From positions 1 to 64,000 of the forward strand of contig OY970370.1 of assembly GCA_963718745.1 (NCBI GenBank): 64,000 nt of DNA. The letters run 5' to 3'. The position numbers and the translations under genes are program-made. This document shows, piece after piece, positions 1 through 64,000 of the stretch. The DNA is from Fermentibacter sp963718745 [NCBI: Candidatus Fermentibacterota bacterium] (lineage in GTDB: Bacteria; Fermentibacterota; Fermentibacteria; Fermentibacterales). The notes beneath the pieces are model-generated. The model was not told where the DNA came from, ran no database searches, and saw only the letters and a program-made list of their open reading frames with translations. How positions within the stretch are numbered: the stretch's first letter is position 1; each line of letters begins with the position of its first letter.

Positions 1-89
1 TCTTCCGATGGGCAGTTCTCTGATGGTCTCTGCGAGGAGGACTCCGGCGGGGCGGATGAAGTCCGTGAGCGGCTAGTCGCAGAGGTTCC

Positions 90-1232
90 TCAGCGTGCAG
101 GGATGCTGTCCGCGATCAGCGGCGCGAGCCTGCAGGCCAGGTCGCTCATCATCAGATCGGTCGCATGCTCGTTCAGATGGCTGTTGGCGGGACCCATCCT
201 CCAGTTCTCGATCCGGACCGGGATCTCCCAGAAGGTGAGCCCTTCGTTGGCATCCAGGACGTTTCTCCGGTACTGTGATCCGGAAACGTGGTAGTATCTC
301 CCGTTCAGAAAATATGTCGCCTCCTCCGGGCGGCCGGTTGGATCGGGCGGTCCTTCGATCGCGAAACAGACCAGCCGTGCCCCGTGGGATTCCGAAAGTG
401 AATCGATCCTCCCGAGCAGCGCGCGGGTCAGATCGATGGAGTACTGCATCCTCTGGCTCCTGGGGGTCAGATAGATCGCCAGGTGGCTCTTCTCTGTGGC
501 CAGGTTCTCGTCCCGCATCAGGCCGAGGTTCGTCTCCCATCTCTGCTGCCAGTCGTCTCTGACCTCTCCAGACCAGGCGGTGTCCGGGGAATAGGCTTCC
601 GGCAGGTGTGATTCCCATTCTCCATCCGGATTGCCGGTACCCAGGATCGATTCGAGAAGTGCGACAATCCTCAGTGAAGGCTCCGGCATCCTCTCTCCGA
701 GCTGCTCACTGGGTCCGGCGAGCACTCCGTCCTCCAGCCAGAATGTGGGCTTGGCCCAGCCGTTCGCCGGCCAGTGAGTTGGGAATGTGTTGTTCCACAA
801 GTCGTTGCCCGGTGTCTCCCAGACGACTACAAGATCCGCCCTGAAATCCCTGAAGAAGTACTCCAGAGCAAGCAGCTGCTGGTCCTGGCCGTATCCCTGG
901 GCTGCCACCGAGACGACCTCGACATTCCTGATCAGGAGTTCCTCCAGGTACTGCTCGAGCCTGCACTCGGGCATCCAGTCCCACGCGAGATGGGTGGCTT
1001 CGACCTGAGAATCGCCAACGAGTACGATAACGGTTGTGCTGTCCGAAAAGGTGACGGGATGGCCGCGGAAACCCATCTGGTTCCTCTCGAGGTCGATGAC
1101 CGAGGAAGAGCAGATCCAGCCGCTCACGCGCGGCGGCGTATGTCGGAAGAGCCTGAGCAGGGTCTCTCCCGCGGCGAGAGCGAGGACGACGCCGAGGAGC
1201 ATCAGCACGATTCTGGCCAGGACTGTCTTCAT
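90..1232 (-). CDS. SGNH/GDSL-like secreted or membrane-anchored protein
   Basis: Predicted 380-aa protein with an N-terminal hydrophobic segment (about residues 4-22) that serves as a signal or anchor. A block-I-like motif VLVGDSQVEA lies at about residues 70-79, with Ser75 as the candidate nucleophile. A C-terminal 'NSHLNEHA' segment could supply the catalytic His. This resembles the SGNH hydrolase superfamily found near glycan loci, where members often act as O-acetyl esterases or acetyltransferase partners. The substrate cannot be told. The ATG at 1232 is preferred over upstream codons because GGGAG sits about 9 nt ahead and the signal sequence follows directly. It is transcribed divergently from the ATP-grasp cluster. 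A second SGNH-like protein is at 19678-21093. Confidence 0.72.
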   Translation of the reverse strand: MKTVLARIVLMLLGVVLALAAGETLLRLFRHTPPRVSGWICSSSVIDLERNQMGFRGHPVTFSDSTTVIVLVGDSQVEATHLAWDWMPECRLEQYLEELLIRNVEVVSVAAQGYGQDQQLLALEYFFRDFRADLVVVWETPGNDLWNNTFPTHWPANGWAKPTFWLEDGVLAGPSEQLGERMPEPSLRIVALLESILGTGNPDGEWESHLPEAYSPDTAWSGEVRDDWQQRWETNLGLMRDENLATEKSHLAIYLTPRSQRMQYSIDLTRALLGRIDSLSESHGARLVCFAIEGPPDPTGRPEEATYFLNGRYYHVSGSQYRRNVLDANEGLTFWEIPVRIENWRMGPANSHLNEHATDLMMSDLACRLAPLIADSIPAR

Positions 1233-1784
1233 GACCGTCCACTCCCGTTGTAGTCTAAGCTTCGTACAAAATTGGACTCTAATGCCTGGCGGAGCCAGCA
1301 GACCCCATACGGGAAGCTTTCCCACCCTTCCTTCTCGCGAGATCAGAGATCAACCATCTCCAGTCTGGTGCACTTGTTGGCGTGCGGCATCTCCGGGAAC
1401 GATGGAGATCTGCTCTGCTATGATGATCATTGGCTGCAGACGCACTGTCGTAAACCTTGATCGCCTGTTTTCTCCGGCTGCGCCAAGAGTCGCAGTACCT
1501 GCATCCAGGCGCTGGAGGTCAGTTTTTGATAAGGCGAATGTTCCGATAAGAGTATCTTCTCCCGGTAGAAGGCATGATAAATGGAGGAAACCCCCTACGA
1601 TCGAGCAAGACCGGATGTGCGTCAGTTGAGACGAAAACATAGAATACCGTCAAGTGCGCGAGAGCGATCTTCATCACTCCACGATGTATCGCCCTTCAGG
1701 CGTGATTCTTCGGTCGGTGATGCCTATCAGTAGGCTGGGGATGGCTTGAGATCCTACTCGCTTTCGGAGGAGCACCATCAGACG
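1233..1784. other. Long divergent intergenic region
   Basis: About 550 bp between two divergent genes. It is AT-richer than the surrounding coding DNA. Short ORFs exist on both strands, but none has a good ribosome binding site or recognisable residues. It probably contains both divergent promoters; I could not fix their -35/-10 elements. Confidence 0.5.
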
Positions 1785-2979
1785 ATGAGACCTTGCGTGT
1801 TGATCTCAGGTGGCAGCGAGATCGTATCAGTATCGCTGGCTGAGGAACTCGTGTCCCATGATGTGCCGTACATTGTAGTGTCTCTCGGTAGAAGGAGTAT
1901 TCTCCGCGGACTCCGTGGATGCATTTTCCACACCGTGTTGGACTGGCCCCCGGTCGATCCCTACCAGACAGGATTGGAACTTCTGGACACACTACGCAGG
2001 CTCGGGTCGGATCATGGAGTTCCCTTTCCGATGTTTGCCACCGAGGATGGCGGACTCAGACTGCTTCTCGAGAACCAGGAGTTGCTCGAACCCGTAGCAG
2101 TCTTCGGTCGTTGCAGAAAACTCCGCATGGGCGGTCTGGACAAGTGTGAACTCTTCGACTATCTCGAGAATAGGGGGCTGTCGGATCAACTGGTCCCTTG
2201 GGCAAGAGCTCGTTCGGCAGTTGAGGCTGCCGAGGCCAAGGTACGCCTTGGTGGTGACGTGATCGCAAAACCATCGTTGAAGCCCTATTCGATGGAACTC
2301 GGGCTTGGTGGTGCGAAACTGATCAGTTCATCGTTCGATGAGAGCCCACTGGAGTTTGAGTCGCGTATCGCCCGGTCATGGAATAGCGCTAGTGAATGGA
2401 TAGTACAGAAGCGGCTCGATGAAATCGCCGAAAGGTGAAGAGCTTCTGCATTGTCTGAGAGTCCCGGGATATGGATGTGCGGTGACCAGATCTGTCGAGA
2501 CGGTTAAGTACCCTTCCATCGGTGGAACTGCGTGTGTTGTAGAGACCCTCGATAAGACGAGTCATGATGGAATCGGTGAGCTCGTTGCGGAGGAATGCGA
2601 TCTGGTCGGTCTGGCCGAAATACCATTCTTGATGGACAATGACGGCAGGTTCAGGCTGATCGAGATCAACCCGAGAGCCTGGCTGCAGATCCTCCTTCCG
2701 CACCGCGCTGGATTCTCGATGGCCTACCACGCGTACAGGTCGATGCTGGGAGACCCCATGGACGGAGCTCCATTCCGTCAGGAACCCGGTAAGATTTGGG
2801 TGAATGCAGAAAGGCTGATCCTCGCTGCGCTCAAGCGGAATAGCACTGTTCAGCTTGATCAGGCGATACGAAGCATCAGAGCGGCAGAATGCGTCGTCAT
2901 GCACGATTCGAAGCTTCCTGGACTGAAACTGCGGTGGATTGCCAGGATGTTGCGCCGGTTGTTCCGCAAGACATCATGA
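1785..2979 (+). pseudogene. ATP-grasp carboxylate-amine ligase-like gene, frameshifted
   Basis: Two reading frames join into one ATP-grasp protein of about 397 aa (COG3919-like carboligase). The first frame (1785 to about 2415) starts MRPCVLISGG with the N-terminal pre-ATP-grasp fold and contains 'DVIAKPS', the ATP-binding Lys strand. The second frame (from about 2419) carries 'IEINPRAW', the Mg/ATP-binding C-terminal motif. The switch is a +1 shift around 2412-2422 (GAA ATC then CCG AAA GGT in the new frame). GGAGGAG lies 12 nt before the ATG. The last codon overlaps the next gene (ATGA). Such ligases join a carboxylate to an amine and occur in glycan-decorating loci. It could be a genuine pseudogene or a single-base sequence error. 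Confidence 0.7.
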
Positions 2980-4596
2980 ATTCCAGGCGAACAAAAGGAA
3001 TCGCATCGCTTGTCCTCGCAATGACATCCGTCGTGTGGGTCGCCCTCCTTGTCATCCGCGCCATCGAGCGGAGCAACACATCCCTGATTCCCGATTCATT
3101 CGGGATGGTTTCTGTTTCACTGTTGCTCTGCACGATTGGCTCGTTTCACAATGGCATCGTCTTCAGGAGGCTCCTGGAACACCATTTGGGTTCGAGAGTC
3201 ACGCTGCTGGAAACATTCAGGCTGTTTTTCGTAGGCCAGTTGATCAGATACCTTCCTGGTCGCTTCTGGGGAATGGTCTACCAGTACAACGCCTCAAGGG
3301 AAATCGTTGGAGCGAAGACAATACTACGGACGAACATCGATCAGATGGTCCTCAATGCCCTGTTCGCAGTGTTTGTCCCAGCTGCATTGCTCATTCTCGC
3401 GGGCGGTCATTCAACTGCGGTCGCGATACCCATGCTCGTCTGCCTGCTCGCGACCATCCTCCTGTTTAGATTCGACTATCTCTATCCCTCTGCTACGGCT
3501 TGTGATCAGAGTAGTGGGCAGTACATCCCGAGCAGGCCTGGCCATAGGCAGTATCAAACCTGGAAGGATGAGCATAGGCGCCAGTTTGAAACTCTATGCG
3601 GTGAGTTGCAGCGGCTGGGTCTTCCATGTCGCCGCCTGGTTCTTTCTGCTGGAGTCCTGGACATTTCTGCGGGACCTGGACTATTTCGCCGTCTGTGCCT
3701 TCTACTCCTTCTCATGGCTCGTGGGATATCTGACGATGATCACGCCTGGCGGACTCGGGGTGAGAGAGTTCGTGTTCTTCAACGCAGCCGGACAATCCAT
3801 CGAGCAGAACTCCCTGATTCTGGTTTCGGCCATTGCAAGGATCTGGTTGATAGCAGTCGACGCAATCCTGTTCCTGCTGTTCCTGGTGCTTGGGAGAGCT
3901 GCCTCCTCGAAACCCAGATATGACTGCAACGGGATAAACATCACAGACCCTTTCGACATCTTCGGAGTGAAGACCGACTACATCACTGAGGTCCACAAGA
4001 AGGCATATATGAGACACGTCCCGCGAGGATCCGGGGGACTTGCCATAGATGCGGGCTGTGGGTGGGGAAGGATGACATCCATTCTTCAGGATCTCGGTTA
4101 CGATCCTGTCGGTTTCGACCCTGACGCATCGCTTCTTAGACTGGCGATGCGGAGGACGAGCGGAATCTACTGCGCCGCCTCACTGCCCGACCTCCCGATA
4201 CAACAGGATACGGCCGAATTGATTGTATTCCAGAATCTATTGAGGCCTCTGCTGCTAATCGGGAAGCTGGACTGCGTAAGAGGCGTGAGCCGGTTCCTGA
4301 GGCCGGGGGGACGAATCGTTGTTGTCGACAATATCAGGAAAGATCACCGGGCATACGTTTCAGATGAGTTCATCCGTGATCTCTTCATGTCGGAAGGGCT
4401 GGAACTGAGGCTTGTGGCAACGCTGCGAACCTCACGCAGATTTCATGACTACCTGATGCAGGTCGGTCTGATTCCGAGAAGACTGATAGCCTCCATTGCA
4501 GAGAGGGAACTCTCCAGGAGCGAAAACTCAGGTGGAGTTTCCGGGTGGAGGTACTCCAATGTCATGTACATCTTCCAAAAGGGCGCCAATCTATGA
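2976..4596 (+). pseudogene. LPG-flippase-like membrane domain fused to SAM methyltransferase, frameshifted
   Basis: The first half (2976 to about 3484) is a polytopic protein resembling the lysylphosphatidylglycerol synthase/AglD transmembrane family, including 'GQLIRYLPGRFWG', a hallmark of that family. After a +1 shift near 3484-3494 the frame continues with more membrane segments and 'TPGGLGVREFVF', the second hallmark. It then runs without a stop into a class I methyltransferase, with the SAM motif 'AIDAGCGWGRM' and a later 'FLRPGGRIVVVD'. The methyltransferase has no separate start with a good ribosome binding site, so it appears to be a fusion of about 540 aa. The ends overlap both neighbours by ATGA. 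The likely role is flipping or modifying a lipid-linked glycan. The fusion is seen; the function is inferred. Confidence 0.65.
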
Positions 4597-5228
4597 GGCT
4601 GTGGCCTGTGGATAGATACAATGCTCTGCAGAGAGAAGCGGCAGTCCTGGTGAAGGGGAGCAGAGTCGTCGTCGATATCGGCGGGGGGGACAGGTCGAGT
4701 GCTGGGAGCAATCTCGGAGGATTCGCGTTTGATCATGTCTTGACCGTAGACAGGTTCTCGACTTTTCGTCCTGACATAGTGGCCGACGCGCACGCATTGC
4801 CTTTCAAACGTGGATCGGTAGATGCAGCCTTGTGCTTCTCGGTTCTCGAGCACCTGGAGAATCCAGGCTCCGCAGTGGAGGAAGCTTATGGGATTCTCTC
4901 CGATACCGGATGCTTAATTGGTTACGTCCCTTTTCTCTATCCCTATCATGGCAGCCCGTTCGATTACTCCAGGTTCACTTCGACAGGACTTGAGATGCTT
5001 CTCGCGAAGTTCCCGAACAGGCGTTGCGCCCCTTGGGGTGACTATCTGCTGGTGTCGATCGGATTCCTCGTAGGCTTCAACATGCGAGTCCTCAGGATGA
5101 TCAGGCCTCTGACTTTTTTGCTGTCGATACCCATGGGTTGTATGTTTTCCGTTGCGGTAGGGAGACGGGCGCTTGGCAGAAGCTTCTCGGAGAGTGCGCT
5201 GGGGCATTTATTCATCGCCTGCAAGTAG
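4593..5228 (+). CDS. Class I SAM-dependent methyltransferase
   Basis: 211 aa with a methyltransferase-11-like core: 'VVVDIGGGDRSS' for SAM binding (residues about 27-38), 'ADAHALPF' and 'LCFSVLEHLENP' (motif IV-like). A hydrophobic stretch near the C-terminus may give membrane association. The ATG at 4593 overlaps the stop of the upstream fusion gene, so the two are translationally coupled. This is the only gene of the ATP-grasp/flippase cluster whose frame is intact. Its 3' end overlaps the convergent glycosyltransferase by 17 nt. The acceptor is unknown; a sugar or lipid intermediate is likely from context. Confidence 0.72.
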   Translation: MRLWPVDRYNALQREAAVLVKGSRVVVDIGGGDRSSAGSNLGGFAFDHVLTVDRFSTFRPDIVADAHALPFKRGSVDAALCFSVLEHLENPGSAVEEAYGILSDTGCLIGYVPFLYPYHGSPFDYSRFTSTGLEMLLAKFPNRRCAPWGDYLLVSIGFLVGFNMRVLRMIRPLTFLLSIPMGCMFSVAVGRRALGRSFSESALGHLFIACK

Positions 5229-6342
5229 TTATCTCTGCAAGAAACCTTATGGTCGCACCTTCGGGATCGAACGATCCTATCGCAAGCTCTATCCCTGTTC
5301 GGAATGCTGAAGGTCCCATTTCGAGCGCATTCCTCAACGCTTCGAGGAAGCCCTCCTTGCCAGGCGGTAGTGGCGATGCAACTCCGAGACCCCGCAGTTC
5401 GACGAGTTCCGCAAGATCTCCTGCCGGTGAGACGACAAGAGGTGTGTGTGACTGGACTGCATCCGAAAAGACGACCGGAATGCTCTCCACCCTTGAAGGT
5501 ACGAGAAGGAAATCTGCCCAACAGAGAGCTCTGCGGCAGAATGCTTGTTCAGGTAGCCTCCCTGCACGACAGGTCTGCCATGTTCTTTCAGTTTCGATAT
5601 GCCGGAAGAAACCAGTTCAGCCATAGGGCCGCCCCCGGAAATCCGGACCTCTTCTATCAACCCCCAGTCTTCCTCGGAGAGAGCCTCCAACAGGAGATCG
5701 ATCCCCTTGTTCGGGTGCCAGCGTCCGAGGAATGCCAGACGATAGGGAGGAACAGATCTCCTGGCTGGAGGGATTCTGATGCCGAGATCCCTGGAGCTGG
5801 GCAGGAACTCACAGCTCCCGCCCGAGATTCTTCTGACATCTTCGCAGAGTTTCAGGCCATCTGCGAAACGATTATCAGCCGAGGCGAGAACCTTTCTCAG
5901 CATGCCCCGTACGACGGGAATCCTGCCGAGCGACCAGATGTCGCTCCCCAGGGACCATGTGCTGTATGGAATCCGGTGTTTCCTGGCCGTCTTCATCGCC
6001 CACCAGCCCGATGGCAGAGCCCAGAGAGCGAAGATGTGGTCGGGTCTGAAATCTTCTGCTGCCTTCTCGACTGCTGCCAGTCCTGTCGACAGGACCGAGA
6101 TGATGGCAGGCCAGGAAGTCGGAAGGAGCGGATCCAGGCTCGCGAGCGGCAGCCTGGGCACGGCGAAACCTCCGCACCTCGGGGTTGCCTCTCTCGATCG
6201 ATGCGGTCAGGTCGGGGCAGACGACCGCCACGTCGGTCCTGGCTGCAAGCGCACGAGAGAAATCTGATACGAAGGTTCCGGCGGCTTCGGACCCGTCAGC
6301 CAGGGCGGCGGGGTAGGATGTACTGACGACGAGTATTCTCAT
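5212..6342 (-). pseudogene. GT4-family glycosyltransferase, two frameshifts
   Basis: Three minus-strand frames reconstruct one GT-B glycosyltransferase of about 375 aa. Segment 1 starts at 6342 with 'MRILVVSTSYP' behind a GGAGG site. A +1 shift at about 6162 leads to the central part, which contains the Rossmann linker and 'RLAFLGRWHPNKGID', a typical GT4 donor-domain strand. A second shift near 5521-5528 (a CTCTCT tract) restores the original frame for 'VESIPVVFSDA', the conserved sugar-nucleotide contact region, and the end. The gene probably transferred a sugar in the adjacent glycan pathway. With two opposite shifts it is either degenerate or badly sequenced. It is divergent from the histidine kinase. 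Confidence 0.68.
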
Positions 6343-6406
6343 CCGGCCTCCAGGAATGATAATAGGACTGCAGGACCATAACGAATATCCCGAGAGGGGG
6401 AGACCC

Positions 6407-7240
6407 ATGCGCGACGACCCCTGGGAACTGCTGAAGAAGGCTCGGGACAGGCTGGCGGATGCCGAAGCCAGGTGCGGCTCCGACCTGCCCGATATCGAGG
6501 TAGTCAGGGCTCTTATCGACGAGATTCTCGACAGCGACGAGCCCACTCCGGCAGATATTCTCAGGATCCTGGGGCACGAGATCAGGAGCCCGCTCTCCGC
6601 GATGGTCGCCCTTCTGGCATCCGTGAGCGACGGCTACCTGGACACCGAGCCGGTGAGGGCGCGAGAGATGGTGGAGAAGGCCAGGCTGAGGGCCGAGGAA
6701 CTGCTGCCCCTGGTGGACGACATCATGGATCTCGGCACCCTGGCCTCGAAGATGTACGAGGTCCAGTCTGCGAAAGTCGATCTCTCCGTCCTGTGCAGCG
6801 GGATCCTTCACCTTTGGGAGCCTCTGATCTCCCAGAAGGGGATGACGCTCACAGGGAGGATCGCCGACGGGCCTGTCCCGGTTCTCGGCTCCGCGAGCTT
6901 TCTCCGCAGGGTGGTGACCAACCTCGTCATGAACGCCTTCAAGTACAACAATCCCGGAGGACGGATCGAGCTCGAACTGCTTCGTGAGGATTCGGATGCC
7001 GTGATCAGGGTGCGCGACTCCGGCGTAGGCATCCCTCCGGAAGACCTGCCCCACATCTTCTCGTTCCTCTACAGGGGGAGGCAGGCACGGCGCAATCCCG
7101 ACGGGGGGCTCGGTCTGGGCCTCTCACTCGTCAGACAGATAGTTGAGAGGCACGGCGGCACGATCTCGGCCGAGAGCGCCGAGGGCGAGGGCACTGTCAT
7201 GACGGTCAGGCTGCCGCTGACGGCTCAGCAGTCTGATTGA
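6407..7240 (+). CDS. Histidine kinase without a visible sensor domain
   Basis: 277 aa. A short alpha-helical N-terminus (residues 1-48) is followed by a HisKA H-box 'ILGHEIRSPLSAM' with phospho-acceptor His57. The ATPase domain has an N-box 'VVTNLVMNAFKY', G1 'VRDSGVGIP' and G2 'GGLGLGLSLV'. No transmembrane or periplasmic domain is present, so it is probably cytoplasmic and senses through a partner. There is no response regulator next to it. The ATG at 6407 follows GAGAGGGGG at about 6 nt. The upstream alternative at 6356 lacks such a site. Confidence 0.85.
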   Translation: MRDDPWELLKKARDRLADAEARCGSDLPDIEVVRALIDEILDSDEPTPADILRILGHEIRSPLSAMVALLASVSDGYLDTEPVRAREMVEKARLRAEELLPLVDDIMDLGTLASKMYEVQSAKVDLSVLCSGILHLWEPLISQKGMTLTGRIADGPVPVLGSASFLRRVVTNLVMNAFKYNNPGGRIELELLREDSDAVIRVRDSGVGIPPEDLPHIFSFLYRGRQARRNPDGGLGLGLSLVRQIVERHGGTISAESAEGEGTVMTVRLPLTAQQSD

Positions 7241-7280
7241 CAGTACTGGCTTCTTTGCCTATCGTTTCGGGCCTCACGGT

Positions 7281-7355
7281 TCCCCGGTAGCTCAATGGTA
7301 GAGCGGGTGGCTGTTAACCACTAGGTTCGAGGTTCGAGCCCTCGCCGGGGAGCCA
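7281..7355 (+). tRNA. tRNA-Asn (GTT)
   Basis: A full cloverleaf can be drawn. The acceptor is TCCCCGG (7281-7287) with CCGGGGA (7345-7351). The D stem is GCTC/GAGC. The anticodon stem is GGTGG/CCACT around loop CTGTTAA (7311-7317) with anticodon GTT at 7313-7315. The T arm is CGAGG-TTCGAGC-CCTCG. Discriminator G is followed by an encoded CCA (7353-7355). Its 3' end is repeated at two downstream sites (9508, 12748), making it a likely integration target. Confidence 0.95.
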
Positions 7356-7407
7356 CGCATTCCTCAACAAGTACGAACAGGCTGTCAGCTCGCTGATCAG
7401 ATTGCGA
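7346..7407 (+). repeat. tRNA 3'-end repeat, copy 1 (att-like)
   Basis: Begins inside the tRNA-Asn with CGGGGAGCCACG and runs about 50 bp past it. It matches 12748-12808 at 53 of 61 positions by eye. The first 12 bases also occur exactly at 9508-9519. I read it as the left boundary of a cassette array; no recombinase is visible nearby. The remainder up to 7551 has no other gene. Confidence 0.6.
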
Positions 7408-7551
7408 GCAGTCCTCTTCTCTTGGTGATCCATCGATCCCTGAACGCCCATCACTGGCATCGATAGCATACTCGTTGACGTAAACCCCTGCCGGCTCTAT
7501 TGATGTTTCGGAGGGGTTCGACGAAATGGACCTGCTCAGAGAGGGGCGGAC

Positions 7552-9075
7552 ATGAACAGGGCTCATGTGGTCATGCTTGTTGTGATCGCCTCAGTAGCGT
7601 TCGCCGACCAGAATCCGTCGCTTGCCACGGTACTGACATCTGATGGAAGAATCATGGAAGGGGCGTCGGGGAGTTTCGATCCCGACGGGTTCAGCATGAA
7701 CTACAGTCCCGATGGGGAGCCGTTGTTCGTAGAAGATGGATCCTTGCCGTGTGAACCCGTACCCTGGCCTGATGGACAAGACCTGGAAGGTGCTTGGTAT
7801 CCTCTGGGAAGTGGTGTGAACAACCAAGTCCGAGCCATCGCCGTGAGTGGCTCGGATGTGTACGTTGGGGGGACTTATACCGAGGCTGGAGGTAGCTCTG
7901 CCAACCACATTGCCCGGTGGGACGGCAGCTCCTGGCATGCTCTCGGAAGCGGTGTGAACAATTGGGTCCAAGCCTTCGCCGTGAGTGGCTCTGATGTGTA
8001 TGCGGGGGGATGGTTTACCGGTGTATACACCCAGCCAGCCAACCGCATTGCCCGATGGAGTGGCAGTTCCTGGTATCCTCTGGGAAACGGTGTGAACTAT
8101 GTAGTTCTGGCCATCGCCGTGAGTGGCTCGGATGTGTATGTGGGGGGAGGGTTTACCCAGGCCGGAGGTAGCCCTGCCAACTACATCGCCCGGTGGGACG
8201 GCAGTTCCTGGCATCCTCTGGGAAGCGGTGTGAACGCCCTAGTCCGTGACATCACCGTGAGTGGCTCGGATGTGTACGTCGGGGGGGATTTCACCCAGGC
8301 TGGAGGCATCCCTGCCAACTTCATCGCCCGATGGGACGGCAGTTCCTGGCATCCTCTGGGAAGCGGTGTAGAAGGAACAGATTACCCTTACGTCTATGCC
8401 ATCGCCTTGATCGGCTCGGATGTGTACGTAGGGGGGCTGTTTACCGAGGCCGGCGGATCCCCTGCCAACGGCATCGCCCGGTGGGACGGCAGCTCCTGGC
8501 ATGCTCTCGGAAGCGGTGTAGAAGACGGTGGTATCATTGCCATCGCCGTGAGTGGCTCGGATGTGTATGTGGGGGGAGTGTTTACCCAGGCTGGAGGTAG
8601 CTCTGCCAACAACATCGCCCGGTGGGACGGCAGCTCCTGGCATACTCTCGGAAGCGGTGTGAACAATGCAGTTCTGGCCATCGATGTGAGTGGCTCGGAC
8701 GTGTATGCTGGGGGATGGTTTACCCAGGCCGGAGGTAGCCCTGCCAACCGCATCGCCCGGTGGAATCCTAACACGGGGATCGAAACCACACCAGAAGTTA
8801 TAACTGGCATCCTTCATGCCTCTCCCAACCCCACGGCTTCCGGCATCGAGCTCTCCTTCCAGAGCATCGGGCTTTCCCCTCTGACACTCGAGATCTTTGA
8901 CGCCGCAGGGCGGCTTGTGAGGGCGCAGGATCTGGGAACCCTTCCTTCAGGCTCCCAGGCCCACTACTGGGACGGCCTCGACGGAAACGGGCATGCCCTG
9001 GCCCAGGGTGTGTACTTCCTGAGGCTTTCCAGCGATGAGCTCGAGGCTTCCACGCGTGTGGTGCTGCTGAGGTAG
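7552..9075 (+). CDS. Secreted seven-repeat beta-propeller surface protein
   Basis: 507 aa. A signal peptide (residues 1-18, ending near 'SVAFA') is followed by a short N-terminal region. Seven repeats of about 46 aa then run from residue about 82 to 405, each of the form 'W.PLGSGVN..V.AIAVSGSD' plus 'VYVGG.FTQAGG..AN.IARW'. Seven Trp/Gly-rich repeats suggest a seven-bladed propeller. A C-terminal domain with 'ASPNPTASG', 'DAAGRLVRAQ' and 'YWDGLDGNG' resembles FlgD/T9SS sorting domains. The protein is probably exported and surface-anchored; the ligand is unknown. The DNA period is about 138 bp. It is paralogous to 12984-14501, with a nearly identical C-terminus. A strong hairpin terminator follows. 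Confidence 0.82.
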   Translation: MNRAHVVMLVVIASVAFADQNPSLATVLTSDGRIMEGASGSFDPDGFSMNYSPDGEPLFVEDGSLPCEPVPWPDGQDLEGAWYPLGSGVNNQVRAIAVSGSDVYVGGTYTEAGGSSANHIARWDGSSWHALGSGVNNWVQAFAVSGSDVYAGGWFTGVYTQPANRIARWSGSSWYPLGNGVNYVVLAIAVSGSDVYVGGGFTQAGGSPANYIARWDGSSWHPLGSGVNALVRDITVSGSDVYVGGDFTQAGGIPANFIARWDGSSWHPLGSGVEGTDYPYVYAIALIGSDVYVGGLFTEAGGSPANGIARWDGSSWHALGSGVEDGGIIAIAVSGSDVYVGGVFTQAGGSSANNIARWDGSSWHTLGSGVNNAVLAIDVSGSDVYAGGWFTQAGGSPANRIARWNPNTGIETTPEVITGILHASPNPTASGIELSFQSIGLSPLTLEIFDAAGRLVRAQDLGTLPSGSQAHYWDGLDGNGHALAQGVYFLRLSSDELEASTRVVLLR

Positions 9076-9095
9076 GCTGGCAGCATCTACTGTGA

Positions 9096-9120
9096 CGGGC
9101 CGCTGTTCTTCAGCGGCCCG
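9096..9120 (+). terminator. Hairpin terminator after propeller gene 1
   Basis: A perfect 10-bp stem, CGGGCCGCTG with CAGCGGCCCG, encloses a TTCTT loop and is followed by TTCTC. It lies 20 bp after the stop codon, between convergent genes, so it may act in both directions. A near-identical copy follows the second propeller gene. Confidence 0.8.
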
Positions 9121-9190
9121 TTCTCATTGTGCGATCTGCTAACATATCGATAGGTAAACTCTTCTAAGCTCTTACACAACCGAGCATTCC

Positions 9191-9427
9191 CTATCGCGAT
9201 CTTCTGAGCATCCTCTCAGTCATCACCTGCCGGTTCCAATTGTCACCCCGGGCCTCGGCCTCACGCAGCACCTCCTTCGGCAGCTCGAGCAGGTCCATCC
9301 ACTGAGTCACCCTCGCCCTCGACACCCCCAGCCCCCTTGCCAACTCCGCCCGGCTGATGCCCTCCGCCAGCATCCTGTCATGCAGCTCCCTGGCATAGAT
9401 CAGGGGATTGCGGAAAGTCTTAACCAA
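9191..9427 (-). CDS. Small ParB/KorB-like helix-turn-helix protein, copy 1
   Basis: About 78 aa. The core 'RAELARGLGVSRARVTQW' is a clear helix-turn-helix with the look of ParB/KorB or the C-terminal HTH of serine recombinases. It is preceded by 'FRNPLIYARELHDRML'. The only start in the conserved frame is TTG (9427), so the start is uncertain. The conserved reading frame extends upstream without a stop as far as the att-like repeat at 9508. It is one of three paralogs (also at about 12446 and 14619), two of which sit convergent to a propeller gene. The role may be DNA binding at the cassette boundary (inference). Confidence 0.68.
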   Translation of the reverse strand: MVKTFRNPLIYARELHDRMLAEGISRAELARGLGVSRARVTQWMDLLELPKEVLREAEARGDNWNRQVMTERMLRRSR

Positions 9428-9507
9428 CTTGGGTTTGATAGCCCTAACAGATAGCCGAATGGGTATGCTCAGAACAGGTCCCCGAGGGGTTCGCCTTGAT
9501 AGCGATA

Positions 9508-9519
9508 CGGGGAGCCACG
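9508..9519 (+). repeat. tRNA 3'-end repeat, copy 2 (att-like)
   Basis: CGGGGAGCCACG, identical to the last bases of tRNA-Asn plus two flanking bases. It is preceded by TTCGCCTTGATAGCGATA, which recurs upstream of copy 3 with one change. It lies just upstream (minus strand) of HTH gene 1. Confidence 0.55.
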
Positions 9520-9567
9520 TCTTTCTCGCTGTTCAATAACAGGTTAACCAAACCGCTCCCTGCGGGA

Positions 9568-10581
9568 TCAGGGTTTGTTCAGAACGCTGACTATACGGGT
9601 TATCCGTTCATCGACGAAGGTTCTGATCACCTCCGGAACTAGACCTCTCGTGGCCGCTGTGGAGATGAAGTCGTTATGTCCGACGAACAAGCCAGCCTCC
9701 CGTGCGAACCTCTGGTAGTCCTCGAGCGGGAGTGCGCCGTAGGTCTCAGGGACCGATTTGTAGATGGCCACATACCTCCCGCCGTGAACAAGGACTCGAT
9801 TGATCTCGGTCAGAACCTCTTCGATGCCATTTATCTCCTGCAGGGCCATGAGGGAGGTTATCAGATCCACTGATGAATCAGGGAAGGGAAGCCTCCTGAC
9901 ATCTGCTCCCACGGCCTCGCATTTCCCTGACCTGCCGAGCCTCGCGAACTTGTTCTGAATCACCCAGAGGCATTTCAGATCCCTCTCCGTGGCGAAAACC
10001 CGCTCGAACGAATCGGACGCGTTCACGATGCAGGAAATACCGCTCCCTCCACCCGAAGCGATGTCCAGGACAGTTCGCGCCTTGTACGAGATCGCTGTTT
10101 CGACATAGTTCCGAACAGCTTCGCTGGTGTTCACAAGGGAATCCAGGAATCTGGACTCCCGGTCGCGGCAACGCATCCAGCCGTTCCCCATCCTGTATCG
10201 GGCTTGGCCGTCTAGGCATTGCGGTATCCCCGCAGAGCAAGACTCGGTGGTTCTCAAGGGTGCGTCATGCGATCCGTGAGATCTGACGATTCTTATGGCT
10301 TCATCCACTCCAATCCGCGCCAGTCGCTTCATGGAGAGCGCTCCCTCTGTTGGGAGACTGCCTCCGGGATCGAGCACTTCGTCGACGGGTGCCCTCCATT
10401 CGCGAATCCTGTTCTGCTCGACAAGCAGGGGTCTCCCATGGAACACGGGGAAACTGTACCTGCAACTTGTACAGCTGAGATCACCAGAATTGATGTGGGA
10501 GCCAGAGAAACTGCGGGGTTCGAGATGGAACTCAGCATGACAGGCCGGACAGCAGAGATATCCGAGCACATTCTTCTGCAT
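9568..10581 (-). CDS. SAM methyltransferase with N-terminal zinc-ribbon (Trm112-like)
   Basis: 337 aa. The N-terminus 'LCCPACHAEF' plus 'LSCTSCRYSFPV' forms a four-Cys zinc ribbon of the Trm112 kind. The C-terminal half is a class I methyltransferase with 'TVLDIASGGGSGI' (SAM-binding glycines), 'ADVRRLPFPDSS' and 'INRVLVHGGRYVAIY'. Such enzymes methylate small molecules or glycans; the substrate is unclear. It lies in the second cassette, between att-like copies 2 and 3, and opposes the GNAT gene. The first Met (10581) is followed directly by the zinc-ribbon sequence, which supports this start. Confidence 0.75.
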   Translation of the reverse strand: MQKNVLGYLCCPACHAEFHLEPRSFSGSHINSGDLSCTSCRYSFPVFHGRPLLVEQNRIREWRAPVDEVLDPGGSLPTEGALSMKRLARIGVDEAIRIVRSHGSHDAPLRTTESCSAGIPQCLDGQARYRMGNGWMRCRDRESRFLDSLVNTSEAVRNYVETAISYKARTVLDIASGGGSGISCIVNASDSFERVFATERDLKCLWVIQNKFARLGRSGKCEAVGADVRRLPFPDSSVDLITSLMALQEINGIEEVLTEINRVLVHGGRYVAIYKSVPETYGALPLEDYQRFAREAGLFVGHNDFISTAATRGLVPEVIRTFVDERITRIVSVLNKP

Positions 10582-10923
10582 CGCTCCTCCATTTGTTCGG
10601 ATCGTATCAACTCAAGTACCTTTTGGCGGGAATATGCATGAAATGGAAAGGAACCTCCCGCGTGCTTCTGCTGTAGGAGTTATCAGATGGAGGCTGATCC
10701 GGGGCTACAGAGAACGCCAGGTCTCACTCCTCCCTTGCGATGGTCGAGATGGATCAGGTCCCGAAGCCTCTGTCGACACTTCTCATCATGGGAGTAGCCG
10801 AAGGTGGCTCCCTTGCTCCGCCTCATGGTCCACCTCGAGGATGGCAACAGCGCAATTCTGTAGCATACTTTCTTGAAGAGCCCTGAAATCTCAAAGACGT
10901 TATTCGAGATTCGGAGACCGAGC
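10582..10923. other. Divergent intergenic region, no convincing gene
   Basis: About 340 bp between divergent genes. A minus-strand ORF overlaps it and part of the GNAT gene, but it has no family motif or good start. Promoters for both neighbours are expected here. I see no terminator or RNA gene. Confidence 0.45.
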
Positions 10924-11430
10924 ATGAAGTCGTTTCGTCTCAGGCCGTTCGAAGAGGCTCTCGACAAGGAGACGGTCAAGGGCTTCCTCGCAGAGACCCT
11001 CCGGATCGGCTCCGATGAGCCTGTAAGCATCGAGGATAACGCCTCCAGTTACTTCGCGGCTGTCGAACGGGCTCAGTCGAGTGACAGGCGCTTCTGCTCG
11101 ATGCTGCTCGAAAGTGATGTAGCAGTGGGGTTCGTGGACGTGTTCACGATGCCGAAGAAGCCCGGTTCCGGCTTCATGCGTTTCTGTTATGTGGTCCCGG
11201 AGAAGAGGGGATGCGGGGTATCGGACAGGATAGTTGATTACTGCGTCGAACTCATGTCCGGGTACGGATGTAGTGAGATCCTTCTCGACGTGCGGGTCAA
11301 CAACCCGAGGGCCGTCGGTTTCTATGCCAGACATGGCTGGGTTGTCAGGGAGGAGAAGCAGGAAGGGTTCCTGCGGATGGGCAGGATCCTGAAGGCGAGG
11401 AATGAGACGAACGCTGGTTGCGAACCATGA
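10924..11430 (+). CDS. GNAT-family N-acetyltransferase
   Basis: 168 aa. The acetyl-CoA binding signature is present as 'VVPEKRGCGVSDRIVD' (the RGxGxS-type P-loop) at about residues 96-111. It is followed by 'ILLDVRVNNPRAVGFYARHG', the classic motif B end of GNAT proteins. The ATG at 10924 has GGAGACCGAGC just upstream. It probably acetylates an amine on a small molecule or protein. It is followed after 75 nt by the APH-like kinase and may be co-transcribed with it. This pair is typical of accessory or resistance-like cargo, but a drug substrate cannot be claimed. Confidence 0.82.
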   Translation: MKSFRLRPFEEALDKETVKGFLAETLRIGSDEPVSIEDNASSYFAAVERAQSSDRRFCSMLLESDVAVGFVDVFTMPKKPGSGFMRFCYVVPEKRGCGVSDRIVDYCVELMSGYGCSEILLDVRVNNPRAVGFYARHGWVVREEKQEGFLRMGRILKARNETNAGCEP

Positions 11431-11505
11431 AGCATGCCTGACCATGGAGAGCACTAATCGCTCGTCTTGCGGGGTCAGCTTCTCCACACCGGAGTAGGTA
11501 GGCTG

Positions 11506-12384
11506 ATGGAATCAGCCACGTTGATTAGTGTCCTTTCCAGTCACGATCTGGCGATCGATCCAGAGTCGGTTGTCAGGATCAGCGAAGGTTCGTGGCGCGC
11601 GCAGAGCTCGTCCGGTCCGATGGTTCTCCGCTTCATTCCTCAGGACGCCCATCATGCCCACAGGGCTATCAGGACTCTCGAGCAGGTTCCCCCAAGCCCG
11701 TTCCTCATGCTTCAGCCGCTGCGCGACTTCGTCCGCTGTGAGGGAGGAATGATAGCAGTTCTGGAGTGGATACCGGGCTCCACGCTTCGCGAAGCCAACC
11801 AGGATGAGATGCCTCTCTTCTTCGATCGACTGGCTCGCTGGCACAGGGGCAATGCGGGCAAGCTTCCGTTGTACTCGAGATACACGGACAGGGAGTATCG
11901 CTCGATAGCTGAGTTCGTGGACGGAGAGCTGGAATGCCATCTCGGCATCCTGGGTCTTCATGAGCAAGAGAAGTCCTGTCTCAGCATTCTGGAACCTCTT
12001 GCTTCGGGAATCGTGACCTACACCCATGGCGATGTGCATCCTGACAACATCATTCGCAGGCATGACGGCGGCTTCGCACTGCTGGATCCGGAGTACCTGC
12101 ATGTCGGATGCAACTACCTGGATCTCGACTACATCGACTGGTGGGGGATCGAGGCCGATCCGGCGCCATGGTGGGTCATCAGAGATCAAGCCCGGGAATC
12201 CGTCACAGCCTACTTCGCTGCGCTCGGCGTCGATGCTCGCGGAATCTCAGCTATCATGAAGGCCATCTGCTTGCTCAGCACCCTCCGCAGTCACACCAAT
12301 GCCGTTCAGTTCCGCACAGGCGATTCCGATCGAGCTCAGGCTCGTGTGCGTCTGATCCTGGATGGAGGGCTGCCGGAGGCATAG
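11506..12384 (+). CDS. Aminoglycoside phosphotransferase-like kinase (APH/choline kinase fold)
   Basis: 292 aa. The catalytic loop 'THGDVHPDNII' (His174, Asp176, Asn181) and the metal-binding 'LLDPEY' are diagnostic of the APH/choline/fructosamine kinase superfamily. An N-lobe Lys is not obvious, as 'PMVLRFIP' replaces the usual VLK. A late 'DLDYIDWW' also fits the family. It phosphorylates a hydroxyl on a small molecule; antibiotic, choline and sugar remain possible. The start at 11506 is the Met following GGAGTAGGTAGGCTG. It closes the cargo of cassette 2 before HTH gene 2. Confidence 0.75.
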   Translation: MESATLISVLSSHDLAIDPESVVRISEGSWRAQSSSGPMVLRFIPQDAHHAHRAIRTLEQVPPSPFLMLQPLRDFVRCEGGMIAVLEWIPGSTLREANQDEMPLFFDRLARWHRGNAGKLPLYSRYTDREYRSIAEFVDGELECHLGILGLHEQEKSCLSILEPLASGIVTYTHGDVHPDNIIRRHDGGFALLDPEYLHVGCNYLDLDYIDWWGIEADPAPWWVIRDQARESVTAYFAALGVDARGISAIMKAICLLSTLRSHTNAVQFRTGDSDRAQARVRLILDGGLPEA

Positions 12385-12445
12385 ATGGGCTCTTCTGATA
12401 GGTGGTTCGACTACCTACCCGAATCAGGAGCCCTCCTTCGCCCCC

Positions 12446-12697
12446 TCATCTCCCTCTCCGCACCACCTGCCTGTTCCAGCGATCACCAAGGGCCTCGGCA
12501 TTCCGCAACGCCTTCTCCGGGAGTTCGAGCAGATCCAGCCACTGGGTCACACGTGCCCTCGACACCCCCAGCCTCTTGGCCAGCTCGGCCCGGTTGATGC
12601 CCTCCGCCAGCATCCGGTCGCGCAGCTCCCTGGCATAGAGCACGGGATTGCGAAATTTCTTGGTAGGTATGGGATTGGGATATCTGATCGGGATCAG
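12446..12697 (-). CDS. Small ParB/KorB-like helix-turn-helix protein, copy 2
   Basis: The core 'RAELAKRLGVSRARVTQW' is nearly identical to copies 1 and 3 and is preceded by 'FRNPVLYARELRDRML'. The frame stays open to an ATG at 12910, but that extension runs through the att-like repeat. By alignment with copy 3 (ATG start) the equivalent codon here is CTG at 12697, so the start is unresolved. It is convergent with the APH-like gene and lies immediately inside boundary repeat 3. Confidence 0.6.
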   Translation of the reverse strand: MIPIRYPNPIPTKKFRNPVLYARELRDRMLAEGINRAELAKRLGVSRARVTQWLDLLELPEKALRNAEALGDRWNRQVVRRGR

Positions 12698-12747
12698 CAG
12701 GGGGATGGTCAGGACAGGTCCCCTTGGGGTTCGCCTGGATAGCGATA

Positions 12748-12808
12748 CGGGGAGCCAGCAATTCTTCAACAAGTACGAACTGACTATCAGCTCGCTGATC
12801 AGAGTGCG
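12748..12808 (+). repeat. tRNA 3'-end repeat, copy 3 (att-like)
   Basis: CGGGGAGCCA followed by about 50 bp matching the sequence after the tRNA-Asn (53/61 identical with 7346-7406). On the plus strand both copies encode a related peptide, 'FxNKYExxxSSLIRxRA', with mainly conservative changes. The 17 bases before it (ATAGCGATA and flank) match the region before copy 2. The rest to 12983 holds the promoter region of propeller gene 2. Confidence 0.6.
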
Positions 12809-12983
12809 TGCGCTCGTCTTCCGAAATATTTCCTGGGGAAGCAACTCACGATATCGAGCGGGGATCCCTGGAAGGAAGATTCCGAATGCATACAACGAAT
12901 CCGTTGACAAGCCTTCCGAGGGGCTGGATGTTTGTCTAGATTTATACGGATAGTGTATTTAGCTCACATGGAGGGAGGGCAAG

Positions 12984-14501
12984 ATGATGTGGTTTGCATT
13001 TGTACCTCTTGTTCTTTCTTCAGCAATGCTAGCTGAAACCAATCCATCACTTGCCGCCATACTTGCTCACGACGTAAGTACCATTGAGGGATCTTTGGGG
13101 GACTTCGATCCAGCCGGCTTCCGCATGGTGTGCGGTCCTGACGGGGAGCTGGTATTCATGGAAGATGGATTATCACCATGGGAACCCGTACTCCCGCCTG
13201 ATGGATGGGATATTGAAGGTGCCTGGTTTCCGCTCGGAAGTGGGATCAGTGGCCCCATCATCCCGTATGTAAGCAGTATTGCTGTCAGTGGCTCGGATGT
13301 GTATGTGGGCGGGAATTTCACCCAGGCTGGGACTGTACCCGCCAACCGGATGGCTCGCTGGGATGGCAGTTCATGGCATTCGCTAGGAAGCGGCATAAGC
13401 AGCTATGTCTATGCTGTATCGGTGACAGGCTCGGATGTGTATGTGGGTGGTAGTTTCACACAGGCCGGAGGCGGTACCGCAAACAACATCGCCCGTTGGG
13501 ATGGAAGCTCATGGAATCCACTAGGAAGCGGCATGGACCAGGGAGTACGTGCCCTGGCCGTTGACGGTTCTGATGTGTATGCGGGCGGATACTTTACCCA
13601 TGCAGGGGGCAGTACCGCAAACCATATCGCGCGCTGGGATGGCAGCTCATGGCATGCTCTTGGAGACGGCGTGAACAATTATGTCGATATCATCACAGTA
13701 AGCGGTTCTGATGTGTATGTGGGCGGATACTTTACCCAGGCAGGGGGCATTCCCGCAAACAACATCGCCCGCTGGGACGGAAGCTCATGGCATGCTCTTG
13801 GAAATGGCGTGAGCGGAAACGTATTTGACATCGCCATCAGCGGTTCCGAACTGTATGCCTGCGGATATTTCACCCAGGCCGGAGGCGGTCCCGCAAACAA
13901 TATCGCCCGCTGGGACGGAAGCTCATGGCATCCGCTCGGAAGTGGTGCGGAAGGTAACGTATATGCCGTTGAAGTTCTCGGTTCTGATGTGTATGCGGGT
14001 GGATTCTTCACCCAGGCCGGGGGTAGTTACGCGAGCAACATCGCTAGTTGGGACGGCAGTACCTGGCATACGCTCGGACTTGGAGTGAGCAATACGGTCT
14101 ATGACATAGCCGCAAGCGGCTCGAATCTGATTGTGGGCGGGGAATTCCAGAATGCCGGACCAATTTCTGCACTGTGCGTAGCCCTCTGGGTACCGAACAC
14201 AGGGATCGAAACCACCCCGGAAGTGATAACCGGCATCCTTCATGCCTCTCCCAACCCCACGGCTTCCGGCATCGAGCTCTCCTTTCAAAGCACCGGGCTC
14301 TCCCCGCTGACACTCGAGACCTACGATGCCGCAGGGCGCCTTGTGAGGGCGCAGGATCTGGGAACCCTTCCTGCAGGCACCCAGGCTTACTACTGGGACG
14401 GCCTCGACGGGAACGGGCATGCCCTGGCCCAGGGAGTGTACTTCCTGAGGCTCGCAAGCGATGAACTCGAGGCTTCCACGCGGGTGGTGCTGCTGAGGTA
14501 G
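12984..14501 (+). CDS. Secreted seven-repeat beta-propeller surface protein, paralog 2
   Basis: 505 aa. It has a signal peptide (residues 1-18, 'LSSAMLAE'), the same N-terminal region as paralog 1 ('NPSLAAILAHD', 'FDPAGF'), and seven repeats of about 46 aa of the 'LGSGxxxxVYAVxVxGSD' plus 'VYVGGxFTQAGG' type. The last repeat is degenerate. The C-terminal sorting-like domain is almost identical in DNA to paralog 1 (about 14202-14501 against 8776-9075), while the repeats have diverged more. GGAGGGAGGGC precedes the ATG by 5 nt. It is probably exported and surface-bound through the C-terminal domain; the binding partner is unknown. Confidence 0.82.
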   Translation: MMWFAFVPLVLSSAMLAETNPSLAAILAHDVSTIEGSLGDFDPAGFRMVCGPDGELVFMEDGLSPWEPVLPPDGWDIEGAWFPLGSGISGPIIPYVSSIAVSGSDVYVGGNFTQAGTVPANRMARWDGSSWHSLGSGISSYVYAVSVTGSDVYVGGSFTQAGGGTANNIARWDGSSWNPLGSGMDQGVRALAVDGSDVYAGGYFTHAGGSTANHIARWDGSSWHALGDGVNNYVDIITVSGSDVYVGGYFTQAGGIPANNIARWDGSSWHALGNGVSGNVFDIAISGSELYACGYFTQAGGGPANNIARWDGSSWHPLGSGAEGNVYAVEVLGSDVYAGGFFTQAGGSYASNIASWDGSTWHTLGLGVSNTVYDIAASGSNLIVGGEFQNAGPISALCVALWVPNTGIETTPEVITGILHASPNPTASGIELSFQSTGLSPLTLETYDAAGRLVRAQDLGTLPAGTQAYYWDGLDGNGHALAQGVYFLRLASDELEASTRVVLLR

Positions 14502-14521
14502 ACGGGCAGCATCGACTGTGG

Positions 14522-14546
14522 CGGGTCGCTGTTCTTCAGCGGCCCG
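14522..14546 (+). terminator. Hairpin terminator after propeller gene 2
   Basis: CGGGTCGCTG pairs with CAGCGGCCCG (one G-T wobble) around a TTCTT loop, followed by TTCTC. It is a copy of the hairpin at 9096-9120 and sits between convergent genes. Confidence 0.78.
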
Positions 14547-14618
14547 TTCTCATCGTGCGATCTGCTGAACATATCGATCGGTAGACTCTCCTCAACCCTG
14601 ACACAACCGGACATTTCA

Positions 14619-14885
14619 CTACTGCGATCTTCTGAGCATCCTCTCAGTCATCAGCCGGCGCGCCCAGTTATCGCCCTTCTTCACGGCTTCCCTGATCGTC
14701 CCCTCAGGCAGCTCGAGCAGGTCCAGCCATTGGGTGACCCTTGCCCTGGACACCCCCAGCCTCCGGGCAAGCTCGGCGCGGTTGATGCCCTCGGTCAGCA
14801 TCCGGTCCCGCATCTCCATCGCGTAGACCACAGGGTTGCGGTATGTCCGCCTGGGCTTTGGCTCTGGGTGCCTGATGGGGAGCAT
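14619..14885 (-). CDS. Small ParB/KorB-like helix-turn-helix protein, copy 3
   Basis: 88 aa, the best-defined copy, with an ATG start: 'MLPIRHPEPKPRRTYRNP' leads into 'RAELARRLGVSRARVTQW' (HTH, about residues 36-53) and a basic C-terminus 'MTERMLRRSQ' shared with copy 1. It resembles the HTH tail of serine recombinases or ParB-like proteins but has no catalytic domain. It is convergent with propeller gene 2. The upstream sequence resembles that of copies 1 and 2 but has lost the tRNA-like end. Function is inferred only as DNA binding. Confidence 0.72.
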   Translation of the reverse strand: MLPIRHPEPKPRRTYRNPVVYAMEMRDRMLTEGINRAELARRLGVSRARVTQWLDLLELPEGTIREAVKKGDNWARRLMTERMLRRSQ

Positions 14886-14939
14886 GATCGAGATGGTCAG
14901 GAGGGGGTCCGAACAGCGGTTCGGTTGGCTCCGAGAAGA

Positions 14940-15431
14940 TCAGCGGGCTGAATCCAGGAGCACTGCGCCGATGGGGAAGACTATCTCCCGTATCCCCGGC
15001 ATTGCGACGCCATCCCAGTTCCTGATCTCCACTGTCACCTTGACGGTATCTCCGGAAAAGCTGAATCCGTAGTCCAGGACTTCATCCTCGACGGCAGCAG
15101 ATATGTCGAGGATTAGGAGCGAGCCGCCCTCGGGGAAGAGGGAGTCCAGCGGCGGGCCGGAGTACTCCTGAGGATAGCCTACATAACTGAACACTGAGTC
15201 GAGCATCGCCGGGGTTTCGACGAAGTAGAAGTTGTCCGGGGACGATTCGAATGGAGACAGGAGAGTGTTGGTGTCCGTCATGAATCCGTTGTCGACGAGA
15301 TGATGGACATCGCAGGACAGGACCGTGGTGTACTCGACGATGCGGTCTTCGTAGCCATCATGAGCATTGCATCCGTAGAGCGCTGCGGCGATACACACCG
15401 CGACAAGTCCATGAATCCGGTTGGCAACCAT
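14940..15431 (-). CDS. Lipoprotein of unknown function
   Basis: 163 aa starting MVANRIHGL. The N-terminal hydrophobic segment ends in the lipobox 'AALYGC', so Cys22 is the likely lipidated residue. The mature part is acidic with no known domain visible; 'ILDISAAVEDEVLDYGFSF' suggests a beta-rich fold. The start at 15431 is supported by GGAGGTGG 6 nt upstream and by the lipoprotein signal; the longer frame to 15551 is not. It is divergent from the next surface protein. Confidence 0.72.
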   Translation of the reverse strand: MVANRIHGLVAVCIAAALYGCNAHDGYEDRIVEYTTVLSCDVHHLVDNGFMTDTNTLLSPFESSPDNFYFVETPAMLDSVFSYVGYPQEYSGPPLDSLFPEGGSLLILDISAAVEDEVLDYGFSFSGDTVKVTVEIRNWDGVAMPGIREIVFPIGAVLLDSAR

Positions 15432-15592
15432 GGTGCACCACCTCCGGAGAATACTGGAATCACGATACGACTGCGGCGCCAGGAAGGCAAGACGGTCCGC
15501 CCGGCGAGTACCGGTCGGATTTTCCGTCTCCGTTGACGCCGGCGACGACATCGTCCATCCTATGCAATGGCATCTGAATGGAGTGTGGAAGG

Positions 15593-17029
15593 ATGACTGT
15601 ATTCCTGCTCGATTTGCTGATCGCCTTGAGCTATCCGAAGCTGGACATCACTGCATCTGGCCTCGACTACTGGGTCGGCTGGGTTGCAGCCGGCGGCGAC
15701 CGAGCGATCCTCTCCAGCATGGGTGCGGAGGCGACCCTGTCGGGCGGATATGGCTCCACGAGCCTCACGTTGATGAATGACGCTGCCGGCCTCCCGACAT
15801 GCCTGATCGTCATGAGTTCGGCGGAGGAACCGTGGAGCGATTCCGCGAAGATCTACATGCTTGATCCCACGACACTTACTACACTCGGCTCGACCGTGAT
15901 CCCCTATGCGGAGATCTGTCCTCCAGCCAAACCCCACAACGGCTGCAGCATCATCCAACTCGGCGCCCAGAGTGTGATCGACGATGACACGGATTGCGTC
16001 TTCTTCGCGAGTGTCAGAACAAACTACACTCTATCCGGAGCGCAAGATGGAGTCAGCCACTACACCTGGCATTGCGCCGCGATCCTCGACACCGATGATT
16101 CCGGACAGACGGCTTTCCGCGAACAGGCCGTGCTCGACGTGCTGTTCGGCTGCGATTTCGTCCCTCCAGTGCAGATCGATCCGTCTTACTGGGCCTCGGG
16201 CTATGGTGGATATGGAGGTACCTACCCTCCCTACAGCTATGTCGTGCAGACAACCGGCTATGGCGGATCGAGCGGCTCGGGAACACTCGACTGCTCGACA
16301 TTGGACTGGTTCTATGGTGCCAGCCCCACCGATGCGACGGCCTATTGCGCCGGCAACTGCTCAGCCGGTGCAGTCCTCGTCTGGGAAAACTACGAGGGAG
16401 TAGACCAGTATTCTCTTATCAGCTCCACTTCGTCTCCGGTGCCGGATACGACCCTGGCCATGCCACCCTGGCCGGATGAGCAGCCTCCAATGTTCGCAGC
16501 GATGAGTGACGTCCGGGATGATCCGGGCGCTCTCCTGGCCTGGTACGATGGAGAACACGTCTGGTGCAGGTACTTCGACGGGCAGTGGAATGACTGGTGC
16601 CATCTGCTGTCTAATGCAGAACAAATTGAAGTCGAGACGGGATTTCTCGGCGTCTGCAGCGCTCAGGACGGATACTACGTGGCGTGGCTCGAAGAGGGAA
16701 GTGACGATCCGACAGTCGTCTATGTCCCGAGATCGAGCGTGGTGGGGATCGAAGCCTCCAGTCCCGAAGCGGGGGAGCTGCTCCTCCGCCCCTCGTCGAA
16801 CCCCTTCACTTCCTCTGTCACCGTGCTCTGCAGCGGGCCTGATGTTCCGGATCAGCTCGATGTCTACGATGTGACCGGCAGGCTGGTTCGAGATCTCACT
16901 GACCGCCAGGGATCATCATTCCTGTGGGATGGGCGTGATGGGTCAGGAACAGAGGTTCCAACAGGTACTTATCTGATCCATGGAACAGTCGGAGGAGAGT
17001 TGTCCACGCTCCGGATCGTGAGATTGTAG
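15593..17029 (+). CDS. Secreted protein with C-terminal sorting-like domain
   Basis: 478 aa. A short hydrophobic N-terminus ('TVFLLDLLIALS') may be a weak signal. The body is rich in Gly, Ser, Tyr and Cys and shows no family I recognise. A Tyr/Gly-rich stretch ('YGGYGGTYPPYSY') lies near residues 204-216. The C-terminus has 'RPSSNPFTSSVTV', 'LDVYDVTGRLVRDL' and 'FLWDGRDGSGTEVPTG', matching FlgD/T9SS sorting modules. The Met at 15593 follows GGAAGG very closely; a start at 15578 is the alternative. Its stop lies 7 nt before the S9 peptidase, so the two are probably co-transcribed. Confidence 0.68.
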   Translation: MTVFLLDLLIALSYPKLDITASGLDYWVGWVAAGGDRAILSSMGAEATLSGGYGSTSLTLMNDAAGLPTCLIVMSSAEEPWSDSAKIYMLDPTTLTTLGSTVIPYAEICPPAKPHNGCSIIQLGAQSVIDDDTDCVFFASVRTNYTLSGAQDGVSHYTWHCAAILDTDDSGQTAFREQAVLDVLFGCDFVPPVQIDPSYWASGYGGYGGTYPPYSYVVQTTGYGGSSGSGTLDCSTLDWFYGASPTDATAYCAGNCSAGAVLVWENYEGVDQYSLISSTSSPVPDTTLAMPPWPDEQPPMFAAMSDVRDDPGALLAWYDGEHVWCRYFDGQWNDWCHLLSNAEQIEVETGFLGVCSAQDGYYVAWLEEGSDDPTVVYVPRSSVVGIEASSPEAGELLLRPSSNPFTSSVTVLCSGPDVPDQLDVYDVTGRLVRDLTDRQGSSFLWDGRDGSGTEVPTGTYLIHGTVGGELSTLRIVRL

Positions 17030-17036
17030 GGAAGCG

Positions 17037-18863
17037 ATGCCGGAGACAAAGGGGAACGAGGGAAACCCGTTTCTCGATCCCGAAGACCTGGTCCGCGGGC
17101 CGGGTTCGATCGGCGGGTTTTCCTTCTCTCCAGATGGAAGGGCGATCGCCTTCTCGTGGAGGAAGGCCGGCAGCTCGCAGATACATGTGTCGTCGCTGAG
17201 AAGGTTCAAGCCCAGGCAGCTCACCGACTGTCAGGGAAGCTGCAGCGTGCCTGCCTGGTCCCCGGCAGGAGGAGCGATAGCCTTCGTCGAGAGCGGTGAA
17301 GGTTGCTGCATCCGCATCTCCGATCCTGCTGATGGAACGTGCAGGAAGCTGATCGATTTCCCTGAAGGCTCATGCGACGACCTGGCCTGGTCGCCTGACG
17401 GGAGCCTTCTGGCCTTCTCCCTGAGCAGTGCGGGAACCTCCGGAATCCATACGATCCGATCTGATGGAAGTGGACTGAACCGGCTCACATCTGGAACCGG
17501 ACGGGACTCGTCACCCGAATGGTCGACTGATGGGAGCCGCCTTCTCTTCCAGTCGGATCTCCCGGGAGCAGAGCGGGACAGGGAAGTTCGGATTGTCAAC
17601 CGGGATGGAACCGGGTTTCGTCCCGTGGGTCTCTTCAGGAGCGCTTCCTGGGCACCCTGCGGGAGGAAGCTGTTCGTCACCTCCAGGGAACCATTCCACA
17701 CTAAGATTGGATCGATCGACTTCGAGACGGGACAGGTTGCCTGGTTCTCCGGGGATGATCAGTGGATGTCGAACCCGGTCTCCTCTCCGGACGGGAGGAA
17801 GCTGGCATGCGTGTCCTTCAAGGGCGGCAACTCCAGGATTTCCATCTTCGACGTCGATGCTGAACAGTTCACCTTCATGGGTCCGAAGAGCGGGAACTGC
17901 GGATCTCCGGCGATCTCTCCCGATGGCGGAGCCGTTGTCTTTACCCATTGCGGTCCTGAGGAACCTGACGGCCTCTGGCTGCTGGACCTCTCCAGCAGAA
18001 GATCGCGTCAGCTCCTGGATTGTCTGCCGGATTCGATAGATCGACGGTTGTTGACGATACCGGAGGAAGTCCGCTACACATCCTTTGATGGACTTGAGAT
18101 CCCGGCCTTCCTGTACAGACCCTCGGGACCCGACCGGGGATCTCTACCTCCGGCTGTGGTCTGGCTCCATGGCGGACCCAATTTCCAGTTCTTCAACATG
18201 TGGCACCCGATGATCCAGCTCATGCAGAGCCACGGCTACCTGGTCATGGCCCCCAACTTCCGAGGGAGCATCGGTTACGGGAATGAGTTCTGCGATCTGA
18301 AGAAGGGGGACTGGGCGGGGGGCGATCTTAAGGATGTGGTCGCCGCTGCGTACTGGCTCGAGGCAACCGGACAGGCTGACGGTTCCCGCATCGCCCTCGT
18401 CGGAGGCAGCTACGGGGGATACCTGATGCTCATGGCGCTCGAGAAAGCCCCTGGAAGGTGGGCTGCTGGAGTCGACCTCTTCGGGTTCGTGAACCTGGAG
18501 ACCTTCTACAGGAACGCCCGGGACTACGTTCAGCTGATGATAAGGACCCAGATCGGCACGCCGGAGGATAACTCCGTGTTCTACAGCGAAAGGTCGCCGA
18601 TCAACAACTGCGACGGGATCACATCTCCTCTCCTGATCATCCACGGAGCGGATGACGCAGTGGTCCCCGTGAGCGAGTCGGAGCAGATCGTCGATCGTCT
18701 GCACGGTCTTGGAAAGACCTGCGAACTGAAAGTGTATGACGGTCAGGATCATCGCTTCCACTCCGCATCGGGCCAGATCGACTACATGCGGACCATCTCG
18801 GAGTTCCTCGACAGGCACATCGCATCGGGAAGACACACGAACCGGGCATCGACCGGCAGATAG
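17037..18863 (+). CDS. S9-family prolyl oligopeptidase/acylaminoacyl-peptidase-like
   Basis: 608 aa. An N-terminal TolB/WD-like propeller has repeated 'FSPDGRAIAFS', 'WSPDGSLLAFS' and 'SSPDGRKLACV' motifs (about residues 25-310). It is followed by an alpha/beta hydrolase with nucleophile Ser458 in 'GGSYGGY', Asp540 in 'GADDAVVP' and His572 in 'DGQDHRF'. No signal peptide is visible, so the enzyme is likely cytoplasmic and cleaves oligopeptides. Length and layout are as expected for S9 peptidases. It follows the surface-protein gene by 7 nt. Confidence 0.9.
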   Translation: MPETKGNEGNPFLDPEDLVRGPGSIGGFSFSPDGRAIAFSWRKAGSSQIHVSSLRRFKPRQLTDCQGSCSVPAWSPAGGAIAFVESGEGCCIRISDPADGTCRKLIDFPEGSCDDLAWSPDGSLLAFSLSSAGTSGIHTIRSDGSGLNRLTSGTGRDSSPEWSTDGSRLLFQSDLPGAERDREVRIVNRDGTGFRPVGLFRSASWAPCGRKLFVTSREPFHTKIGSIDFETGQVAWFSGDDQWMSNPVSSPDGRKLACVSFKGGNSRISIFDVDAEQFTFMGPKSGNCGSPAISPDGGAVVFTHCGPEEPDGLWLLDLSSRRSRQLLDCLPDSIDRRLLTIPEEVRYTSFDGLEIPAFLYRPSGPDRGSLPPAVVWLHGGPNFQFFNMWHPMIQLMQSHGYLVMAPNFRGSIGYGNEFCDLKKGDWAGGDLKDVVAAAYWLEATGQADGSRIALVGGSYGGYLMLMALEKAPGRWAAGVDLFGFVNLETFYRNARDYVQLMIRTQIGTPEDNSVFYSERSPINNCDGITSPLLIIHGADDAVVPVSESEQIVDRLHGLGKTCELKVYDGQDHRFHSASGQIDYMRTISEFLDRHIASGRHTNRASTGR

Positions 18864-18962
18864 GGAAGCGGCTCTTCCATCTTGCTTCGTACACAACGGG
18901 GGACCAGGTCCATCAAGCCTAGTCCACTCGATATCGTGCAAGCATCAATACAATCTGTTGAA

Positions 18963-19316
18963 TCAGCGAACCGTCTGCTCATCCAGCCCGTCGGAATCAG
19001 GGTCGCTCTCGCCCTGCAGGAAGAGGAAGTCGTCTGTCAATGACTCGAGCAGTGCCTTCCGTTCAGAGCTCTGCAGGGTGAAATCTGCAATTGCGAAGAA
19101 TCCTGCACCTGCCCTGGAGGTGAGGAAGCCCTCGTTTTCCAGTTGACCATATGCCTTGGCGACAGTATTCGGGTTCACCTTGAGTTCAAGTGACAGTTCG
19201 CGTATCGAGGGGAGCCTGCTGCCATCCCCGAGGCGGCTGGAGGCTATCAAAATGCGGATCTGCCTCTTGATCTGCTCGTATACCGGAAGAGCGGATCTTG
19301 GATCAATGCTGAACAT
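18963..19316 (-). CDS. GntR-family (YtrA-like) transcriptional regulator
   Basis: 117 aa. The winged HTH has 'PVYEQIKRQIRILIASSRL', 'LPSIRELSLELKVNPNTVAK' and 'AYGQLENEGFLTSRAGAGF', the classic GntR signature. Only about 40 residues follow, as in the short YtrA subfamily, which usually controls ABC transporters. Here no ABC genes follow; the stop is 100 bp from the end of the S9 peptidase. A dyad overlaps its own promoter, suggesting autoregulation. Confidence 0.85.
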   Translation of the reverse strand: MFSIDPRSALPVYEQIKRQIRILIASSRLGDGSRLPSIRELSLELKVNPNTVAKAYGQLENEGFLTSRAGAGFFAIADFTLQSSERKALLESLTDDFLFLQGESDPDSDGLDEQTVR

Positions 19317-19337
19317 CTCGAACCATCTCTATCATAT

Positions 19338-19370
19338 TACTGTAATAGTACAGTAGTACACTATTGTCAA
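19338..19370 (-). promoter_or_regulatory. Promoter with overlapping dyad operator for the GntR gene
   Basis: On the minus strand a TTGACA -35 (19370-19365) and TATTAC -10 (19347-19342) are 17 nt apart. The dyad TACTGT-N6-ACAGTA (19338-19355) covers the -10, and a further GTAC-centred half-site lies in the spacer. This is the arrangement expected for repression by the adjacent YtrA-like protein. Confidence 0.65.
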
Positions 19371-19677
19371 GAGAAGGCTATTCCTGTAATCCCGTTCTGA
19401 AGGTGGGTAAACCTATGTTGTTAGAGGAGGACTTTCGGGATGGATCAGCTGTTGCACGTGGTGTATCGGCGGAGGTGAGGCTAGTCCAGCTTGGGATGGT
19501 GGAGTGCAGGCCTGGCTTGTACTCGATCTGGCGGCAGTTTCCCAACTCCGGGATCTGCTTCGTCAGGATGCGAACAGGGGAGTAGGGAGCAACACTACAA
19601 TTCTAGGTCCGGGAGCAGCTTCCTGAAACTCAGATGGGATCGTCGCTGGGAAACCCTGTCTGGCCCCCGGTCCGACC
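19371..19677. other. Intergenic region, no convincing gene
   Basis: About 300 bp between the GntR promoter and the end of the SGNH gene. A 73-codon plus-strand ORF spans 19364-19585 but has no recognisable motif and only a weak start. Nothing else is visible. Confidence 0.4.
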
Positions 19678-21093
19678 TCAGTCTGAGGCAGGGGTGTCAT
19701 CGCCCTGCAGTAAGGATCCGGTCCCGGATGCACCTTCGAAGTCGACAGAGCGCAGCGAGTCGACTATGGCTCCCGCTATGATCCTGTTCCCGGCAGCGTT
19801 GACATGGCATCCTGCTGCGTCGGTGAAGATCTCCGCATCGGTCCCGTCGAAGACATTCGAGAGGTCCACGAAGGCGGTCATCGTGTCAGCATTCGAGCGG
19901 ACCCTCTCACTTGTTGCAGCTACGAGCTCGAGCCAGGAAGGATCTCCGCCTTCGGGGAAACGCTCCAGGCCACCTGCCCTGAGCATCTCCTCCCTTTCTG
20001 TCAGAGGCTTTTCGCTGCACCAGATCACAGGCTGCCAGCAGAACAGGCACTCGAAGCCGTAGGCTTCTCCCAGCACGGAAGCCGCATCCATCGTCCGCTG
20101 GTAGTGGGTGAAGGTGCGGCCCGCCATCGACTGGGCGTCTATCCCCATCGTCGCGTAGGAGACTGCCGGGAGGGGAGGGGAGAAGAGTTCGCTCCGCCTG
20201 GCCAGGCGTGCAAGAAGGCCCAGATTGGTCTGGTCGAAGAGATCTGCCGGACCGACGTTTCCTCCGGCCTCCAGCCTGCCACTGTTCTCCATCCAGTCCC
20301 TCGTCTCCAGGAAGGCATAGTGCTCGCCGGCTCGTCCACACTGGTAGGCGCTGTGAAGATCGTTGAAGCCGTCATGGAAGATCACCAGTTCAGGCCTCAT
20401 GCCGTCCCTCAGCTCGAACAGCAGGCAGATGAGCTCCTGGCTCGAGACCCAGGATATCTGGCCGTAGTTCACCACGTTCACGGGGCGGTCGAGTTCTTCC
20501 GAGAGGAATTCCTGAATGTATGCCGCGATCGTGCAGGAATCAGGCACTTCCACACCCCAGGCCGCAGAACCGCCGAATACGAACACGTCGAACGAGCCCT
20601 CCTGCTCGACGGCCCCCGGTGTGGTCCTGAGCCCCCTCTCGTCGCTCGACATCATCCCCGCGAGCCCGGGATCGGCATGCCACAGGAGGAACGACGTGTA
20701 ATGCCCCCGGATCGAGTTGATGTCAGGTGCGGTTGATCGGCCTGATCTGACCTCGTTCAGCTTGGCGACACGGGTGGAGATGTCGTCGGGATTCCACACC
20801 TTGAGTACGAGGAGAGCCGCGAGATCGGCGAGGACCAGTATCAGAATAGTGTTCAGCAGCATGATAGCGATGCCACGGTAGACCTGCGGGGTCTTCCGGC
20901 CGAGGATTGCTGCCGCGAAAAGGCAGACCCCCAGGATGATTATGGTTATCTGGTTCGAGCTGAATTCTCTGTTCACGCTCAGGCCGACGATGTCCGAGAG
21001 GAGGGCCGCCAGGATCAGAAGGAGGCCCGCCGCCGCCGCGGCGAACCTGAGCAGGCGGACTGATCTGCTGTCTGTCTCCGGAGATCCCGCCAT
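19678..21093 (-). CDS. Membrane-anchored SGNH-hydrolase-like protein
   Basis: 471 aa. Three hydrophobic segments lie in the first 95 residues ('FAAAAAGLLLILAALL', 'ITIIILGVCLFAAAIL', 'ILILVLADLAALLVL'), followed by an extracytoplasmic SGNH-like domain. Block I is 'FVFGGSAAWG' (Ser nucleophile in GGS), later 'IFHDGFNDLHSAY' (Asn oxyanion block) and a C-terminal 'DAAGCHVNAAGNRI' with the Asp and His of the catalytic pair. It resembles AlgX/OafB-type partners or lipases acting on cell-surface glycans; the substrate is unknown. It is followed on the same strand, 189 bp away, by nothing until the methyltransferase upstream at 21282. Confidence 0.78.
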   Translation of the reverse strand: MAGSPETDSRSVRLLRFAAAAAGLLLILAALLSDIVGLSVNREFSSNQITIIILGVCLFAAAILGRKTPQVYRGIAIMLLNTILILVLADLAALLVLKVWNPDDISTRVAKLNEVRSGRSTAPDINSIRGHYTSFLLWHADPGLAGMMSSDERGLRTTPGAVEQEGSFDVFVFGGSAAWGVEVPDSCTIAAYIQEFLSEELDRPVNVVNYGQISWVSSQELICLLFELRDGMRPELVIFHDGFNDLHSAYQCGRAGEHYAFLETRDWMENSGRLEAGGNVGPADLFDQTNLGLLARLARRSELFSPPLPAVSYATMGIDAQSMAGRTFTHYQRTMDAASVLGEAYGFECLFCWQPVIWCSEKPLTEREEMLRAGGLERFPEGGDPSWLELVAATSERVRSNADTMTAFVDLSNVFDGTDAEIFTDAAGCHVNAAGNRIIAGAIVDSLRSVDFEGASGTGSLLQGDDTPASD

Positions 21094-21281
21094 CTATCCG
21101 TTCCTCCTCCATCAGCCTCGAAGGACTGGGTTAGCACAGCTCGATCGGCAAGAGAGATCTGGTCCCGCCCGCGTCAAAACCCGCCGCTCCAGGCGTCCAT
21201 CCGGGGATGAACCGGATGCTTTCAGCCGGGTCCCCAGGACGGCTGGATCGCCAGACCATTTGCATGCCCTTGCCGAGCGAT

Positions 21282-22004
21282 TCATGGAGTGATGCGGTAG
21301 AGTACCTCGCTCGCGAAGATCGAAGGCAGGCAGCGTGCAAGGAAACCTATCTTCCCGCGAAGACCGATCACATCGGGATCCCCGAGGGCCAGCCATCTCG
21401 ACCAGACCAGGAAGTCCCGGGTGGACCAGTAACGAAGGTGCTCCCTGGGATCGGCGATGTAGGTGACGGGGAACCGGCCGAAGAGGAGCCGCAGTCGGTG
21501 TGCCGCGTAGCCGAGGTTGGGGGTGGTCACGTAGAGCCCCTTGCGGAAGCGGCCCTTCAGGTTCGAGATCAGTATCTCGGAGTCGGCTACGTGCTCGAGC
21601 ACCTCGAAGAGGATGATATGGTCGAAAACTCCATCGAGTCTGGTTCCCTCGGATGTGAGGTCGGCTTTGATCGTACCGAAGCCTCTGCCGCGGACCTTCT
21701 CGAGCGCGACTTCGGAAATGTCCAGACCCGTGCCCGAGATCTCCCTCCTGGACGAGATGTACTCGAGGGTCTCTCCGGTTCCGCATCCGACGTCCAGAAC
21801 AGAATCCCCGTCCGAGATGAAGGGAAGGACGCCGGCTGCGCGGCGTCTTGCAGGTTCTGTGAATACACCGGTCTCGATCCGGTCCCTCCAGTAATCCTCG
21901 TAGCCGGAATCGAAGGCCTTCAGTGTGCGGGGAAGAGGCATCTCGCCGAAAACCTCGGTGAGGATGCCGCGACCCCTGTCCCCCGGTTTCCTGCCCTCAG
22001 CCAT
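21282..22004 (-). CDS. Class I SAM methyltransferase (UbiG/MetW-like)
   Basis: 240 aa. 'SVLDVGCGTGETLEYI' binds SAM, 'ILFEVLEHVADSEILI' is motif IV-like and 'GLYVTTPNLGYAAH' motif VI-like. These are typical of methyltransferases in O-antigen and lipid loci. The ATG at 22004 is preferred: GGAG lies 4-5 nt upstream, and the longer frame to 22106 would overlap the divergent secreted-protein gene. It may be co-transcribed with the SGNH gene downstream on the minus strand, with a 188-bp gap. Confidence 0.78.
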   Translation of the reverse strand: MAEGRKPGDRGRGILTEVFGEMPLPRTLKAFDSGYEDYWRDRIETGVFTEPARRRAAGVLPFISDGDSVLDVGCGTGETLEYISSRREISGTGLDISEVALEKVRGRGFGTIKADLTSEGTRLDGVFDHIILFEVLEHVADSEILISNLKGRFRKGLYVTTPNLGYAAHRLRLLFGRFPVTYIADPREHLRYWSTRDFLVWSRWLALGDPDVIGLRGKIGFLARCLPSIFASEVLYRITP

Positions 22005-22086
22005 GCAGCTCCAGTTTCGGCTCGGGTTTCTTGACTTCTGGCAATCCTGGTTGCAGAACATATACGAAAACCGGGAGGGGGCAGAG

Positions 22087-22980
22087 ATGAGATCAGTATT
22101 TTTCATCCTCCTGGCCGGGGTTGCCGCGGCAGCCTACGGCTCCAGCTTCGCAGACGATTTCGAGGACGGCTACATAGGAGATTGGGACGAGAGATGCGGT
22201 TCGGGTAACTGGTACGTGGTCGGAGGTCAGGCGCGGGCGACCACCGGGTACAACTGCAGCGCACTCGTCTGCCCGTGGTCTCCGGAGTCGATGAATGTGA
22301 GTGTTTCGGTCTCGGGAACGGCCACGCACGTGTTCGGCGTGATTGCCAGGCTCATCGACGGGGATACCGGGATCTACGCCTACGTCTCTCCGGACAGCAA
22401 CATCGCCAGGATCAGGCTCGTCGAATCAGGGGAGACATCGACGGTGCTCGCCTCCATCACGGACGACTTCCCCGAGTATGTCGACTACGAACTCACCCTC
22501 ACCTGCCTGGACGAGCAGCTCTACCTCGAGATAGTCGTCCCTTCGACCTCACAGTACTGGCAGATAGATGCGGACGATCCTTCTCCCCGGCAGGGGAGCT
22601 GCGGAATCGCAACCGGAGACGAACCGCTGGCATCCTGGAACTGGTTCTCTGCGCAGACTCTCGGAGTGGGCGTCGAGGATCCATTCCCGGACGGGGGAGA
22701 CGCGCTCCTCATGTCGCTGTCTCCCAACCCTTCGTCGGCTGCCGTCTGTATTACGGTGACCGGCATGCCTGGCGATCAGGCGTTGGTGGGGATCTACGAC
22801 GTGTCGGGCAGGCTGGTTGCCGAACCTTCCCCCGCCGGAGCCATGTCGGACGGGAGCCGGGTCTTCACCTGGAACGGGGCTATGGATGACGGGAGTGCAG
22901 CTCCTGCTGGAGTGTACATGGTGCGCTGCACGATTCCGGGAGGTCCTTCCCTTCTGCGCTCCCTTGTCCGCATCGACTAG
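22087..22980 (+). CDS. Secreted protein with C-terminal sorting-like domain
   Basis: 297 aa. A clear signal peptide 'MRSVFFILLAGVAAAAYG' precedes an N-terminal domain with 'FADDFEDGYIGDWDERCG', as in laminin-G/concanavalin-like carbohydrate-binding modules. The C-terminus has 'SLSPNPSSAAVCI', 'GIYDVSGRLVAEP' and 'FTWNGAMDDGSAAPAGVY', matching FlgD/T9SS sorting modules. GGGAGGGGG lies about 6 nt before the ATG at 22087. It is divergent from the methyltransferase and probably exported to the surface; the ligand is unknown. Confidence 0.75.
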   Translation: MRSVFFILLAGVAAAAYGSSFADDFEDGYIGDWDERCGSGNWYVVGGQARATTGYNCSALVCPWSPESMNVSVSVSGTATHVFGVIARLIDGDTGIYAYVSPDSNIARIRLVESGETSTVLASITDDFPEYVDYELTLTCLDEQLYLEIVVPSTSQYWQIDADDPSPRQGSCGIATGDEPLASWNWFSAQTLGVGVEDPFPDGGDALLMSLSPNPSSAAVCITVTGMPGDQALVGIYDVSGRLVAEPSPAGAMSDGSRVFTWNGAMDDGSAAPAGVYMVRCTIPGGPSLLRSLVRID

Positions 22981-23048
22981 AGCCCGGAACCAGGTGCAAC
23001 ATCCGATAGATTACAGCGTAAGTAAATGTACGGCTACACTATGAACGA

Positions 23049-23411
23049 CTACGTGATATCGGTTCCTTCATCCTCGGAGTTGCAGCAGGAAACCGACTCC
23101 TCACAACCGCATTTTCTCGAGGGTCTCGAAGGGAGTCTCTCCATGAAGGGTCTCAGAGCCTCGAGCAGACCTGCAGTATCCTGGTCGATGCCCACGGCGA
23201 TCGAGAAATAGATCCAGACACCCCGCCTTCTGCCCCTCACGAGACCGGCGGAGGAAAGCTCACGAAGGTGTCTGGAGGCCTTTGACTGCGTTATCGCCAG
23301 CGCTTCGGCTATCTCACACTCACAGAGCTCGCCGTGCTTTCCGAGCATCGCCATGATCTCGAACCTGGTCGGATTCGACAGGGCTTTCAGAATCAGGACA
23401 ATCTGCTCCAA
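23049..23411 (-). CDS. arsR: ArsR/SmtB-family metalloregulator
   Basis: 120 aa winged-helix repressor: 'LSNPTRFEIMAMLGKHG', then 'ELCECEIAEALAITQSKAS' and 'HLRELSSAGLVRGRRRG'. The ELCxC motif in the recognition-helix region is the As(III)-binding site of classical ArsR. Extra Cys residues near the C-terminus ('KCGCEESVSCC') may add a second site. It is divergent from the arsM-like gene across a 71-bp AT-rich gap, so it is likely to repress both. The symbol reflects family and context only. Confidence 0.87.
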   Translation of the reverse strand: MEQIVLILKALSNPTRFEIMAMLGKHGELCECEIAEALAITQSKASRHLRELSSAGLVRGRRRGVWIYFSIAVGIDQDTAGLLEALRPFMERLPSRPSRKCGCEESVSCCNSEDEGTDIT

Positions 23412-23482
23412 GGCATCCCCTCCGGCTTGATATTTCTATATAATCGAGAATACGAATATATGATGTACCCTTTGAGAAGGAA
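23412..23482. promoter_or_regulatory. Divergent arsR/arsM promoter-operator region
   Basis: AT-rich segment with TATAAT at 23439-23444 on the plus strand and an imperfect dyad of ATATT/AATAT half-sites around 23430-23460. ArsR operators are typically AT-rich dyads in this position. No convincing -35 is visible. AGAAGGAA serves as the ribosome binding site of the plus-strand gene. Confidence 0.5.
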
Positions 23483-24307
23483 GTGAACGTGGACAAGGCG
23501 GATGTGTTGAGGAGCAGGGTAGCAGAAGACTATGCCGCTGCCATAGGTCGTACGTCATGCTGCGGATCGTCGGGAGGCGGCCTCGCCGCTCTTGCCGGCT
23601 ACACCGACGAGGAACTCTCTCGTATCCCCGAGGGAGCTGCAGGCAGTTCGTTCGGGTGCGGCAATCCCCTCGCTATGTCGGATATCAGACCGGGTGACTG
23701 CGTGCTCGATCTCGGAAGCGGGGCCGGGCTCGATCTGATCCTGGCAGCCCGTATGGCAGGTCCCGATGGCCGTGTCACAGGCATCGACATGACGGATGAG
23801 ATGATAGCCAGAGCCCGCGCGAACATCGCCTCCGCAGGCCTCACGAATATCGAGGTCAGGAAGGGCATCATCGAGGACCTGCCTGTGGAGAGCGGCTCGA
23901 TCGATATCGTGATCTCGAACTGCGTCATCAACCTCTCGCCTGAGAAGGCCAGGGTCTTCTCGGAGATCTCGAGAGTCCTCAAGCCGGGCGGAACGATGAC
24001 CGTTTCCGACCTCGTCGCCGAGTCGCTGCCGGAGGCGATAAGGGCTGACCGTGGACTGTACTCGTCCTGCCTTGCCGGCGCGGTTTCGGAGGGGGAGTAT
24101 GTGCGCGGGCTGGAGGAAGCCGGCCTGATCGATGTCGAGGTCATCGACAGACTGGTCTATGACAGGGCGCAGTTCCTGGCGCTCTTCTCGTCGGGTACGG
24201 GATGCTCCTGCTGTTCGAGTGGAACGGGCGGATTCGACAACGGCATACTGGACGCCCTCGTCGGGAAGGTTTCCAGCATCAGGATCAAGGCACGCAAGCC
24301 TGCCTGA
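23483..24307 (+). CDS. arsM: Arsenite S-adenosylmethionine methyltransferase
   Basis: 274 aa. 'VLDLGSGAGLDLILAARM' binds SAM. The three conserved catalytic/As-binding Cys contexts are present: 'SSFGCGNPLA' (about Cys59), 'IVISNCVINLSPE' (about Cys146) and 'LYSSCLAGA' (about Cys195). An N-terminal 'TSCCGSS' and a C-terminal 'GCSCCSSG' add more Cys. It methylates As(III) to volatile or less toxic forms. GTG start at 23483 behind AGAAGGAA; a second GTG at 23489 is possible. It is divergent from arsR. No ArsB/Acr3 or ArsC is next to it. Confidence 0.88.
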   Translation: MNVDKADVLRSRVAEDYAAAIGRTSCCGSSGGGLAALAGYTDEELSRIPEGAAGSSFGCGNPLAMSDIRPGDCVLDLGSGAGLDLILAARMAGPDGRVTGIDMTDEMIARARANIASAGLTNIEVRKGIIEDLPVESGSIDIVISNCVINLSPEKARVFSEISRVLKPGGTMTVSDLVAESLPEAIRADRGLYSSCLAGAVSEGEYVRGLEEAGLIDVEVIDRLVYDRAQFLALFSSGTGCSCCSSGTGGFDNGILDALVGKVSSIRIKARKPA

Positions 24308-24327
24308 ACCCGGATGGATGCTGCGTT

Positions 24328-24822
24328 CTACTTGGAATTCGCCGAGGTATTCAGGAACATCACGAGGGCACCCATCAGGACTGCGAGCGCAGCAGCGATG
24401 GCGACCATGAGTGCCTGGTTGCGGCCGGCAGAGGTTCCGGAAGCCATCCGGATGGTCGACCTGGAGTGATCCGACATGTCCGGGAACACCGTACACCTGC
24501 TGCCCGGAGTGAATCTGCCGATGACCGCCAGAGCGGTTTCATACGGTACGGGCGTACTCCACGGATCGAACCTTCGAACCGTGGGATCTCCGTACATCCC
24601 GGTCCCGGTGGATCCGGTGTACTCCGCTCCGTTGAAACTGTACCGGTAGGTGATCACGGGTATGAAGGCTGAAGCACCTGAGTGATCCTGTACCTGCCGG
24701 GCTTCGCTCGAGATGACGATACCTTCAGCCCTGCGCATCCTGCCCAGGTATCTGATCAACATCGGGATGAACAGGATCGAAACCACCAGGACGGCCGGTA
24801 AGAGAATCCCCATCAGCTCCAT
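24328..24822 (-). CDS. DUF3592-like small membrane protein
   Basis: 164 aa with one N-terminal transmembrane segment ('LLPAVLVVSILFIPML') and one near the C-terminus ('ALMVAIAAALAVLMGALVMF'). Between them a beta-rich region ('FIPVITYRYSFNGAEYTGS', 'RRFDPWSTPVPYE', 'RFTPGSRCTVF') matches DUF3592 proteins. The function of the family is unknown. The Met at 24822 precedes the first membrane segment. It is convergent with arsM, 20 bp apart. Confidence 0.7.
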   Translation of the reverse strand: MELMGILLPAVLVVSILFIPMLIRYLGRMRRAEGIVISSEARQVQDHSGASAFIPVITYRYSFNGAEYTGSTGTGMYGDPTVRRFDPWSTPVPYETALAVIGRFTPGSRCTVFPDMSDHSRSTIRMASGTSAGRNQALMVAIAAALAVLMGALVMFLNTSANSK

Positions 24823-24910
24823 CTGTTCTGCCGCCTCTCCCGTTGTTTGGTTCGCTTTGCAGATACTAACGACACATGCCACCCGGCACCATGCCCGGTC
24901 GGTTCCCCCG

Positions 24911-24942
24911 GTCGATTCCTGGTTTCAGATGCTTCAGATGCA
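24911..24942 (+). repeat. Left inverted repeat of HUH element
   Basis: 32 bp whose reverse complement matches 26095-26126 at 29 positions. It contains two tandem TTCAGATG units. It lies 87 bp before the transposase start. Confidence 0.78.
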
Positions 24943-25029
24943 CCCGTAAGACAATGTTAGGCAAGCTATTGCCTCCTTCAACGGGATCCCTGTTTGCATT
25001 CCGTCCCAAAAAGAATAAAATTCATTTGC

Positions 25030-25995
25030 ATGAACGCCGGATCGCGACTGGACCATCCTGGCTCGTTGCACCATGTGATGGGACATGGGATGGGAGATGA
25101 GTGCATTCTGGAGACCGACGCGGACAAGAGGAGTTTCCTTGCACGTCTGGATTTCCTCGCCTCCGGGATGGATTTTCGTGTCTATGCCTGGGCATTGATG
25201 CCCAATCATTTCCATCTGCTTATCGAGATCGGGTACAACAGGCTGCACGAGATCATGCAGCGTCTCCTCGGCGGTTTCAGCATCTCCTACAACCGACGGC
25301 ACGGACATCGGGGTCATGTCTTCATGTCCCGGTTCAAGTCGATCCTTGTATGCAGGGATGAGTATCTGTATAAACTCATCAGATACATACATCTCAATCC
25401 GGTGAGAGCTGGAATGGTGGACAGCCTCTCCGAGCTCGCCGACTATCCATGGACTGGTCACAAGGCGATAATCAACGGTGAAGAACATGTCTGGCACCGT
25501 GTGAAGGATGTCCTGAGCGCCTTCGGAACTGACGAAGCAGATTCGAGGAGCGCCTATCTCTCGTATCTGGCAGCCGGCATTGGAGACGGAGACTCAGAAC
25601 TAATGGAGTCGGGGAGTCTCAGGATCTGCAGGGGCGGATTAGTTCGTGAGAAGGGTGCATGCTCTGATCAACGCCGCTATGACTACGTAGGGATGGTTCT
25701 GGGAAGCAGGGATTTTGCTGTCGGAGCGGCGCTGATGCTCGATGACAGGAGAAGACAGATCCGGAAAAGAGGCCAGGAACACGAAATGCTGGAAGCCATC
25801 ATCGAAAGAATCTGCGCACAATACAATATCGAACCGGTTCAATTGACGGGAAGAGCCAAGGGAGGCAGCGTGAGTTTCGCGAGGCGTGACGCCGTCCGAC
25901 TCCTTTTCAACGCGGGTGTCTGCAGGGCGGACATCTCGCGGAGGCTAAATCTCGCCCCCTCCTCCGTCACTCGGCTTCTCGCAGGCGATACCTGA
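25030..25995 (+). CDS. HUH (Y1) REP-associated tyrosine transposase with DnaA-C-like tail
   Basis: 321 aa. The N-terminal Y1 domain has 'DHPGSLHHVMGHGM', the HUH pair in 'MPNHFHLLIE' and a downstream helix 'YKLIRYIHLNPVRAGMV'. This is the typical TnpA-REP signature; the catalytic Tyr is probably in the 'DEYLYKLIRYIH' helix. The C-terminal part (about residues 245-320) resembles a DnaA C-terminal helical DNA-binding module ('ICAQYNIEPVQL', 'ARRDAVRLLF', 'ISRRLNLAPSSVTRLL'). The ATG at 25030 fits the family start. It nicks and transposes single-stranded DNA or REP sites. It appears intact. Confidence 0.87.
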   Translation: MNAGSRLDHPGSLHHVMGHGMGDECILETDADKRSFLARLDFLASGMDFRVYAWALMPNHFHLLIEIGYNRLHEIMQRLLGGFSISYNRRHGHRGHVFMSRFKSILVCRDEYLYKLIRYIHLNPVRAGMVDSLSELADYPWTGHKAIINGEEHVWHRVKDVLSAFGTDEADSRSAYLSYLAAGIGDGDSELMESGSLRICRGGLVREKGACSDQRRYDYVGMVLGSRDFAVGAALMLDDRRRQIRKRGQEHEMLEAIIERICAQYNIEPVQLTGRAKGGSVSFARRDAVRLLFNAGVCRADISRRLNLAPSSVTRLLAGDT

Positions 25996-26094
25996 ATGTT
26001 ATGAATCCGAAAATGGTAAGATACAATATAGGATAAGATTTCTACCAGAGATCCGTCGCAGAACGTAAGTGCATGAGAGGCAGATAATAATGAC

Positions 26095-26126
26095 TGCATC
26101 TGAAACATCTGAAACCAGGAACTGAC
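26095..26126 (-). repeat. Right inverted repeat of HUH element
   Basis: Reverse-complement partner of 24911-24942 (29/32). It ends 2 bp before the ATG of the GT4 gene at 26129. Confidence 0.78.
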
Positions 26127-26128
26127 TG

Positions 26129-27229
26129 ATGAGGGTGGCGATAAATGCGGCGGTGATCGCGCACCCTCTCACCGGGGTCGCTCGCTACGCCTTCGAACTC
26201 GGCGGCGCCCTCACCGACCTCGGCCTGGATGTCGAATACTGGACCTGGGATCGTTTCCGTGACGACCTCCGCGCGAGCATCGGAGAAGGTCCCGTCATCA
26301 GGACCTTCCCGCATCTCAAAGGCATGGGTACAGCCCTGGTCCCCGGGATGAAGAGCCTGGCCACGCGTCTGGACGTCTATCACTTCCCCAACGGAGACCT
26401 TCTGAAGTGCCCGGTCCCTAAGACCGCGATGATCCACGACCTCGCCCCGTTCCTCTTCGACGGCATCCTCCCTCCGGACATGCGCGACTTCTACCGCGAG
26501 AAGACACGCAGAGTGGTGAGGCTCTGCGCCGCGGTGACCGTGAACTCACGCACCACTCTCGCGAACCTGCTGGAGCTGTTCCCGGAGGGACAGGACCGTT
26601 ACCACCTGACTCCCCTGGGCTGCGACCACATTCTCCCGCCGGCCGGTGCCCCGGACGCGCTCCCGTGCGGGCTCGAGCCGGGATACATCCTCAGCGTCGG
26701 CACCATCGAGCCCAGGAAGGATTACGAGACCCTCATCCGCGCCTGGGGGCTGCTCTCCGGCCCCGGCAGGGGGGAGGCGCCTCCCCTGGTCATCGCGGGA
26801 GGAGACGGATTCATGGCGGAAGAGACGAGGATGCTCGCAAGGCAGACGAGCCCCGGTGGAGGAGTGCATTTCGCGGGGTACGTCGACGAGAGTACGCTCT
26901 CGACGCTTTATGCTCATGCCGCCTTGTACGTACACTCCTCGATCCACGAGGGTTTCGGCCTCCCCGTCGCCGAGGCGATGAGATGGGGCCTGCCGGTCGC
27001 GGCGGCTGACAACAGCGCGGTCCGCGAGCTTTTCGGCGGGCTGTACATACCTTTCGACACAGGTTCGCCCGAGTCCGCCGCTGCGGCCATCTCAGCAGCT
27101 CTGGCCTCGCGGCCCGATCCGGAACTGGTCGAATCGAGGAGCAGAGTGCTCGAGGGGCTGTCCTGGCGCAACTGCGCCGCGAGGACGGCGGAAGCATTCG
27201 CAGCGGCCACGGGCCGTCCTCTTCGATGA
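26129..27229 (+). CDS. GT4-family glycosyltransferase
   Basis: 366 aa GT-B enzyme. The N-terminal domain begins 'MRVAINAAVIAHPLTGVARY'. The C-terminal donor domain shows 'GYILSVGTIEPRKDYETLI', 'VHFAGYVDESTL' and 'ALYVHSSIHEGFGLPVAEAM', the EGFGLPVxE motif of GT4 retaining enzymes. It transfers a sugar from a nucleotide donor, likely mannose- or glucose-type. It overlaps the next GT gene by 4 nt (ATGA), so they form an operon. No ribosome binding site is clear because the inverted repeat immediately precedes the start. Confidence 0.9.
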   Translation: MRVAINAAVIAHPLTGVARYAFELGGALTDLGLDVEYWTWDRFRDDLRASIGEGPVIRTFPHLKGMGTALVPGMKSLATRLDVYHFPNGDLLKCPVPKTAMIHDLAPFLFDGILPPDMRDFYREKTRRVVRLCAAVTVNSRTTLANLLELFPEGQDRYHLTPLGCDHILPPAGAPDALPCGLEPGYILSVGTIEPRKDYETLIRAWGLLSGPGRGEAPPLVIAGGDGFMAEETRMLARQTSPGGGVHFAGYVDESTLSTLYAHAALYVHSSIHEGFGLPVAEAMRWGLPVAAADNSAVRELFGGLYIPFDTGSPESAAAAISAALASRPDPELVESRSRVLEGLSWRNCAARTAEAFAAATGRPLR

Positions 27230-28281
27230 GGATACTGGTTTCCTCCTGGTTCATCCGCCCGGGAGTATCCGGGGGCTGGACCACGGTCGCGGACCTTCTG
27301 CAGCCTGCGCATCCGATGGCCTTCATCGGCGCCTCGGTCCCGGTGGGGACGACCGAGGTCGAGGGGATCCGGGTGACCGGTTTCTCCATGCCTGCAAGGC
27401 TGATCTCCAGATGGCCGGCCCTGAACCGTCTGAAGGAGTTCTTCCAGCGCCGCTCCCTCGCCGCTGAGACCAGAGCGGCCTTCGAAGCCCATCGTGCGGA
27501 TCTGGTGCTCTGCACTGACGAGAGGGCCGCGCTGGGAGCGTTGGAAGCCGGCCTGCCATTCGCCCTGCGGTTCCATTCCCGCCCGGGCCTCCTTCCCCGG
27601 GAGGACCTCCGCAGGGTGATGGAGGGGGCCCTGTTCGCGACCGGCGCCCAGCCGGACTTTCCCGGAACGGTCTTCCTGCCCCATTCGATAGACCTGGACA
27701 GGTTCACCTACAGCGAACCCCCCGCTGCTATCGCAGCTCTGATGACGACGAGCCTGGTCGAGGCCGAGAGGCCGGACATCTTCGTGAAAGGAACGGCTCG
27801 GTCGGGGCTTTCCGGCACCATCGCCGGAGCAGGCCCTCTCGAAGGGGAGTTGTCGAGGCTCTGTGCAGCAACAGGGGGCAGGGTCCGGCTGATTCCTGCA
27901 GTCCTCCGGAAGGATCTCCCGGCCCTGCTCGCGGGGCACCAGGTAGGGGTCGCCTGCCTCCAGGAGGGCTGGCATACGACCTACCAGATGAAGGTGAGCG
28001 AATACCAGGCCGCGGGCCTCTTCCCTGTGGTCCAGCCCTGGTCCGAGCTGGCCCTGGCTGCTCCAGGGCTGACGAGGACCTTCAGGGACGAGGACGATCT
28101 CGCGGGAGTCCTGGACGGAATCAGAGCCGGCTGGGACGATACGCTCGAGATCAGGCGCATGAACAGGGAGTTCGCATACTCCCGCTATCACATCTCGGAT
28201 GCCAGACGCCGCTTCGAGGAGATCCTGGCCTCGATCAGCCTCCCGTCCCCCTGTGGAGGACCTTCTCCGAGAACGCTCTGA
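27226..28281 (+). CDS. GT4-like glycosyltransferase
   Basis: 351 aa. The N-terminus 'MRILVSSWFIRPGVSGG' and the 'VFLPHSIDLDRFTY' linker are typical of GT-B enzymes. The donor-domain motif is weaker: 'VGVACLQEGWHTTYQMKVSEYQAAGL' in place of EGFGxPxxE, with Glu and Lys contacts still likely. It starts inside the stop of the previous gene. Its end overlaps the convergent murJ gene by 47 bp. It acts with the preceding enzyme on the same glycan (inferred). Confidence 0.75.
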   Translation: MRILVSSWFIRPGVSGGWTTVADLLQPAHPMAFIGASVPVGTTEVEGIRVTGFSMPARLISRWPALNRLKEFFQRRSLAAETRAAFEAHRADLVLCTDERAALGALEAGLPFALRFHSRPGLLPREDLRRVMEGALFATGAQPDFPGTVFLPHSIDLDRFTYSEPPAAIAALMTTSLVEAERPDIFVKGTARSGLSGTIAGAGPLEGELSRLCAATGGRVRLIPAVLRKDLPALLAGHQVGVACLQEGWHTTYQMKVSEYQAAGLFPVVQPWSELALAAPGLTRTFRDEDDLAGVLDGIRAGWDDTLEIRRMNREFAYSRYHISDARRRFEEILASISLPSPCGGPSPRTL

Positions 28282-29809
28282 CAGAGGCCGATCCGAGCAG
28301 CATGCACGTCCAGAGATAGACACCCGCGGACGGCACCGTCCACAGGAGGATCCTTGCGATCCTTGCGGCGAGGCCGGCATCCGGGTCCGGGGGCAGGATC
28401 CTCGTCATGAGCAGCGCGGTTCCGATCAGGGCGGCAGCGGCGGCGAGCAACCGGGCATGCTCCCGCAGAACCGGCCTGAATGAAATGTCGGGTGACTTCC
28501 TCCTGAAGAACCACACGAGCAGGAGAGTCTTCGCGGTGGACGAGAGCGTGGAGGACAGCGCGAGGCCTCCGATACCCATGGGCATTATCAGGATGATGTT
28601 GAGCAGGATGTTGGCCGTCATGCCCCAGATCCCGATCAGCACGGGCGTCTTCGAATCCTTGAGGGCGTAGAAGCCTCTCGAGACAACGGCTCCGAAGCCG
28701 AACTGGGCGAGCCACGGGGCATAGTACGCCAGAGCGTAGCCTACCAGTTCCGCACTCTCGCGCCCGAAGCTGCCCCTCATGAACAAAACAGAGACCAGCT
28801 CGGTGGAGAACACCGAAAGCAGACACGCTGCGGGAAGCATGAGGAATGACGTCAGATCGAGCATGGACGCCATTTCCCCGTTGAAGGCCACCATGTCGTT
28901 CCTGGCCGATTTCTCGGAGAAGCCGACATCGGAAAGTGCCGAGATCGGCAGGAACAGGAGGGCGAGCACCATATCCCTCACCCGGATCGCATAATCCATC
29001 GCGGTCACTGAGCTGTCTGCGAGGAAGGAGGCGAGGATCTTGTCGACGATCGGCCCCAGGAAACCGAGCATCACACCCGCCACCACGGGAGCCGATAGCC
29101 TGAGAAGCCTCCTGAAGTCCTGATCCCGGGTGTCCATCGCCGGCTGGAACCTCAGGCCGTACCTGATCGCTGCAAGGAGGGAGACGAAGAAGGCCGTGAC
29201 AGCTCCCGCCAGCCCCGACAGCGGGAGGACCATGATCCCGAACCGCCCGTGTCCGAGGAGGACGAACAGGAGGGAGACGGCTACACTCGAGACATTGACT
29301 GCGCTCACGATCCCGAAACGCTTCTGGCAGCTCGTGAGCCCCGTCAGTATCCCGCTCGCCGAGACCAGGAGCATGATGGGCAGCATTATCTCGAGCATCG
29401 TCGAGGAGAGGTCCAGCACCTCCGGTCTGAGGCCAGGACCCGCGACCGAGACGAGGCTCCCGCTCAGGTGGAGGAGCAGCAGGATCAGGATACCGCCCAG
29501 GGCTGCCATCCAGCAGAGTATCCTGCTCGCGAGCCGGTCCGCCGCCTCCCTTCCCTTCTTGTGCAGGACGTCGGTGTATATGGGGATGAAGCTCGAGCCG
29601 AACGCGTGGGAGACCACCTGCTGCGCGAACATCGGGAAGACGAGCGCCACGGCATAGGCATCGGTCATCCAGCTGGTGCCGAACAGCCGTGCTATCTCCG
29701 CCTGCCTGAAATAGGTCAGCACCGCAACCAGGAGGTTGCCAGCCGACATGAGGGAGAAACCGGCCAGACCGCCGCTCGGACCGGCAATTCTGGACAGGAA
29801 CAGTCTCAA
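28235..29809 (-). CDS. murJ: MurJ/MviN-type lipid II flippase or related MOP exporter
   Basis: 524 aa when begun at TTG 29809, where GGGAGG lies 6 nt upstream; the longer frame to 29914 lacks one. It has about 14 transmembrane segments, with 'NLLVAVLTYFRQAEIARLFG', 'MFAQQVVSHAFGSSFIPIYT' and 'SRGFYALKDSKTPVLIG'. These are MurJ landmarks, including the conserved Arg-rich cytoplasmic motif. It moves lipid-linked precursors across the inner membrane. A glycan-specific flippase role next to the GT pair is possible; I cannot tell whether this is the sole murJ in the genome. Confidence 0.82.
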   Translation of the reverse strand: MRLFLSRIAGPSGGLAGFSLMSAGNLLVAVLTYFRQAEIARLFGTSWMTDAYAVALVFPMFAQQVVSHAFGSSFIPIYTDVLHKKGREAADRLASRILCWMAALGGILILLLLHLSGSLVSVAGPGLRPEVLDLSSTMLEIMLPIMLLVSASGILTGLTSCQKRFGIVSAVNVSSVAVSLLFVLLGHGRFGIMVLPLSGLAGAVTAFFVSLLAAIRYGLRFQPAMDTRDQDFRRLLRLSAPVVAGVMLGFLGPIVDKILASFLADSSVTAMDYAIRVRDMVLALLFLPISALSDVGFSEKSARNDMVAFNGEMASMLDLTSFLMLPAACLLSVFSTELVSVLFMRGSFGRESAELVGYALAYYAPWLAQFGFGAVVSRGFYALKDSKTPVLIGIWGMTANILLNIILIMPMGIGGLALSSTLSSTAKTLLLVWFFRRKSPDISFRPVLREHARLLAAAAALIGTALLMTRILPPDPDAGLAARIARILLWTVPSAGVYLWTCMLLGSASVRAFSEKVLHRGTGG

Positions 29810-30041
29810 CCTGGCCTCCCGGGAAGTCCGCAAGGCGGGATGCGATGCGCCCTGATGCCGCGAAAGTAAGACGGTGCGGCGCGCTTGTCGATAGTCACCG
29901 CTCCGGGATCGCACGCCTGGGGCAGCTTCCGGGCCTGTTGTGCAGGCGATCCGCCATGTTAGATTAACAGCAGTTCAACCAGATCGAAGGAGCCCCGTTG
30001 CAGCCGGATACCCCGACCGTACTGCCGCTCTCCGGATCCTG

Positions 30042-31280
30042 ATGGCCGAGCATGACCTGATCGCCTTCTTCCTCCAGGTAGGTGTCATGCTCGCGGTCGC
30101 CCTCCTCGCAGGGGAGGCGGCGCGCAGGCTGGGCCAGCCGGCAGTCCTCGGAGAAATAATCGGCGGAATCATCCTGGGTCCGTCCATACTCGGCCTCCTG
30201 GCGCCGGGCATCCACTCCCTCCTGTTCGTCCAGGGCGAAAACACTCACAGGATGCTGAACGCCTTCGTGAACCTGGGCATGCTCTACTTCCTCTTCATCG
30301 CGGGCATGGAGGTGGACCTGTCCAAGGTCAGGAGCCGTGGACGGGCCTCCCTGCTCATGAGCGTCTTCGGGATCGTGGTCCCGTTCGCGCTCGGATCGGC
30401 CTCCGTCCTGCTGTTCCCCGCGATCTGGGACGCGCCCTCCCAGAGCGGCTCGCTCTTCCCGATCTTCGTCGGCGCCGCGCTCTCGATTTCAGCCCTCCCG
30501 GTCATAATCAGGATTCTCATGGACCTCGACCTGATCCGCACCGAACTGGGCCAGTCCGTCGTGACCTCGGCGATCATCGACGATCTGGCCGGCTGGTCAC
30601 TCTTCGTCTACATACTGGGCGTGATGACCTCCGCCGGAGCGGCGAACCCGCTCATGGTCCTGCTTCGTGTCGTGCTGATGGGTGCCTCGTTCCTGCTTCT
30701 CGGGAGGTTCCTGGGGGACAGGTTCCTGCGGTTCGCGAGGAGGGCCGGTGGAGAGGCCGGCGGCCTGCTCGCCATGATATCCGTGGCCGTTCTCGCCGGA
30801 GCAGTCGCTGCATCCAGGTGCGGGGTGCACCCCGTCTTCGGAGCATTCCTCGTAGGCGTGGCCCTCGGTCCGACCCTCAGGCATACGCCCTGCGTGGACA
30901 CCATCATCAGGCAGTTCGCGATATCCCTCTTCGCACCGCTGTACTTCGTCTCCATCGGACTGAGGCTCGATTTCACGAGGTTCTTCGACCTCCCTCTCGT
31001 ACTGCTGGTCGTCGCCGTTGCCTTCACCGGGAAGCTCGCGGGCGTTGGAGCCGGCGCTCTGCTGGGCCGCATGAAGCCCAGGGACGCCGTTGCCGCCGCC
31101 TTCGCCCTCAACGCCAGGGGAGCGGTCGAGATCATACTGGCGGGCGTGGCCCTCTCGGCCGGTGTGATCGACAACCGCATCTTCCTCTCCCTCGTGGTCA
31201 TGGCATTCGTCACCACCATGGTGAGCGTCCCCGTCATCAGGCACTTCTCCCGGCCCGGAGCAGTCCGCGGGGAGGGATAG
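30042..31280 (+). CDS. CPA2-family cation/proton antiporter
   Basis: 412 aa with about 12 transmembrane helices. 'VLGEIIGGIILGPSILGLL', 'FLFIAGMEVDL' and 'TSAIIDDLAGWSLF' (the ion-binding DD motif) are CPA2/Kef hallmarks. There is no C-terminal RCK domain. It exchanges Na+ or K+ for H+. The Met at 30042 is chosen because the first membrane segment follows. It is divergent from murJ. A second antiporter with an EIIA partner lies at 43838. Confidence 0.87.
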   Translation: MAEHDLIAFFLQVGVMLAVALLAGEAARRLGQPAVLGEIIGGIILGPSILGLLAPGIHSLLFVQGENTHRMLNAFVNLGMLYFLFIAGMEVDLSKVRSRGRASLLMSVFGIVVPFALGSASVLLFPAIWDAPSQSGSLFPIFVGAALSISALPVIIRILMDLDLIRTELGQSVVTSAIIDDLAGWSLFVYILGVMTSAGAANPLMVLLRVVLMGASFLLLGRFLGDRFLRFARRAGGEAGGLLAMISVAVLAGAVAASRCGVHPVFGAFLVGVALGPTLRHTPCVDTIIRQFAISLFAPLYFVSIGLRLDFTRFFDLPLVLLVVAVAFTGKLAGVGAGALLGRMKPRDAVAAAFALNARGAVEIILAGVALSAGVIDNRIFLSLVVMAFVTTMVSVPVIRHFSRPGAVRGEG

Positions 31281-31326
31281 GAACCACTCCGCAACAGCGG
31301 GAGTGCATGTGCCGCACTTGTCCCCG

Positions 31327-31354
31327 GGCTCCTGCAAGCTCATCTTCAGGAGCC
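31327..31354 (+). terminator. Hairpin after the antiporter gene
   Basis: GGCTCCTG pairs perfectly with CAGGAGCC around a 12-nt loop. There is no T-tract. It lies between the antiporter stop and the ribosome binding site of the next gene and could be a weak terminator or a translational hairpin. Confidence 0.4.
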
Positions 31355-31372
31355 TGCACGGAGGTTGATGGA

Positions 31373-34162
31373 ATGAAACCGGCGAACGACACCCGGGAAT
31401 CCGGAGACCAGGTTGCCGACTGCGGCGGCATCGAGACCGGGGAACTCCTCACCGGCATACTTTCCAGCATCCAGGACGGGATCAGCATCCTCGACACGGA
31501 CCTCAGGATACTGAAGGTCAATTCCGTCATGAAGAGATGGTTCGGGCTCACCGACGAAGTGACCGGAAGACCCTGCCGCGAGGTATTCCCGGACAGCTCC
31601 GTATCCTGCATCGAATGTCCATCCCGGAAGGCCATCGAAACGGGCACGATCCAGAGCGGTCTGTTCCCCTCCAGATTCGTAGATGGCACCGGGGACGACT
31701 GGGTCGAGGTCTTCAGCCATCCACTCCGGGACGGTCGCGGAAAGATAACCGGGGTCATCGAGTACGTGCGCGACGTGACGACAAGGGTCCATGCCGAGCA
31801 GGCTCTCCGCATGGAAAGGGACATCTTCGCCGGAATGGCCGAGGCGAGCCCCTCCGGCATCGTCAGGGTCTCGAAGGACGGGGTCATCTCCTATGCCAAC
31901 AGGAGGGCATCGGAGATACTGGAATACCCTGTGATGGAGATCGAGGGCGCCCGGTTCGACTCCCCGCTGTGGAGGATCACGAGTCCTCAGGGCGGAACGA
32001 TACCCTTCGACGAGATCCCGGCGAGGATTCTCGATGACAGGAGCCTGCCGATCTTCGATGTCATCTATGCGATGACGCTTGCCGACGGCCGGCGGAAGAT
32101 CCTGTCCGTCAACGCAGCCCCCCTCGAGAGCCCCCTGGGCGGGACCGAGGGGATCGTCGCCACCCTGGAGGATGTCACGGAGCGCTTCGACGCCCAGGAG
32201 AGCGTGAGACTGAACGAGCAGTTCAACAGGGCCCTGATCGCCGAATCGCCGATCGGGATCTCGGTCCGCTCAGCGTCCGGGAGGCTCCTCTCCTGCAACA
32301 GGGCCTGGCAGCAGATCTGGAACATGACCGACAGCGACGTCGCCTCCGACATGGAAAGAGAGAGAGAGAGCCTCGTCCTGGACGACAGGGACAGATATCT
32401 GGGGGACTGGATCCCGGAGGTGAGAAGGGTTTACGAGGAGGGAGGCTCGCTCCACGTCCCGGAGATGAAGACAAGCGGAAAGCGCCCCGGTTCCGCGACC
32501 TGGATCTCCCAGCACTTCTACGCGATCATGGACTCCTCCGGACGTGTCGACAGGGTCGTCATCCTCACGGAGGACATCAGCGAGCAGAGGGCCGTCGAGC
32601 AGGCGTTGAAGGAGAACGAGGCGAGATACCGTACGCTTACCGAGTCCTCGCACGACCTGATCTTCGCGATAGATGCCGATGACACGATCCGGTTCGTCAA
32701 CAGCGCCGCTGCAAATGCTTTCGGCATGAAGCCCAGCGATCTGGTCGGGAGGAAGCGGTCCGAGTTCTTCCGCGGCGAGGACTCCGGTACGCAGGTGCCC
32801 GCCCTGATGAGCGTCCTTTCCGGAGGGAAGTCCTATTACGCCGAGAACTCGGCGCTCTTCCCCACAGGCAAGCGCTGGCTGGGGACATGGCTCGTCCCCC
32901 TCGAGGACATAGGCGGCGGAAGCCCCGGTGTTCTAGGAGTTTCCAGGGACATAAGCGACAGAGTGAGGGCGGAGGAGCGCGAGGCTAACCTCCGCGAACA
33001 GCTCAACCTCTCCCAGAGGATGGAGTCGATCGGGCGCCTCGCCGGTGGGGTGGCGCACGACTTCAACAACCTCCTCACCGTGATCCTCGGGCACGCTGAA
33101 CTGGCAATCGAATGCGCTCCTTCCGGTCCTCATCCTGTCCGGACGTCTCTCCTGGAGATCCGGAAGGCGGGGGAGAGGGCCAGGGACCTCACATGGCAGC
33201 TTCTCGCGTTCGGCCGCAGGCAGATGCTGGTCATGAAGGAGATCGACCTCAACAGGGTCATCGCCTCGTTCTCCAGCATCCTCCTTCGCCTGATAGGAGA
33301 GGATGTGAGGATCGAAACCGACCTCGACCCGGCGCTTTCGACGATCCTTGCCGATCCCGGCCAGATCGAGCAGGTCCTCATGAATCTCGCCGTGAATGCG
33401 AGGGACGCCATGCCGTCGGGAGGAACGCTGAGGATCTCCACCAGGGAGGCACTGCCCGACGATCCGGTCGGCGAAGGTGACGGCGGGGCGAACCATCGCA
33501 GATACGCGGAGCTTGTCGTTTCAGATACGGGGACGGGTATGGACGAGGAGACCCTTCGACACGTGTTCGAACCGTTCTTCACGACCAAGGAGGTCGGGAG
33601 GGGCACAGGGCTGGGCCTGTCCACCGTCTACGGCATCGTGAAGCAGCATGGTGGATTCGTCCGGGTGGAGAGCAGACCCGGAGCCGGAACCGCGTTCTCG
33701 GTCTTCCTCCCACTTTCGGATGTGGGCGTGAAGGAGATCCCGCAGGTGGAGCAGGCCGAGGTCGAGACTCCCGCGGGACCCCCGCGGATAATGGTTGTGG
33801 AGGACGACAAGGCCGTGAGAGAACTCATCTGCGGACTCCTGCGGCACGAGGGATACTCGGTCGTGGCGGTCGAGGATCCTGCGGCAGCCGGGCGGGAGGC
33901 TTCCTCACGGGGGCGGTTCGATCTCCTGGTGACCGATGTGGTCATGCCCGGGATGGGGGGGCGCGAGGTCGCCAGCGCGGTGCTCGCGGCGGACCCCTCG
34001 ATCCGTGTGCTCTTCATATCCGGGTACTCGAGCGACATGGCCGATCTGGGATTCCCGCGAACGGGTACCGGCTTCCTGCAGAAGCCGTTCTCGGCAGCGA
34101 AACTGATCGATTCGGTGAAGACGGTCCTGCGGGACGAATCCTCTCCGGGGACGGACAGGTGA
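31373..34162 (+). CDS. Multi-PAS hybrid histidine kinase with receiver domain
   Basis: 929 aa, soluble. Four PAS/PAC-like sensors lie in tandem (about residues 25-150, 150-275, 275-410 and 415-535; for example 'FAIDADDTIRFVNSAAANAF'). HisKA follows with 'LAGGVAHDFNNLLTVILGH' (phospho-acceptor about His562), then an ATPase with 'NLAVNARDAMPSGG' and 'GRGTGLGLSTVYGI'. A C-terminal receiver 'IMVVEDDKAVRELI' has phospho-Asp about 855 in 'LLVTDVVMPGMGG'. An early 'CIECPSRKA' could bind a cofactor. The ATG at 31373 follows GGAGG. A similar kinase lies at 36976 beyond the ion-channel genes, suggesting a related signalling role. Confidence 0.9.
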   Translation: MKPANDTRESGDQVADCGGIETGELLTGILSSIQDGISILDTDLRILKVNSVMKRWFGLTDEVTGRPCREVFPDSSVSCIECPSRKAIETGTIQSGLFPSRFVDGTGDDWVEVFSHPLRDGRGKITGVIEYVRDVTTRVHAEQALRMERDIFAGMAEASPSGIVRVSKDGVISYANRRASEILEYPVMEIEGARFDSPLWRITSPQGGTIPFDEIPARILDDRSLPIFDVIYAMTLADGRRKILSVNAAPLESPLGGTEGIVATLEDVTERFDAQESVRLNEQFNRALIAESPIGISVRSASGRLLSCNRAWQQIWNMTDSDVASDMERERESLVLDDRDRYLGDWIPEVRRVYEEGGSLHVPEMKTSGKRPGSATWISQHFYAIMDSSGRVDRVVILTEDISEQRAVEQALKENEARYRTLTESSHDLIFAIDADDTIRFVNSAAANAFGMKPSDLVGRKRSEFFRGEDSGTQVPALMSVLSGGKSYYAENSALFPTGKRWLGTWLVPLEDIGGGSPGVLGVSRDISDRVRAEEREANLREQLNLSQRMESIGRLAGGVAHDFNNLLTVILGHAELAIECAPSGPHPVRTSLLEIRKAGERARDLTWQLLAFGRRQMLVMKEIDLNRVIASFSSILLRLIGEDVRIETDLDPALSTILADPGQIEQVLMNLAVNARDAMPSGGTLRISTREALPDDPVGEGDGGANHRRYAELVVSDTGTGMDEETLRHVFEPFFTTKEVGRGTGLGLSTVYGIVKQHGGFVRVESRPGAGTAFSVFLPLSDVGVKEIPQVEQAEVETPAGPPRIMVVEDDKAVRELICGLLRHEGYSVVAVEDPAAAGREASSRGRFDLLVTDVVMPGMGGREVASAVLAADPSIRVLFISGYSSDMADLGFPRTGTGFLQKPFSAAKLIDSVKTVLRDESSPGTDR

Positions 34163-34268
34163 AGCCTTCCGAAGGCTGCAGGATCCTCCGCAGAAGATGG
34201 TCCGGCGGATCCGGCCGGATTATGCTAGCTTTCGTATCTATCGCATCTGAACACCATGGGGAGGGTGT

Positions 34269-35051
34269 ATGAACCTGGTAAGGATTCTCGTCATGCTGGC
34301 CCCGCTGATACTGGTAGTCCTGGGTGTGGCCGTCTGGCTGATGATGCGTCGAACCATAAGGACGCGCATCGAGATGGATGCCCAGTTGAAGAGGGATTCC
34401 GAGATAAGCGAATGGCTGGTCCTGTTCGGCTGGACCAGCAAGATAATCTACTTCCCAACGGTGATTCTCTCCCTCCTGTTCTTCGCCCTCTCGTTCATAC
34501 CGGGGATGCCCCTGGGAACGATGGGCGCGGCGTGGCTGGCCGTGTTCCTGCTCAACTTCCTCATCGAGGAGTACGATGTCGGCATCAAGGAGCTGCTCAT
34601 CTTCCTGCTCGCCGGATCGGGAGCGATAGTGTGGCTCTTCCTCATCGGAATGCTCTCGGCCATCGCGGAGACGATCGGAGGGGTCGACGCCAGGATGAAC
34701 GGCTTCGCCTACCTGGTGTTCGCGCTGATATTCCTCGTCGCCATAGCCGTCTCCTGGATCAGGGGTCTCTTCGACTATGTCGCGATCACCCCGAACTACA
34801 TCAACATCCAGAAGGGGCCCACCGAGAGCGGCCAGCAGATCTCCCGCGAGGAGTACTCGACCATAATCGACACGAGAGACCTGCTGGAGAGGATGCTGGG
34901 ATTCGGCAAGATCATCGTGAGCTTCCGGGATCCGCACAGGCAGCCTCTCACTCTGCTGGTCTGGGGTATAGGGGCCAAGTCCCGCAAGCTCGAGAACATC
35001 AGAGGCACGATCACGATCGAGGGACGTCCCAGGCCCGGCCAGTTCGCATGA
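34269..35051 (+). CDS. Polytopic membrane protein of unknown function
   Basis: 260 aa. About four or five transmembrane helices lie between residues 5 and 175, for example 'ILVMLAPLILVVLGVAVWLM' and 'YLVFALIFLVAIAVSWI'. A cytoplasmic C-terminal region of about 85 residues ('YVAITPNYINIQKGPTE', 'IIVSFRDPHRQPLTLLV') looks like a PH/GRAM-type beta domain. I do not recognise the family. It lies 34 nt before the channel gene, so it is probably an accessory subunit or co-regulated partner. The start has GAGGGTGT upstream. Confidence 0.7.
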   Translation: MNLVRILVMLAPLILVVLGVAVWLMMRRTIRTRIEMDAQLKRDSEISEWLVLFGWTSKIIYFPTVILSLLFFALSFIPGMPLGTMGAAWLAVFLLNFLIEEYDVGIKELLIFLLAGSGAIVWLFLIGMLSAIAETIGGVDARMNGFAYLVFALIFLVAIAVSWIRGLFDYVAITPNYINIQKGPTESGQQISREEYSTIIDTRDLLERMLGFGKIIVSFRDPHRQPLTLLVWGIGAKSRKLENIRGTITIEGRPRPGQFA

Positions 35052-35084
35052 TTTCGACTCCAGCCATCCGGAGGTGCCCGGGAC

Positions 35085-36968
35085 ATGCCTGACATCGGAT
35101 TCGGAAAGAAGCTGAGGTACTGGTTCGACAACATGACCTCGCGGGGCACCGCTGCGATGATAGTGATGCTCTTCGCGACGACTCTCGTGCTCGTCCTGAT
35201 CGTGGCCGCCTTCGTCAAGACAACGGGGGTCGACCCGGAGCAGCGCGATTTCGTGAAGATCGCCTGGGCCGGACTCATGAGGACCCTGGATCCCGGGACC
35301 ATGGGCGGTGACGAGGGCAGGACTCCGTTCCTCCTCGCGATGCTCACTGCTACAATCGGCGGTATATTTGTGGTGGGCACTCTGATAGGCATCATCACGA
35401 ACGGTATCGATACCAAGCTGGAGCAGCTGCGCAAGGGCCGCACCTTCGTCGCCGAGTCGGGTCATACGATCATCCTCGGCTGGTCGACGCAGATCTTCAC
35501 GATAATCGGCGAGCTGGTCGAGGCCAACTCCAGCCTCAAGCACGCCTGCGTCGCCGTGCTGGCCGAGAAGGACAAGGTGGAGATGGAGGACGAGATCCGT
35601 TCGAGGATCCCTGACACCAAGACCACCCGCGTTGTCTGCAGGACAGGCTGCCCCATCGAACTCGTGGATCTCGAGATAGTCAACCACAGGGACGCCCGGG
35701 CCATCGTCGTGCTTCCCCCCGAGGGCGAGAACCCCGACTCGAGCGTGATCAAGAGCGTTCTCGCACTGGTCAACAACCCTTCGAGACGCAGGGAGCCCTA
35801 TCACATAGTCGGCGTGCTCCGCGATCCCGAGAACCTCACCGTGGCCGAGATGGTCGGCGGAGACGAGGTCCAGCTGATCCTGGCGGGCGACATGATCGCT
35901 CGCATCTCGGCGCAGACCTGCAGGCAGTCAGGTCTGTCGGTGGTCTATACCGAGCTCCTGGATTTCGGCGGAGACGAGATATACTTCAAGCCCGAACCAT
36001 CTCTCGCCGGGAAGACCTACCGGGAGGCGCTGCACGCCTACGAGGACTCCTGCCTCATCGGCCTCAGGAACTCCGATGGATCGGTGCTGCTCAATCCTCC
36101 GATGGATACTCTTGTGCAGAGGGATGGAATGGTTGTCGTCATCTCCGAGGACGACGACACAATCAGGCTCTCGGGCAGTCCCGCCCCGAAGATCGCGGAT
36201 GGTTCGGTCGTCCAGGCCGGACTCCCGCCTGTGAAGCACGAGCGGACGCTGATCCTCGGCTGGAACAGGCGGGTGCCGATCATAGCGAGGGAGCTGGACG
36301 GCTATGTCGCCCCGGGGTCGGAACTCGTCATCGTGGTCGATCCCGAGTTCGAGATCGACGAGAGCCAGCTCGAGATGGAGTACATCAACTCGAAGGTGTC
36401 GCTCGAGAAGGGTGTCACGACGGACAGGACGCTGCTGGACTCCCTTGCGCTCGCGACCTACGACCACGTGATCATCCAGAGCTATTCCGACCTTCTCGAA
36501 CCCCAGCAGGCAGATGCGAGAACCCTGATCACCCTGCTGCACCTCAGGAACATCAGGGAGAAGTCAGGATTCTCGTTCTCCATAGTCAGCGAGATGATGG
36601 ACGACAGGAACCGGGCGCTCGCAGAGGTCACCCATGCGGACGACTTCATAGTGAGCGACAAGCTGATAAGCCTGATGCTCGCACAGGTGGCAGAGAACCG
36701 CGAACTCAAGGCGGTCTTCAGGGATCTGTTCGATCCGGACGGCTCGGAGGTCTACATCAGACCTGCAGGACACTACGTCCGCACCGGCATTCCGGTTGAC
36801 TTCCACACGGTCCTCGCCTCCGCGGCCTCCAGGGGGGAGACGGCGATCGGCTACAGGCTGATGTCCGAAGTCGACAAGCCGCAGGGCGGGATCGTCGTCA
36901 ATCCCGTCAAGTCGGAGACCGTCGTCTTCTCCGACTGTGACAGGGTGATCGTCCTGGCGGAGGACTGA
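35085..36968 (+). CDS. CASTOR/POLLUX-like ion channel with twin RCK/TrkA-N domains
   Basis: 627 aa. Two membrane segments ('MIVMLFATTLVLVLIVAAFV' at about 25-44 and 'LTATIGGIFVVGTLIGIIT' at about 87-105) flank a pore loop. They are followed by 'GHTIILGWSTQIFTIIGEL' (first RCK nucleotide fold) and 'ERTLILGWNRRVPIIARELD' (second). The 'VVLPPEGENPDSSVIKSVLAL' region is diagnostic of the CASTOR/POLLUX/DMI1 family. Bacterial members are cation channels, probably for Ca2+ or K+, gated by nucleotides or ions. Length matches the family. It is followed after 7 nt by a hybrid kinase. Confidence 0.85.
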   Translation: MPDIGFGKKLRYWFDNMTSRGTAAMIVMLFATTLVLVLIVAAFVKTTGVDPEQRDFVKIAWAGLMRTLDPGTMGGDEGRTPFLLAMLTATIGGIFVVGTLIGIITNGIDTKLEQLRKGRTFVAESGHTIILGWSTQIFTIIGELVEANSSLKHACVAVLAEKDKVEMEDEIRSRIPDTKTTRVVCRTGCPIELVDLEIVNHRDARAIVVLPPEGENPDSSVIKSVLALVNNPSRRREPYHIVGVLRDPENLTVAEMVGGDEVQLILAGDMIARISAQTCRQSGLSVVYTELLDFGGDEIYFKPEPSLAGKTYREALHAYEDSCLIGLRNSDGSVLLNPPMDTLVQRDGMVVVISEDDDTIRLSGSPAPKIADGSVVQAGLPPVKHERTLILGWNRRVPIIARELDGYVAPGSELVIVVDPEFEIDESQLEMEYINSKVSLEKGVTTDRTLLDSLALATYDHVIIQSYSDLLEPQQADARTLITLLHLRNIREKSGFSFSIVSEMMDDRNRALAEVTHADDFIVSDKLISLMLAQVAENRELKAVFRDLFDPDGSEVYIRPAGHYVRTGIPVDFHTVLASAASRGETAIGYRLMSEVDKPQGGIVVNPVKSETVVFSDCDRVIVLAED

Positions 36969-36975
36969 CGCAAAG

Positions 36976-39312
36976 GTGCACGACGAGACGACTCAGGGCA
37001 GATCGGTAGATCCGCGGATCCTGGAAGCCGTCTTCGATGCCGTCGGTGAAGCGATCATGATCGTGGACTGCTCGGGAGCCGTGGTTCACATGAACCGTTC
37101 CGCCGCGGCGATCACGGGAGTGACGCCTGCCGCATCGGCCGGCAGGCCGCTGGGGGAGATCCTCCGCCTGAAGGATCCGGATACCGGTGCCGACTCGGCG
37201 CCTCCCGCACCCTCGTCCTCCGAGGGAAGTGCGCCCTCCGTCGGAGGGCGGCGCCTGGTCGTATCCAGCACGGGATCCGAGAGGCTGGTCTCGGTCACGT
37301 CGAAGCTGCTGCCTGCGGGTGAAGACGGTCTGTCTGGAATTGCCTACTGCATTTCGGACGAGACGTGGAGGCGGGTCGCCGAGGACTCGATGAGGAACAG
37401 CAACAGGCTGTTCAACGGTATAGTAGAGAACAGTTTCGACGCCATATACATCCTCCGCGGACGCCGTTACGAATACGTCAACGCTAGCTTCTGCTCCATC
37501 ACGGGCTACTCCTACGGGGAGCTGACCGCGCCCGATTTCGACTACAACGTGCTCCTCACGCCCGGGACAAGGCAGTTCATGGAGGACAGGTTCAACTCCA
37601 GGCTGACCGGCCAGCCGATCAACCCGAGGTACAGGATCGAGGTCAGGAGGAAATCCGGCGAGATCGTCGACGTCGAGGTGGTGACCGTTTTCATAGGCAA
37701 ACCCGGCGAGATTCTCGTGCTCGGGATCATGAGGGACATCACGGAGCGCATCAGGGCCGAGACCGAGGCGCGTGACTCCGAGGAGCTCATGAAGGGGGTG
37801 TTCGCCTCCATGGAGGACACCGTCTTCAAGTTCGACAGCGAAGGCCGGTTCGTCTTCGTGAACTCGCCCAGGATAGAGCTCCTTGTGCCTCCCGCCAGGT
37901 TCATGGGCAGGAGCTATGCCGAGGTCCTGCCCGGGGAGGTCGTCGACCAGATGCGGGAGGCCTTTGCCGCTGCCCGGGAGGGTTCGAGCTCCGAGTTCGA
38001 GTATTCCCTGAAGCTGTGGGGAGGGTCACGCTCCTTCTCCACGCGGCTCTCGCCCGTGCTCCACGACGGTGTGTTCGGGGGCGTGGTCTCGATAGTGCGC
38101 GACATCACGGAACTCAAGCGAGCGGAGGCAGAGCAGAAGGCTCTGGAGGAGCAGCTCCAGAGGACTCAGCTCTACGAAAGCCTGGGCACGCTTGCAGGCG
38201 GCATCGCACACGACTTCAACAACATCCTGATGGGCATCCTGGGCAACACCGACACCATCATGGAGGAGATCGAGGGTCCGGAATCATCGAAGGCTCTCCT
38301 GGCTGAAATCGACGCCTCATCCAGGAAGGCAGCCGATCTCTGCCGTCAGATGCTCACCTATGCAGGCAGGGGGACTTCCAGCAAGGAACCCCTGGACGTG
38401 AGCGAACTCATCCGCGGGATGAGCGATCTTCTCTCCGTCGACAAGCCTTTCTCCGCATCGCTCGAGATCTCACCCGGCGGTGATCTGCCACGAGTGGAGG
38501 GGGATCCTACACAGATCGGCCAGATCGTCCTGAATCTTGTCCAGAACGCATTCGAAGCATTGCCGGGCGGTTCCGGCGCAGTATCGGTCAGGACGTATGC
38601 GATGCATCCCGACCCCGGGAGCCCGAAGGGCTTCGTCCTTTCCGACCAGCTGCTCCCGGGCGAGTACGTGGTCATAGAAGTGGCCGACGACGGCGAGGGG
38701 ATGGGTCCCACTCAGAAGGACAGGATCTTCAATCCGTTCTTTTCGACGAAGGGACCCGGCAGGGGTCTCGGCCTGGCCGCGGTTCTGGGAATTGCACGGG
38801 GCCATGGCGGGGCTGTGAGGATCTACAGCGAGGCCGGCAACGGGACGACCGTGAACGTACTCCTGCCCGCGATATCCGATCCATCGCGCAGGAAGGGCGG
38901 GGAGGAGCCCCGTGCCATTCCCGTGCGGGCCGGCACCGGACGGATCCTGGTGGTCGATGACGAGGAGATTGTGCGCAACGTACTGGAGAGGATGCTGCTG
39001 AAGATAGGCTACACAGTCCTCACCGTCTCCTCGGGAATGGAGGCGGTGAGCGTCTTCCGGAGGAGCCACGGGGACTTCGACGCCGTCATCCTGGATCTGG
39101 CCATGCCGGGGATGGACGGCCACGAGGTGATGGAGTTCCTCAGGGGGATGGACCCGGAAGTCAGGGTGATCATCGCGAGCGGCTTCAGCAGGCAGCAGGT
39201 CGAGGAGAAGCTGGGCTCGAGGACGCCCGACGGGGTCATGCAGAAACCATTCAGACTGGACAAGCTCCTGGAGATACTGGGATCACCGCCCGGGAAGCCC
39301 GATCAGGCCTGA
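36976..39312 (+). CDS. Multi-PAS hybrid histidine kinase with receiver domain
   Basis: 778 aa, GTG start 7 nt after the channel gene. Three PAS domains (about residues 15-135, 135-265 and 265-395) precede a HisKA 'LAGGIAHDFNNILMGILGN' (His412). The ATPase has 'NLVQNAFEALPGG', 'VADDGEGMGP' and 'GRGLGLAAVLGI'. A receiver 'ILVVDDEEIVRNVLE' has Asp707 in 'VILDLAMPGMDG'. There are no membrane segments. The close spacing suggests co-transcription with the channel, which would link ion flux to phospho-signalling (inference). The 3' end overlaps the convergent ABC permease by 10 nt. Confidence 0.9.
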   Translation: MHDETTQGRSVDPRILEAVFDAVGEAIMIVDCSGAVVHMNRSAAAITGVTPAASAGRPLGEILRLKDPDTGADSAPPAPSSSEGSAPSVGGRRLVVSSTGSERLVSVTSKLLPAGEDGLSGIAYCISDETWRRVAEDSMRNSNRLFNGIVENSFDAIYILRGRRYEYVNASFCSITGYSYGELTAPDFDYNVLLTPGTRQFMEDRFNSRLTGQPINPRYRIEVRRKSGEIVDVEVVTVFIGKPGEILVLGIMRDITERIRAETEARDSEELMKGVFASMEDTVFKFDSEGRFVFVNSPRIELLVPPARFMGRSYAEVLPGEVVDQMREAFAAAREGSSSEFEYSLKLWGGSRSFSTRLSPVLHDGVFGGVVSIVRDITELKRAEAEQKALEEQLQRTQLYESLGTLAGGIAHDFNNILMGILGNTDTIMEEIEGPESSKALLAEIDASSRKAADLCRQMLTYAGRGTSSKEPLDVSELIRGMSDLLSVDKPFSASLEISPGGDLPRVEGDPTQIGQIVLNLVQNAFEALPGGSGAVSVRTYAMHPDPGSPKGFVLSDQLLPGEYVVIEVADDGEGMGPTQKDRIFNPFFSTKGPGRGLGLAAVLGIARGHGGAVRIYSEAGNGTTVNVLLPAISDPSRRKGGEEPRAIPVRAGTGRILVVDDEEIVRNVLERMLLKIGYTVLTVSSGMEAVSVFRRSHGDFDAVILDLAMPGMDGHEVMEFLRGMDPEVRVIIASGFSRQQVEEKLGSRTPDGVMQKPFRLDKLLEILGSPPGKPDQA

Positions 39313-41264
39313 TCCGCGGTGCTCCTGGCCATGAACACCAGCCCGCCCGCGACGACCGCCAGCGCCAGCAGATGGACGCCGACCGGCAAAGAGGCAAGAT
39401 CGAGGCCCTCCCTTGCCGCCACGAATGCGAAGGCATTCGAGAAGGTGTGCCATATCATCCCCGTGTAGAGAGAACCGGACAGGAGAACGGCCAGGCCGGT
39501 CATGACACCGATGAAGGCCGTGGGCACTATCCTGAAATAGAGGAAGTGGAACATCCCGAAGACGAGCGCCGTCACCAGGAGGGCGCGCACCTGACCGAAA
39601 CCCCTCTTCAGGCCGAGCGATCCCATCAGGACGCCTCTGAACGCAAACTCCTCGACAACTCCGGGAAGGATGCAGAAGAGGAGCAACAATCCGGGTAATC
39701 CCATCCCGGAGGGCATGAGTGCGTCGCTGAAGTCTCCGACAGCCCTGTCAGCCGCGGGAAGGATGCGGGAGACCAGAGAATAGAGGTCGGTCGCCAGGAT
39801 GGTCCCGGCCACCGCGCAGGGGATTGCCATCAGTGCCGGACCTGTTCCGGGAGCCTTCAGCCTGAGAACCGCCCGGGCCGGGAGATGGAAGCGTATGGCA
39901 AGAAACAGGGAAGGGGCGAGGATGATGAGGAATTCGTTGACCAGCAGGGACGTGACGACGCTCGAGATCTTCTCCATCTGGAAAGACGAGATGACGCTGA
40001 CGGCCCAGATGACCCCGAACCACGGGAGAGCCCGCTTTGCGAGGAGCTGCGGGCTCGGTTCGTGATCCTGCGAAGGAGAGAGGATGTCCTCCCTCGAGAG
40101 CGCTCTCGCCGTGGCACGCGCCAGGAGAGCGGCGGCAGCCATCATCGACAGGGAGGAGACGACGAGCCCCGCTACGTCCGTCCTCCCTGCAAGGGCCTCC
40201 CTCACGGCTATCGCCGCGCCTGCCACGGGCAGGATCATGACGGCAGTACCCGCCTCGATCCCCGGGAAGAGCGTCACAAGCGCCGGAACGATCCCCGCGA
40301 GGAGTGCCGGGAACATCTTCAGCTGAGCCTCCTTGAACGAGGCCGAGGAGGCGGAGATGTAGAGGACGAGAGATCCGGCCAGGAGCGACGCCGAGACCAG
40401 GGGGAGCACGAGGATGGGGATAAGGCCGGCCGGAAGGTGGATGCCGCTGACGGAACCCATGTCGAAGAAGCCTAGTCTGGACAGCAGCAATACGTCCGAT
40501 ACCTGTACGAGAACTACGGTCAGGCCCACGGCGCATGCCGCCGCGAGCTTGGCGGACGCGATCCAGGACCGCTCGACGCCGCTTGCGAGGAGGGTCTCGA
40601 GGGACCCCCGCTCCCTCTCGCCTGCGATGCTGTCCAGGGCGGCGACCGAGACTCCGGAGAGCAGGAAGATCATCGCGAAGAACATCGCCATCCGGCCGAC
40701 CCGCGCTCCGGCGGCCGCTCCCGGGGGAGAGGTGTCACGCAGTTCGACAAAGGCGGAGTCGGGCGTCCATGAAGCTCCCCTGACCGCGAGCATGCCCCCG
40801 CGAACGGAGTCCCTCATAACCTCGAGCCGCTGCAGGATGAGCCCTGCTGCCGCCCGTGAACGGTCGAAGTCCTCCCTGAACCGGATGTCCACGGATGGGA
40901 CCGGGCGCCTGCCCATCGAAACCGAGACCACGGCCTGCACCGTTCCGGAATCGAGGAGAGTCCCCGCCTCGATCAGCGAGCCCCTCTCGACCGAGAATCT
41001 TCCAGAGGGATCGGTGATTGCAGCCTCGACAGCGTCCATCACCGGGTCCGGGGCGTTCCCCGTCATGATGACCAGGCAGGAATCCTCGCTCAGTGAACGT
41101 TCGCGGAGTTGCATGACCCAGCTGGATCCGCCCATGAGAAAGGGCATCAGGAGCGCCGGGAGGACTATCGAGACGAAGATGGTTCTCCTGTCGCGGAACA
41201 GCATCCGGAGCTCGTTGCGGAAGAGCTCCGGGAAACCGTTCGCGCCGGTTCCGGGGTCAGTCAC
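39303..41264 (-). CDS. ABC-2 permease fused to CPBP intramembrane protease
   Basis: 653 aa. The N-terminal half (about 1-400) is a NatB-like ABC-2 permease: 'RNELRMLFRDRRTIFVSIVL', a large extracytoplasmic loop and 'AGERERGSLETLLASGVERS', the coupling helix. The C-terminal half (about 430-650) is a CPBP/Abi protease with motif 1 'VVEEFAFRG' (Glu538, Glu539, Arg543), motif 2 'FGMFHFLYFR' and motif 3 'HTFSNAF', all key residues present. It exports a substrate that it may also process. It overlaps the ATPase gene by 8 nt and a second permease lies upstream, so the exporter has two different permease subunits. Confidence 0.85.
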   Translation of the reverse strand: MTDPGTGANGFPELFRNELRMLFRDRRTIFVSIVLPALLMPFLMGGSSWVMQLRERSLSEDSCLVIMTGNAPDPVMDAVEAAITDPSGRFSVERGSLIEAGTLLDSGTVQAVVSVSMGRRPVPSVDIRFREDFDRSRAAAGLILQRLEVMRDSVRGGMLAVRGASWTPDSAFVELRDTSPPGAAAGARVGRMAMFFAMIFLLSGVSVAALDSIAGERERGSLETLLASGVERSWIASAKLAAACAVGLTVVLVQVSDVLLLSRLGFFDMGSVSGIHLPAGLIPILVLPLVSASLLAGSLVLYISASSASFKEAQLKMFPALLAGIVPALVTLFPGIEAGTAVMILPVAGAAIAVREALAGRTDVAGLVVSSLSMMAAAALLARATARALSREDILSPSQDHEPSPQLLAKRALPWFGVIWAVSVISSFQMEKISSVVTSLLVNEFLIILAPSLFLAIRFHLPARAVLRLKAPGTGPALMAIPCAVAGTILATDLYSLVSRILPAADRAVGDFSDALMPSGMGLPGLLLLFCILPGVVEEFAFRGVLMGSLGLKRGFGQVRALLVTALVFGMFHFLYFRIVPTAFIGVMTGLAVLLSGSLYTGMIWHTFSNAFAFVAAREGLDLASLPVGVHLLALAVVAGGLVFMARSTADQA

Positions 41265-42009
41265 CGCGACCCTCCACCAGTTTCACGAACGCATCCTCGA
41301 GGGTCGCCTCCCCTGTGCGCAGCTTCAGCTCCTCGACAGTCCCGCCGGCGAGGATCTCTCCTGCGTGGATGACGGCGATCCTGTCGCAGATGCGCTCCGC
41401 TTCGGCCATTATGTGGGTCGAGAAGACTATCGCATGCCCGCCGCGCCTCAGCGAGTCGATCGTTGACAGCATCTCGTGAGCGTTGAGGACATCCAGTCCC
41501 GCTGCCGGCTCGTCGAATACGAGTACGGGAGGATCGTGGACTATCGCCCTTCCTATGGAGACCTTCTGGCGCATGCCGGTGGAGAGCTTCTCCGTCCTCG
41601 TGTCCGCATAGGAACCGATGGACATCATCGAGATGACCTCCTCCACCCTGTCTCCGACACCCTCCTCCGGGTAGCCGTTCATCCTCGCGAAGAAGGACAG
41701 TGTCTCCCGCGCGGTGAGTCTGGGATAGAGAGCCGTCGAGGAGGACAGGTAGCCGAGCGAACGCCTGGCGGCTCTGGAGTCCGTCCTGACGTCGTGCCCG
41801 TCTATCGACGCTGTTCCGGATGTAGGGGACAGCAGGGTGGCGAGCATCCTGAGCGTCGTGGTCTTTCCCGCGCCGTTCACTCCCAGTATCCCGAGGACTT
41901 CACCCCTCTCGACCCGGAAGCTCACATTGATGACGGCCCGAACAAGACCCCTGGCCTCGTCCTGAAAGGATTTGCATAGCTGGTGCGCCTCAACGGCTGT
42001 TTCCGACAT
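41257..42009 (-). CDS. ABC transporter ATPase (NatA-like)
   Basis: 250 aa. Walker A is 'GVNGAGKTTT', the signature 'LSTGMRQKVSIGRAI' is the NatA-type variant, and Walker B is 'PVLVFDEPAAGLD', followed by the switch 'STHIM'. It lies between two permease genes in an overlapping operon and energises export by them. Similar systems move Na+, lipids or antibiotics; the substrate is unclear. The start at 42009 overlaps the upstream permease by 20 nt. Confidence 0.9.
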   Translation of the reverse strand: MSETAVEAHQLCKSFQDEARGLVRAVINVSFRVERGEVLGILGVNGAGKTTTLRMLATLLSPTSGTASIDGHDVRTDSRAARRSLGYLSSSTALYPRLTARETLSFFARMNGYPEEGVGDRVEEVISMMSIGSYADTRTEKLSTGMRQKVSIGRAIVHDPPVLVFDEPAAGLDVLNAHEMLSTIDSLRRGGHAIVFSTHIMAEAERICDRIAVIHAGEILAGGTVEELKLRTGEATLEDAFVKLVEGRGD

Positions 42010-43249
42010 CCTCCCGGGGCCTCCTTCCGAACAGCATCGACAGCATCCTCCGGGGGTCCGCCGAGGAGTCCCCGGGGAACACCGCCTCCTCCCGCGAGAT
42101 CAACGCAGCGGCCGCCTTGAGGGCGATGCCGCAGACAAGGAGAGTCGAAGCAGCCGAGACGAGCAGCGGAACCGCGCCGATCGTACCGGCAAGGGAGTCC
42201 TTCAGCAGCAGCACGGCGTTCAGGACGGGCACCGCTGCGGTCCGGGCATCGAAGACCAGCCCCGGCATCTGGATGAAGACGAGCGGCATCACCGAGAGCA
42301 GATAGATGGGGGTCACCATGGCCTGACCCTCCTTGAAGGTCCGGGCCATCGATGCCGAGGCGGTCATGCCGGCGGCGAGCACCGCGGAGAGCATCAGGGC
42401 CGCAATGAACGCCATGAGCAGCACTCCTGGCTCGAGAGAAAAGCTGATCTCCTCTCCTGCCTGGCGGAGTATCGGCCCCAGCACGGTGGACACGCATATC
42501 ATCATCGAGGCGGTGTTCAGAGTGCCTGAGATCATCCCTGCTGCGAGCACCGAGAAATACTTTCCCGTGAGGATTTCCACCCTCCCTGCACCGGTCGCGA
42601 GGAGGGTCTCGAGAGTCTTCCGCTCCCGCTCTCCCGCCATCGTGTCCACAGCGGTGTAGTAGCAGCCCATGGAGACCATGACCGCGAAGGTGGCAGGCAG
42701 GAGGAGCCCCAGTATGAATCCTCCCATGTCCCGGCCGCCGGCCTGGTTCGACATCGATATGTCCATGACCTCCCACTCGCCCCTGCTTATCCCGAGGCTG
42801 TCCCTGAAGTCCTCGAAGGCGTTCGCCCTGGCTTTGGACACCGCCGCCAGGAGTGCATCCGCGGCGATCCTGCCGCGCTCCGTCGACAGATCGGCGAGGA
42901 TCAGGCACCCGGACGAGGGACCGCCGGAACCGCTCGATGAAGAGATCTCCGCGTCCCATGCCTGCGGGGCATGCCCGGGTGCGGGATCGCTCCGGACCGG
43001 GAACGGCGCAAGCGAGAAATCGTCCTCTACAGCCGCCATGATCCCCTCGTCCAGACCCTCCCCGACACCGATCCGGAGGGTGATGTCCTCGGAACCCGCC
43101 TCGACCAGAAGGGCCACAGTCACGCCCAGCCAGAGCATCAGCGGGTACAGCAGCAGAGGTATCAGGACGAAATGCGCAACCAGGGTCCTGTCCCTGAAGG
43201 CGACCTTCATCTCGTTGAGGAAGATGATCATGGCGACCGGTCTTATCAT
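41990..43249 (-). CDS. ABC-2 type permease (NatB-like)
   Basis: 419 aa. 'MIIFLNEMKVAFRDRTLVAH' opens the first helix. A large extracytoplasmic domain (about residues 40-170) precedes six helices, with the coupling helix 'MAGERERKTLETLLATGAGR'. It is paralogous to the N-terminal half of the 39303-41264 product but lacks the protease domain. Start codons at 43249 and 43231 are both possible and neither has a strong ribosome binding site. First gene of the exporter operon. Confidence 0.85.
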   Translation of the reverse strand: MIRPVAMIIFLNEMKVAFRDRTLVAHFVLIPLLLYPLMLWLGVTVALLVEAGSEDITLRIGVGEGLDEGIMAAVEDDFSLAPFPVRSDPAPGHAPQAWDAEISSSSGSGGPSSGCLILADLSTERGRIAADALLAAVSKARANAFEDFRDSLGISRGEWEVMDISMSNQAGGRDMGGFILGLLLPATFAVMVSMGCYYTAVDTMAGERERKTLETLLATGAGRVEILTGKYFSVLAAGMISGTLNTASMMICVSTVLGPILRQAGEEISFSLEPGVLLMAFIAALMLSAVLAAGMTASASMARTFKEGQAMVTPIYLLSVMPLVFIQMPGLVFDARTAAVPVLNAVLLLKDSLAGTIGAVPLLVSAASTLLVCGIALKAAAALISREEAVFPGDSSADPRRMLSMLFGRRPREDVGNSR

Positions 43250-43364
43250 GCGGCAAAACTAACCAATCCTCATCCGGCGGACCATCCTGCTTGACCATGA
43301 ACCGCGGATTGGGCATGCTATTCGAGGAACAGACTCCCACCGAAGAAGAAGGGTCTCCATAAGG

Positions 43365-43808
43365 ATGAAGAAGCAGTCCTGTCCGGATCTGGACGCATTC
43401 CTGCCGGATATGAGGGCTTCCAGCAAGTGGGAGGCAATTTCAGAGCTGGTCGCGTCGCTTGGAGCAGCCGGACTCGTGAGTAACCCGGGCATTGCGATCG
43501 AAGACATCGAAACCAGGGAACGGTCTCTCTCCACGGGGCTGACCAGCGGAATCGCCCTGCCCCATGCAAGATCCTCGGCCGTGACCCGACGGTGCTGTGC
43601 TGTAGGCATATCCCGCGGTGGTATAGAATTCGACTGCCTCGACGGCATGCCCGCCCATATCGTGTTCATGGTCCTTTCCACCCATTCCACGTCCGGCCCG
43701 CATCTCGAGTGCCTTGCCGAGATCTCGATCGCACTCTCGGACCAGGACAGACGCCGGAGGATGATCGAAGCCGTCGATCTACAGACGGCGAGGAACGCTC
43801 TCAGGTAA
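43365..43808 (+). CDS. PTS EIIA (PtsN/fructose-type) domain protein
   Basis: 147 aa single domain with 'SGIALPHARSSAV', in which His67 is the phospho-acceptor, and 'DGMPAHIVFMVLS', typical of EIIA-Fru/Ntr. No other PTS sugar components are near. It lies 29 nt before an antiporter, an arrangement known from several phyla in which EIIA senses phosphorylation state and regulates cation transport. AAGG lies about 3 nt before the ATG. Confidence 0.85.
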   Translation: MKKQSCPDLDAFLPDMRASSKWEAISELVASLGAAGLVSNPGIAIEDIETRERSLSTGLTSGIALPHARSSAVTRRCCAVGISRGGIEFDCLDGMPAHIVFMVLSTHSTSGPHLECLAEISIALSDQDRRRRMIEAVDLQTARNALR

Positions 43809-43837
43809 ACCTCCGCTCCGACTGGAGATAGACTCGA

Positions 43838-45499
43838 ATGCAGACAGAACTGCAGTTCGCATTCCAGGCCGCCCTGGTGATCATCTGCGCAAAGTTCCTC
43901 GGTCGTTTCTTCGAGAGGAAGCTTGGCCAGCCATCCGTGATAGGAGAGGTCGCAGCCGGTCTCGCGATCGGACCTTTCGCGCTCGGCGGCCTGGCGATCC
44001 CTGCAGTTACGGTTCTGCTGCCAGTCTTCGGCAGCGTCACCCTTCCCGCGATCGGTCCCCTCTTCCCCCTGGGCGAGGGGGGCGTATTCGACCAGGGTCT
44101 GCTCCATGCGCTCACGATCATCGGGGCTGTGGTGCTCATGTTCGATGCCGGCCTGGAGACGAACCTCAAGCGTTTCCTGGCCTTCGCGCCGGCAGGGCTC
44201 TCGGCCGGTCTGGGTGGCGCGGTCCTCAGCTTCGCTCTCGGAGCCCTGGCGGCTGTGTGGCTGGGTCATGCCGGGTCATTCACCGATCCTGTCGCACTGG
44301 TGCTCGGAGCCATAGCCACCGCGACCTCGGTCGGCCTGACGGTGCGCGTGCTGGGCGACCTCCGGAAGATGAATTCGCCCGAGGGGGCGACGATCCTCTC
44401 CGCGGCAGTGATCGACGATGTGATAGGCCTGGTCTTCCTGAGCCTGGTCTTCGCGATGGGCTCGTCCTTCGGCTCCTCGGAATCCATCCTCATGGAGGCC
44501 GGCGTGGTAACGCTGAAGGCGGTCGTCGTATTCGCAGGCCTCCTTCTCACGGGTCTTCTCCTGAGAAGAAGGGTCTCGAAGCTCCTGCTCAAGCTCGGTT
44601 CGCTCGAGGCTGCAGGTGCCGCCGCGCTGGCGATCGGCCTCCTTGCCGCCGGCCTGGCGGAGGCGTCGGGACTTGCTCTCATCGTCGGAGCATACGTGAT
44701 CGGGCTCGGCCTCTCGGAGACCGACATCGTACGCGTCCTCCACAATGCTCTCGAGCCCATCAAGGAGCTCCTTGTCCCCGTGCTCTTCTGCGTCACGGGG
44801 ATGATGGCGGACCTTTCAGGAGCCGGTTCGGTCCTCCTGTTCGCGATCGTCTACACGGTTCTGATATGCATCGGCAAGATCGCAGGCTGCGGGCTGCCGA
44901 GCCTTGCCTTCGGCTTCAACTTCCGCGGCGCGCTGCGGATCGGCGTCGGGATGCTGCCCAGGCAGGAGGTCGGGCTGATAGCAGCCGGCCTGGCCCTCTC
45001 GAGGGGCCTCATCGACAGTTCCGACATGGCTGTGGTCATCCTGATGGTCCTCATCACCGCCGTGGCCACCCCGCCCTGGCTGGCGAAGCTCTTCCGGACA
45101 GGGCGCGGAATGAAGAGAGACATGCATGTACCGGGGGAGGAGCAGGAGCAGGTCACCGTGCCATTCCCCGAAGAGGCCCTGGCCGACTTCTTCGCGGAGG
45201 GGACGGTCTCCCTCTTCAGTACGGCCGGCTATTTCGTGTTCAGGCTCCCGGTGCAGGGCAAGTCCTGGGATCTCCGCAAGGACGAGACCGCGATAACGAT
45301 CTCGACGAACGGACGCTTCATGGTGGTCACCGCCGACAGGTCGAGCATGATCAAGGCCGTGACCTTCATGACGGAGTACCTGTCCCAGATGAAATCCATG
45401 CTGAACCATCTCGACAGCAGGGACGAGGCGTCCATCCGCAGGATGATGTACGGCCTGGAGAAGTGCGGGGACGAACCCTGCAGGGACGTGGATGAATGA
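43838..45499 (+). CDS. CPA2-family cation/proton antiporter with C-terminal cytoplasmic domain
   Basis: 553 aa. About 12 transmembrane helices occupy residues 5-410 with 'VIGEVAAGLAIGPFALGGLA', 'VVLMFDAGLETNL' and the ion site 'SAAVIDDVIGLVFLSLV'. A C-terminal domain of about 130 residues ('FPEEALADFFAEGTVSLFS', 'RKDETAITISTNGRFMVV') is not RCK and may be the contact for the EIIA partner encoded just upstream. It exchanges Na+ or K+ for H+. It is convergent with the MscS-like gene, 6 bp apart. Confidence 0.87.
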   Translation: MQTELQFAFQAALVIICAKFLGRFFERKLGQPSVIGEVAAGLAIGPFALGGLAIPAVTVLLPVFGSVTLPAIGPLFPLGEGGVFDQGLLHALTIIGAVVLMFDAGLETNLKRFLAFAPAGLSAGLGGAVLSFALGALAAVWLGHAGSFTDPVALVLGAIATATSVGLTVRVLGDLRKMNSPEGATILSAAVIDDVIGLVFLSLVFAMGSSFGSSESILMEAGVVTLKAVVVFAGLLLTGLLLRRRVSKLLLKLGSLEAAGAAALAIGLLAAGLAEASGLALIVGAYVIGLGLSETDIVRVLHNALEPIKELLVPVLFCVTGMMADLSGAGSVLLFAIVYTVLICIGKIAGCGLPSLAFGFNFRGALRIGVGMLPRQEVGLIAAGLALSRGLIDSSDMAVVILMVLITAVATPPWLAKLFRTGRGMKRDMHVPGEEQEQVTVPFPEEALADFFAEGTVSLFSTAGYFVFRLPVQGKSWDLRKDETAITISTNGRFMVVTADRSSMIKAVTFMTEYLSQMKSMLNHLDSRDEASIRRMMYGLEKCGDEPCRDVDE

Positions 45500-45505
45500 C
45501 CGGGG

Positions 45506-47005
45506 TCAGATACCGAAGAATCCCCTGATCTTCGAGATGATGTCGGCCCGGGTCCTCGTGGCCGCCTTCACGGGCGACCCCGAATCCTTTGCGATCCTCT
45601 CGGCGTTCTCTCTCAACCGCTCCTCGAGTGCGGCGGAGAGCCCCTCCACGGCATTCGAATCAGTGCTGATCACAGACGCGAAGTCCTGCTTCGTGAGCCT
45701 GATGACCTCCGTCTCGTCTTCCGCGATGACGGAGGCCGATCTCGGCTCTCCGGTCAGGAGGCTCATCTCCCCGAAGAAGTCCCCGGCGCCGAGCATCGCG
45801 ACCACTGCTCTGGAGGCGGGCACGCCCGAGGATACCTCGACACGCAGCCTTCCGGACTTGACCAGGAACATCGAGTCCCCTGTCTCTCCCTGCACGACCA
45901 GGCTCTCTCCGTTCGAGAACCTCTGGATGCTCGACGAAGTGGAGATCGAGACTATCTGATCGTCCGACAGGCCCTCGAAAAGCGGGATCGAGCGGAGCTC
46001 GGCATAGATCGTCTCGTTGGCGGAGTCCTCCCTCTTCTTCTCGAGGTCCTCCGGGATCATGCGCACGTTCACGTCCCTGATCGGGAACGGTATCTCTATG
46101 CCGGAGCGCTTGAGCGCGTACCAGATCCGCGTCGCCACCGCATCCAGCACGGCAGGTTTCCGCGCATAGTCGTCCATCCACAGCCTGATCTCGTAGTCGA
46201 TCGAGAAGTCTTCATATGTCTTGAGGAACACCTGCGGCGGGGGATCGGTCCGAATCTCGCCTATTTCCCTCGTCGCCGACAGGAGAGTGCTCTTGACGAT
46301 GCCGGGCGGGTGCGGATATGCGATTCCCAGGGTGAACCTTGCCATGAAGGGAGTTATCCTGGACAGGTTCGTGATCTTCTGCTTCGTGATGCTCGAGTTG
46401 GGGTGTATCACCATGTGAGCGTTCCTGGTCCGGAGCGAGATGGTGCGCCAGCTCATCTGGACGACCTGACCCTCTTCTCCGTCGATCTCGACCCAGTCCC
46501 CCACGGCGAACGGCTTCTCCATCTGCAGGGCAAGTCCGGCTACCACGCTGCCGAGGACATCCTGCAGAGAAAGGCCCACGACCGCGGACAGGACCGTCGA
46601 AGTGACGAGCAGGGCATTCAGGTCCACATGGAACACGTTCTTCAGCAGGTTGACGGCCACGACCGCCAGGACGGCGAAGTTGATGACGTCGATTATGAGG
46701 CGCGGGATCGAGATATGCCTGCGGCGCTTCAGGAAGTAGTCCCAGAGGAGCACGTTCATGAGCTGCAGGAGTGCGTTGGCGGACAGTATGACCGATACGG
46801 AGAGGAAGACCTTCATCAGGAAGCTCTCCATGTCCGGACCGGAGGCAGCCGTGATGTTGTAGGCGGACAGAGCCAGGACAGCGAAGAAGACCCAGAAGCG
46901 GAGATGCCTGGCATCGCCGAACTGCCTCAGGAGACGCAGCACAAGCCCTGCTCCGAGACCCAGAGCGACGGCTGTCAGCAGGCCGTTGACCAATTCAGGG
47001 CTCAT
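45506..47005 (-). CDS. MscS-family channel with cyclic-nucleotide-binding domain
   Basis: 499 aa. Four to five N-terminal helices are followed by the MscS pore and beta domains ('LLVTSTVLSAVVGLSLQDVL', 'EKPFAVGDWVEIDGEEGQVV', 'PNSSITKQKITNLS'). A C-terminal cNMP domain at about 350-465 has 'LVVQGETGDSMFLVKSGRLR' and 'FFGEMSLLTGEPRSASVIAE', the phosphate-binding cassette. It may be a ligand-gated, mechanosensitive-like channel. GGAGG lies 6 nt before ATG 47005, which overlaps the stop of the MFS gene by 11 nt. Confidence 0.87.
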   Translation of the reverse strand: MSPELVNGLLTAVALGLGAGLVLRLLRQFGDARHLRFWVFFAVLALSAYNITAASGPDMESFLMKVFLSVSVILSANALLQLMNVLLWDYFLKRRRHISIPRLIIDVINFAVLAVVAVNLLKNVFHVDLNALLVTSTVLSAVVGLSLQDVLGSVVAGLALQMEKPFAVGDWVEIDGEEGQVVQMSWRTISLRTRNAHMVIHPNSSITKQKITNLSRITPFMARFTLGIAYPHPPGIVKSTLLSATREIGEIRTDPPPQVFLKTYEDFSIDYEIRLWMDDYARKPAVLDAVATRIWYALKRSGIEIPFPIRDVNVRMIPEDLEKKREDSANETIYAELRSIPLFEGLSDDQIVSISTSSSIQRFSNGESLVVQGETGDSMFLVKSGRLRVEVSSGVPASRAVVAMLGAGDFFGEMSLLTGEPRSASVIAEDETEVIRLTKQDFASVISTDSNAVEGLSAALEERLRENAERIAKDSGSPVKAATRTRADIISKIRGFFGI

Positions 47006-48497
47006 TCCCATCCTCCCCGTTCTCGCGATTATCGCCATCCGCCGGCGGTTCGCAAGCCTCTCCCGGGCGTCGGCTCCTCGACAGCACCGCGGTCAGGGCC
47101 ACGACCCCCACCGAGGCGAATGCGAGAACCCTTCTGATGACCGCCGTGAATGGCCTGGCCTCCGGTTCATCGACCCAGAAGAGCGGAATGAGGGCGGTGA
47201 GCCTCAGCACCCCGGTCAGGAAGAACAGGACCTGCATGGGATGGAAGACGTACTCGCCGACCATCACGTACGGCGGCATCAGGACTCCGGATAGCAGCAT
47301 CGTCACGATCATGCCGAGTCCGCACACGGCGGCGTACATGCCCGAGAAGGCCTGTCTCCTCTCGGGCGGGGCGATGGACAGGACGAAGTTTGTCGAGACG
47401 ACGGCGGCGCCTGCCCACATGATCCCCGAGAGGACCGCCTCGAAGTAGATGAACACTGCGCTGCCGGGAGACGCCGCCACCCAGAACATCGGGTTGATGG
47501 CTCCCAGTATCACTGCAACGGCCATCGCATTCCGGTTTCCCCAGCGGTCGATGAACCTTCCCCAGGCACGGAGGGACAGCATGGCCGCTATCGTGCTCAG
47601 CGTGCCGTATATCTGTATGGAGAAAACGCTGAGGTTGAGCACGCCGATCATGAACGGCTGCCAGAACGGAGCCCCGACGCCCACCGCGAGCATCCACCAG
47701 AGGCCGAAGAGCGAAAGCCTCCTGAAGTTCGCGTCTGCGAACGGAGCGACCATCATGGAGACGAGCGGCTCCGTCTCCACGTCCTTGCTCCGCTCCGGCT
47801 GCCTCCTCAGTATGCTCAGACCGAAGAGCCCGAGCACTCCTGCAGCCGAGAAAAGCACGAGGAAGGCGTATCCGGCATGCTCACGCAGGCCGGTGAGCCC
47901 GAGCGCGGATGAGATGCCACCTGCGATCGCACCCGGGCGCTCGTCGAACAGGTCTATACCGATTCCGAAGACGTAGCCGGCCGCGAGACCCGCCAGCATC
48001 AGGATCTGGTTCCTCCTTGCGAAGAAGCGGCCTCTGATCCTTCGTGGCACCATGTCGCCGATCCATCCCATCCAGGCGTTCGTCGAAACGGCCTGAAGGG
48101 CGGTGGAGACCACGAAGGCCGCGAGGAAGGCATCCAGCGAGCCGCGTCCGGCGAGGATGAACGGCAGAGCTCCGAAGAACGGCGTCATTCCCCTCCCGAG
48201 TGCGGCGAGGAGGATCACCGCCCGCTTCCGCCTCGTCAGGGAGCGGGTCATGGCCACCCCGAGGGGCTGGAAGAGCTGGGAGACCTGGCCGGCAGCCGAC
48301 AGCAGACCGAAGTGCATCGGCCCGGCACCGAGCAGGATGGCGAGCTTGGTCAGGAAGACCGATCCGGGTCCGGCGAGGCTCGCGAAGATCTGCGAGAAGA
48401 GCCCCTCGGTGATCGAGATGTCGATGGTCTGGCGGAGTTCGGACCCGCCCCCCTTCCGGACCCTCCTGGACATTTCTCTCGCTTTCCGGCCGATCAA
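46995..48497 (-). CDS. MFS transporter
   Basis: 500 aa with about 12 transmembrane helices. 'NAWMGWIGDMVPRRIRGRFF' is a loop 2-3-like GxxxD-RxxRG motif. The N-terminal region 'ITEGLFSQIFASLAGPGSVF' and the long C-terminal tail (about 30 charged residues) are otherwise undistinguished. Substrate unknown. Met9 (48473) is an alternative start. It is followed by the MscS-like gene in an overlapping pair. Confidence 0.8.
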   Translation of the reverse strand: MIGRKAREMSRRVRKGGGSELRQTIDISITEGLFSQIFASLAGPGSVFLTKLAILLGAGPMHFGLLSAAGQVSQLFQPLGVAMTRSLTRRKRAVILLAALGRGMTPFFGALPFILAGRGSLDAFLAAFVVSTALQAVSTNAWMGWIGDMVPRRIRGRFFARRNQILMLAGLAAGYVFGIGIDLFDERPGAIAGGISSALGLTGLREHAGYAFLVLFSAAGVLGLFGLSILRRQPERSKDVETEPLVSMMVAPFADANFRRLSLFGLWWMLAVGVGAPFWQPFMIGVLNLSVFSIQIYGTLSTIAAMLSLRAWGRFIDRWGNRNAMAVAVILGAINPMFWVAASPGSAVFIYFEAVLSGIMWAGAAVVSTNFVLSIAPPERRQAFSGMYAAVCGLGMIVTMLLSGVLMPPYVMVGEYVFHPMQVLFFLTGVLRLTALIPLFWVDEPEARPFTAVIRRVLAFASVGVVALTAVLSRSRRPGEACEPPADGDNRENGEDGNEP

Positions 48498-48562
48498 GGC
48501 CCTGATCAGGCTCGAATCTAACCGGTTTCGTCGGAATGGTGGAAAGCGGGGGGAAATGATGT

Positions 48563-48595
48563 GGAAAGCCCGGACGGTTTCCCGCCCGGGCTTCC
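48563..48595 (-). terminator. Hairpin between MFS gene and secreted protein gene
   Basis: GGAAAGCCCGG pairs with CCCGGGCTTCC (one bulge) around a short loop. It lies downstream of the minus-strand gene at 48632 and upstream of the MFS gene, so it probably ends the former's transcript. Confidence 0.55.
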
Positions 48596-48631
48596 GTGAT
48601 GCTGCTCATGTTTCCGGGATCGCCCCCGGGG

Positions 48632-49108
48632 CTAGCCTCCCAGGGGGAGATTCCCGAAGTAGTCGCTGAGGCGCCAGCGGCCGTTGTCCCGCTGGAGCTC
48701 GACCGTGATGGTCCCCTCGTTGCCCATGAAGGAATAGTCGACGGGCAGCAGGGCCCTGGATCCTTCGAGGACGGCAGGGCCGACCTCGAACTCCACCATG
48801 GCCAGGAGACCGAGCAGTGCGTCGGAAGTCAGCACATCGCGCAGGAGCGCTCTCGAATCCTCGCTTCCGATCGTGGACGCATCCACCGGGATCCCGAAGC
48901 CGCTGACAAGGTCGGCGAGCCTTTCGGGATTCGACTCGGCCAGGGAATCCACCATACGGAAGGCGCTTCCCGAGAGAAGGGACAGGGCCGTCGTGCTGTC
49001 ACGTATCGTCACGGCATGAAGGAACCTGTCCAGGACGCTCTCCGGACCCGTACCCTGCGTGGCAGGGCCGGCCTGGAGCAGCGCAGCCGATAAAAGCAGA
49101 GCTATCAA
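48632..49108 (-). CDS. Small secreted protein, NTF2-like fold suspected
   Basis: 158 aa. A signal peptide 'MIALLLSAALLQAGPA' precedes 'VLDRFLHAVTIRDSTTALSL', and the C-terminus is 'VELQRDNGRWRLSDYF'. Both are reminiscent of DUF4878/NTF2-like lipoproteins that bind small ligands or domains, but no lipobox Cys is present. Function unknown. It is divergent from der. Confidence 0.6.
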   Translation of the reverse strand: MIALLLSAALLQAGPATQGTGPESVLDRFLHAVTIRDSTTALSLLSGSAFRMVDSLAESNPERLADLVSGFGIPVDASTIGSEDSRALLRDVLTSDALLGLLAMVEFEVGPAVLEGSRALLPVDYSFMGNEGTITVELQRDNGRWRLSDYFGNLPLGG

Positions 49109-49192
49109 ACCGTCACCTCTTTCCCGGGCAGCCTGCGAGGTTTCCGCATGAGCCCGATGCCCGTATAATCACCATCTTGCGGAAGGAATGAC

Positions 49193-50491
49193 ATGGCTGC
49201 ACCGACGGTTGCGATAATAGGCAGAGTAAACACAGGCAAGTCCACCCTCTTCAACAGGTTGGTCGGCGGCAGCTCAGCCATCGTGTCCGACTTCCCCGGT
49301 GTCACGAGGGACAGGAACATCGCCCTCGCGAACTGGTCCGGACACGATTTCTTTGTAGTCGACACCGGTGGCCTTGTTCCAGGCAGCGAGGATCCGATAC
49401 AGTCGGCGATCGAGAGACAGGTGGGTTTCGCCCTGGACGAGGCCGACGCCGTCATCCTGGTCGTGGACGGCTCCACAGGCCTTCACCCGTTCGATTCCGC
49501 CGCCGCGGACCTGATCCGCAGGTCGAAGCGGCCGGTGATCCTGGCCGTGAACAAGGCTGAGAGCCTGCGAGTGATGCAGGCGGCACCGGAGTTCTACACC
49601 CTCGGGATAGGCGAGCCCTATCCAGTCAGCGCCCTGCATGGAACCGGCTCGGGCGACCTGCTGGACGCCCTCGTGGCGCTTCTCCCGAAAGAGGAGCACG
49701 AAGGGATCGAGGCCGTCTCCCTGGCCATCATCGGCAAGCCGAACGTCGGCAAGAGCTCCCTCTACAACCGTCTCGCCGGTACCGAACGCGGGATCGTGTC
49801 CGAGATCCCGGGGACCACCCGAGACTCCACGGACACATATGTGCAATGGAAGGAGAGGACCTTCAGGCTCGTGGACACGGCCGGCCTCAGGCGGACCGCA
49901 AGGAGCATGGAGGATCTCGAGTTCTACAGCACTCTGAGGTCATGGAAGAGCGTACAGAGATCAGACGTGGTCCTCATGATGATGGACGGCAACGAGATAC
50001 CATCCGTGCAGGACCTCAGGATAGCGGGCAAGGCCTGGGAGATGGGTCGTGGTCTTATAATCGGCGTAAACAAGCTCGATCTCGGCTTCGACCGCAAGGT
50101 ATGGCTGGAGGCCCTTCTCGATCGGTTCCACCCTGCCAGGTGGGTCCCCGTGATGTTCTTCTCCGCCCTCCACGGCACGGGGGTCGGCAGGATCCTCCCG
50201 ATGGCGGCCAGGGTCTCGGACGACAGGAACGCCGCGCTCCCGACATCGGAGATAAACAGGAAGCTCGAGGAGGCCACGGAGGCGGTGCAGCCGCCCTCAC
50301 CCAAAGGGAAGCCCATCCGCTTCTTCTATGCCACACAGATAACGACCAGACCGCCCAGGATACTCATCTTCTGCAACCGGCCGGACGAGATCCCGGAGAA
50401 CTACCGCAGATATCTGGACAACGCCATGCGGGAGCTTCTGGGACTCAAGGGTGTTCCGCTCAAGATCATCTACAGGAAGAGGGAGCATTAG
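49193..50491 (+). CDS. der: Ribosome-associated GTPase Der (EngA)
   Basis: 432 aa. Two tandem G domains have P-loops 'GRVNTGKST' (residues 10-18) and 'GKPNVGKSS' (181-189), with 'DTGG'/'DTAGLRRT' G3 and 'NKAE'/'NKLD' G4 motifs. A C-terminal KH-like domain ends 'GVPLKIIYRKRE'. It assists 50S subunit maturation. The first P-loop deviates from the usual GRPNVGKST at two positions, and its G4 is NKAE, not NKxD. It is followed immediately by plsY. Confidence 0.95.
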   Translation: MAAPTVAIIGRVNTGKSTLFNRLVGGSSAIVSDFPGVTRDRNIALANWSGHDFFVVDTGGLVPGSEDPIQSAIERQVGFALDEADAVILVVDGSTGLHPFDSAAADLIRRSKRPVILAVNKAESLRVMQAAPEFYTLGIGEPYPVSALHGTGSGDLLDALVALLPKEEHEGIEAVSLAIIGKPNVGKSSLYNRLAGTERGIVSEIPGTTRDSTDTYVQWKERTFRLVDTAGLRRTARSMEDLEFYSTLRSWKSVQRSDVVLMMMDGNEIPSVQDLRIAGKAWEMGRGLIIGVNKLDLGFDRKVWLEALLDRFHPARWVPVMFFSALHGTGVGRILPMAARVSDDRNAALPTSEINRKLEEATEAVQPPSPKGKPIRFFYATQITTRPPRILIFCNRPDEIPENYRRYLDNAMRELLGLKGVPLKIIYRKREH

Positions 50492-51082
50492 TTGACTCCC
50501 CTGCAGGTCGCCCTCCCGGTCCTCGGGTTCCTCTCAGGCTCGGTTCCGTGGAGTTTCCTCGTGGCCCGTGCCCGCGGTGTAGACCTCAGGAAGACGGGAT
50601 CGGGGAACGTTGGTGCCACCAACCTGATGCGGTCCTGCGGCAGGACGGCCGGAGTGGCGGGGCTCGCCCTGGACGCTCTGAAGGGCGCCGCCCCCGCGCT
50701 TGCGGCGCAGTTCGCCACCGGTGACCGGGTCGTCGTCGCGGCCACGGTCGTGGCCGCCGTCCTGGGGCACGTCTTCTCCCCGTGGCTCGGGTTCAGGGGC
50801 GGGAAGGGAGTCGCCACCGCTCTCGGCGGAGTGGCGGTGATGGCGCCGCTGCCCCTTCTCGCCGCACTACTGACCTTCATCATCGTCCTGACGGCCTGGA
50901 GATTCGTCTCGCTTGCCTCGATGGTCGCCGCGCTCGTGCTTACGGCCGCATCCATCCTCCTGCCGGGAGAGGGCGGTCTCCCGGGCCGCATCGCATGCTT
51001 CGCGATCGCGGCGGTCCTTCTCGCAAGGCATGCCGGCAATCTGAAGAGGCTCCTGAACGGCACCGAGAGCCGCCTGTGGTGA
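50492..51082 (+). CDS. plsY: Glycerol-3-phosphate acyltransferase PlsY
   Basis: 196 aa, five-helix membrane protein. Motif 1 'LSGSVPWSFLVARARGVDLR', motif 2 'GSGNVGATNLMR' and motif 3 'GHVFSPWLGFRGGKGVATAL' are all intact. It acylates glycerol-3-phosphate with acyl-phosphate at the start of phospholipid synthesis. The TTG start directly abuts the der stop codon, so it is translationally coupled. Its stop overlaps the next gene's GTG (GTGA). Confidence 0.92.
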   Translation: MTPLQVALPVLGFLSGSVPWSFLVARARGVDLRKTGSGNVGATNLMRSCGRTAGVAGLALDALKGAAPALAAQFATGDRVVVAATVVAAVLGHVFSPWLGFRGGKGVATALGGVAVMAPLPLLAALLTFIIVLTAWRFVSLASMVAALVLTAASILLPGEGGLPGRIACFAIAAVLLARHAGNLKRLLNGTESRLW

Positions 51083-51867
51083 CCCGGGCGGGCTCGCGCG
51101 GTCCAGGGATCATGCTTCTCCTCGGCAGCCTCGCGGCGAAGGAGCTCAAGGTCAGATACAAGCGCTCCCTCCTGGGATTCGCCTGGTTCCTCATCAAGCC
51201 CGTCTTCAACATGGTGGTCTTCACCATAGTCTTCACAAGGATCATCAGGTTCGGAGGGGAGATCGAGCACTATCCGCTGTTCCTCCTCACAGGCCTGCTG
51301 GCCTGGAATTTCTTCTCGTCCTCGCTCAACGCTTCGACGACGAGCCTCATGGACAACACGAGGCTCATCCGCAGCATCAGGTTTCCGAGGGCCGTCCTCC
51401 CCGCCGCGAGCGTGGCGGCGAATGCCGTACACCTGCTCCTTGCTCTGCTGGTGACCGAGATCCTGCTGGCATCGTTCGGGCATCCCGTGACGCTGGCCCT
51501 GTCCGCACTGCTTCCGGCGATCGCACTCCTGATGGTGATGACGACGGGGATCGCGCTGGCGCTTTCGGTATGGAACGTCTATTTCAGGGATGTCTCCCAG
51601 CTTGTGGAAGTTCTTCTGCTGGCTTGGTTCTACGCGTCCCCCGTGATCTATCCGCTCGGCGCGGGGATGCTGCCTCCGAAGGCCGAAGCGCTGATAAGGT
51701 GGAATCCTGTCTCGGGGCTGCTCGAGATCGTCCATTCTGCCATGTACGGCGGATCATGGCCCCCTTCCTGGTGCTGGCTCTCGCTCTCGGTCTGGACGCT
51801 GCTGCTGTTCGCCGGGGGCTGGGCGGCTTTCAGGGCTGCGGAGCCCGCGGTAGTGAAGGAGCTCTGA
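51079..51867 (+). CDS. Polysaccharide ABC exporter permease (Wzm-like)
   Basis: About 262 aa with six transmembrane helices: 'ELKVRYKRSLLGFAWFLIKP', 'YPLFLLTGLLAWNFFSSSLN', 'YFRDVSQLVEVLLLAWFYAS' and the family's 'NPVSGLLEIVHSAMYG' near the end. This is the ABC-2 permease of O-antigen/teichoic-acid exporters. GTG at 51079 is coupled to plsY; ATG 51112 is an alternative. It pairs with the ATPase 1 nt downstream. Confidence 0.88.
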   Translation: MTRAGSRGPGIMLLLGSLAAKELKVRYKRSLLGFAWFLIKPVFNMVVFTIVFTRIIRFGGEIEHYPLFLLTGLLAWNFFSSSLNASTTSLMDNTRLIRSIRFPRAVLPAASVAANAVHLLLALLVTEILLASFGHPVTLALSALLPAIALLMVMTTGIALALSVWNVYFRDVSQLVEVLLLAWFYASPVIYPLGAGMLPPKAEALIRWNPVSGLLEIVHSAMYGGSWPPSWCWLSLSVWTLLLFAGGWAAFRAAEPAVVKEL

Positions 51868-51868
51868 C

Positions 51869-53077
51869 ATGGCGCTCCCCGGTTCGGTGGCCTTCCACGG
51901 CGTGAGCCTGGACTACAGGATCTTCCACGATCGCACCTCCAGCCTCTTCGAGGCGATGGCCAACATGTTCAACAGGCGCACCCGGTCGGAGAGGCTGAGA
52001 GCTCTCGAGAACGTCAACTTCTCGATCAGCCCGGGCGAGTCGGTCGCCCTGGTCGGGGCGAACGGAGCCGGCAAGTCCACCACCCTGAAGCTGCTCGCGG
52101 GCATCTACAAGCCCTCGGGAGGCACCGTCGAGACATCCGGACGCATCGCCTCGCTCCTCGACCTCGGCGTGGGTTTCCACCCCGAGCTGACCGGGCTCGA
52201 GAACCTCTATCTCAACGGTGCCCTGCTCGGTCTGGACCGGAGGAGCATGGCGCCGCTGATTCCAGTCATAGCCGCATTCGCCGGGCTCGAGAGATTCCTC
52301 GATACGCCCGTCAAGTTCTACTCCTCGGGCATGTTCATGAGGCTGGGCTTCAGCCTTGCGACAGCCGTCGAACCCGACATCCTGCTCATCGACGAGGTGC
52401 TGGCAGTGGGCGATGCCGAGTTCCAGCAGCGTTGCCAGGACAGGATCTACGGATTCAGGGGGACGGGGAGGACGATAGTATTCGTCTCCCATGACCCCGC
52501 CGCAGTCAGGAGACTCTGCGACAGGGCGATCTGGCTCGGCGAGGGGAGGGTCCTGATGGACGGTCCCGTTTCGTCGGTCCTGGCGGCCTATGCGAAGGCT
52601 CCGGTGGCGAGGCACTCGGCGGTTTCTACCTCGCCGCGGGAGTGGGGCACGAGGGAGGTCAGATTCGAGAGCGTAACACTCTCCGACTCCGACGACCTGC
52701 CCGCCGCCTCGTTCAGACCCGGGCAGACCATCCGGATCCGGGCCTCCGTCTCCACATCCCTCCCCGGGGGGGTGGACGGGCTCGTGTTCGGCTTCTCCGT
52801 CCACAGGTCCGACGGGGAGAGGATCATAGGCACCAACAACCTCGAACTGAACCAGCCCCTGATATCCTTCAGGAGCCGGGCCCAGGTCGTGCTCGACGTC
52901 GACCTGGAAACGATGGAGCCCGGCAACTACCTGCTCGGGCTGGCACTGACCGATCCCGCCAGGGGGCGGGACTACCACTGGCAGGACTACTTCTATCCCC
53001 TCGCCCTCGCAGGCGGGAGGATGGATCCTCCGGTCACGCTGAAGAAGGCCGCTTGGACAACAGAAGAACCCGTCTGA
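51869..53077 (+). CDS. Polysaccharide ABC exporter ATPase with C-terminal substrate domain (Wzt-like)
   Basis: 402 aa. Walker A is 'GANGAGKSTTLKLLAGI'. The signature 'YSSGMFMRLGFSLA' is the version typical of Wzt/TagH, and Walker B is 'DILLIDEVLAVGDAEF'. Residues about 255-395 form a beta-rich Wzt C-terminal domain ('GLVFGFSVHRSDGERIIGTN'), which in O-antigen export recognises the glycan end cap. It drives export of a polyprenyl-linked polysaccharide through the adjacent permease. The next gene's start overlaps its 3' end. Confidence 0.9.
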   Translation: MALPGSVAFHGVSLDYRIFHDRTSSLFEAMANMFNRRTRSERLRALENVNFSISPGESVALVGANGAGKSTTLKLLAGIYKPSGGTVETSGRIASLLDLGVGFHPELTGLENLYLNGALLGLDRRSMAPLIPVIAAFAGLERFLDTPVKFYSSGMFMRLGFSLATAVEPDILLIDEVLAVGDAEFQQRCQDRIYGFRGTGRTIVFVSHDPAAVRRLCDRAIWLGEGRVLMDGPVSSVLAAYAKAPVARHSAVSTSPREWGTREVRFESVTLSDSDDLPAASFRPGQTIRIRASVSTSLPGGVDGLVFGFSVHRSDGERIIGTNNLELNQPLISFRSRAQVVLDVDLETMEPGNYLLGLALTDPARGRDYHWQDYFYPLALAGGRMDPPVTLKKAAWTTEEPV

Positions 53078-54327
53078 CGGCCGTGGCGCTGGCCGTGATA
53101 GCGACGCGGGTCGCCCTCTTCGCCTTCCAGGGCGGATATCTGGCAGAGCCCGCCCGGGATCAGGAGCTCTACCTCCGGCTTGCGGGGACAATCCTGGACG
53201 GCGGAGGGCTCGCCTTCTCGGAGGACGTCAACCTGTTGAGACACTCCCGTGCTGACGGGGAGGGGCTTTCCGGCGTGTGGGCGGAGGATCCCGGCTATGT
53301 GTTCGGCCTCGGTCCCGTCGGAGAGCCTACTGCGATGATAGAGCCGGGCTATCCGCTGCTCCTGGCGGCGTCGATGTCGATCCTCGGGAGAGTCTCCGGG
53401 GCTGTCTTCCTCCCCGGCCTCCTGGCGCAGATCGTCGGAGCCTGGGCTGCGATGGGTCTGGCGACGCGCCTCTCGGACCGCCGCAGGGGCCTGGTCGCCG
53501 GGCTGCTGTTCGCGATCTATCCCTACTACGTCTTCTATACGGCCAACGCGATGACCGAAGCCATCCACACTGCGATGATCCCGGTCATACTCCTCATGAC
53601 GGTCCTCGCCATGGACGGGAGGGTCAGGCCCGCGGGCGCGGGGCTCGCAACCGGTCTGCTGTTCCTCGTCAGGAGCACGGCGCTCTTCATACTCCCGATC
53701 CAGATGCTCTTCGTCCTCAACGCCCGGGGATGGAGGGGGGCAACCGCCGTGCTGCTCGGATTCTCCCTCTGTGCCGCTCCCTGGATGGCCAGGAACTGGA
53801 TCGAGCTCGGGAGCCCCGCCCTGCTGCCCACGAAGGGTCCTCTCAACCTGTGGATGAGGAACAACCCCGAGGTGCTCGAGGAGGAGGGGATCATCGTACC
53901 CGGCGACATCCCGATAAACTCCCCCGGGCTTCTGGAGTACCCGGACCCGGACCTCTTCACGACCGAGATCGAGCGGAGCGGCGAGCTCGGGCGGAGAGCC
54001 CGCGAGTTCATGCTGGAGAACCCGCGGCTGATCGCCTGGCTGTCTGTCGAGCGGCTCGCATCCTTCCTCTCGCCTCTGCCGTCGACCCCCTCCGGCCATG
54101 CCTGGGTGCCCGGGGCGCTGTTCTACATTCCTGCGGCATGCCTTGCAGGGGTCGCATTCAAGAGATTCTACCGGCGCAGAGAGATGCGTCTCCTCCTGAC
54201 CGTGTTCCTGCTCTACACGGCCATGCACGCGCTGGGCCACGGAGGTCTGCGCTACCGCCTGCCGGTGGACTCAATCCTCCTGGTGGCCTCTTCTATCGTA
54301 GCAAGGACTGAATGGAGAGGAGCATGA
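53053..54327 (+). CDS. Membrane glycosyltransferase, GT39/ArnT-like
   Basis: 424 aa with about 10-11 transmembrane helices. An early acidic residue in 'AEPARDQELYLRLAGTILD' and a 'MIEPGYPLLLAASMSILG' loop match PMT/ArnT-type GT-C enzymes that use polyprenyl-phosphate sugars. 'NLWMRNNPEVLEEEGI' is in the periplasmic part. TTG 53053 (AAGGCC upstream) is the chosen start, overlapping the ATPase by 25 nt; GTG 53083 is another option. A paralog is at 56411. Confidence 0.78.
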   Translation: MDNRRTRLTAVALAVIATRVALFAFQGGYLAEPARDQELYLRLAGTILDGGGLAFSEDVNLLRHSRADGEGLSGVWAEDPGYVFGLGPVGEPTAMIEPGYPLLLAASMSILGRVSGAVFLPGLLAQIVGAWAAMGLATRLSDRRRGLVAGLLFAIYPYYVFYTANAMTEAIHTAMIPVILLMTVLAMDGRVRPAGAGLATGLLFLVRSTALFILPIQMLFVLNARGWRGATAVLLGFSLCAAPWMARNWIELGSPALLPTKGPLNLWMRNNPEVLEEEGIIVPGDIPINSPGLLEYPDPDLFTTEIERSGELGRRAREFMLENPRLIAWLSVERLASFLSPLPSTPSGHAWVPGALFYIPAACLAGVAFKRFYRRREMRLLLTVFLLYTAMHALGHGGLRYRLPVDSILLVASSIVARTEWRGA

Positions 54328-55700
54328 GCGGTTTCGAGAAGGTCCTCTTCGTATTCCCCGAAACGAGATACCCCTCGGGGCAGCCTCCCCTGGGGATTGC
54401 GTCACTGTCGGCGATCCTGCGCAGCAAGACCTCCGCAGAACCTTTCCTGTGCGACATGTCCTTCCTCCGCCGCCCGTTCGACACGCTCGGCGGCATGCTG
54501 TCCTCCGTCAGGCCTGACATGGTTTCGATAACCGCGGTGACACCACAGCTCGAAGCGGCTCTGGAGACGGTACGGATCGTCCGGGAGAAGCTCCCCGGCG
54601 CCTTCGTGGCCATCGGCGGCCCTCATGCCACGGTGCTCCCGGAGGAGACCCTGGAGATGAGCGGGGCGGATCTGGTCTACTCGGGCGAGGGGGAGAGGGC
54701 CTTCGAGATGCTCATGGCAGGCATGGATCCGGCGCTCATCCCGGGCAGCTGCATGCGCAGGAACGGTTCCGTCCTCCGCGTGCCAGGAAGGCTGCTCGTC
54801 GAGGACCTCGATCAGCTCCCCATGCCGGACCGGAGCCTCTTCGACATGCAGAGGTACTTCCGCAGCTGGTACTCCATGGACCGTGTGGACTCCAGGCTGA
54901 AGGGAACCTCCGTGATGGGCACGAGGGGATGCCCCTTCGGCTGCACCTTCTGCCAGCCGACCCTCTCGGAGATCTTCGGGAAGAAGATCCGGAAGAGGTC
55001 TCCGGCCCTGATAGTGCAGGAACTCGAGGGCCTCGTGGCGGATTATGGTCTGACCGCGTTCATGTTCGAGGATTCCACGTTCATCCTGGAGAAGGACTGG
55101 GTCCACGAGATCTGCGACAGGATGATCCGGAGCGGCCTGCGGCTCCGGTGGTGCTGCAACGTCCGGGCGGACCTGCTGGATGCCGACCTGCTCTCCCACA
55201 TGAAGGAGGCTGGTCTCTCCAAGATCAACATGGGAGTCGAATCGGCTTCGCAGAGGGTCCTCGACGACATCTACTCCAAGGGGATAACCGTGGAAGGCGT
55301 GAGGCGCGCCCTCGCCCTCGCGAGGAGCATGGGCATCATGGTCCAGGGGTATTTCATGCTGGGCGCTCCGGGGGAGACTCTCGAGGAGATGGAGCAGACC
55401 ATCAGGTTTGCGGCCGCAGAGCCCTTCGACGACGCGCTCTTCGACATCACCACGCCCTTCCCGCACACCGAGCTCTGGAACAGGACGAAACACCTCGTGA
55501 AGAATGACTACGCCGATTTCGACTGCTTCCACAAATGCGTCTACGAACTCGAGGGGATTCCCGCGGGTACGGTCGAACGATTGAAGAAGAGGGCATTCTG
55601 GAAGTTCTACGCGCATCCCTCCAGGATTCTGAGGACTGCGGCTACGGCCTTCGGCCCCAGGAACCTCTGGAGAACGCTGCTCAAGGCCAGGAGGGTATGA
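54324..55700 (+). CDS. B12-binding-type radical SAM protein
   Basis: 458 aa. An N-terminal cobalamin-binding-like domain (about 10-140, 'AIGGPHATVLPEE') precedes the radical SAM domain with 'GTRGCPFGCTFCQ' (Cys203, 207, 210 for the 4Fe-4S cluster) and 'INMGVESASQRVLDDI'. Members of this family methylate unactivated carbons or rearrange skeletons. In a glycan operon it could modify the lipid carrier or a sugar. The ATG at 54324 has GGAGAGGAGC just ahead and overlaps the previous stop. A second one is at 58771. Confidence 0.87.
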   Translation: MSGFEKVLFVFPETRYPSGQPPLGIASLSAILRSKTSAEPFLCDMSFLRRPFDTLGGMLSSVRPDMVSITAVTPQLEAALETVRIVREKLPGAFVAIGGPHATVLPEETLEMSGADLVYSGEGERAFEMLMAGMDPALIPGSCMRRNGSVLRVPGRLLVEDLDQLPMPDRSLFDMQRYFRSWYSMDRVDSRLKGTSVMGTRGCPFGCTFCQPTLSEIFGKKIRKRSPALIVQELEGLVADYGLTAFMFEDSTFILEKDWVHEICDRMIRSGLRLRWCCNVRADLLDADLLSHMKEAGLSKINMGVESASQRVLDDIYSKGITVEGVRRALALARSMGIMVQGYFMLGAPGETLEEMEQTIRFAAAEPFDDALFDITTPFPHTELWNRTKHLVKNDYADFDCFHKCVYELEGIPAGTVERLKKRAFWKFYAHPSRILRTAATAFGPRNLWRTLLKARRV

Positions 55701-56429
55701 GACCTGCTCCCGTGCCGGCCCGCGCGGTCTCCCTTGTGATAGACGACGCCGGTTCGCATGCGGCGATCGACGAGGCCGTGAGGATGTGCATCGAGTCGGG
55801 GGCGGTGGACGGAGTCTCCATCCTCGGCTCCGCCCCGGACGCCTCGAGGGCGTGCGGGCTCGTCTCCGGGTCTCCGGCCGGCGTAGCCGTGCACCTGAAC
55901 GCGGTGGAGGCACCCCTTCTGACCATGGAGCCTTCGTCCATACCCGGGTTGCTCCTCCGGGGCAGGAAGATGCTCGTCGATGTCGAACGGGAGTGGAGGA
56001 GCCCAGATCGAGAGGATTCTCTCACTCGGTGCGGTCGTCTCCAGGCTGGACAGCCATCGCCACATACACAACCTTCCAGGCTATTCGACGCTCACGATCA
56101 GGCTTGCGCTTGAATACGGGGCGGGGAGGATCAGGACCGCGATACTGCCCGATCCCTGCGCGAGACCCTCGGGTCCGATCCTGAACCTCCTCGGGCGCCG
56201 CCTGGCGCGAGAGGCGCTTTCCGCCGGGCTCTACACCCCCGCGTGCATGGCCGGATTCGGAGCCTCGGGGCACATGAACCGGAGCTATCTCGAAAGGCTG
56301 CACCTTCCTCCAGGGGAGTGCGAAGTCGTGGCTCATCCGGCGACGGAGAAGGTCTGGTCGGACGGCCAGCCGGACGAACTGGAACTCATCCTTTCCGATT
56401 GGTTCAGGCGATGGAAGACAGGACGCTGA
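55697..56429 (+). pseudogene. YdjC/ChbG-type carbohydrate deacetylase-like gene, frameshifted
   Basis: The first frame (55697 to about 55995) carries 'AVSLVIDDAGSHAAIDEAV', the metal-binding DD start of the YdjC fold, and 'AGVAVHLNAVEAP', with the catalytic-region His. The second frame (to 56429) carries 'AQIERILSLGAVVSRLDSH' and 'RHIHNLPGYS', the HxH metal site. The +1 switch is near 55993-56000 (GAG TGG A GGA GCC CAG). Joined length of about 243 aa fits the family. It removes an acetyl group from amino sugars. Both ends overlap neighbours, so it belongs to the operon. Either a recent mutation or a sequence error. Confidence 0.75.
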
Positions 56430-57790
56430 AGCTCCTCCTGCTGCTGGCCCTCATCGCACGGGCAGGTGCCTTCCTGCTCGCATCCGGGGGCGGTATTCTG
56501 ATCGGGGAGGGAAGAGTGTACTCCGACCTCGCCGAGAACCTGTACGAGGGGAGGGGGTTCCTCCTGTCGGGGGAGATGCTCTACCCCGAGGAGAGAGCTG
56601 CCCCCGGCCGCGTCATGCACGCCAGGACGTTCGAGTTCTACCGGAGGGTCGACGGCTTCTACGGAGTACTGAGACCCGAGAGGCCTACGCTGTTCATCCC
56701 TCCCGGCTACCCGTTGTTCATGGCCGCCATCTTCCGGTTCGCGGGTTCCGGCAACCTCCTGGCCGTGAGGGGTCTGCAGCTCGCCATGGGCATGCTGACC
56801 GTGCTGCTGGGGATAAGGCTTGCCCGGAGGCACCTGAAGGGGCCTTCTCTCACGATTACGGGGCTGTTCATAGCACTGGACCCGTTCGAGATCTACTACG
56901 AGGCGATCCCGGCGACGCAGGCCCTGTTCGGTCTGCTCTTCGTCCTTGCTCTCGTCCTCTCCACCGCCGCCCTGGACCGGAGGAGCACTCTCCTTGCCGC
57001 AGGTTCCTCGGCTCTCTGGGGCCTGGCCAGCCATGTCCGACCGGTGGCAATTCCTGTGATGGCGGTCTTCGTGCTCTGCCTGCTCATGAACGGTCCCGGC
57101 GCGGCAAGGCGCATCCGGGCCTCTGCGGCGGCCCTGTCGGTCTTCGCAGCGGTGCTGCTGCCCTGGATCCTCTACATGCATGACGTCAGCGGGCAGTGGC
57201 GGCTCACCCCCACACAGGGAGGGGTGAACCTCTGGGAATCGAACGGACGGATATTCTCGTCGCACTTCGAAGACGAGGAGCAGGGTGCCGAGACCCTCTT
57301 CGGACCCCTGAGGGAGGAGATGTCCGGCAGCATCAGGAAGCCCTGGCTCGCAGAATTCCCCGAGTTCAGGGACGAACCCGAGTGGGTGAGGGACAGCATA
57401 CTGACCGACAGGACATTCGAGTTCCTGAGGGCGAACCCGCTCATCGTCCCGAGACTCGTTCTCCTCCGGTTTGCAGAGTTTTTCAAGCCGTTCCCCCTCA
57501 ATGAATTCCCGCTTCGCTACATGCTGGCGGGGCTCCTGACCTTCGGTGCGGTACTGGTATTCGCCGGAGCCGGGTTCGCAAGGTTCGCAAGGCGCCGTGA
57601 CCCGGCCAGTCTTCTGATCGTACTCGTCGTGGCGGTCTATACGCTGGTGCACATGGCATCCATCTCGGGGACCCCGCACAGGGTGGCCCTGGATGTCCCG
57701 CTGGCGGTGCTGGCCGGATCCGGCCTGTCGCTGTTCCTGACAAGGACCGGGCTATCGGAGAAACTTGGCCGGAAACAACCTGATAGTTAA
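56411..57790 (+). CDS. Membrane glycosyltransferase, GT39/ArnT-like
   Basis: 459 aa with about 11 transmembrane helices. An acidic residue in the first loop ('GRVYSDLAENLYEGRGFLL') and 'PTLFIPPGYPLFMAAIFRFA' are characteristic of GT-C enzymes with polyprenyl-phosphate donors. It is paralogous to 53053-54327. The ATG at 56411 lies within the end of the deacetylase gene. The 3' end overlaps the GT9 gene by 26 nt. Confidence 0.8.
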   Translation: MEDRTLKLLLLLALIARAGAFLLASGGGILIGEGRVYSDLAENLYEGRGFLLSGEMLYPEERAAPGRVMHARTFEFYRRVDGFYGVLRPERPTLFIPPGYPLFMAAIFRFAGSGNLLAVRGLQLAMGMLTVLLGIRLARRHLKGPSLTITGLFIALDPFEIYYEAIPATQALFGLLFVLALVLSTAALDRRSTLLAAGSSALWGLASHVRPVAIPVMAVFVLCLLMNGPGAARRIRASAAALSVFAAVLLPWILYMHDVSGQWRLTPTQGGVNLWESNGRIFSSHFEDEEQGAETLFGPLREEMSGSIRKPWLAEFPEFRDEPEWVRDSILTDRTFEFLRANPLIVPRLVLLRFAEFFKPFPLNEFPLRYMLAGLLTFGAVLVFAGAGFARFARRRDPASLLIVLVVAVYTLVHMASISGTPHRVALDVPLAVLAGSGLSLFLTRTGLSEKLGRKQPDS

Positions 57791-58790
57791 GACCCACGCC
57801 TTCGGCGACGCCCTCCTGGCGACGCCGGCCGTGGCTCGTCTGATCGCCTCGGGCGGCACCTGGAGCGCTCTGGCCGGTCCGTCGAGCAGTGAGGTGTGGC
57901 GGAGGATGACAGGCATCTCCTGCGTGATGACGGCGCCCATCCCGGGAGGCGGTCTGAAAGGATTCCTCCGGCTGCTGGCGTGGTCCGCGTCCCGGGCTGC
58001 TTCATCGAGGCGCTTCGACCGCACCGTTGTATTCCACGCATCGAAGAGCATGAGGAGATGGGTGAGGATGCTGACCGCAGCCCCGTCCAGGAGCGGCGGT
58101 CTCGAGGCTCTCGGGAAATGGGAGTCGGTGTCGCCACTGGATACGGGGAGGTTTGCCGGGGCTTCCTATGCCGATCTGGCGGGGGTCGAGGTCACGGATT
58201 TCAGACCTGTCTTCCGGATCGAGGATTCCGAGAGGCGGATGGCAGCCGACCTGCTCGGGAGAGAGGGCTTCATAGCCGTCTCCCCCGGAGGGGGTCGCAA
58301 TCCCCGGGACGAGGTGTCCGAGAAGCGGTGGAGCCCGGAGGGCTTTGCGGAAGTGGTTGCTCTCGCCGGATCACGCGGACTGCGCTCCGTCCTCCTCGGC
58401 GACAGGTTCGACATGCCCGCCGCCGCAAGGGTCCTTGCCCTGTCGGGGAGTGCCTGTCCGCTCGATCTGACAGGGCGGACGGGCTGGGGCGAGGCGGCAG
58501 CCGTCATGGAGAGGTGCATGGCCTTCGTGGGACCGGATTCCGGGCTGGCGCATCTCGCCACGGCGGCAGGCCTGAAGGCGGTCGTGCTGTTCGGCCCGAC
58601 GGACCCTTCGAGCCTCTACCACCCTTCGCTGATCAGTCCTGTCGTGTCCGGGTCCGAATGCTCTCCCTGCTACTCGAACGAGGTATTCCCCGGCTGTCGC
58701 ACCGGACGGAGCGACTGTATGTTCCGCATCGAAGCGGGCAGGGTCTGGTCAACTCTGGAGAAAATCCTGGATGAAGATATGCGCGGTTAA
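57765..58790 (+). CDS. GT9-family (heptosyltransferase-like) glycosyltransferase
   Basis: 341 aa. 'NNLIVKTHAFGDALLATPAV' is the N-terminal GDxxxxxP signature and 'AVSPGGGRNPRDEVSEKRW' the phosphate-binding loop. 'CMAFVGPDSGLAHLATAAGL' (GPDSGxxHLA) is diagnostic for ADP-heptose:LPS heptosyltransferases. A heptose donor is plausible but not certain. TTG start (57765); overlaps the previous gene by 26 nt and the next by 20. Confidence 0.88.
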   Translation: MAGNNLIVKTHAFGDALLATPAVARLIASGGTWSALAGPSSSEVWRRMTGISCVMTAPIPGGGLKGFLRLLAWSASRAASSRRFDRTVVFHASKSMRRWVRMLTAAPSRSGGLEALGKWESVSPLDTGRFAGASYADLAGVEVTDFRPVFRIEDSERRMAADLLGREGFIAVSPGGGRNPRDEVSEKRWSPEGFAEVVALAGSRGLRSVLLGDRFDMPAAARVLALSGSACPLDLTGRTGWGEAAAVMERCMAFVGPDSGLAHLATAAGLKAVVLFGPTDPSSLYHPSLISPVVSGSECSPCYSNEVFPGCRTGRSDCMFRIEAGRVWSTLEKILDEDMRG

Positions 58791-60216
58791 TCCGCCTTTT
58801 CTCAGGCGGTTCAGCAGGGGGCAGCGCAGTCCCGCAGTCACCAGGAGCGGGACGCTGTACTATCCCATCTGGCTCTCATATGCCGTCGGAGCACTGGAAT
58901 CGCGGGGTTTCGAAGTCGAACTCGTCGACGCCCCCGCCATGGACCTGGACATCGAAGCCGTCATCGAGCGGATTGATTCGGCACGACCACGCCTCGTTAT
59001 AATCGAGAGTTCGACACCGTCGATCGACAGCGACACCGCCCTCGCGGACAGGCTGTCCACCGACGGGCGCTTCGTCCTGCTCGTGGGCACGCATCCATCC
59101 GCGCTGCCCGCCGAAACGCTCGCCTCCGGCTCGAGGTTCGATGCTGTGGCCAGGGGCGAATACGACAGGACGGCAGTTCTGCTGGCGGAATCCCTCCGGG
59201 ACGGGGGTGACGCAAGCGGAGTCCCCGGCCTCCTGCTCCGGACCGATGGAGAACCCCGGGACACCGGCCCCTGCGAGATGACAGCGGACCTCGACTCTCT
59301 TCCGTTCGTGAGCTCGGTGTATGCCCGCCATCTCGACCCTTCCCGGTACAGCAACCCCAACGCGCTCTTTCCGATGGTCATGATCATGAGCGGGCGGGGA
59401 TGCCCCAATTTCTGCACCTTCTGCCTCTTTCCCCAGACCCTCACCGGCAGGCGGCTGCGGCTCAGATCGGTCGGGAACGTGGTCGAAGAGGTGATGTGGA
59501 TCCAGGAGAACATGCCCGGGGTGAGGGCGGTCTTCTTCGAGGACGATACGATATCCGCGGATCCGGCGAGGCTCAGGGAGCTTGCCGTTTCCCTGGAGAA
59601 GGCGGGCAGCCGCATCGGCTGGACCGCGAACATGCGCGCCACTGTCGATTACGATACGCTCCGGATCTGCAGACGCGCCGGCCTCAGGACCGTCTGCACG
59701 GGCTTCGAGAGTGGCGATCCGGAGATGCTCGCTGCCATGCGCAAGGGCGTCGACATCGAAACCATGAGGCGCTTCGCATTCGATGCGGAGAGGGCCGGCG
59801 TACTGGTACACGGCTGCTTTCTCTTCGGCGCTCCGGGGGAGACCGAGCAGAGCATGGAGAGGACGCTCGATTTCGCGCTCTCCCTCCCCCTGTACACCGC
59901 ACAGTTCTACCCCATGATGGTCTATCCGGGCACCGAAGCTTACGACCAGGCAGCCGCGGAAGGGCGGATAGTGCCCTCCTGCTTCAGGGACTGGCTCACC
60001 CCCGAAGGTCTGCACACAGCCGTAGTGAGAACGGAGGCTCTCTCGAGCGACCGGATCGCCGGGTTCTGCGACCATGCCAGGAGGAGGTTCTACCTCCGCC
60101 CCGGCTATGTCGTGAAGACGATCTCCCGTTCGCTGTCCGACGTCGACGAGAGGCGGAGGACCCTGAAGGCATTCGCGACCTTCTGGCGATTCCTGCTCCC
60201 CGGCAGGAGGCGATGA
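58771..60216 (+). CDS. B12-binding-type radical SAM protein
   Basis: 481 aa. The N-terminal cobalamin-binding-like domain ('LLVGTHPSALPAETLAS') is followed by 'SGRGCPNFCTFCLFPQ' (Cys211, 215, 218) and 'VCTGFESGDPEMLAAMRKGV'. It resembles hopanoid or sugar-modifying methylases of this superfamily. Paralogous in layout to 54324-55700, about 2.5 to 3 kb away in the same operon. It starts within the GT9 gene. Confidence 0.87.
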   Translation: MKICAVNPPFLRRFSRGQRSPAVTRSGTLYYPIWLSYAVGALESRGFEVELVDAPAMDLDIEAVIERIDSARPRLVIIESSTPSIDSDTALADRLSTDGRFVLLVGTHPSALPAETLASGSRFDAVARGEYDRTAVLLAESLRDGGDASGVPGLLLRTDGEPRDTGPCEMTADLDSLPFVSSVYARHLDPSRYSNPNALFPMVMIMSGRGCPNFCTFCLFPQTLTGRRLRLRSVGNVVEEVMWIQENMPGVRAVFFEDDTISADPARLRELAVSLEKAGSRIGWTANMRATVDYDTLRICRRAGLRTVCTGFESGDPEMLAAMRKGVDIETMRRFAFDAERAGVLVHGCFLFGAPGETEQSMERTLDFALSLPLYTAQFYPMMVYPGTEAYDQAAAEGRIVPSCFRDWLTPEGLHTAVVRTEALSSDRIAGFCDHARRRFYLRPGYVVKTISRSLSDVDERRRTLKAFATFWRFLLPGRRR

Positions 60217-60217
60217 T

Positions 60218-61168
60218 TTGCATCCCGCCTCCGTGACGATACCGGTGCACCGTGCCGGCCCCAGGCTCGAAGGCTGCCTGCGGGCGCTCAGGGCTCAGGA
60301 TGTCCCCGGAGGGATCTGCGTGATCGTCTCGCTCGACGGCGACGTCCCGCTCCCTGCGGAGACGGCCGCTCTGGCCGACAAGATCGTGTCCGGGGCGAAG
60401 TCCGGGCCGGCCGCGGCCAGGAACAGAGGATGGCGTTCCGTCGATGACGGGCACGTGCTGTTCACGGACTCCGACTGCATCCCGGCGCCGGACTGGGCCG
60501 GGCGTCTCATCCATGCCCTGGAGGGCGGAGCGGATGGTGTGAAGGGGGCCTACTCCTCCGGGGGCGGCAAGGTCATCCAGCGCCTCCAGCAGGTCGAGTT
60601 CGAAGAGAGATACTCGCGCTTCGAGCCCGGAGGGACGGTCGACATGGTCGACACCTACTCCTGCGGGTTCAGGCGCGGCGCCATCGAGGCCTGCGGCGGC
60701 TTCGACGAGGAGTTCCCCGCCGCCGACCACGAGGATGTCGATCTGTCCTACAGGATGACTTCCATGGGTTTCAGGCTCGTGTTCGAGCCCGGAGCCCTGG
60801 TGCAGCACGAGCACAGGAGGACCCTGCGCGACTATCTGGTCATGAAATTCTCTAGAGGGAGATGGAGGTTCGCGGTCCTCCGGACCCACGCCGCAGACAG
60901 TCTGGCGGACAGGTACATACCGCCCGGTCTCAGGGCGCAGCTGTTTCTCTGCGCAGCCTTCCCCCCGGCGATGCTCGCCTCGGTCCTGTCACCCTTCGCG
61001 CCGCTGGCCTGGCTTCTCCTCTTCCTCGCCGCGTCATGGCCGTTCGCAGCGACGGCGCTCCGGACCGATCCGGGCGTTGCACCGCTGGTCCCTGCATTCG
61101 CATTCGCCAGGGGAAGCGCACTCGCATGCGGGCTAGCCTGGGGAGTCCTGCGGGGGGGGAGGCGCTGA
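60218..61168 (+). CDS. GT2-family glycosyltransferase with C-terminal membrane segments
   Basis: 316 aa. 'ASVTIPVHRAGPRLEGCLRA', 'VIVSLDGDVPLP', 'GPAAARNRGW' and the DxD-like 'LFTDSDCIP' define GT-A fold GT2. 'EDVDLSYRMTSMGFRL' is the ED acceptor motif. Two or three helices near residues 235-310 anchor it to the membrane. TTG start 60218, with AGGAGG 8 nt upstream. Its stop overlaps the start of the next gene. Confidence 0.87.
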   Translation: MHPASVTIPVHRAGPRLEGCLRALRAQDVPGGICVIVSLDGDVPLPAETAALADKIVSGAKSGPAAARNRGWRSVDDGHVLFTDSDCIPAPDWAGRLIHALEGGADGVKGAYSSGGGKVIQRLQQVEFEERYSRFEPGGTVDMVDTYSCGFRRGAIEACGGFDEEFPAADHEDVDLSYRMTSMGFRLVFEPGALVQHEHRRTLRDYLVMKFSRGRWRFAVLRTHAADSLADRYIPPGLRAQLFLCAAFPPAMLASVLSPFAPLAWLLLFLAASWPFAATALRTDPGVAPLVPAFAFARGSALACGLAWGVLRGGRR

Positions 61169-62565
61169 TGCTGGCCCCCGCCAGGAGGTCCGACAGGGTG
61201 CTCAGCCTTCTGCTCCTCGCAGCGGATGCCGTTTCCGTCCCCGCGATCTTCTTCCTGACCTACTGGCTCAGGGCTGCGGTGATAGGCGGAGCGGTTCCCG
61301 GTTTCGACGTCGCCCCGGACGAATACCTCCATACGATCCCCGCAATATGGATCCTCTGGACCGCCTGTTTCGCCTGGGCGGGGCTCTACAGGCCCAGGCG
61401 CTACCCGGGCAGCATGGGGGAGGCGCAGAAATCCCTCAAGGCCCTGGCGGCTCTGATGATCTCGATGATGGCTGCGAGCTACCTGGCCCAGCAGGACTAC
61501 TCTAGACTCATGCTCCTCCTCTTCATAGCCGTCGCACTTCCGGTCGGATCCCTGGCGAGACTGCTCGCCAGGAGGATCGCGGGGATCGTCGCACCGGTGT
61601 CCGACGCCCCGAGGATCCTGATCGTAGGGACGGGCGAGGTCGCCGTGCGCGTCTGGAGCAGTCTCGCGAAACTTCCCTCGCCTCACCCGGAGGTGGTGGG
61701 CTTCATCTCGGCCGACTCGACCGAATCCGGTGCCGAGAGGGAGATCGAAGGCATACCCGTGGCCGGGACCCTGTCCGATCTGCCCAGGCTGCTGGTGAGC
61801 ATGCGCATCGACGAAGTCTTCTTCGCATCTCCCCGTCTGCCCAGGGGGCGCATACTGGAGGTCATCTCGGCGGCGGACAAGAGCGAGGTGCACTTCCGGA
61901 TGGTCAGCGACCTGTTCGAGATCTCCTCGACCAAGACCGATCTGGACGATCTGGCCCGGCTCCCGATCATCGAGATAGGACACTCCCCCCAGGGGCTGTT
62001 CTCCAAATTCGTCAAGCGCTTGTTCGACATCGTCTTCTCCCTCCTGCTGATCGTCCTGCTCCTCCCGTTCCTCCTCCTCATCTACGTCGTCCTGCTGCTG
62101 GGTGGGAACGGAACCCCCGTCTTCAGGCAGACGAGGATCGGCAGGAACGGGGTTCCGTTCGTCTTCTACAAGTTCAGGACGATGAAACCCGAATCAGGAG
62201 AGTACGAGGTCGCCCCCCTCTCGCCGGACGACCCCAGGGTCACCCCTTTCGGCAGGCTGCTCCGAAGGACGAGCCTCGACGAACTGCCGCAGCTCTTCAA
62301 CGTACTCAGGGGCAGCATGAGCCTCGTGGGACCCAGGCCGGAGATGCCTTTCATAGTTTCGGGATATTCGGAGTGGCAGCGCAGGAGGCTCGAAGTCAGG
62401 CCGGGGATCACCGGTCTCTGGCAGATAATGGGCAGGAAGGATCTGCCTCTGCATGACAACATCGAGTATGACTTCTACTACATCAGGAACCAGTCGATCA
62501 TGCTGGATTTCGCAATCCTGGTGAGGACCTTCGCCACCGTCTTCAGGGGAAGGGGCGCCTACTAG
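61168..62565 (+). CDS. Polyprenyl-phosphate sugar-1-phosphate transferase (WbaP-like)
   Basis: 465 aa. Four N-terminal helices, a CoA-binding-like domain ('RILIVGTGEVAVRVWSSL'), a further helix 'KRLFDIVFSLLLIVLLLPFL' and the catalytic domain with 'FVFYKFRTMKPES', 'SLDELPQLFNVLRGSMSLVG' and 'PGITGLWQIMGR'. It transfers a sugar-1-phosphate to undecaprenyl phosphate, the initiating step of surface polysaccharide assembly. The operon's exporter and transferases would act on its product. Upstream GGGGAGGCGC gives a good ribosome binding site. Confidence 0.93.
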   Translation: MLAPARRSDRVLSLLLLAADAVSVPAIFFLTYWLRAAVIGGAVPGFDVAPDEYLHTIPAIWILWTACFAWAGLYRPRRYPGSMGEAQKSLKALAALMISMMAASYLAQQDYSRLMLLLFIAVALPVGSLARLLARRIAGIVAPVSDAPRILIVGTGEVAVRVWSSLAKLPSPHPEVVGFISADSTESGAEREIEGIPVAGTLSDLPRLLVSMRIDEVFFASPRLPRGRILEVISAADKSEVHFRMVSDLFEISSTKTDLDDLARLPIIEIGHSPQGLFSKFVKRLFDIVFSLLLIVLLLPFLLLIYVVLLLGGNGTPVFRQTRIGRNGVPFVFYKFRTMKPESGEYEVAPLSPDDPRVTPFGRLLRRTSLDELPQLFNVLRGSMSLVGPRPEMPFIVSGYSEWQRRRLEVRPGITGLWQIMGRKDLPLHDNIEYDFYYIRNQSIMLDFAILVRTFATVFRGRGAY

Positions 62566-63870
62566 GTGGACACGAGTCTGGGCAGAGTCTATTTCGAAGC
62601 GTGTCCCGAAGCGCTGATGGCGGTTCGCGACGGAAGGATCCTCCAGGCCAACGGTGAGATGCGAAGGCTCCTGGGGCTGCGCTCCGACTCCGAGATCGAA
62701 GGCAGGAGGCTCGAGGAGATCATCCCGATGGACCTCGACAACCGGGGCGGTCTCTATTCGGCCCTCGGCAGGCTTCTCCCCGGAGATGTCAGGTCCTACG
62801 AGTGGGAGCTGATGATCCCGGGAGCCGTGTACATCCCGGTCGTCATAAAGGCCACCGGGCTCGGTGGAGGTGTGCTCCTCATCTCGGTGAGGGACTTCAC
62901 CGAGGGGCGCGAGCGCAGCATCGCCCTCCTGGAGCTGGAGGAGCAGCGGAGGGCGCTGCTCGAAGCCACCATCTTCCCCGTCTTCTGCGTCGACAGGGAA
63001 TACAGGATCCTCTGGTGCAGCAGCTCCTTCGGCAGCCTGGTTGGCGAGAGGCCCGGTTCCGTCACGGGGAAGCCGTGCCACATGATACTCTCGGGCGTGG
63101 ACTCGTCCTGTCCGGGATGCCCGGCAGCCCGGGCGATGCGATCCAAATCGACGATCTCGATCTCGAGCTGCGGCTCCGGGAACAGGTTCAGGGCATCGGT
63201 CTCAGCCTTCAGGGGGGCGGACGGCAGCCCTTCCGGCGCCGTCGTGATGATCCTGGACCCTCCCGGGAGCGCAGGCAGCGCGACCGATGGCGAATCCTCC
63301 CGTGAAGCTGCGGAAACGATTCCCGACGGATCGGTGCGGGCTCCGGGCGCTGCTGGAGGCCCGCCCCCCGGGGGCGCCGGGCATCACGACGCCCCTCACG
63401 CAGGAGTCAATCTCTCGGAATGGCTGGACACCTCGGTGGAGCGCCTGGTTTCGCTCCTCGGCCATGACGTCATGGTCCAGGCAGCGCATGAACCCGCCAG
63501 GGTCGGGGTAAGCCCGGAGCATCTCATGGAAACCTTCAGGAGCCTTGCACTGGCCGACTACGGGACATGCCTGTGCGAAGGGGAGGGCATAATGGTCAGG
63601 GTCGACCACGCCATACTGGAGACCCCCCGCCACGGGATCGAACCCGGGAAATACGTCTCCGTCTCCCTCGGTTCGAGGTCCCTTCTCGAGCGAGCCGAGA
63701 GCCGGCTTTTCGCAAGCAGTTTCTACAACCATATCTCGGCATTCCCGGCGAGGTCTCCCGGCTCCGCCGGGGTCCGTCCGGGGGCCGTGTTCGTCTCACA
63801 GGCCGGAGACGACCGGAAGTTCTACCAGATAATGATACCGGCCCATGATCCGGTTTGGAGGGACGACTGA
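62566..63870 (+). CDS. PAS-domain protein with degenerate kinase-like C-terminus
   Basis: 434 aa, GTG start abutting the previous stop. Two PAS domains (about 5-125 and 125-235) hold 'FCVDREYRILWCSSSFGSLV' and a 'CPGCPAARAM' Cys cluster. A Pro/Gly/His-rich linker (about 245-283) leads to a region that looks like a histidine kinase dimerisation/ATPase part but lacks a clear H-box, N-box and G-boxes. It may be a non-enzymatic sensor regulating the surface-glycan operon it belongs to. I could not assign the C-terminal fold with confidence. Confidence 0.65.
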   Translation: MDTSLGRVYFEACPEALMAVRDGRILQANGEMRRLLGLRSDSEIEGRRLEEIIPMDLDNRGGLYSALGRLLPGDVRSYEWELMIPGAVYIPVVIKATGLGGGVLLISVRDFTEGRERSIALLELEEQRRALLEATIFPVFCVDREYRILWCSSSFGSLVGERPGSVTGKPCHMILSGVDSSCPGCPAARAMRSKSTISISSCGSGNRFRASVSAFRGADGSPSGAVVMILDPPGSAGSATDGESSREAAETIPDGSVRAPGAAGGPPPGGAGHHDAPHAGVNLSEWLDTSVERLVSLLGHDVMVQAAHEPARVGVSPEHLMETFRSLALADYGTCLCEGEGIMVRVDHAILETPRHGIEPGKYVSVSLGSRSLLERAESRLFASSFYNHISAFPARSPGSAGVRPGAVFVSQAGDDRKFYQIMIPAHDPVWRDD

Positions 63871-64000
63871 TGCTGCCGGCCGCATCCATCCTGCTGATGG
63901 CCGCTCTCGGATCCTGGTTCCGGCCGGGAACCGCAGGGATGGTCTCGGTCGCTTCCTGGCCCTCCTCCTGGGGCTGCTCCCCGTCGACCGCCTACGAGTC
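63870..64000 (+). CDS. Start of a secreted protein, truncated by window end
   Basis: The ATG at 63870 overlaps the previous TGA and opens 'MLPAASILLMAALGSW', a plausible signal sequence, followed by about 28 residues to the edge. No family can be assigned. Confidence 0.5.
   Translation, partial: MLPAASILLMAALGSWFRPGTAGMVSVASWPSSWGCSPSTAYE

What the first reader, a model, noticed from the sequence alone, without database searches (positions are those of the whole stretch)
7281..14960. Tandem cassette array bounded by copies of the tRNA-Asn 3' end
The last bases of tRNA-Asn (CGGGGAGCCA) recur at 9508 and 12748, and about 50 bp beyond copies 1 and 3 also match (53/61). The intervals hold three modules, about 2.2, 3.2 and 2.2 kb. 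Each ends in a small HTH gene on the minus strand. The cargo is propeller surface protein / methyltransferase-GNAT-APH / propeller surface protein. This looks like repeated integration at a tRNA with no recombinase inside, hence trans-mobilised cassettes. What is seen: the repeats and gene order. What is inferred: integration.
Basis: partly seen in the sequence, partly recalled or inferred. Interest (0 to 1): 0.78.

Follow-up and report, generated by a model that had tools for sequence, protein, structure and literature searches.

The report
tRNA cassette array of serine integrase
A row of small gene cassettes sits at the end of a tRNA gene, and each cassette ends in what looks like the cut-off tail of the kind of enzyme (a serine integrase) that inserts such DNA, which suggests that insertion splits the enzyme's own gene.

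Summary
CGGGGAGCCA, the tRNA-Asn 3' end, occurs exactly three times in the window (0.46 expected). It bounds two complete cassettes; a third has a decayed right end. Each ends in a homologous minus-strand "HTH" block.

I confirmed such tails in 31 of 42 Fermentibacterota genomes, often in same-strand tandem arrays. Their last nucleotides follow the host tRNA: tRNA-Asn ends CGGGGAGCCA or CGAGGCGCCA by lineage, tRNA-Arg(ACG) ends GTACCA or GTGCCA.

In relatives, large serine recombinases (LSRs) sit at these tRNA ends, their ORFs running antisense into the tRNA. The LSR 3' end beside the core is the inverted copy of a tail arm in 11 of 11 LSR junctions. One locus holds an intact 668-aa LSR-core-HTH ORF. 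HTH and core share frame in 80 of 87 pairings; HTH dN/dS is ~0.18.

Best reading: attP lies inside the LSR gene; integration leaves the catalytic body at the tRNA and the ParB-type HTH C-terminus at the far end. The window's cassettes are LSR-less derivatives, moved in trans or fossil.

Against: most cassette starts, the window's included, show no recognisable second arm, and the window's own LSR was not found. No recombination was observed. Closest known: Dehalococcoides ssrA islands, archaeal suicidal integrases.

The parts
7281..7355 (+). tRNA-Asn(GTT), anchor (attB/attL left half)
   Evidence: ARAGORN; 3' end CGGGGAGCCA
7346..7355 (+). core copy 1 (tRNA 3' end)
7356..9517 (.). cassette 1 (2162 bp)
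7356..7419 (-). start of cassette 1; 84% like 12758-12821 and like a cassette start in G005 (L048); possibly the 3' end of a lost LSR gene, but its arm score (13 of 20) is within the control range
   Evidence: (D6)
7552..9075 (+). cargo: DUF5122 beta-propeller protein with FlgD_ig / sorting-domain C-terminus
9194..9517 (-). tail 1: ParB-type HTH fragment in frame from the core (W...RNP...TERMLRR)
9488..9517 (+). 30-nt att half-site GGTTCG-N21-CCA incl. core copy 2 (9508-9517)
9518..12757 (.). cassette 2 (3240 bp)
9568..10581 (-). cargo: methyltransferase with Trm112-like N-terminus
10924..11430 (+). cargo: GNAT acetyltransferase
11467..12384 (+). cargo: APH-family phosphotransferase
12449..12757 (-). 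tail 2: ParB-type HTH fragment in frame from the core
12728..12757 (+). 30-nt att half-site incl. core copy 3 (12748-12757)
12758..12821 (-). start of module 3, related to 7356-7419 (arm score 12 of 20, not significant)
12984..14501 (+). cargo: second propeller protein
14622..14915 (-). tail 3: HTH fragment; its right core is decayed, end of module 3 about 14915-14960

Best explanation
The locus is a tandem array of small, integrase-less integrative cassettes at the 3' end of tRNA-Asn. They derive from elements that use a large serine recombinase (LSR). In these elements attP lies inside the LSR gene: the ORF reads catalytic body, then the tRNA-like core (TGG...), then a ParB-type HTH C-terminus. 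Recombination with the tRNA 3' end splits the gene. The body stays beside the tRNA and gets a short antisense-tRNA tail; the HTH piece goes to the other end of the element and forms the conserved 'tail' of each cassette. Cassettes that lost the body keep the tail arm and core, and a minority also a recognisable second arm; they would be moved by an LSR acting in trans, or are fossils, and they stack at the tRNA by repeated insertion. SHOWN (sequence): the core equals the tRNA end and covaries with it; LSRs stand at those tRNAs in relatives; LSR 3' ends and tails carry inverted arms; one intact LSR-HTH ORF; frame coherence; purifying selection on the HTH. INFERRED: that recombination happens at these cores, that the HTH piece works as part of the LSR (possibly setting direction of recombination), and that any of the window's cassettes still move.
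For: Tails follow the tRNA by lineage: 6 GGGGAGCCA tails, all in window, G001, G004, G005 (tRNA-Asn recovered in window and G004: GGGGAGCCA); 34 GAGGCGCCA tails, only in genomes whose tRNA-Asn, where recovered (12 genomes), ends GAGGCGCCA; 8 Arg-type GTGCCA tails in G028, G029, G030, G031, G034, and tRNA-Arg(ACG) ends GTGCCA in the four of these where it was recovered. 14 of 14 loci with both an HTH block and tRNA-Asn or tRNA-Arg(ACG) have the block on the tRNA's 3' side and opposite strand. Of 28 serine-recombinase ORFs looked at, 16 lie at a tRNA (9 at tRNA-Asn/Arg(ACG)); 16 of 16 run antisense into it. All 16 genomes with a PF00239 match are among the 31 with tails (chance 0.002 if genomes were independent, which they are not). 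LSR 3' arms match inverted tail arms at 16-18 of 20 nt in 11 of 11 LSR junctions (10, L127); 0 of 16,400 control positions exceed 15. 668-aa ORF in G007 with PF00239, PF07508 and HTH_ParB. Core in HTH frame in 80 of 87 pairings, open in 74 of those 80; no ATG/GTG/TTG before the HTH core in 21 of 70; median dN/dS 0.18, 216 of 224 pairs below 0.5. Array size varies; similar cassette in different positions; three contigs stop exactly at the tRNA CCA.
Against: Only 11 of 98 array junctions (LSR-bearing ones included) show a second arm scoring 14 or more of 20; the window's three score 13, 10 and 12, within the control range. So most cassettes lack half of the expected site. No LSR or tyrosine recombinase in the window; no PF00239 match in 15 of the 31 tail genomes, among them G001 and G005, the nearest tail types; G004's two LSRs sit at other tRNAs. 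The window's cognate LSR is unknown. Only one intact LSR-HTH ORF was seen; the second junction (L127, G033) is frame-shifted. Of 38 complete cassettes only one holds an LSR remnant. HTH is under purifying selection although most copies are separated from any LSR. 17 of 28 Arg-type GTACCA tails read GGTGTACCA where tRNA-Arg has GGCGTACCA, and no tRNA with that T was found. One G031 tail keeps GTACCA against its own tRNA. In the own-tRNA test 21 of 74 tails fail: 17 because the relevant tRNA was not recovered, 2 false tails, 2 real mismatches (G007, G037). Tails were catalogued with a pattern, so their form is partly built in: 86 tails from 124 HTH hits.
Confidence: 0.76

Rival explanations
1. 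The HTH block is an independent small regulator (antitoxin-like, excisionase-like) that each cassette carries; serine recombinases move the cassettes, but the HTH is not functionally part of them (the one fused ORF is an accident of neighbouring elements).
For: Purifying selection on the HTH in cassettes without LSR; 14 of 70 have an ATG within the first 30 codons; most junctions have no LSR to fuse with; only one intact fused ORF.
Against: Intact LSR-core-HTH ORF in G007; frame kept through the core in 80 of 87 pairings although the distance between core and HTH varies; no possible start codon in 21 of 70; LSR 3' arm and tail arm are inverted copies.
Confidence: 0.16
2. Tandem duplication of a propeller gene plus regulator by homologous recombination, followed by an insertion; the match to the tRNA end is incidental.
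For: Modules 1 and 3 carry related cargo and related starts.
Against: Core follows the tRNA across lineages and at two tRNAs; cargo differs between similar tails in other genomes.
Confidence: 0.04
3. Integron-type cassettes moved by the IntI tyrosine integrase that many of these genomes carry.
For: Integron integrases occur in this phylum (2 of 2 tested over the TIGR02249 cut-off); the array architecture looks integron-like.
Against: No HTH tail at 20 fetched recombinase loci (19 IntI-like and L154) and only isolated core-like matches in L151 and L154; repeats of another kind stand upstream of intI in some; tails fold no better than shuffles; LSRs, not IntI, sit at the anchor tRNAs.
Confidence: 0.04

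Closest known systems
Dehalococcoides ssrA genomic islands with DsiB (McMurdie et al. 2011, PMC3146451; passages read)
   Same: Tandem islands downstream of one RNA gene, bounded by direct repeats of its 3' end; large serine recombinase at attL whose ORF overlaps the att site and runs into the RNA gene or a neighbouring island; 15 of 31 islands without integration module. The authors suggested dsiB may be fully functional only on the circle or next to an island with 'the requisite 3' gene fragment'.
   Different: Here the targets are tRNA-Asn and tRNA-Arg(ACG), cassettes are mostly 1-4.5 kb, and the 3' gene fragment is identified as a conserved ParB-type HTH at the right end of the cassettes, under purifying selection. 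No such domain is described in the passages read.
Archaeal suicidal (SSV-type) integrases (review PMC8371274; passages read)
   Same: Recombination site inside the integrase gene; integration splits the gene into two flanking pieces.
   Different: Those are tyrosine recombinases, said there to be 'exclusively' archaeal, and the split pieces are described as inactive. Here it is a serine recombinase in bacteria, and the split leaves the catalytic domains whole and removes only a C-terminal HTH.
Accretion of ICE/CIME elements (seen in search listing and in a passage)
   Same: Tandem elements at one site, some without integrase, separated by att repeats.
   Different: Here much smaller cassettes, phylum-wide, with an integrase fragment as the att-bearing end (comparison from general knowledge).
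Integrons
   Same: Ordered arrays of small cassettes with a conserved recombination tail and diverse cargo.
   Different: Different recombinase class, no attC-like tail found, platform is a tRNA rather than attI/intI.

Membership tests
Serine-recombinase islands at an RNA gene (Dehalococcoides ssrA-GI kind) | Elements bounded by direct repeats of the RNA gene's 3' end | tested here: met
Serine-recombinase islands at an RNA gene (Dehalococcoides ssrA-GI kind) | Large serine recombinase next to attL, ORF overlapping att | tested here: inconclusive
   Met in relatives (16 of 16 tRNA-adjacent LSR ORFs); absent from the window itself
Serine-recombinase islands at an RNA gene (Dehalococcoides ssrA-GI kind) | Integration at ssrA | tested here: not met
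   Anchors are tRNA-Asn and tRNA-Arg(ACG)
Serine-recombinase islands at an RNA gene (Dehalococcoides ssrA-GI kind) | Six-gene integration module (DsiA, RecF-like, ParBc, Mom ...) | not tested
   Homologues of these genes were not searched
Suicidal (split) integrase | attP within the integrase gene, gene split on integration | tested here: inconclusive
   Sequence evidence for it in relatives; no circle or recombination observed
Suicidal (split) integrase | Tyrosine recombinase of the archaeal superfamily | tested here: not met
   PF00239 + PF07508 (+ PF13408 in 3 of the 4 scanned)
Suicidal (split) integrase | Split inactivates the enzyme | not testable with these tools
   Resolvase and Recombinase domains are present in the tRNA-side form of the 3 scanned; activity needs a bench test
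Integron | intI beside the array | tested here: not met
   IntI-like genes lie elsewhere; a profile of 8 tyrosine recombinases hits 2 of the 62 array loci, at edges, and nothing in the window
Integron | attC folded site with RYYYAAC/GTTRRRY cores | tested here: inconclusive
   No such cores seen by eye in the tail 30-mers; folding z-scores -0.38 and 0.07 for two tails. My attC scan was run only at intI loci and found none even there, so it is weak
ParB/Noc HTH domain | Sequence match to the domain | tested here: met
   PF17762 over cut-off; best PDB chains Spo0J E=3e-5 and Noc E=1.8e-4

The most novel reading that the evidence does not exclude
A bacterial serine integrase that edits itself by integrating. 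On the circle it carries a ParB-type HTH C-terminus; once inserted it loses it and ends in an antisense-tRNA tail; placed beside another element it gains that neighbour's HTH. The recombination site thus works as a built-in direction switch and as a domain-swapping port, and LSR-less cassettes act as stored HTH donors in integron-like arrays across a whole phylum.
Probability: 0.42. Interest if true: 0.85.

Novelty: new variant of a known kind. Interest (0 to 1): 0.72.

Why it matters
It would show that splitting an integrase gene by its own integration, described in a 2021 review as exclusive to archaeal tyrosine recombinases, also arose in bacteria with serine recombinases. It makes the 2011 suggestion about DsiB's missing 3' fragment directly testable, and it describes a second, serine-based way to build integron-like cassette arrays, carrying surface proteins and toxin-antitoxin/defence-type genes. 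A serine integrase whose direction is set by a removable domain would also be a useful tool.

Tried and rejected
Chance repeat: rejected. Tail as an unusual RNA fold: no. Tyrosine recombinase as mover: I listed PF00589 proteins (list cut), found tyrosine recombinases with a profile of eight of them at 2 of 62 array loci, looked at 20 candidate loci (19 with ~400-466-aa IntI-like proteins, two of which were scanned and are integron integrases, and one 275-aa protein) and at a third tyrosine recombinase; none is tied to tails. Integron reading: rejected as above. The 'empty tRNA site with a mirrored arm' in my notes was a misreading: those tRNAs hold an LSR gene, and the arm is its 3' end. I first held that LSR-less cassettes keep both arms; one search shows a second arm in only 11 of 98 junctions, so I lowered the main confidence from 0.80 to 0.76 and the novel case from 0.45 to 0.42.

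Led nowhere: two tRNA patterns with wrong spacing (0 hits; 2 hits); viral-contig scan with the HTH profile (none of 24 candidates); phage and plasmid tblastn with the LSR-HTH protein (in the 24 rows listed of 320 records only the LSR part is covered, identities 28% or less); attC scan at 12 intI loci (none). G002 was meant as an empty site: no HTH in 20 kb, but 4.8 kb of other DNA follows the tRNA, so it is not a clean empty site.

Rows dropped or partial: 6 of 62 array loci (L098, L099, L111, L114, L119, L122) gave no recognised tail; 86 tails come from 124 HTH hits. Two of the 86 (ends CGTTACACCA, TCTCGAACCA) are probably false matches; they stay in the counts and were left out except in its list of 98 junctions. 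The 87 pairings count one tail twice. dN/dS used 66 intact HTH copies and the 224 pairs with pS 0.08-0.65. Intervals over 6 kb were left out of the 38 cassettes. Not all HTH places were fetched and that list was cut. Of 39 PF00239 places I looked at 27 ORFs plus L125.

Literature: 8 searches in a library that lacks most subscription papers; in their listings, and in the passages of the two papers opened, I saw no serine integrase split by integration apart from the DsiB remark. All other papers were seen as search listings only.
Full report
What is there. The window has tRNA-Asn at 7281-7355, and the last ten bases of that gene occur twice more, at 9508 and 12748, and nowhere else exactly (3 found; 100 shuffles: mean 0.46, maximum 2). 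Before each of these two copies lies a homologous ~330-bp block with a minus-strand helix-turn-helix frame. A third block at 14615-14847 has lost its core. After copies 1 and 3 there is a 74-nt stretch, 84% identical. The cargo is propeller / methyltransferase-GNAT-APH / propeller.

A phylum-wide family. No genome is held for the window. One scan of public genomes with the HTH profile gave one locus, a two-cassette contig of a Candidatus Fermentibacteria MAG (L001). In the 42 genomes searched as its phylum, 39 have an HTH match at E<=0.001; some weak matches lie in ORFs of about 400 aa, probably ParB itself. I fetched part of these places. In 62 array loci there are 124 HTH hits, from which a pattern search gave 86 tails (2 probably false) in 31 of the 42 genomes and the window, and 38 complete cassettes of 0.95-4.55 kb. 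Many stand in same-strand rows 1-3 kb apart, for example eight HTH hits on one 16-kb contig of G013.

The tail ends in the tRNA. The catalogued tails end in a 30-nt stretch [AG]GTNYG-N21-CCA; this form is partly built in by the pattern, but the raw listing shows it too. The last nucleotides are like the 3' end of one of two tRNAs. Six tails, in the window, G001, G004 and G005, end GGGGAGCCA; the tRNA-Asn recovered in the window and G004 ends the same. 34 tails end GAGGCGCCA, as does tRNA-Asn in all 12 of those genomes where I recovered it. A second set of 28 ends GTACCA, like tRNA-Arg(ACG). Of these, 11 read GGCGTACCA as the tRNA does, and 17 read GGTGTACCA, one base off; no tRNA with that T was found. 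In five genomes tRNA-Arg(ACG) ends GTGCCA (G028, G030, G031, G033, G034). Eight Arg-type tails ending GTGCCA were seen, in G028, G029, G030, G031 and G034 (tRNA-Arg of G029 not recovered); one other G031 tail keeps GTACCA. In 14 of 14 loci that hold both an HTH block and one of these tRNAs, the block lies on the 3' side on the opposite strand. Two contigs end and one begins exactly at the tRNA's CCA, as expected if cells in the sample differ at that point.

The recombinase. Tyrosine recombinases, including integron integrases (two scanned, both over the TIGR02249 cut-off), are present in the phylum but not tied to the tails. A search for serine recombinases gave 39 places in 16 of 42 genomes, and all 16 are among the 31 genomes with tails (chance 0.002 if genomes were independent). 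I looked at 28 ORFs, one of them the remnant L125. Sixteen lie at a tRNA, nine of them at tRNA-Asn or tRNA-Arg(ACG), and 16 of 16 run toward and antisense into the tRNA. Two of the nine (L039, L125) are truncated. Fifteen tail genomes have no PF00239 match, which incompleteness or loss may explain.

Why the HTH looks like part of the recombinase. (1) In G007 a 668-aa ORF contains Resolvase, Recombinase and HTH_ParB domains, with the core encoding the junction; a second such junction, L127, is frame-shifted. (2) The 20 nt of LSR 3' end next to the core, reverse-complemented, match a tail arm at 16-18 of 20 positions in 11 of 11 LSR junctions, while 16,400 control positions reach at most 15. A dyad site of about 50 bp is what serine integrases use as attP (general knowledge). 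LSR families pair with different tail types. (3) The HTH frame is in phase with the core's TGG in 80 of 87 pairings although their distance varies, and open in 74 of those 80. (4) 21 of 70 tails have no ATG/GTG/TTG before the HTH core. (5) The HTH is under purifying selection (median dN/dS 0.18; 216 of 224 pairs below 0.5).

Model. On the circle the LSR gene reads through attP into the HTH. Insertion at the tRNA 3' end leaves the LSR body at the tRNA, ending in a short antisense-tRNA peptide, and puts the HTH piece at the far end. Repeated insertion stacks elements. Small cassettes have lost the body: of 38 complete cassettes only L125 holds an LSR remnant. They keep the tail arm and core, but a second arm (score 14 or more of 20) shows in only 11 of 98 junctions, LSR-bearing ones included. 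The window's three junctions score 13, 10 and 12, within the control range. The starts of modules 1 and 3 have an open frame in phase with the core (47 and 67 codons) and recur in G005; module 2 has a stop after 5 codons. That the first two are LSR remnants is a guess. So movement in trans is possible for some cassettes and doubtful for many.

Movement. Window and G004 share flanks and tRNA-Asn but differ in array: three tails against one, plus a propeller module without tail. A cassette that is first at tRNA-Arg in G012 matches one that is internal in G016 over 91% of its length, with pieces up to 95.7% identical. The ~29 kb between tRNA-Asn and the LSR-HTH locus in G007 has helicase, Eco57I-type methylase, and DISARM- and Dpd-type matches (14 proteins scanned). 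The ~26 kb at tRNA-Arg in G027 has cytosine methylases, EcoRII and Z1-type proteins (20 scanned). Their outer limits are inferred, the far core in G027 being degenerate. Among 54 proteins of small cassettes are propeller/sorting-domain proteins, three AbiEii, two Schlafen, a HepT and a PIN protein (25 of 53 and of 58 families were shown).

Known or new. McMurdie et al. 2011 (PMC3146451, passages) described tandem ssrA islands in Dehalococcoides with DsiB overlapping attL, and suggested that DsiB may be complete only on the circle or beside a neighbour with 'the requisite 3' gene fragment'. The 2021 review of archaeal tyrosine recombinases (PMC8371274, passages) says self-disrupting recombinases are found exclusively in archaea. 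The present system joins both ideas and identifies the fragment as a ParB-type HTH. In the listings of eight searches I saw no earlier description. I rate it a new variant of a known kind.

Limits. The window's cognate LSR was not found, only one intact LSR-HTH ORF was seen, and no circle or recombination was observed. Why the HTH stays conserved in cassettes without an LSR, and why most cassette starts lack the second arm, is not explained.

Noticed in passing
L135-L153 (e.g. L136:321-1565, L142:5576-6841): 19 loci in Fermentibacterota hold IntI-like proteins of 398-466 aa with about 100 extra N-terminal residues (two tested are over the TIGR02249 cut-off); in 12 of 19 the contig ends within about 700 bp upstream of the gene.
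   Followed up: partly
L155-L166, L172-L174: A third tyrosine recombinase clade, seen in the 15 genomes fetched for it; in the 14 aligned its usual HxLRH motif reads GWLRH and LLGH reads LLGI. Role unknown.
   Followed up: partly
L001:1710-2057 and L001:2791-3171: Both HTH tails of the G001 contig are interrupted by a related ~100-bp insert with a palindrome around TTTCGTCCGACGAAA.
   Followed up: no
L038:4555-4578: In G040 an array starts beside a sequence equal to the 3' end of tRNA-Arg, where ARAGORN calls no whole tRNA gene: a possible displaced att site.
   Followed up: no
L239, L240, L241, L242, L243, L245, L251: Serine recombinases at tRNA-Arg(cct), Glu, Ser, Arg(tct) and Met also run antisense into the tRNA; whether their elements carry a C-terminal fragment at the far end was not checked.
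   Followed up: no
L251:45-3299: Two serine recombinase genes stand in tandem at tRNA-Glu in G013.
   Followed up: no
window 24994-25995: ORF that by eye resembles a REP-associated transposase (recalled, no search); a similar-looking protein lies near an array in L096:911-1615.
   Followed up: no
L209, L214, L260: Contigs that end or begin exactly at the CCA of tRNA-Asn (G017, G034) or tRNA-Arg (G010), suggesting strain variation at that base.
   Followed up: no
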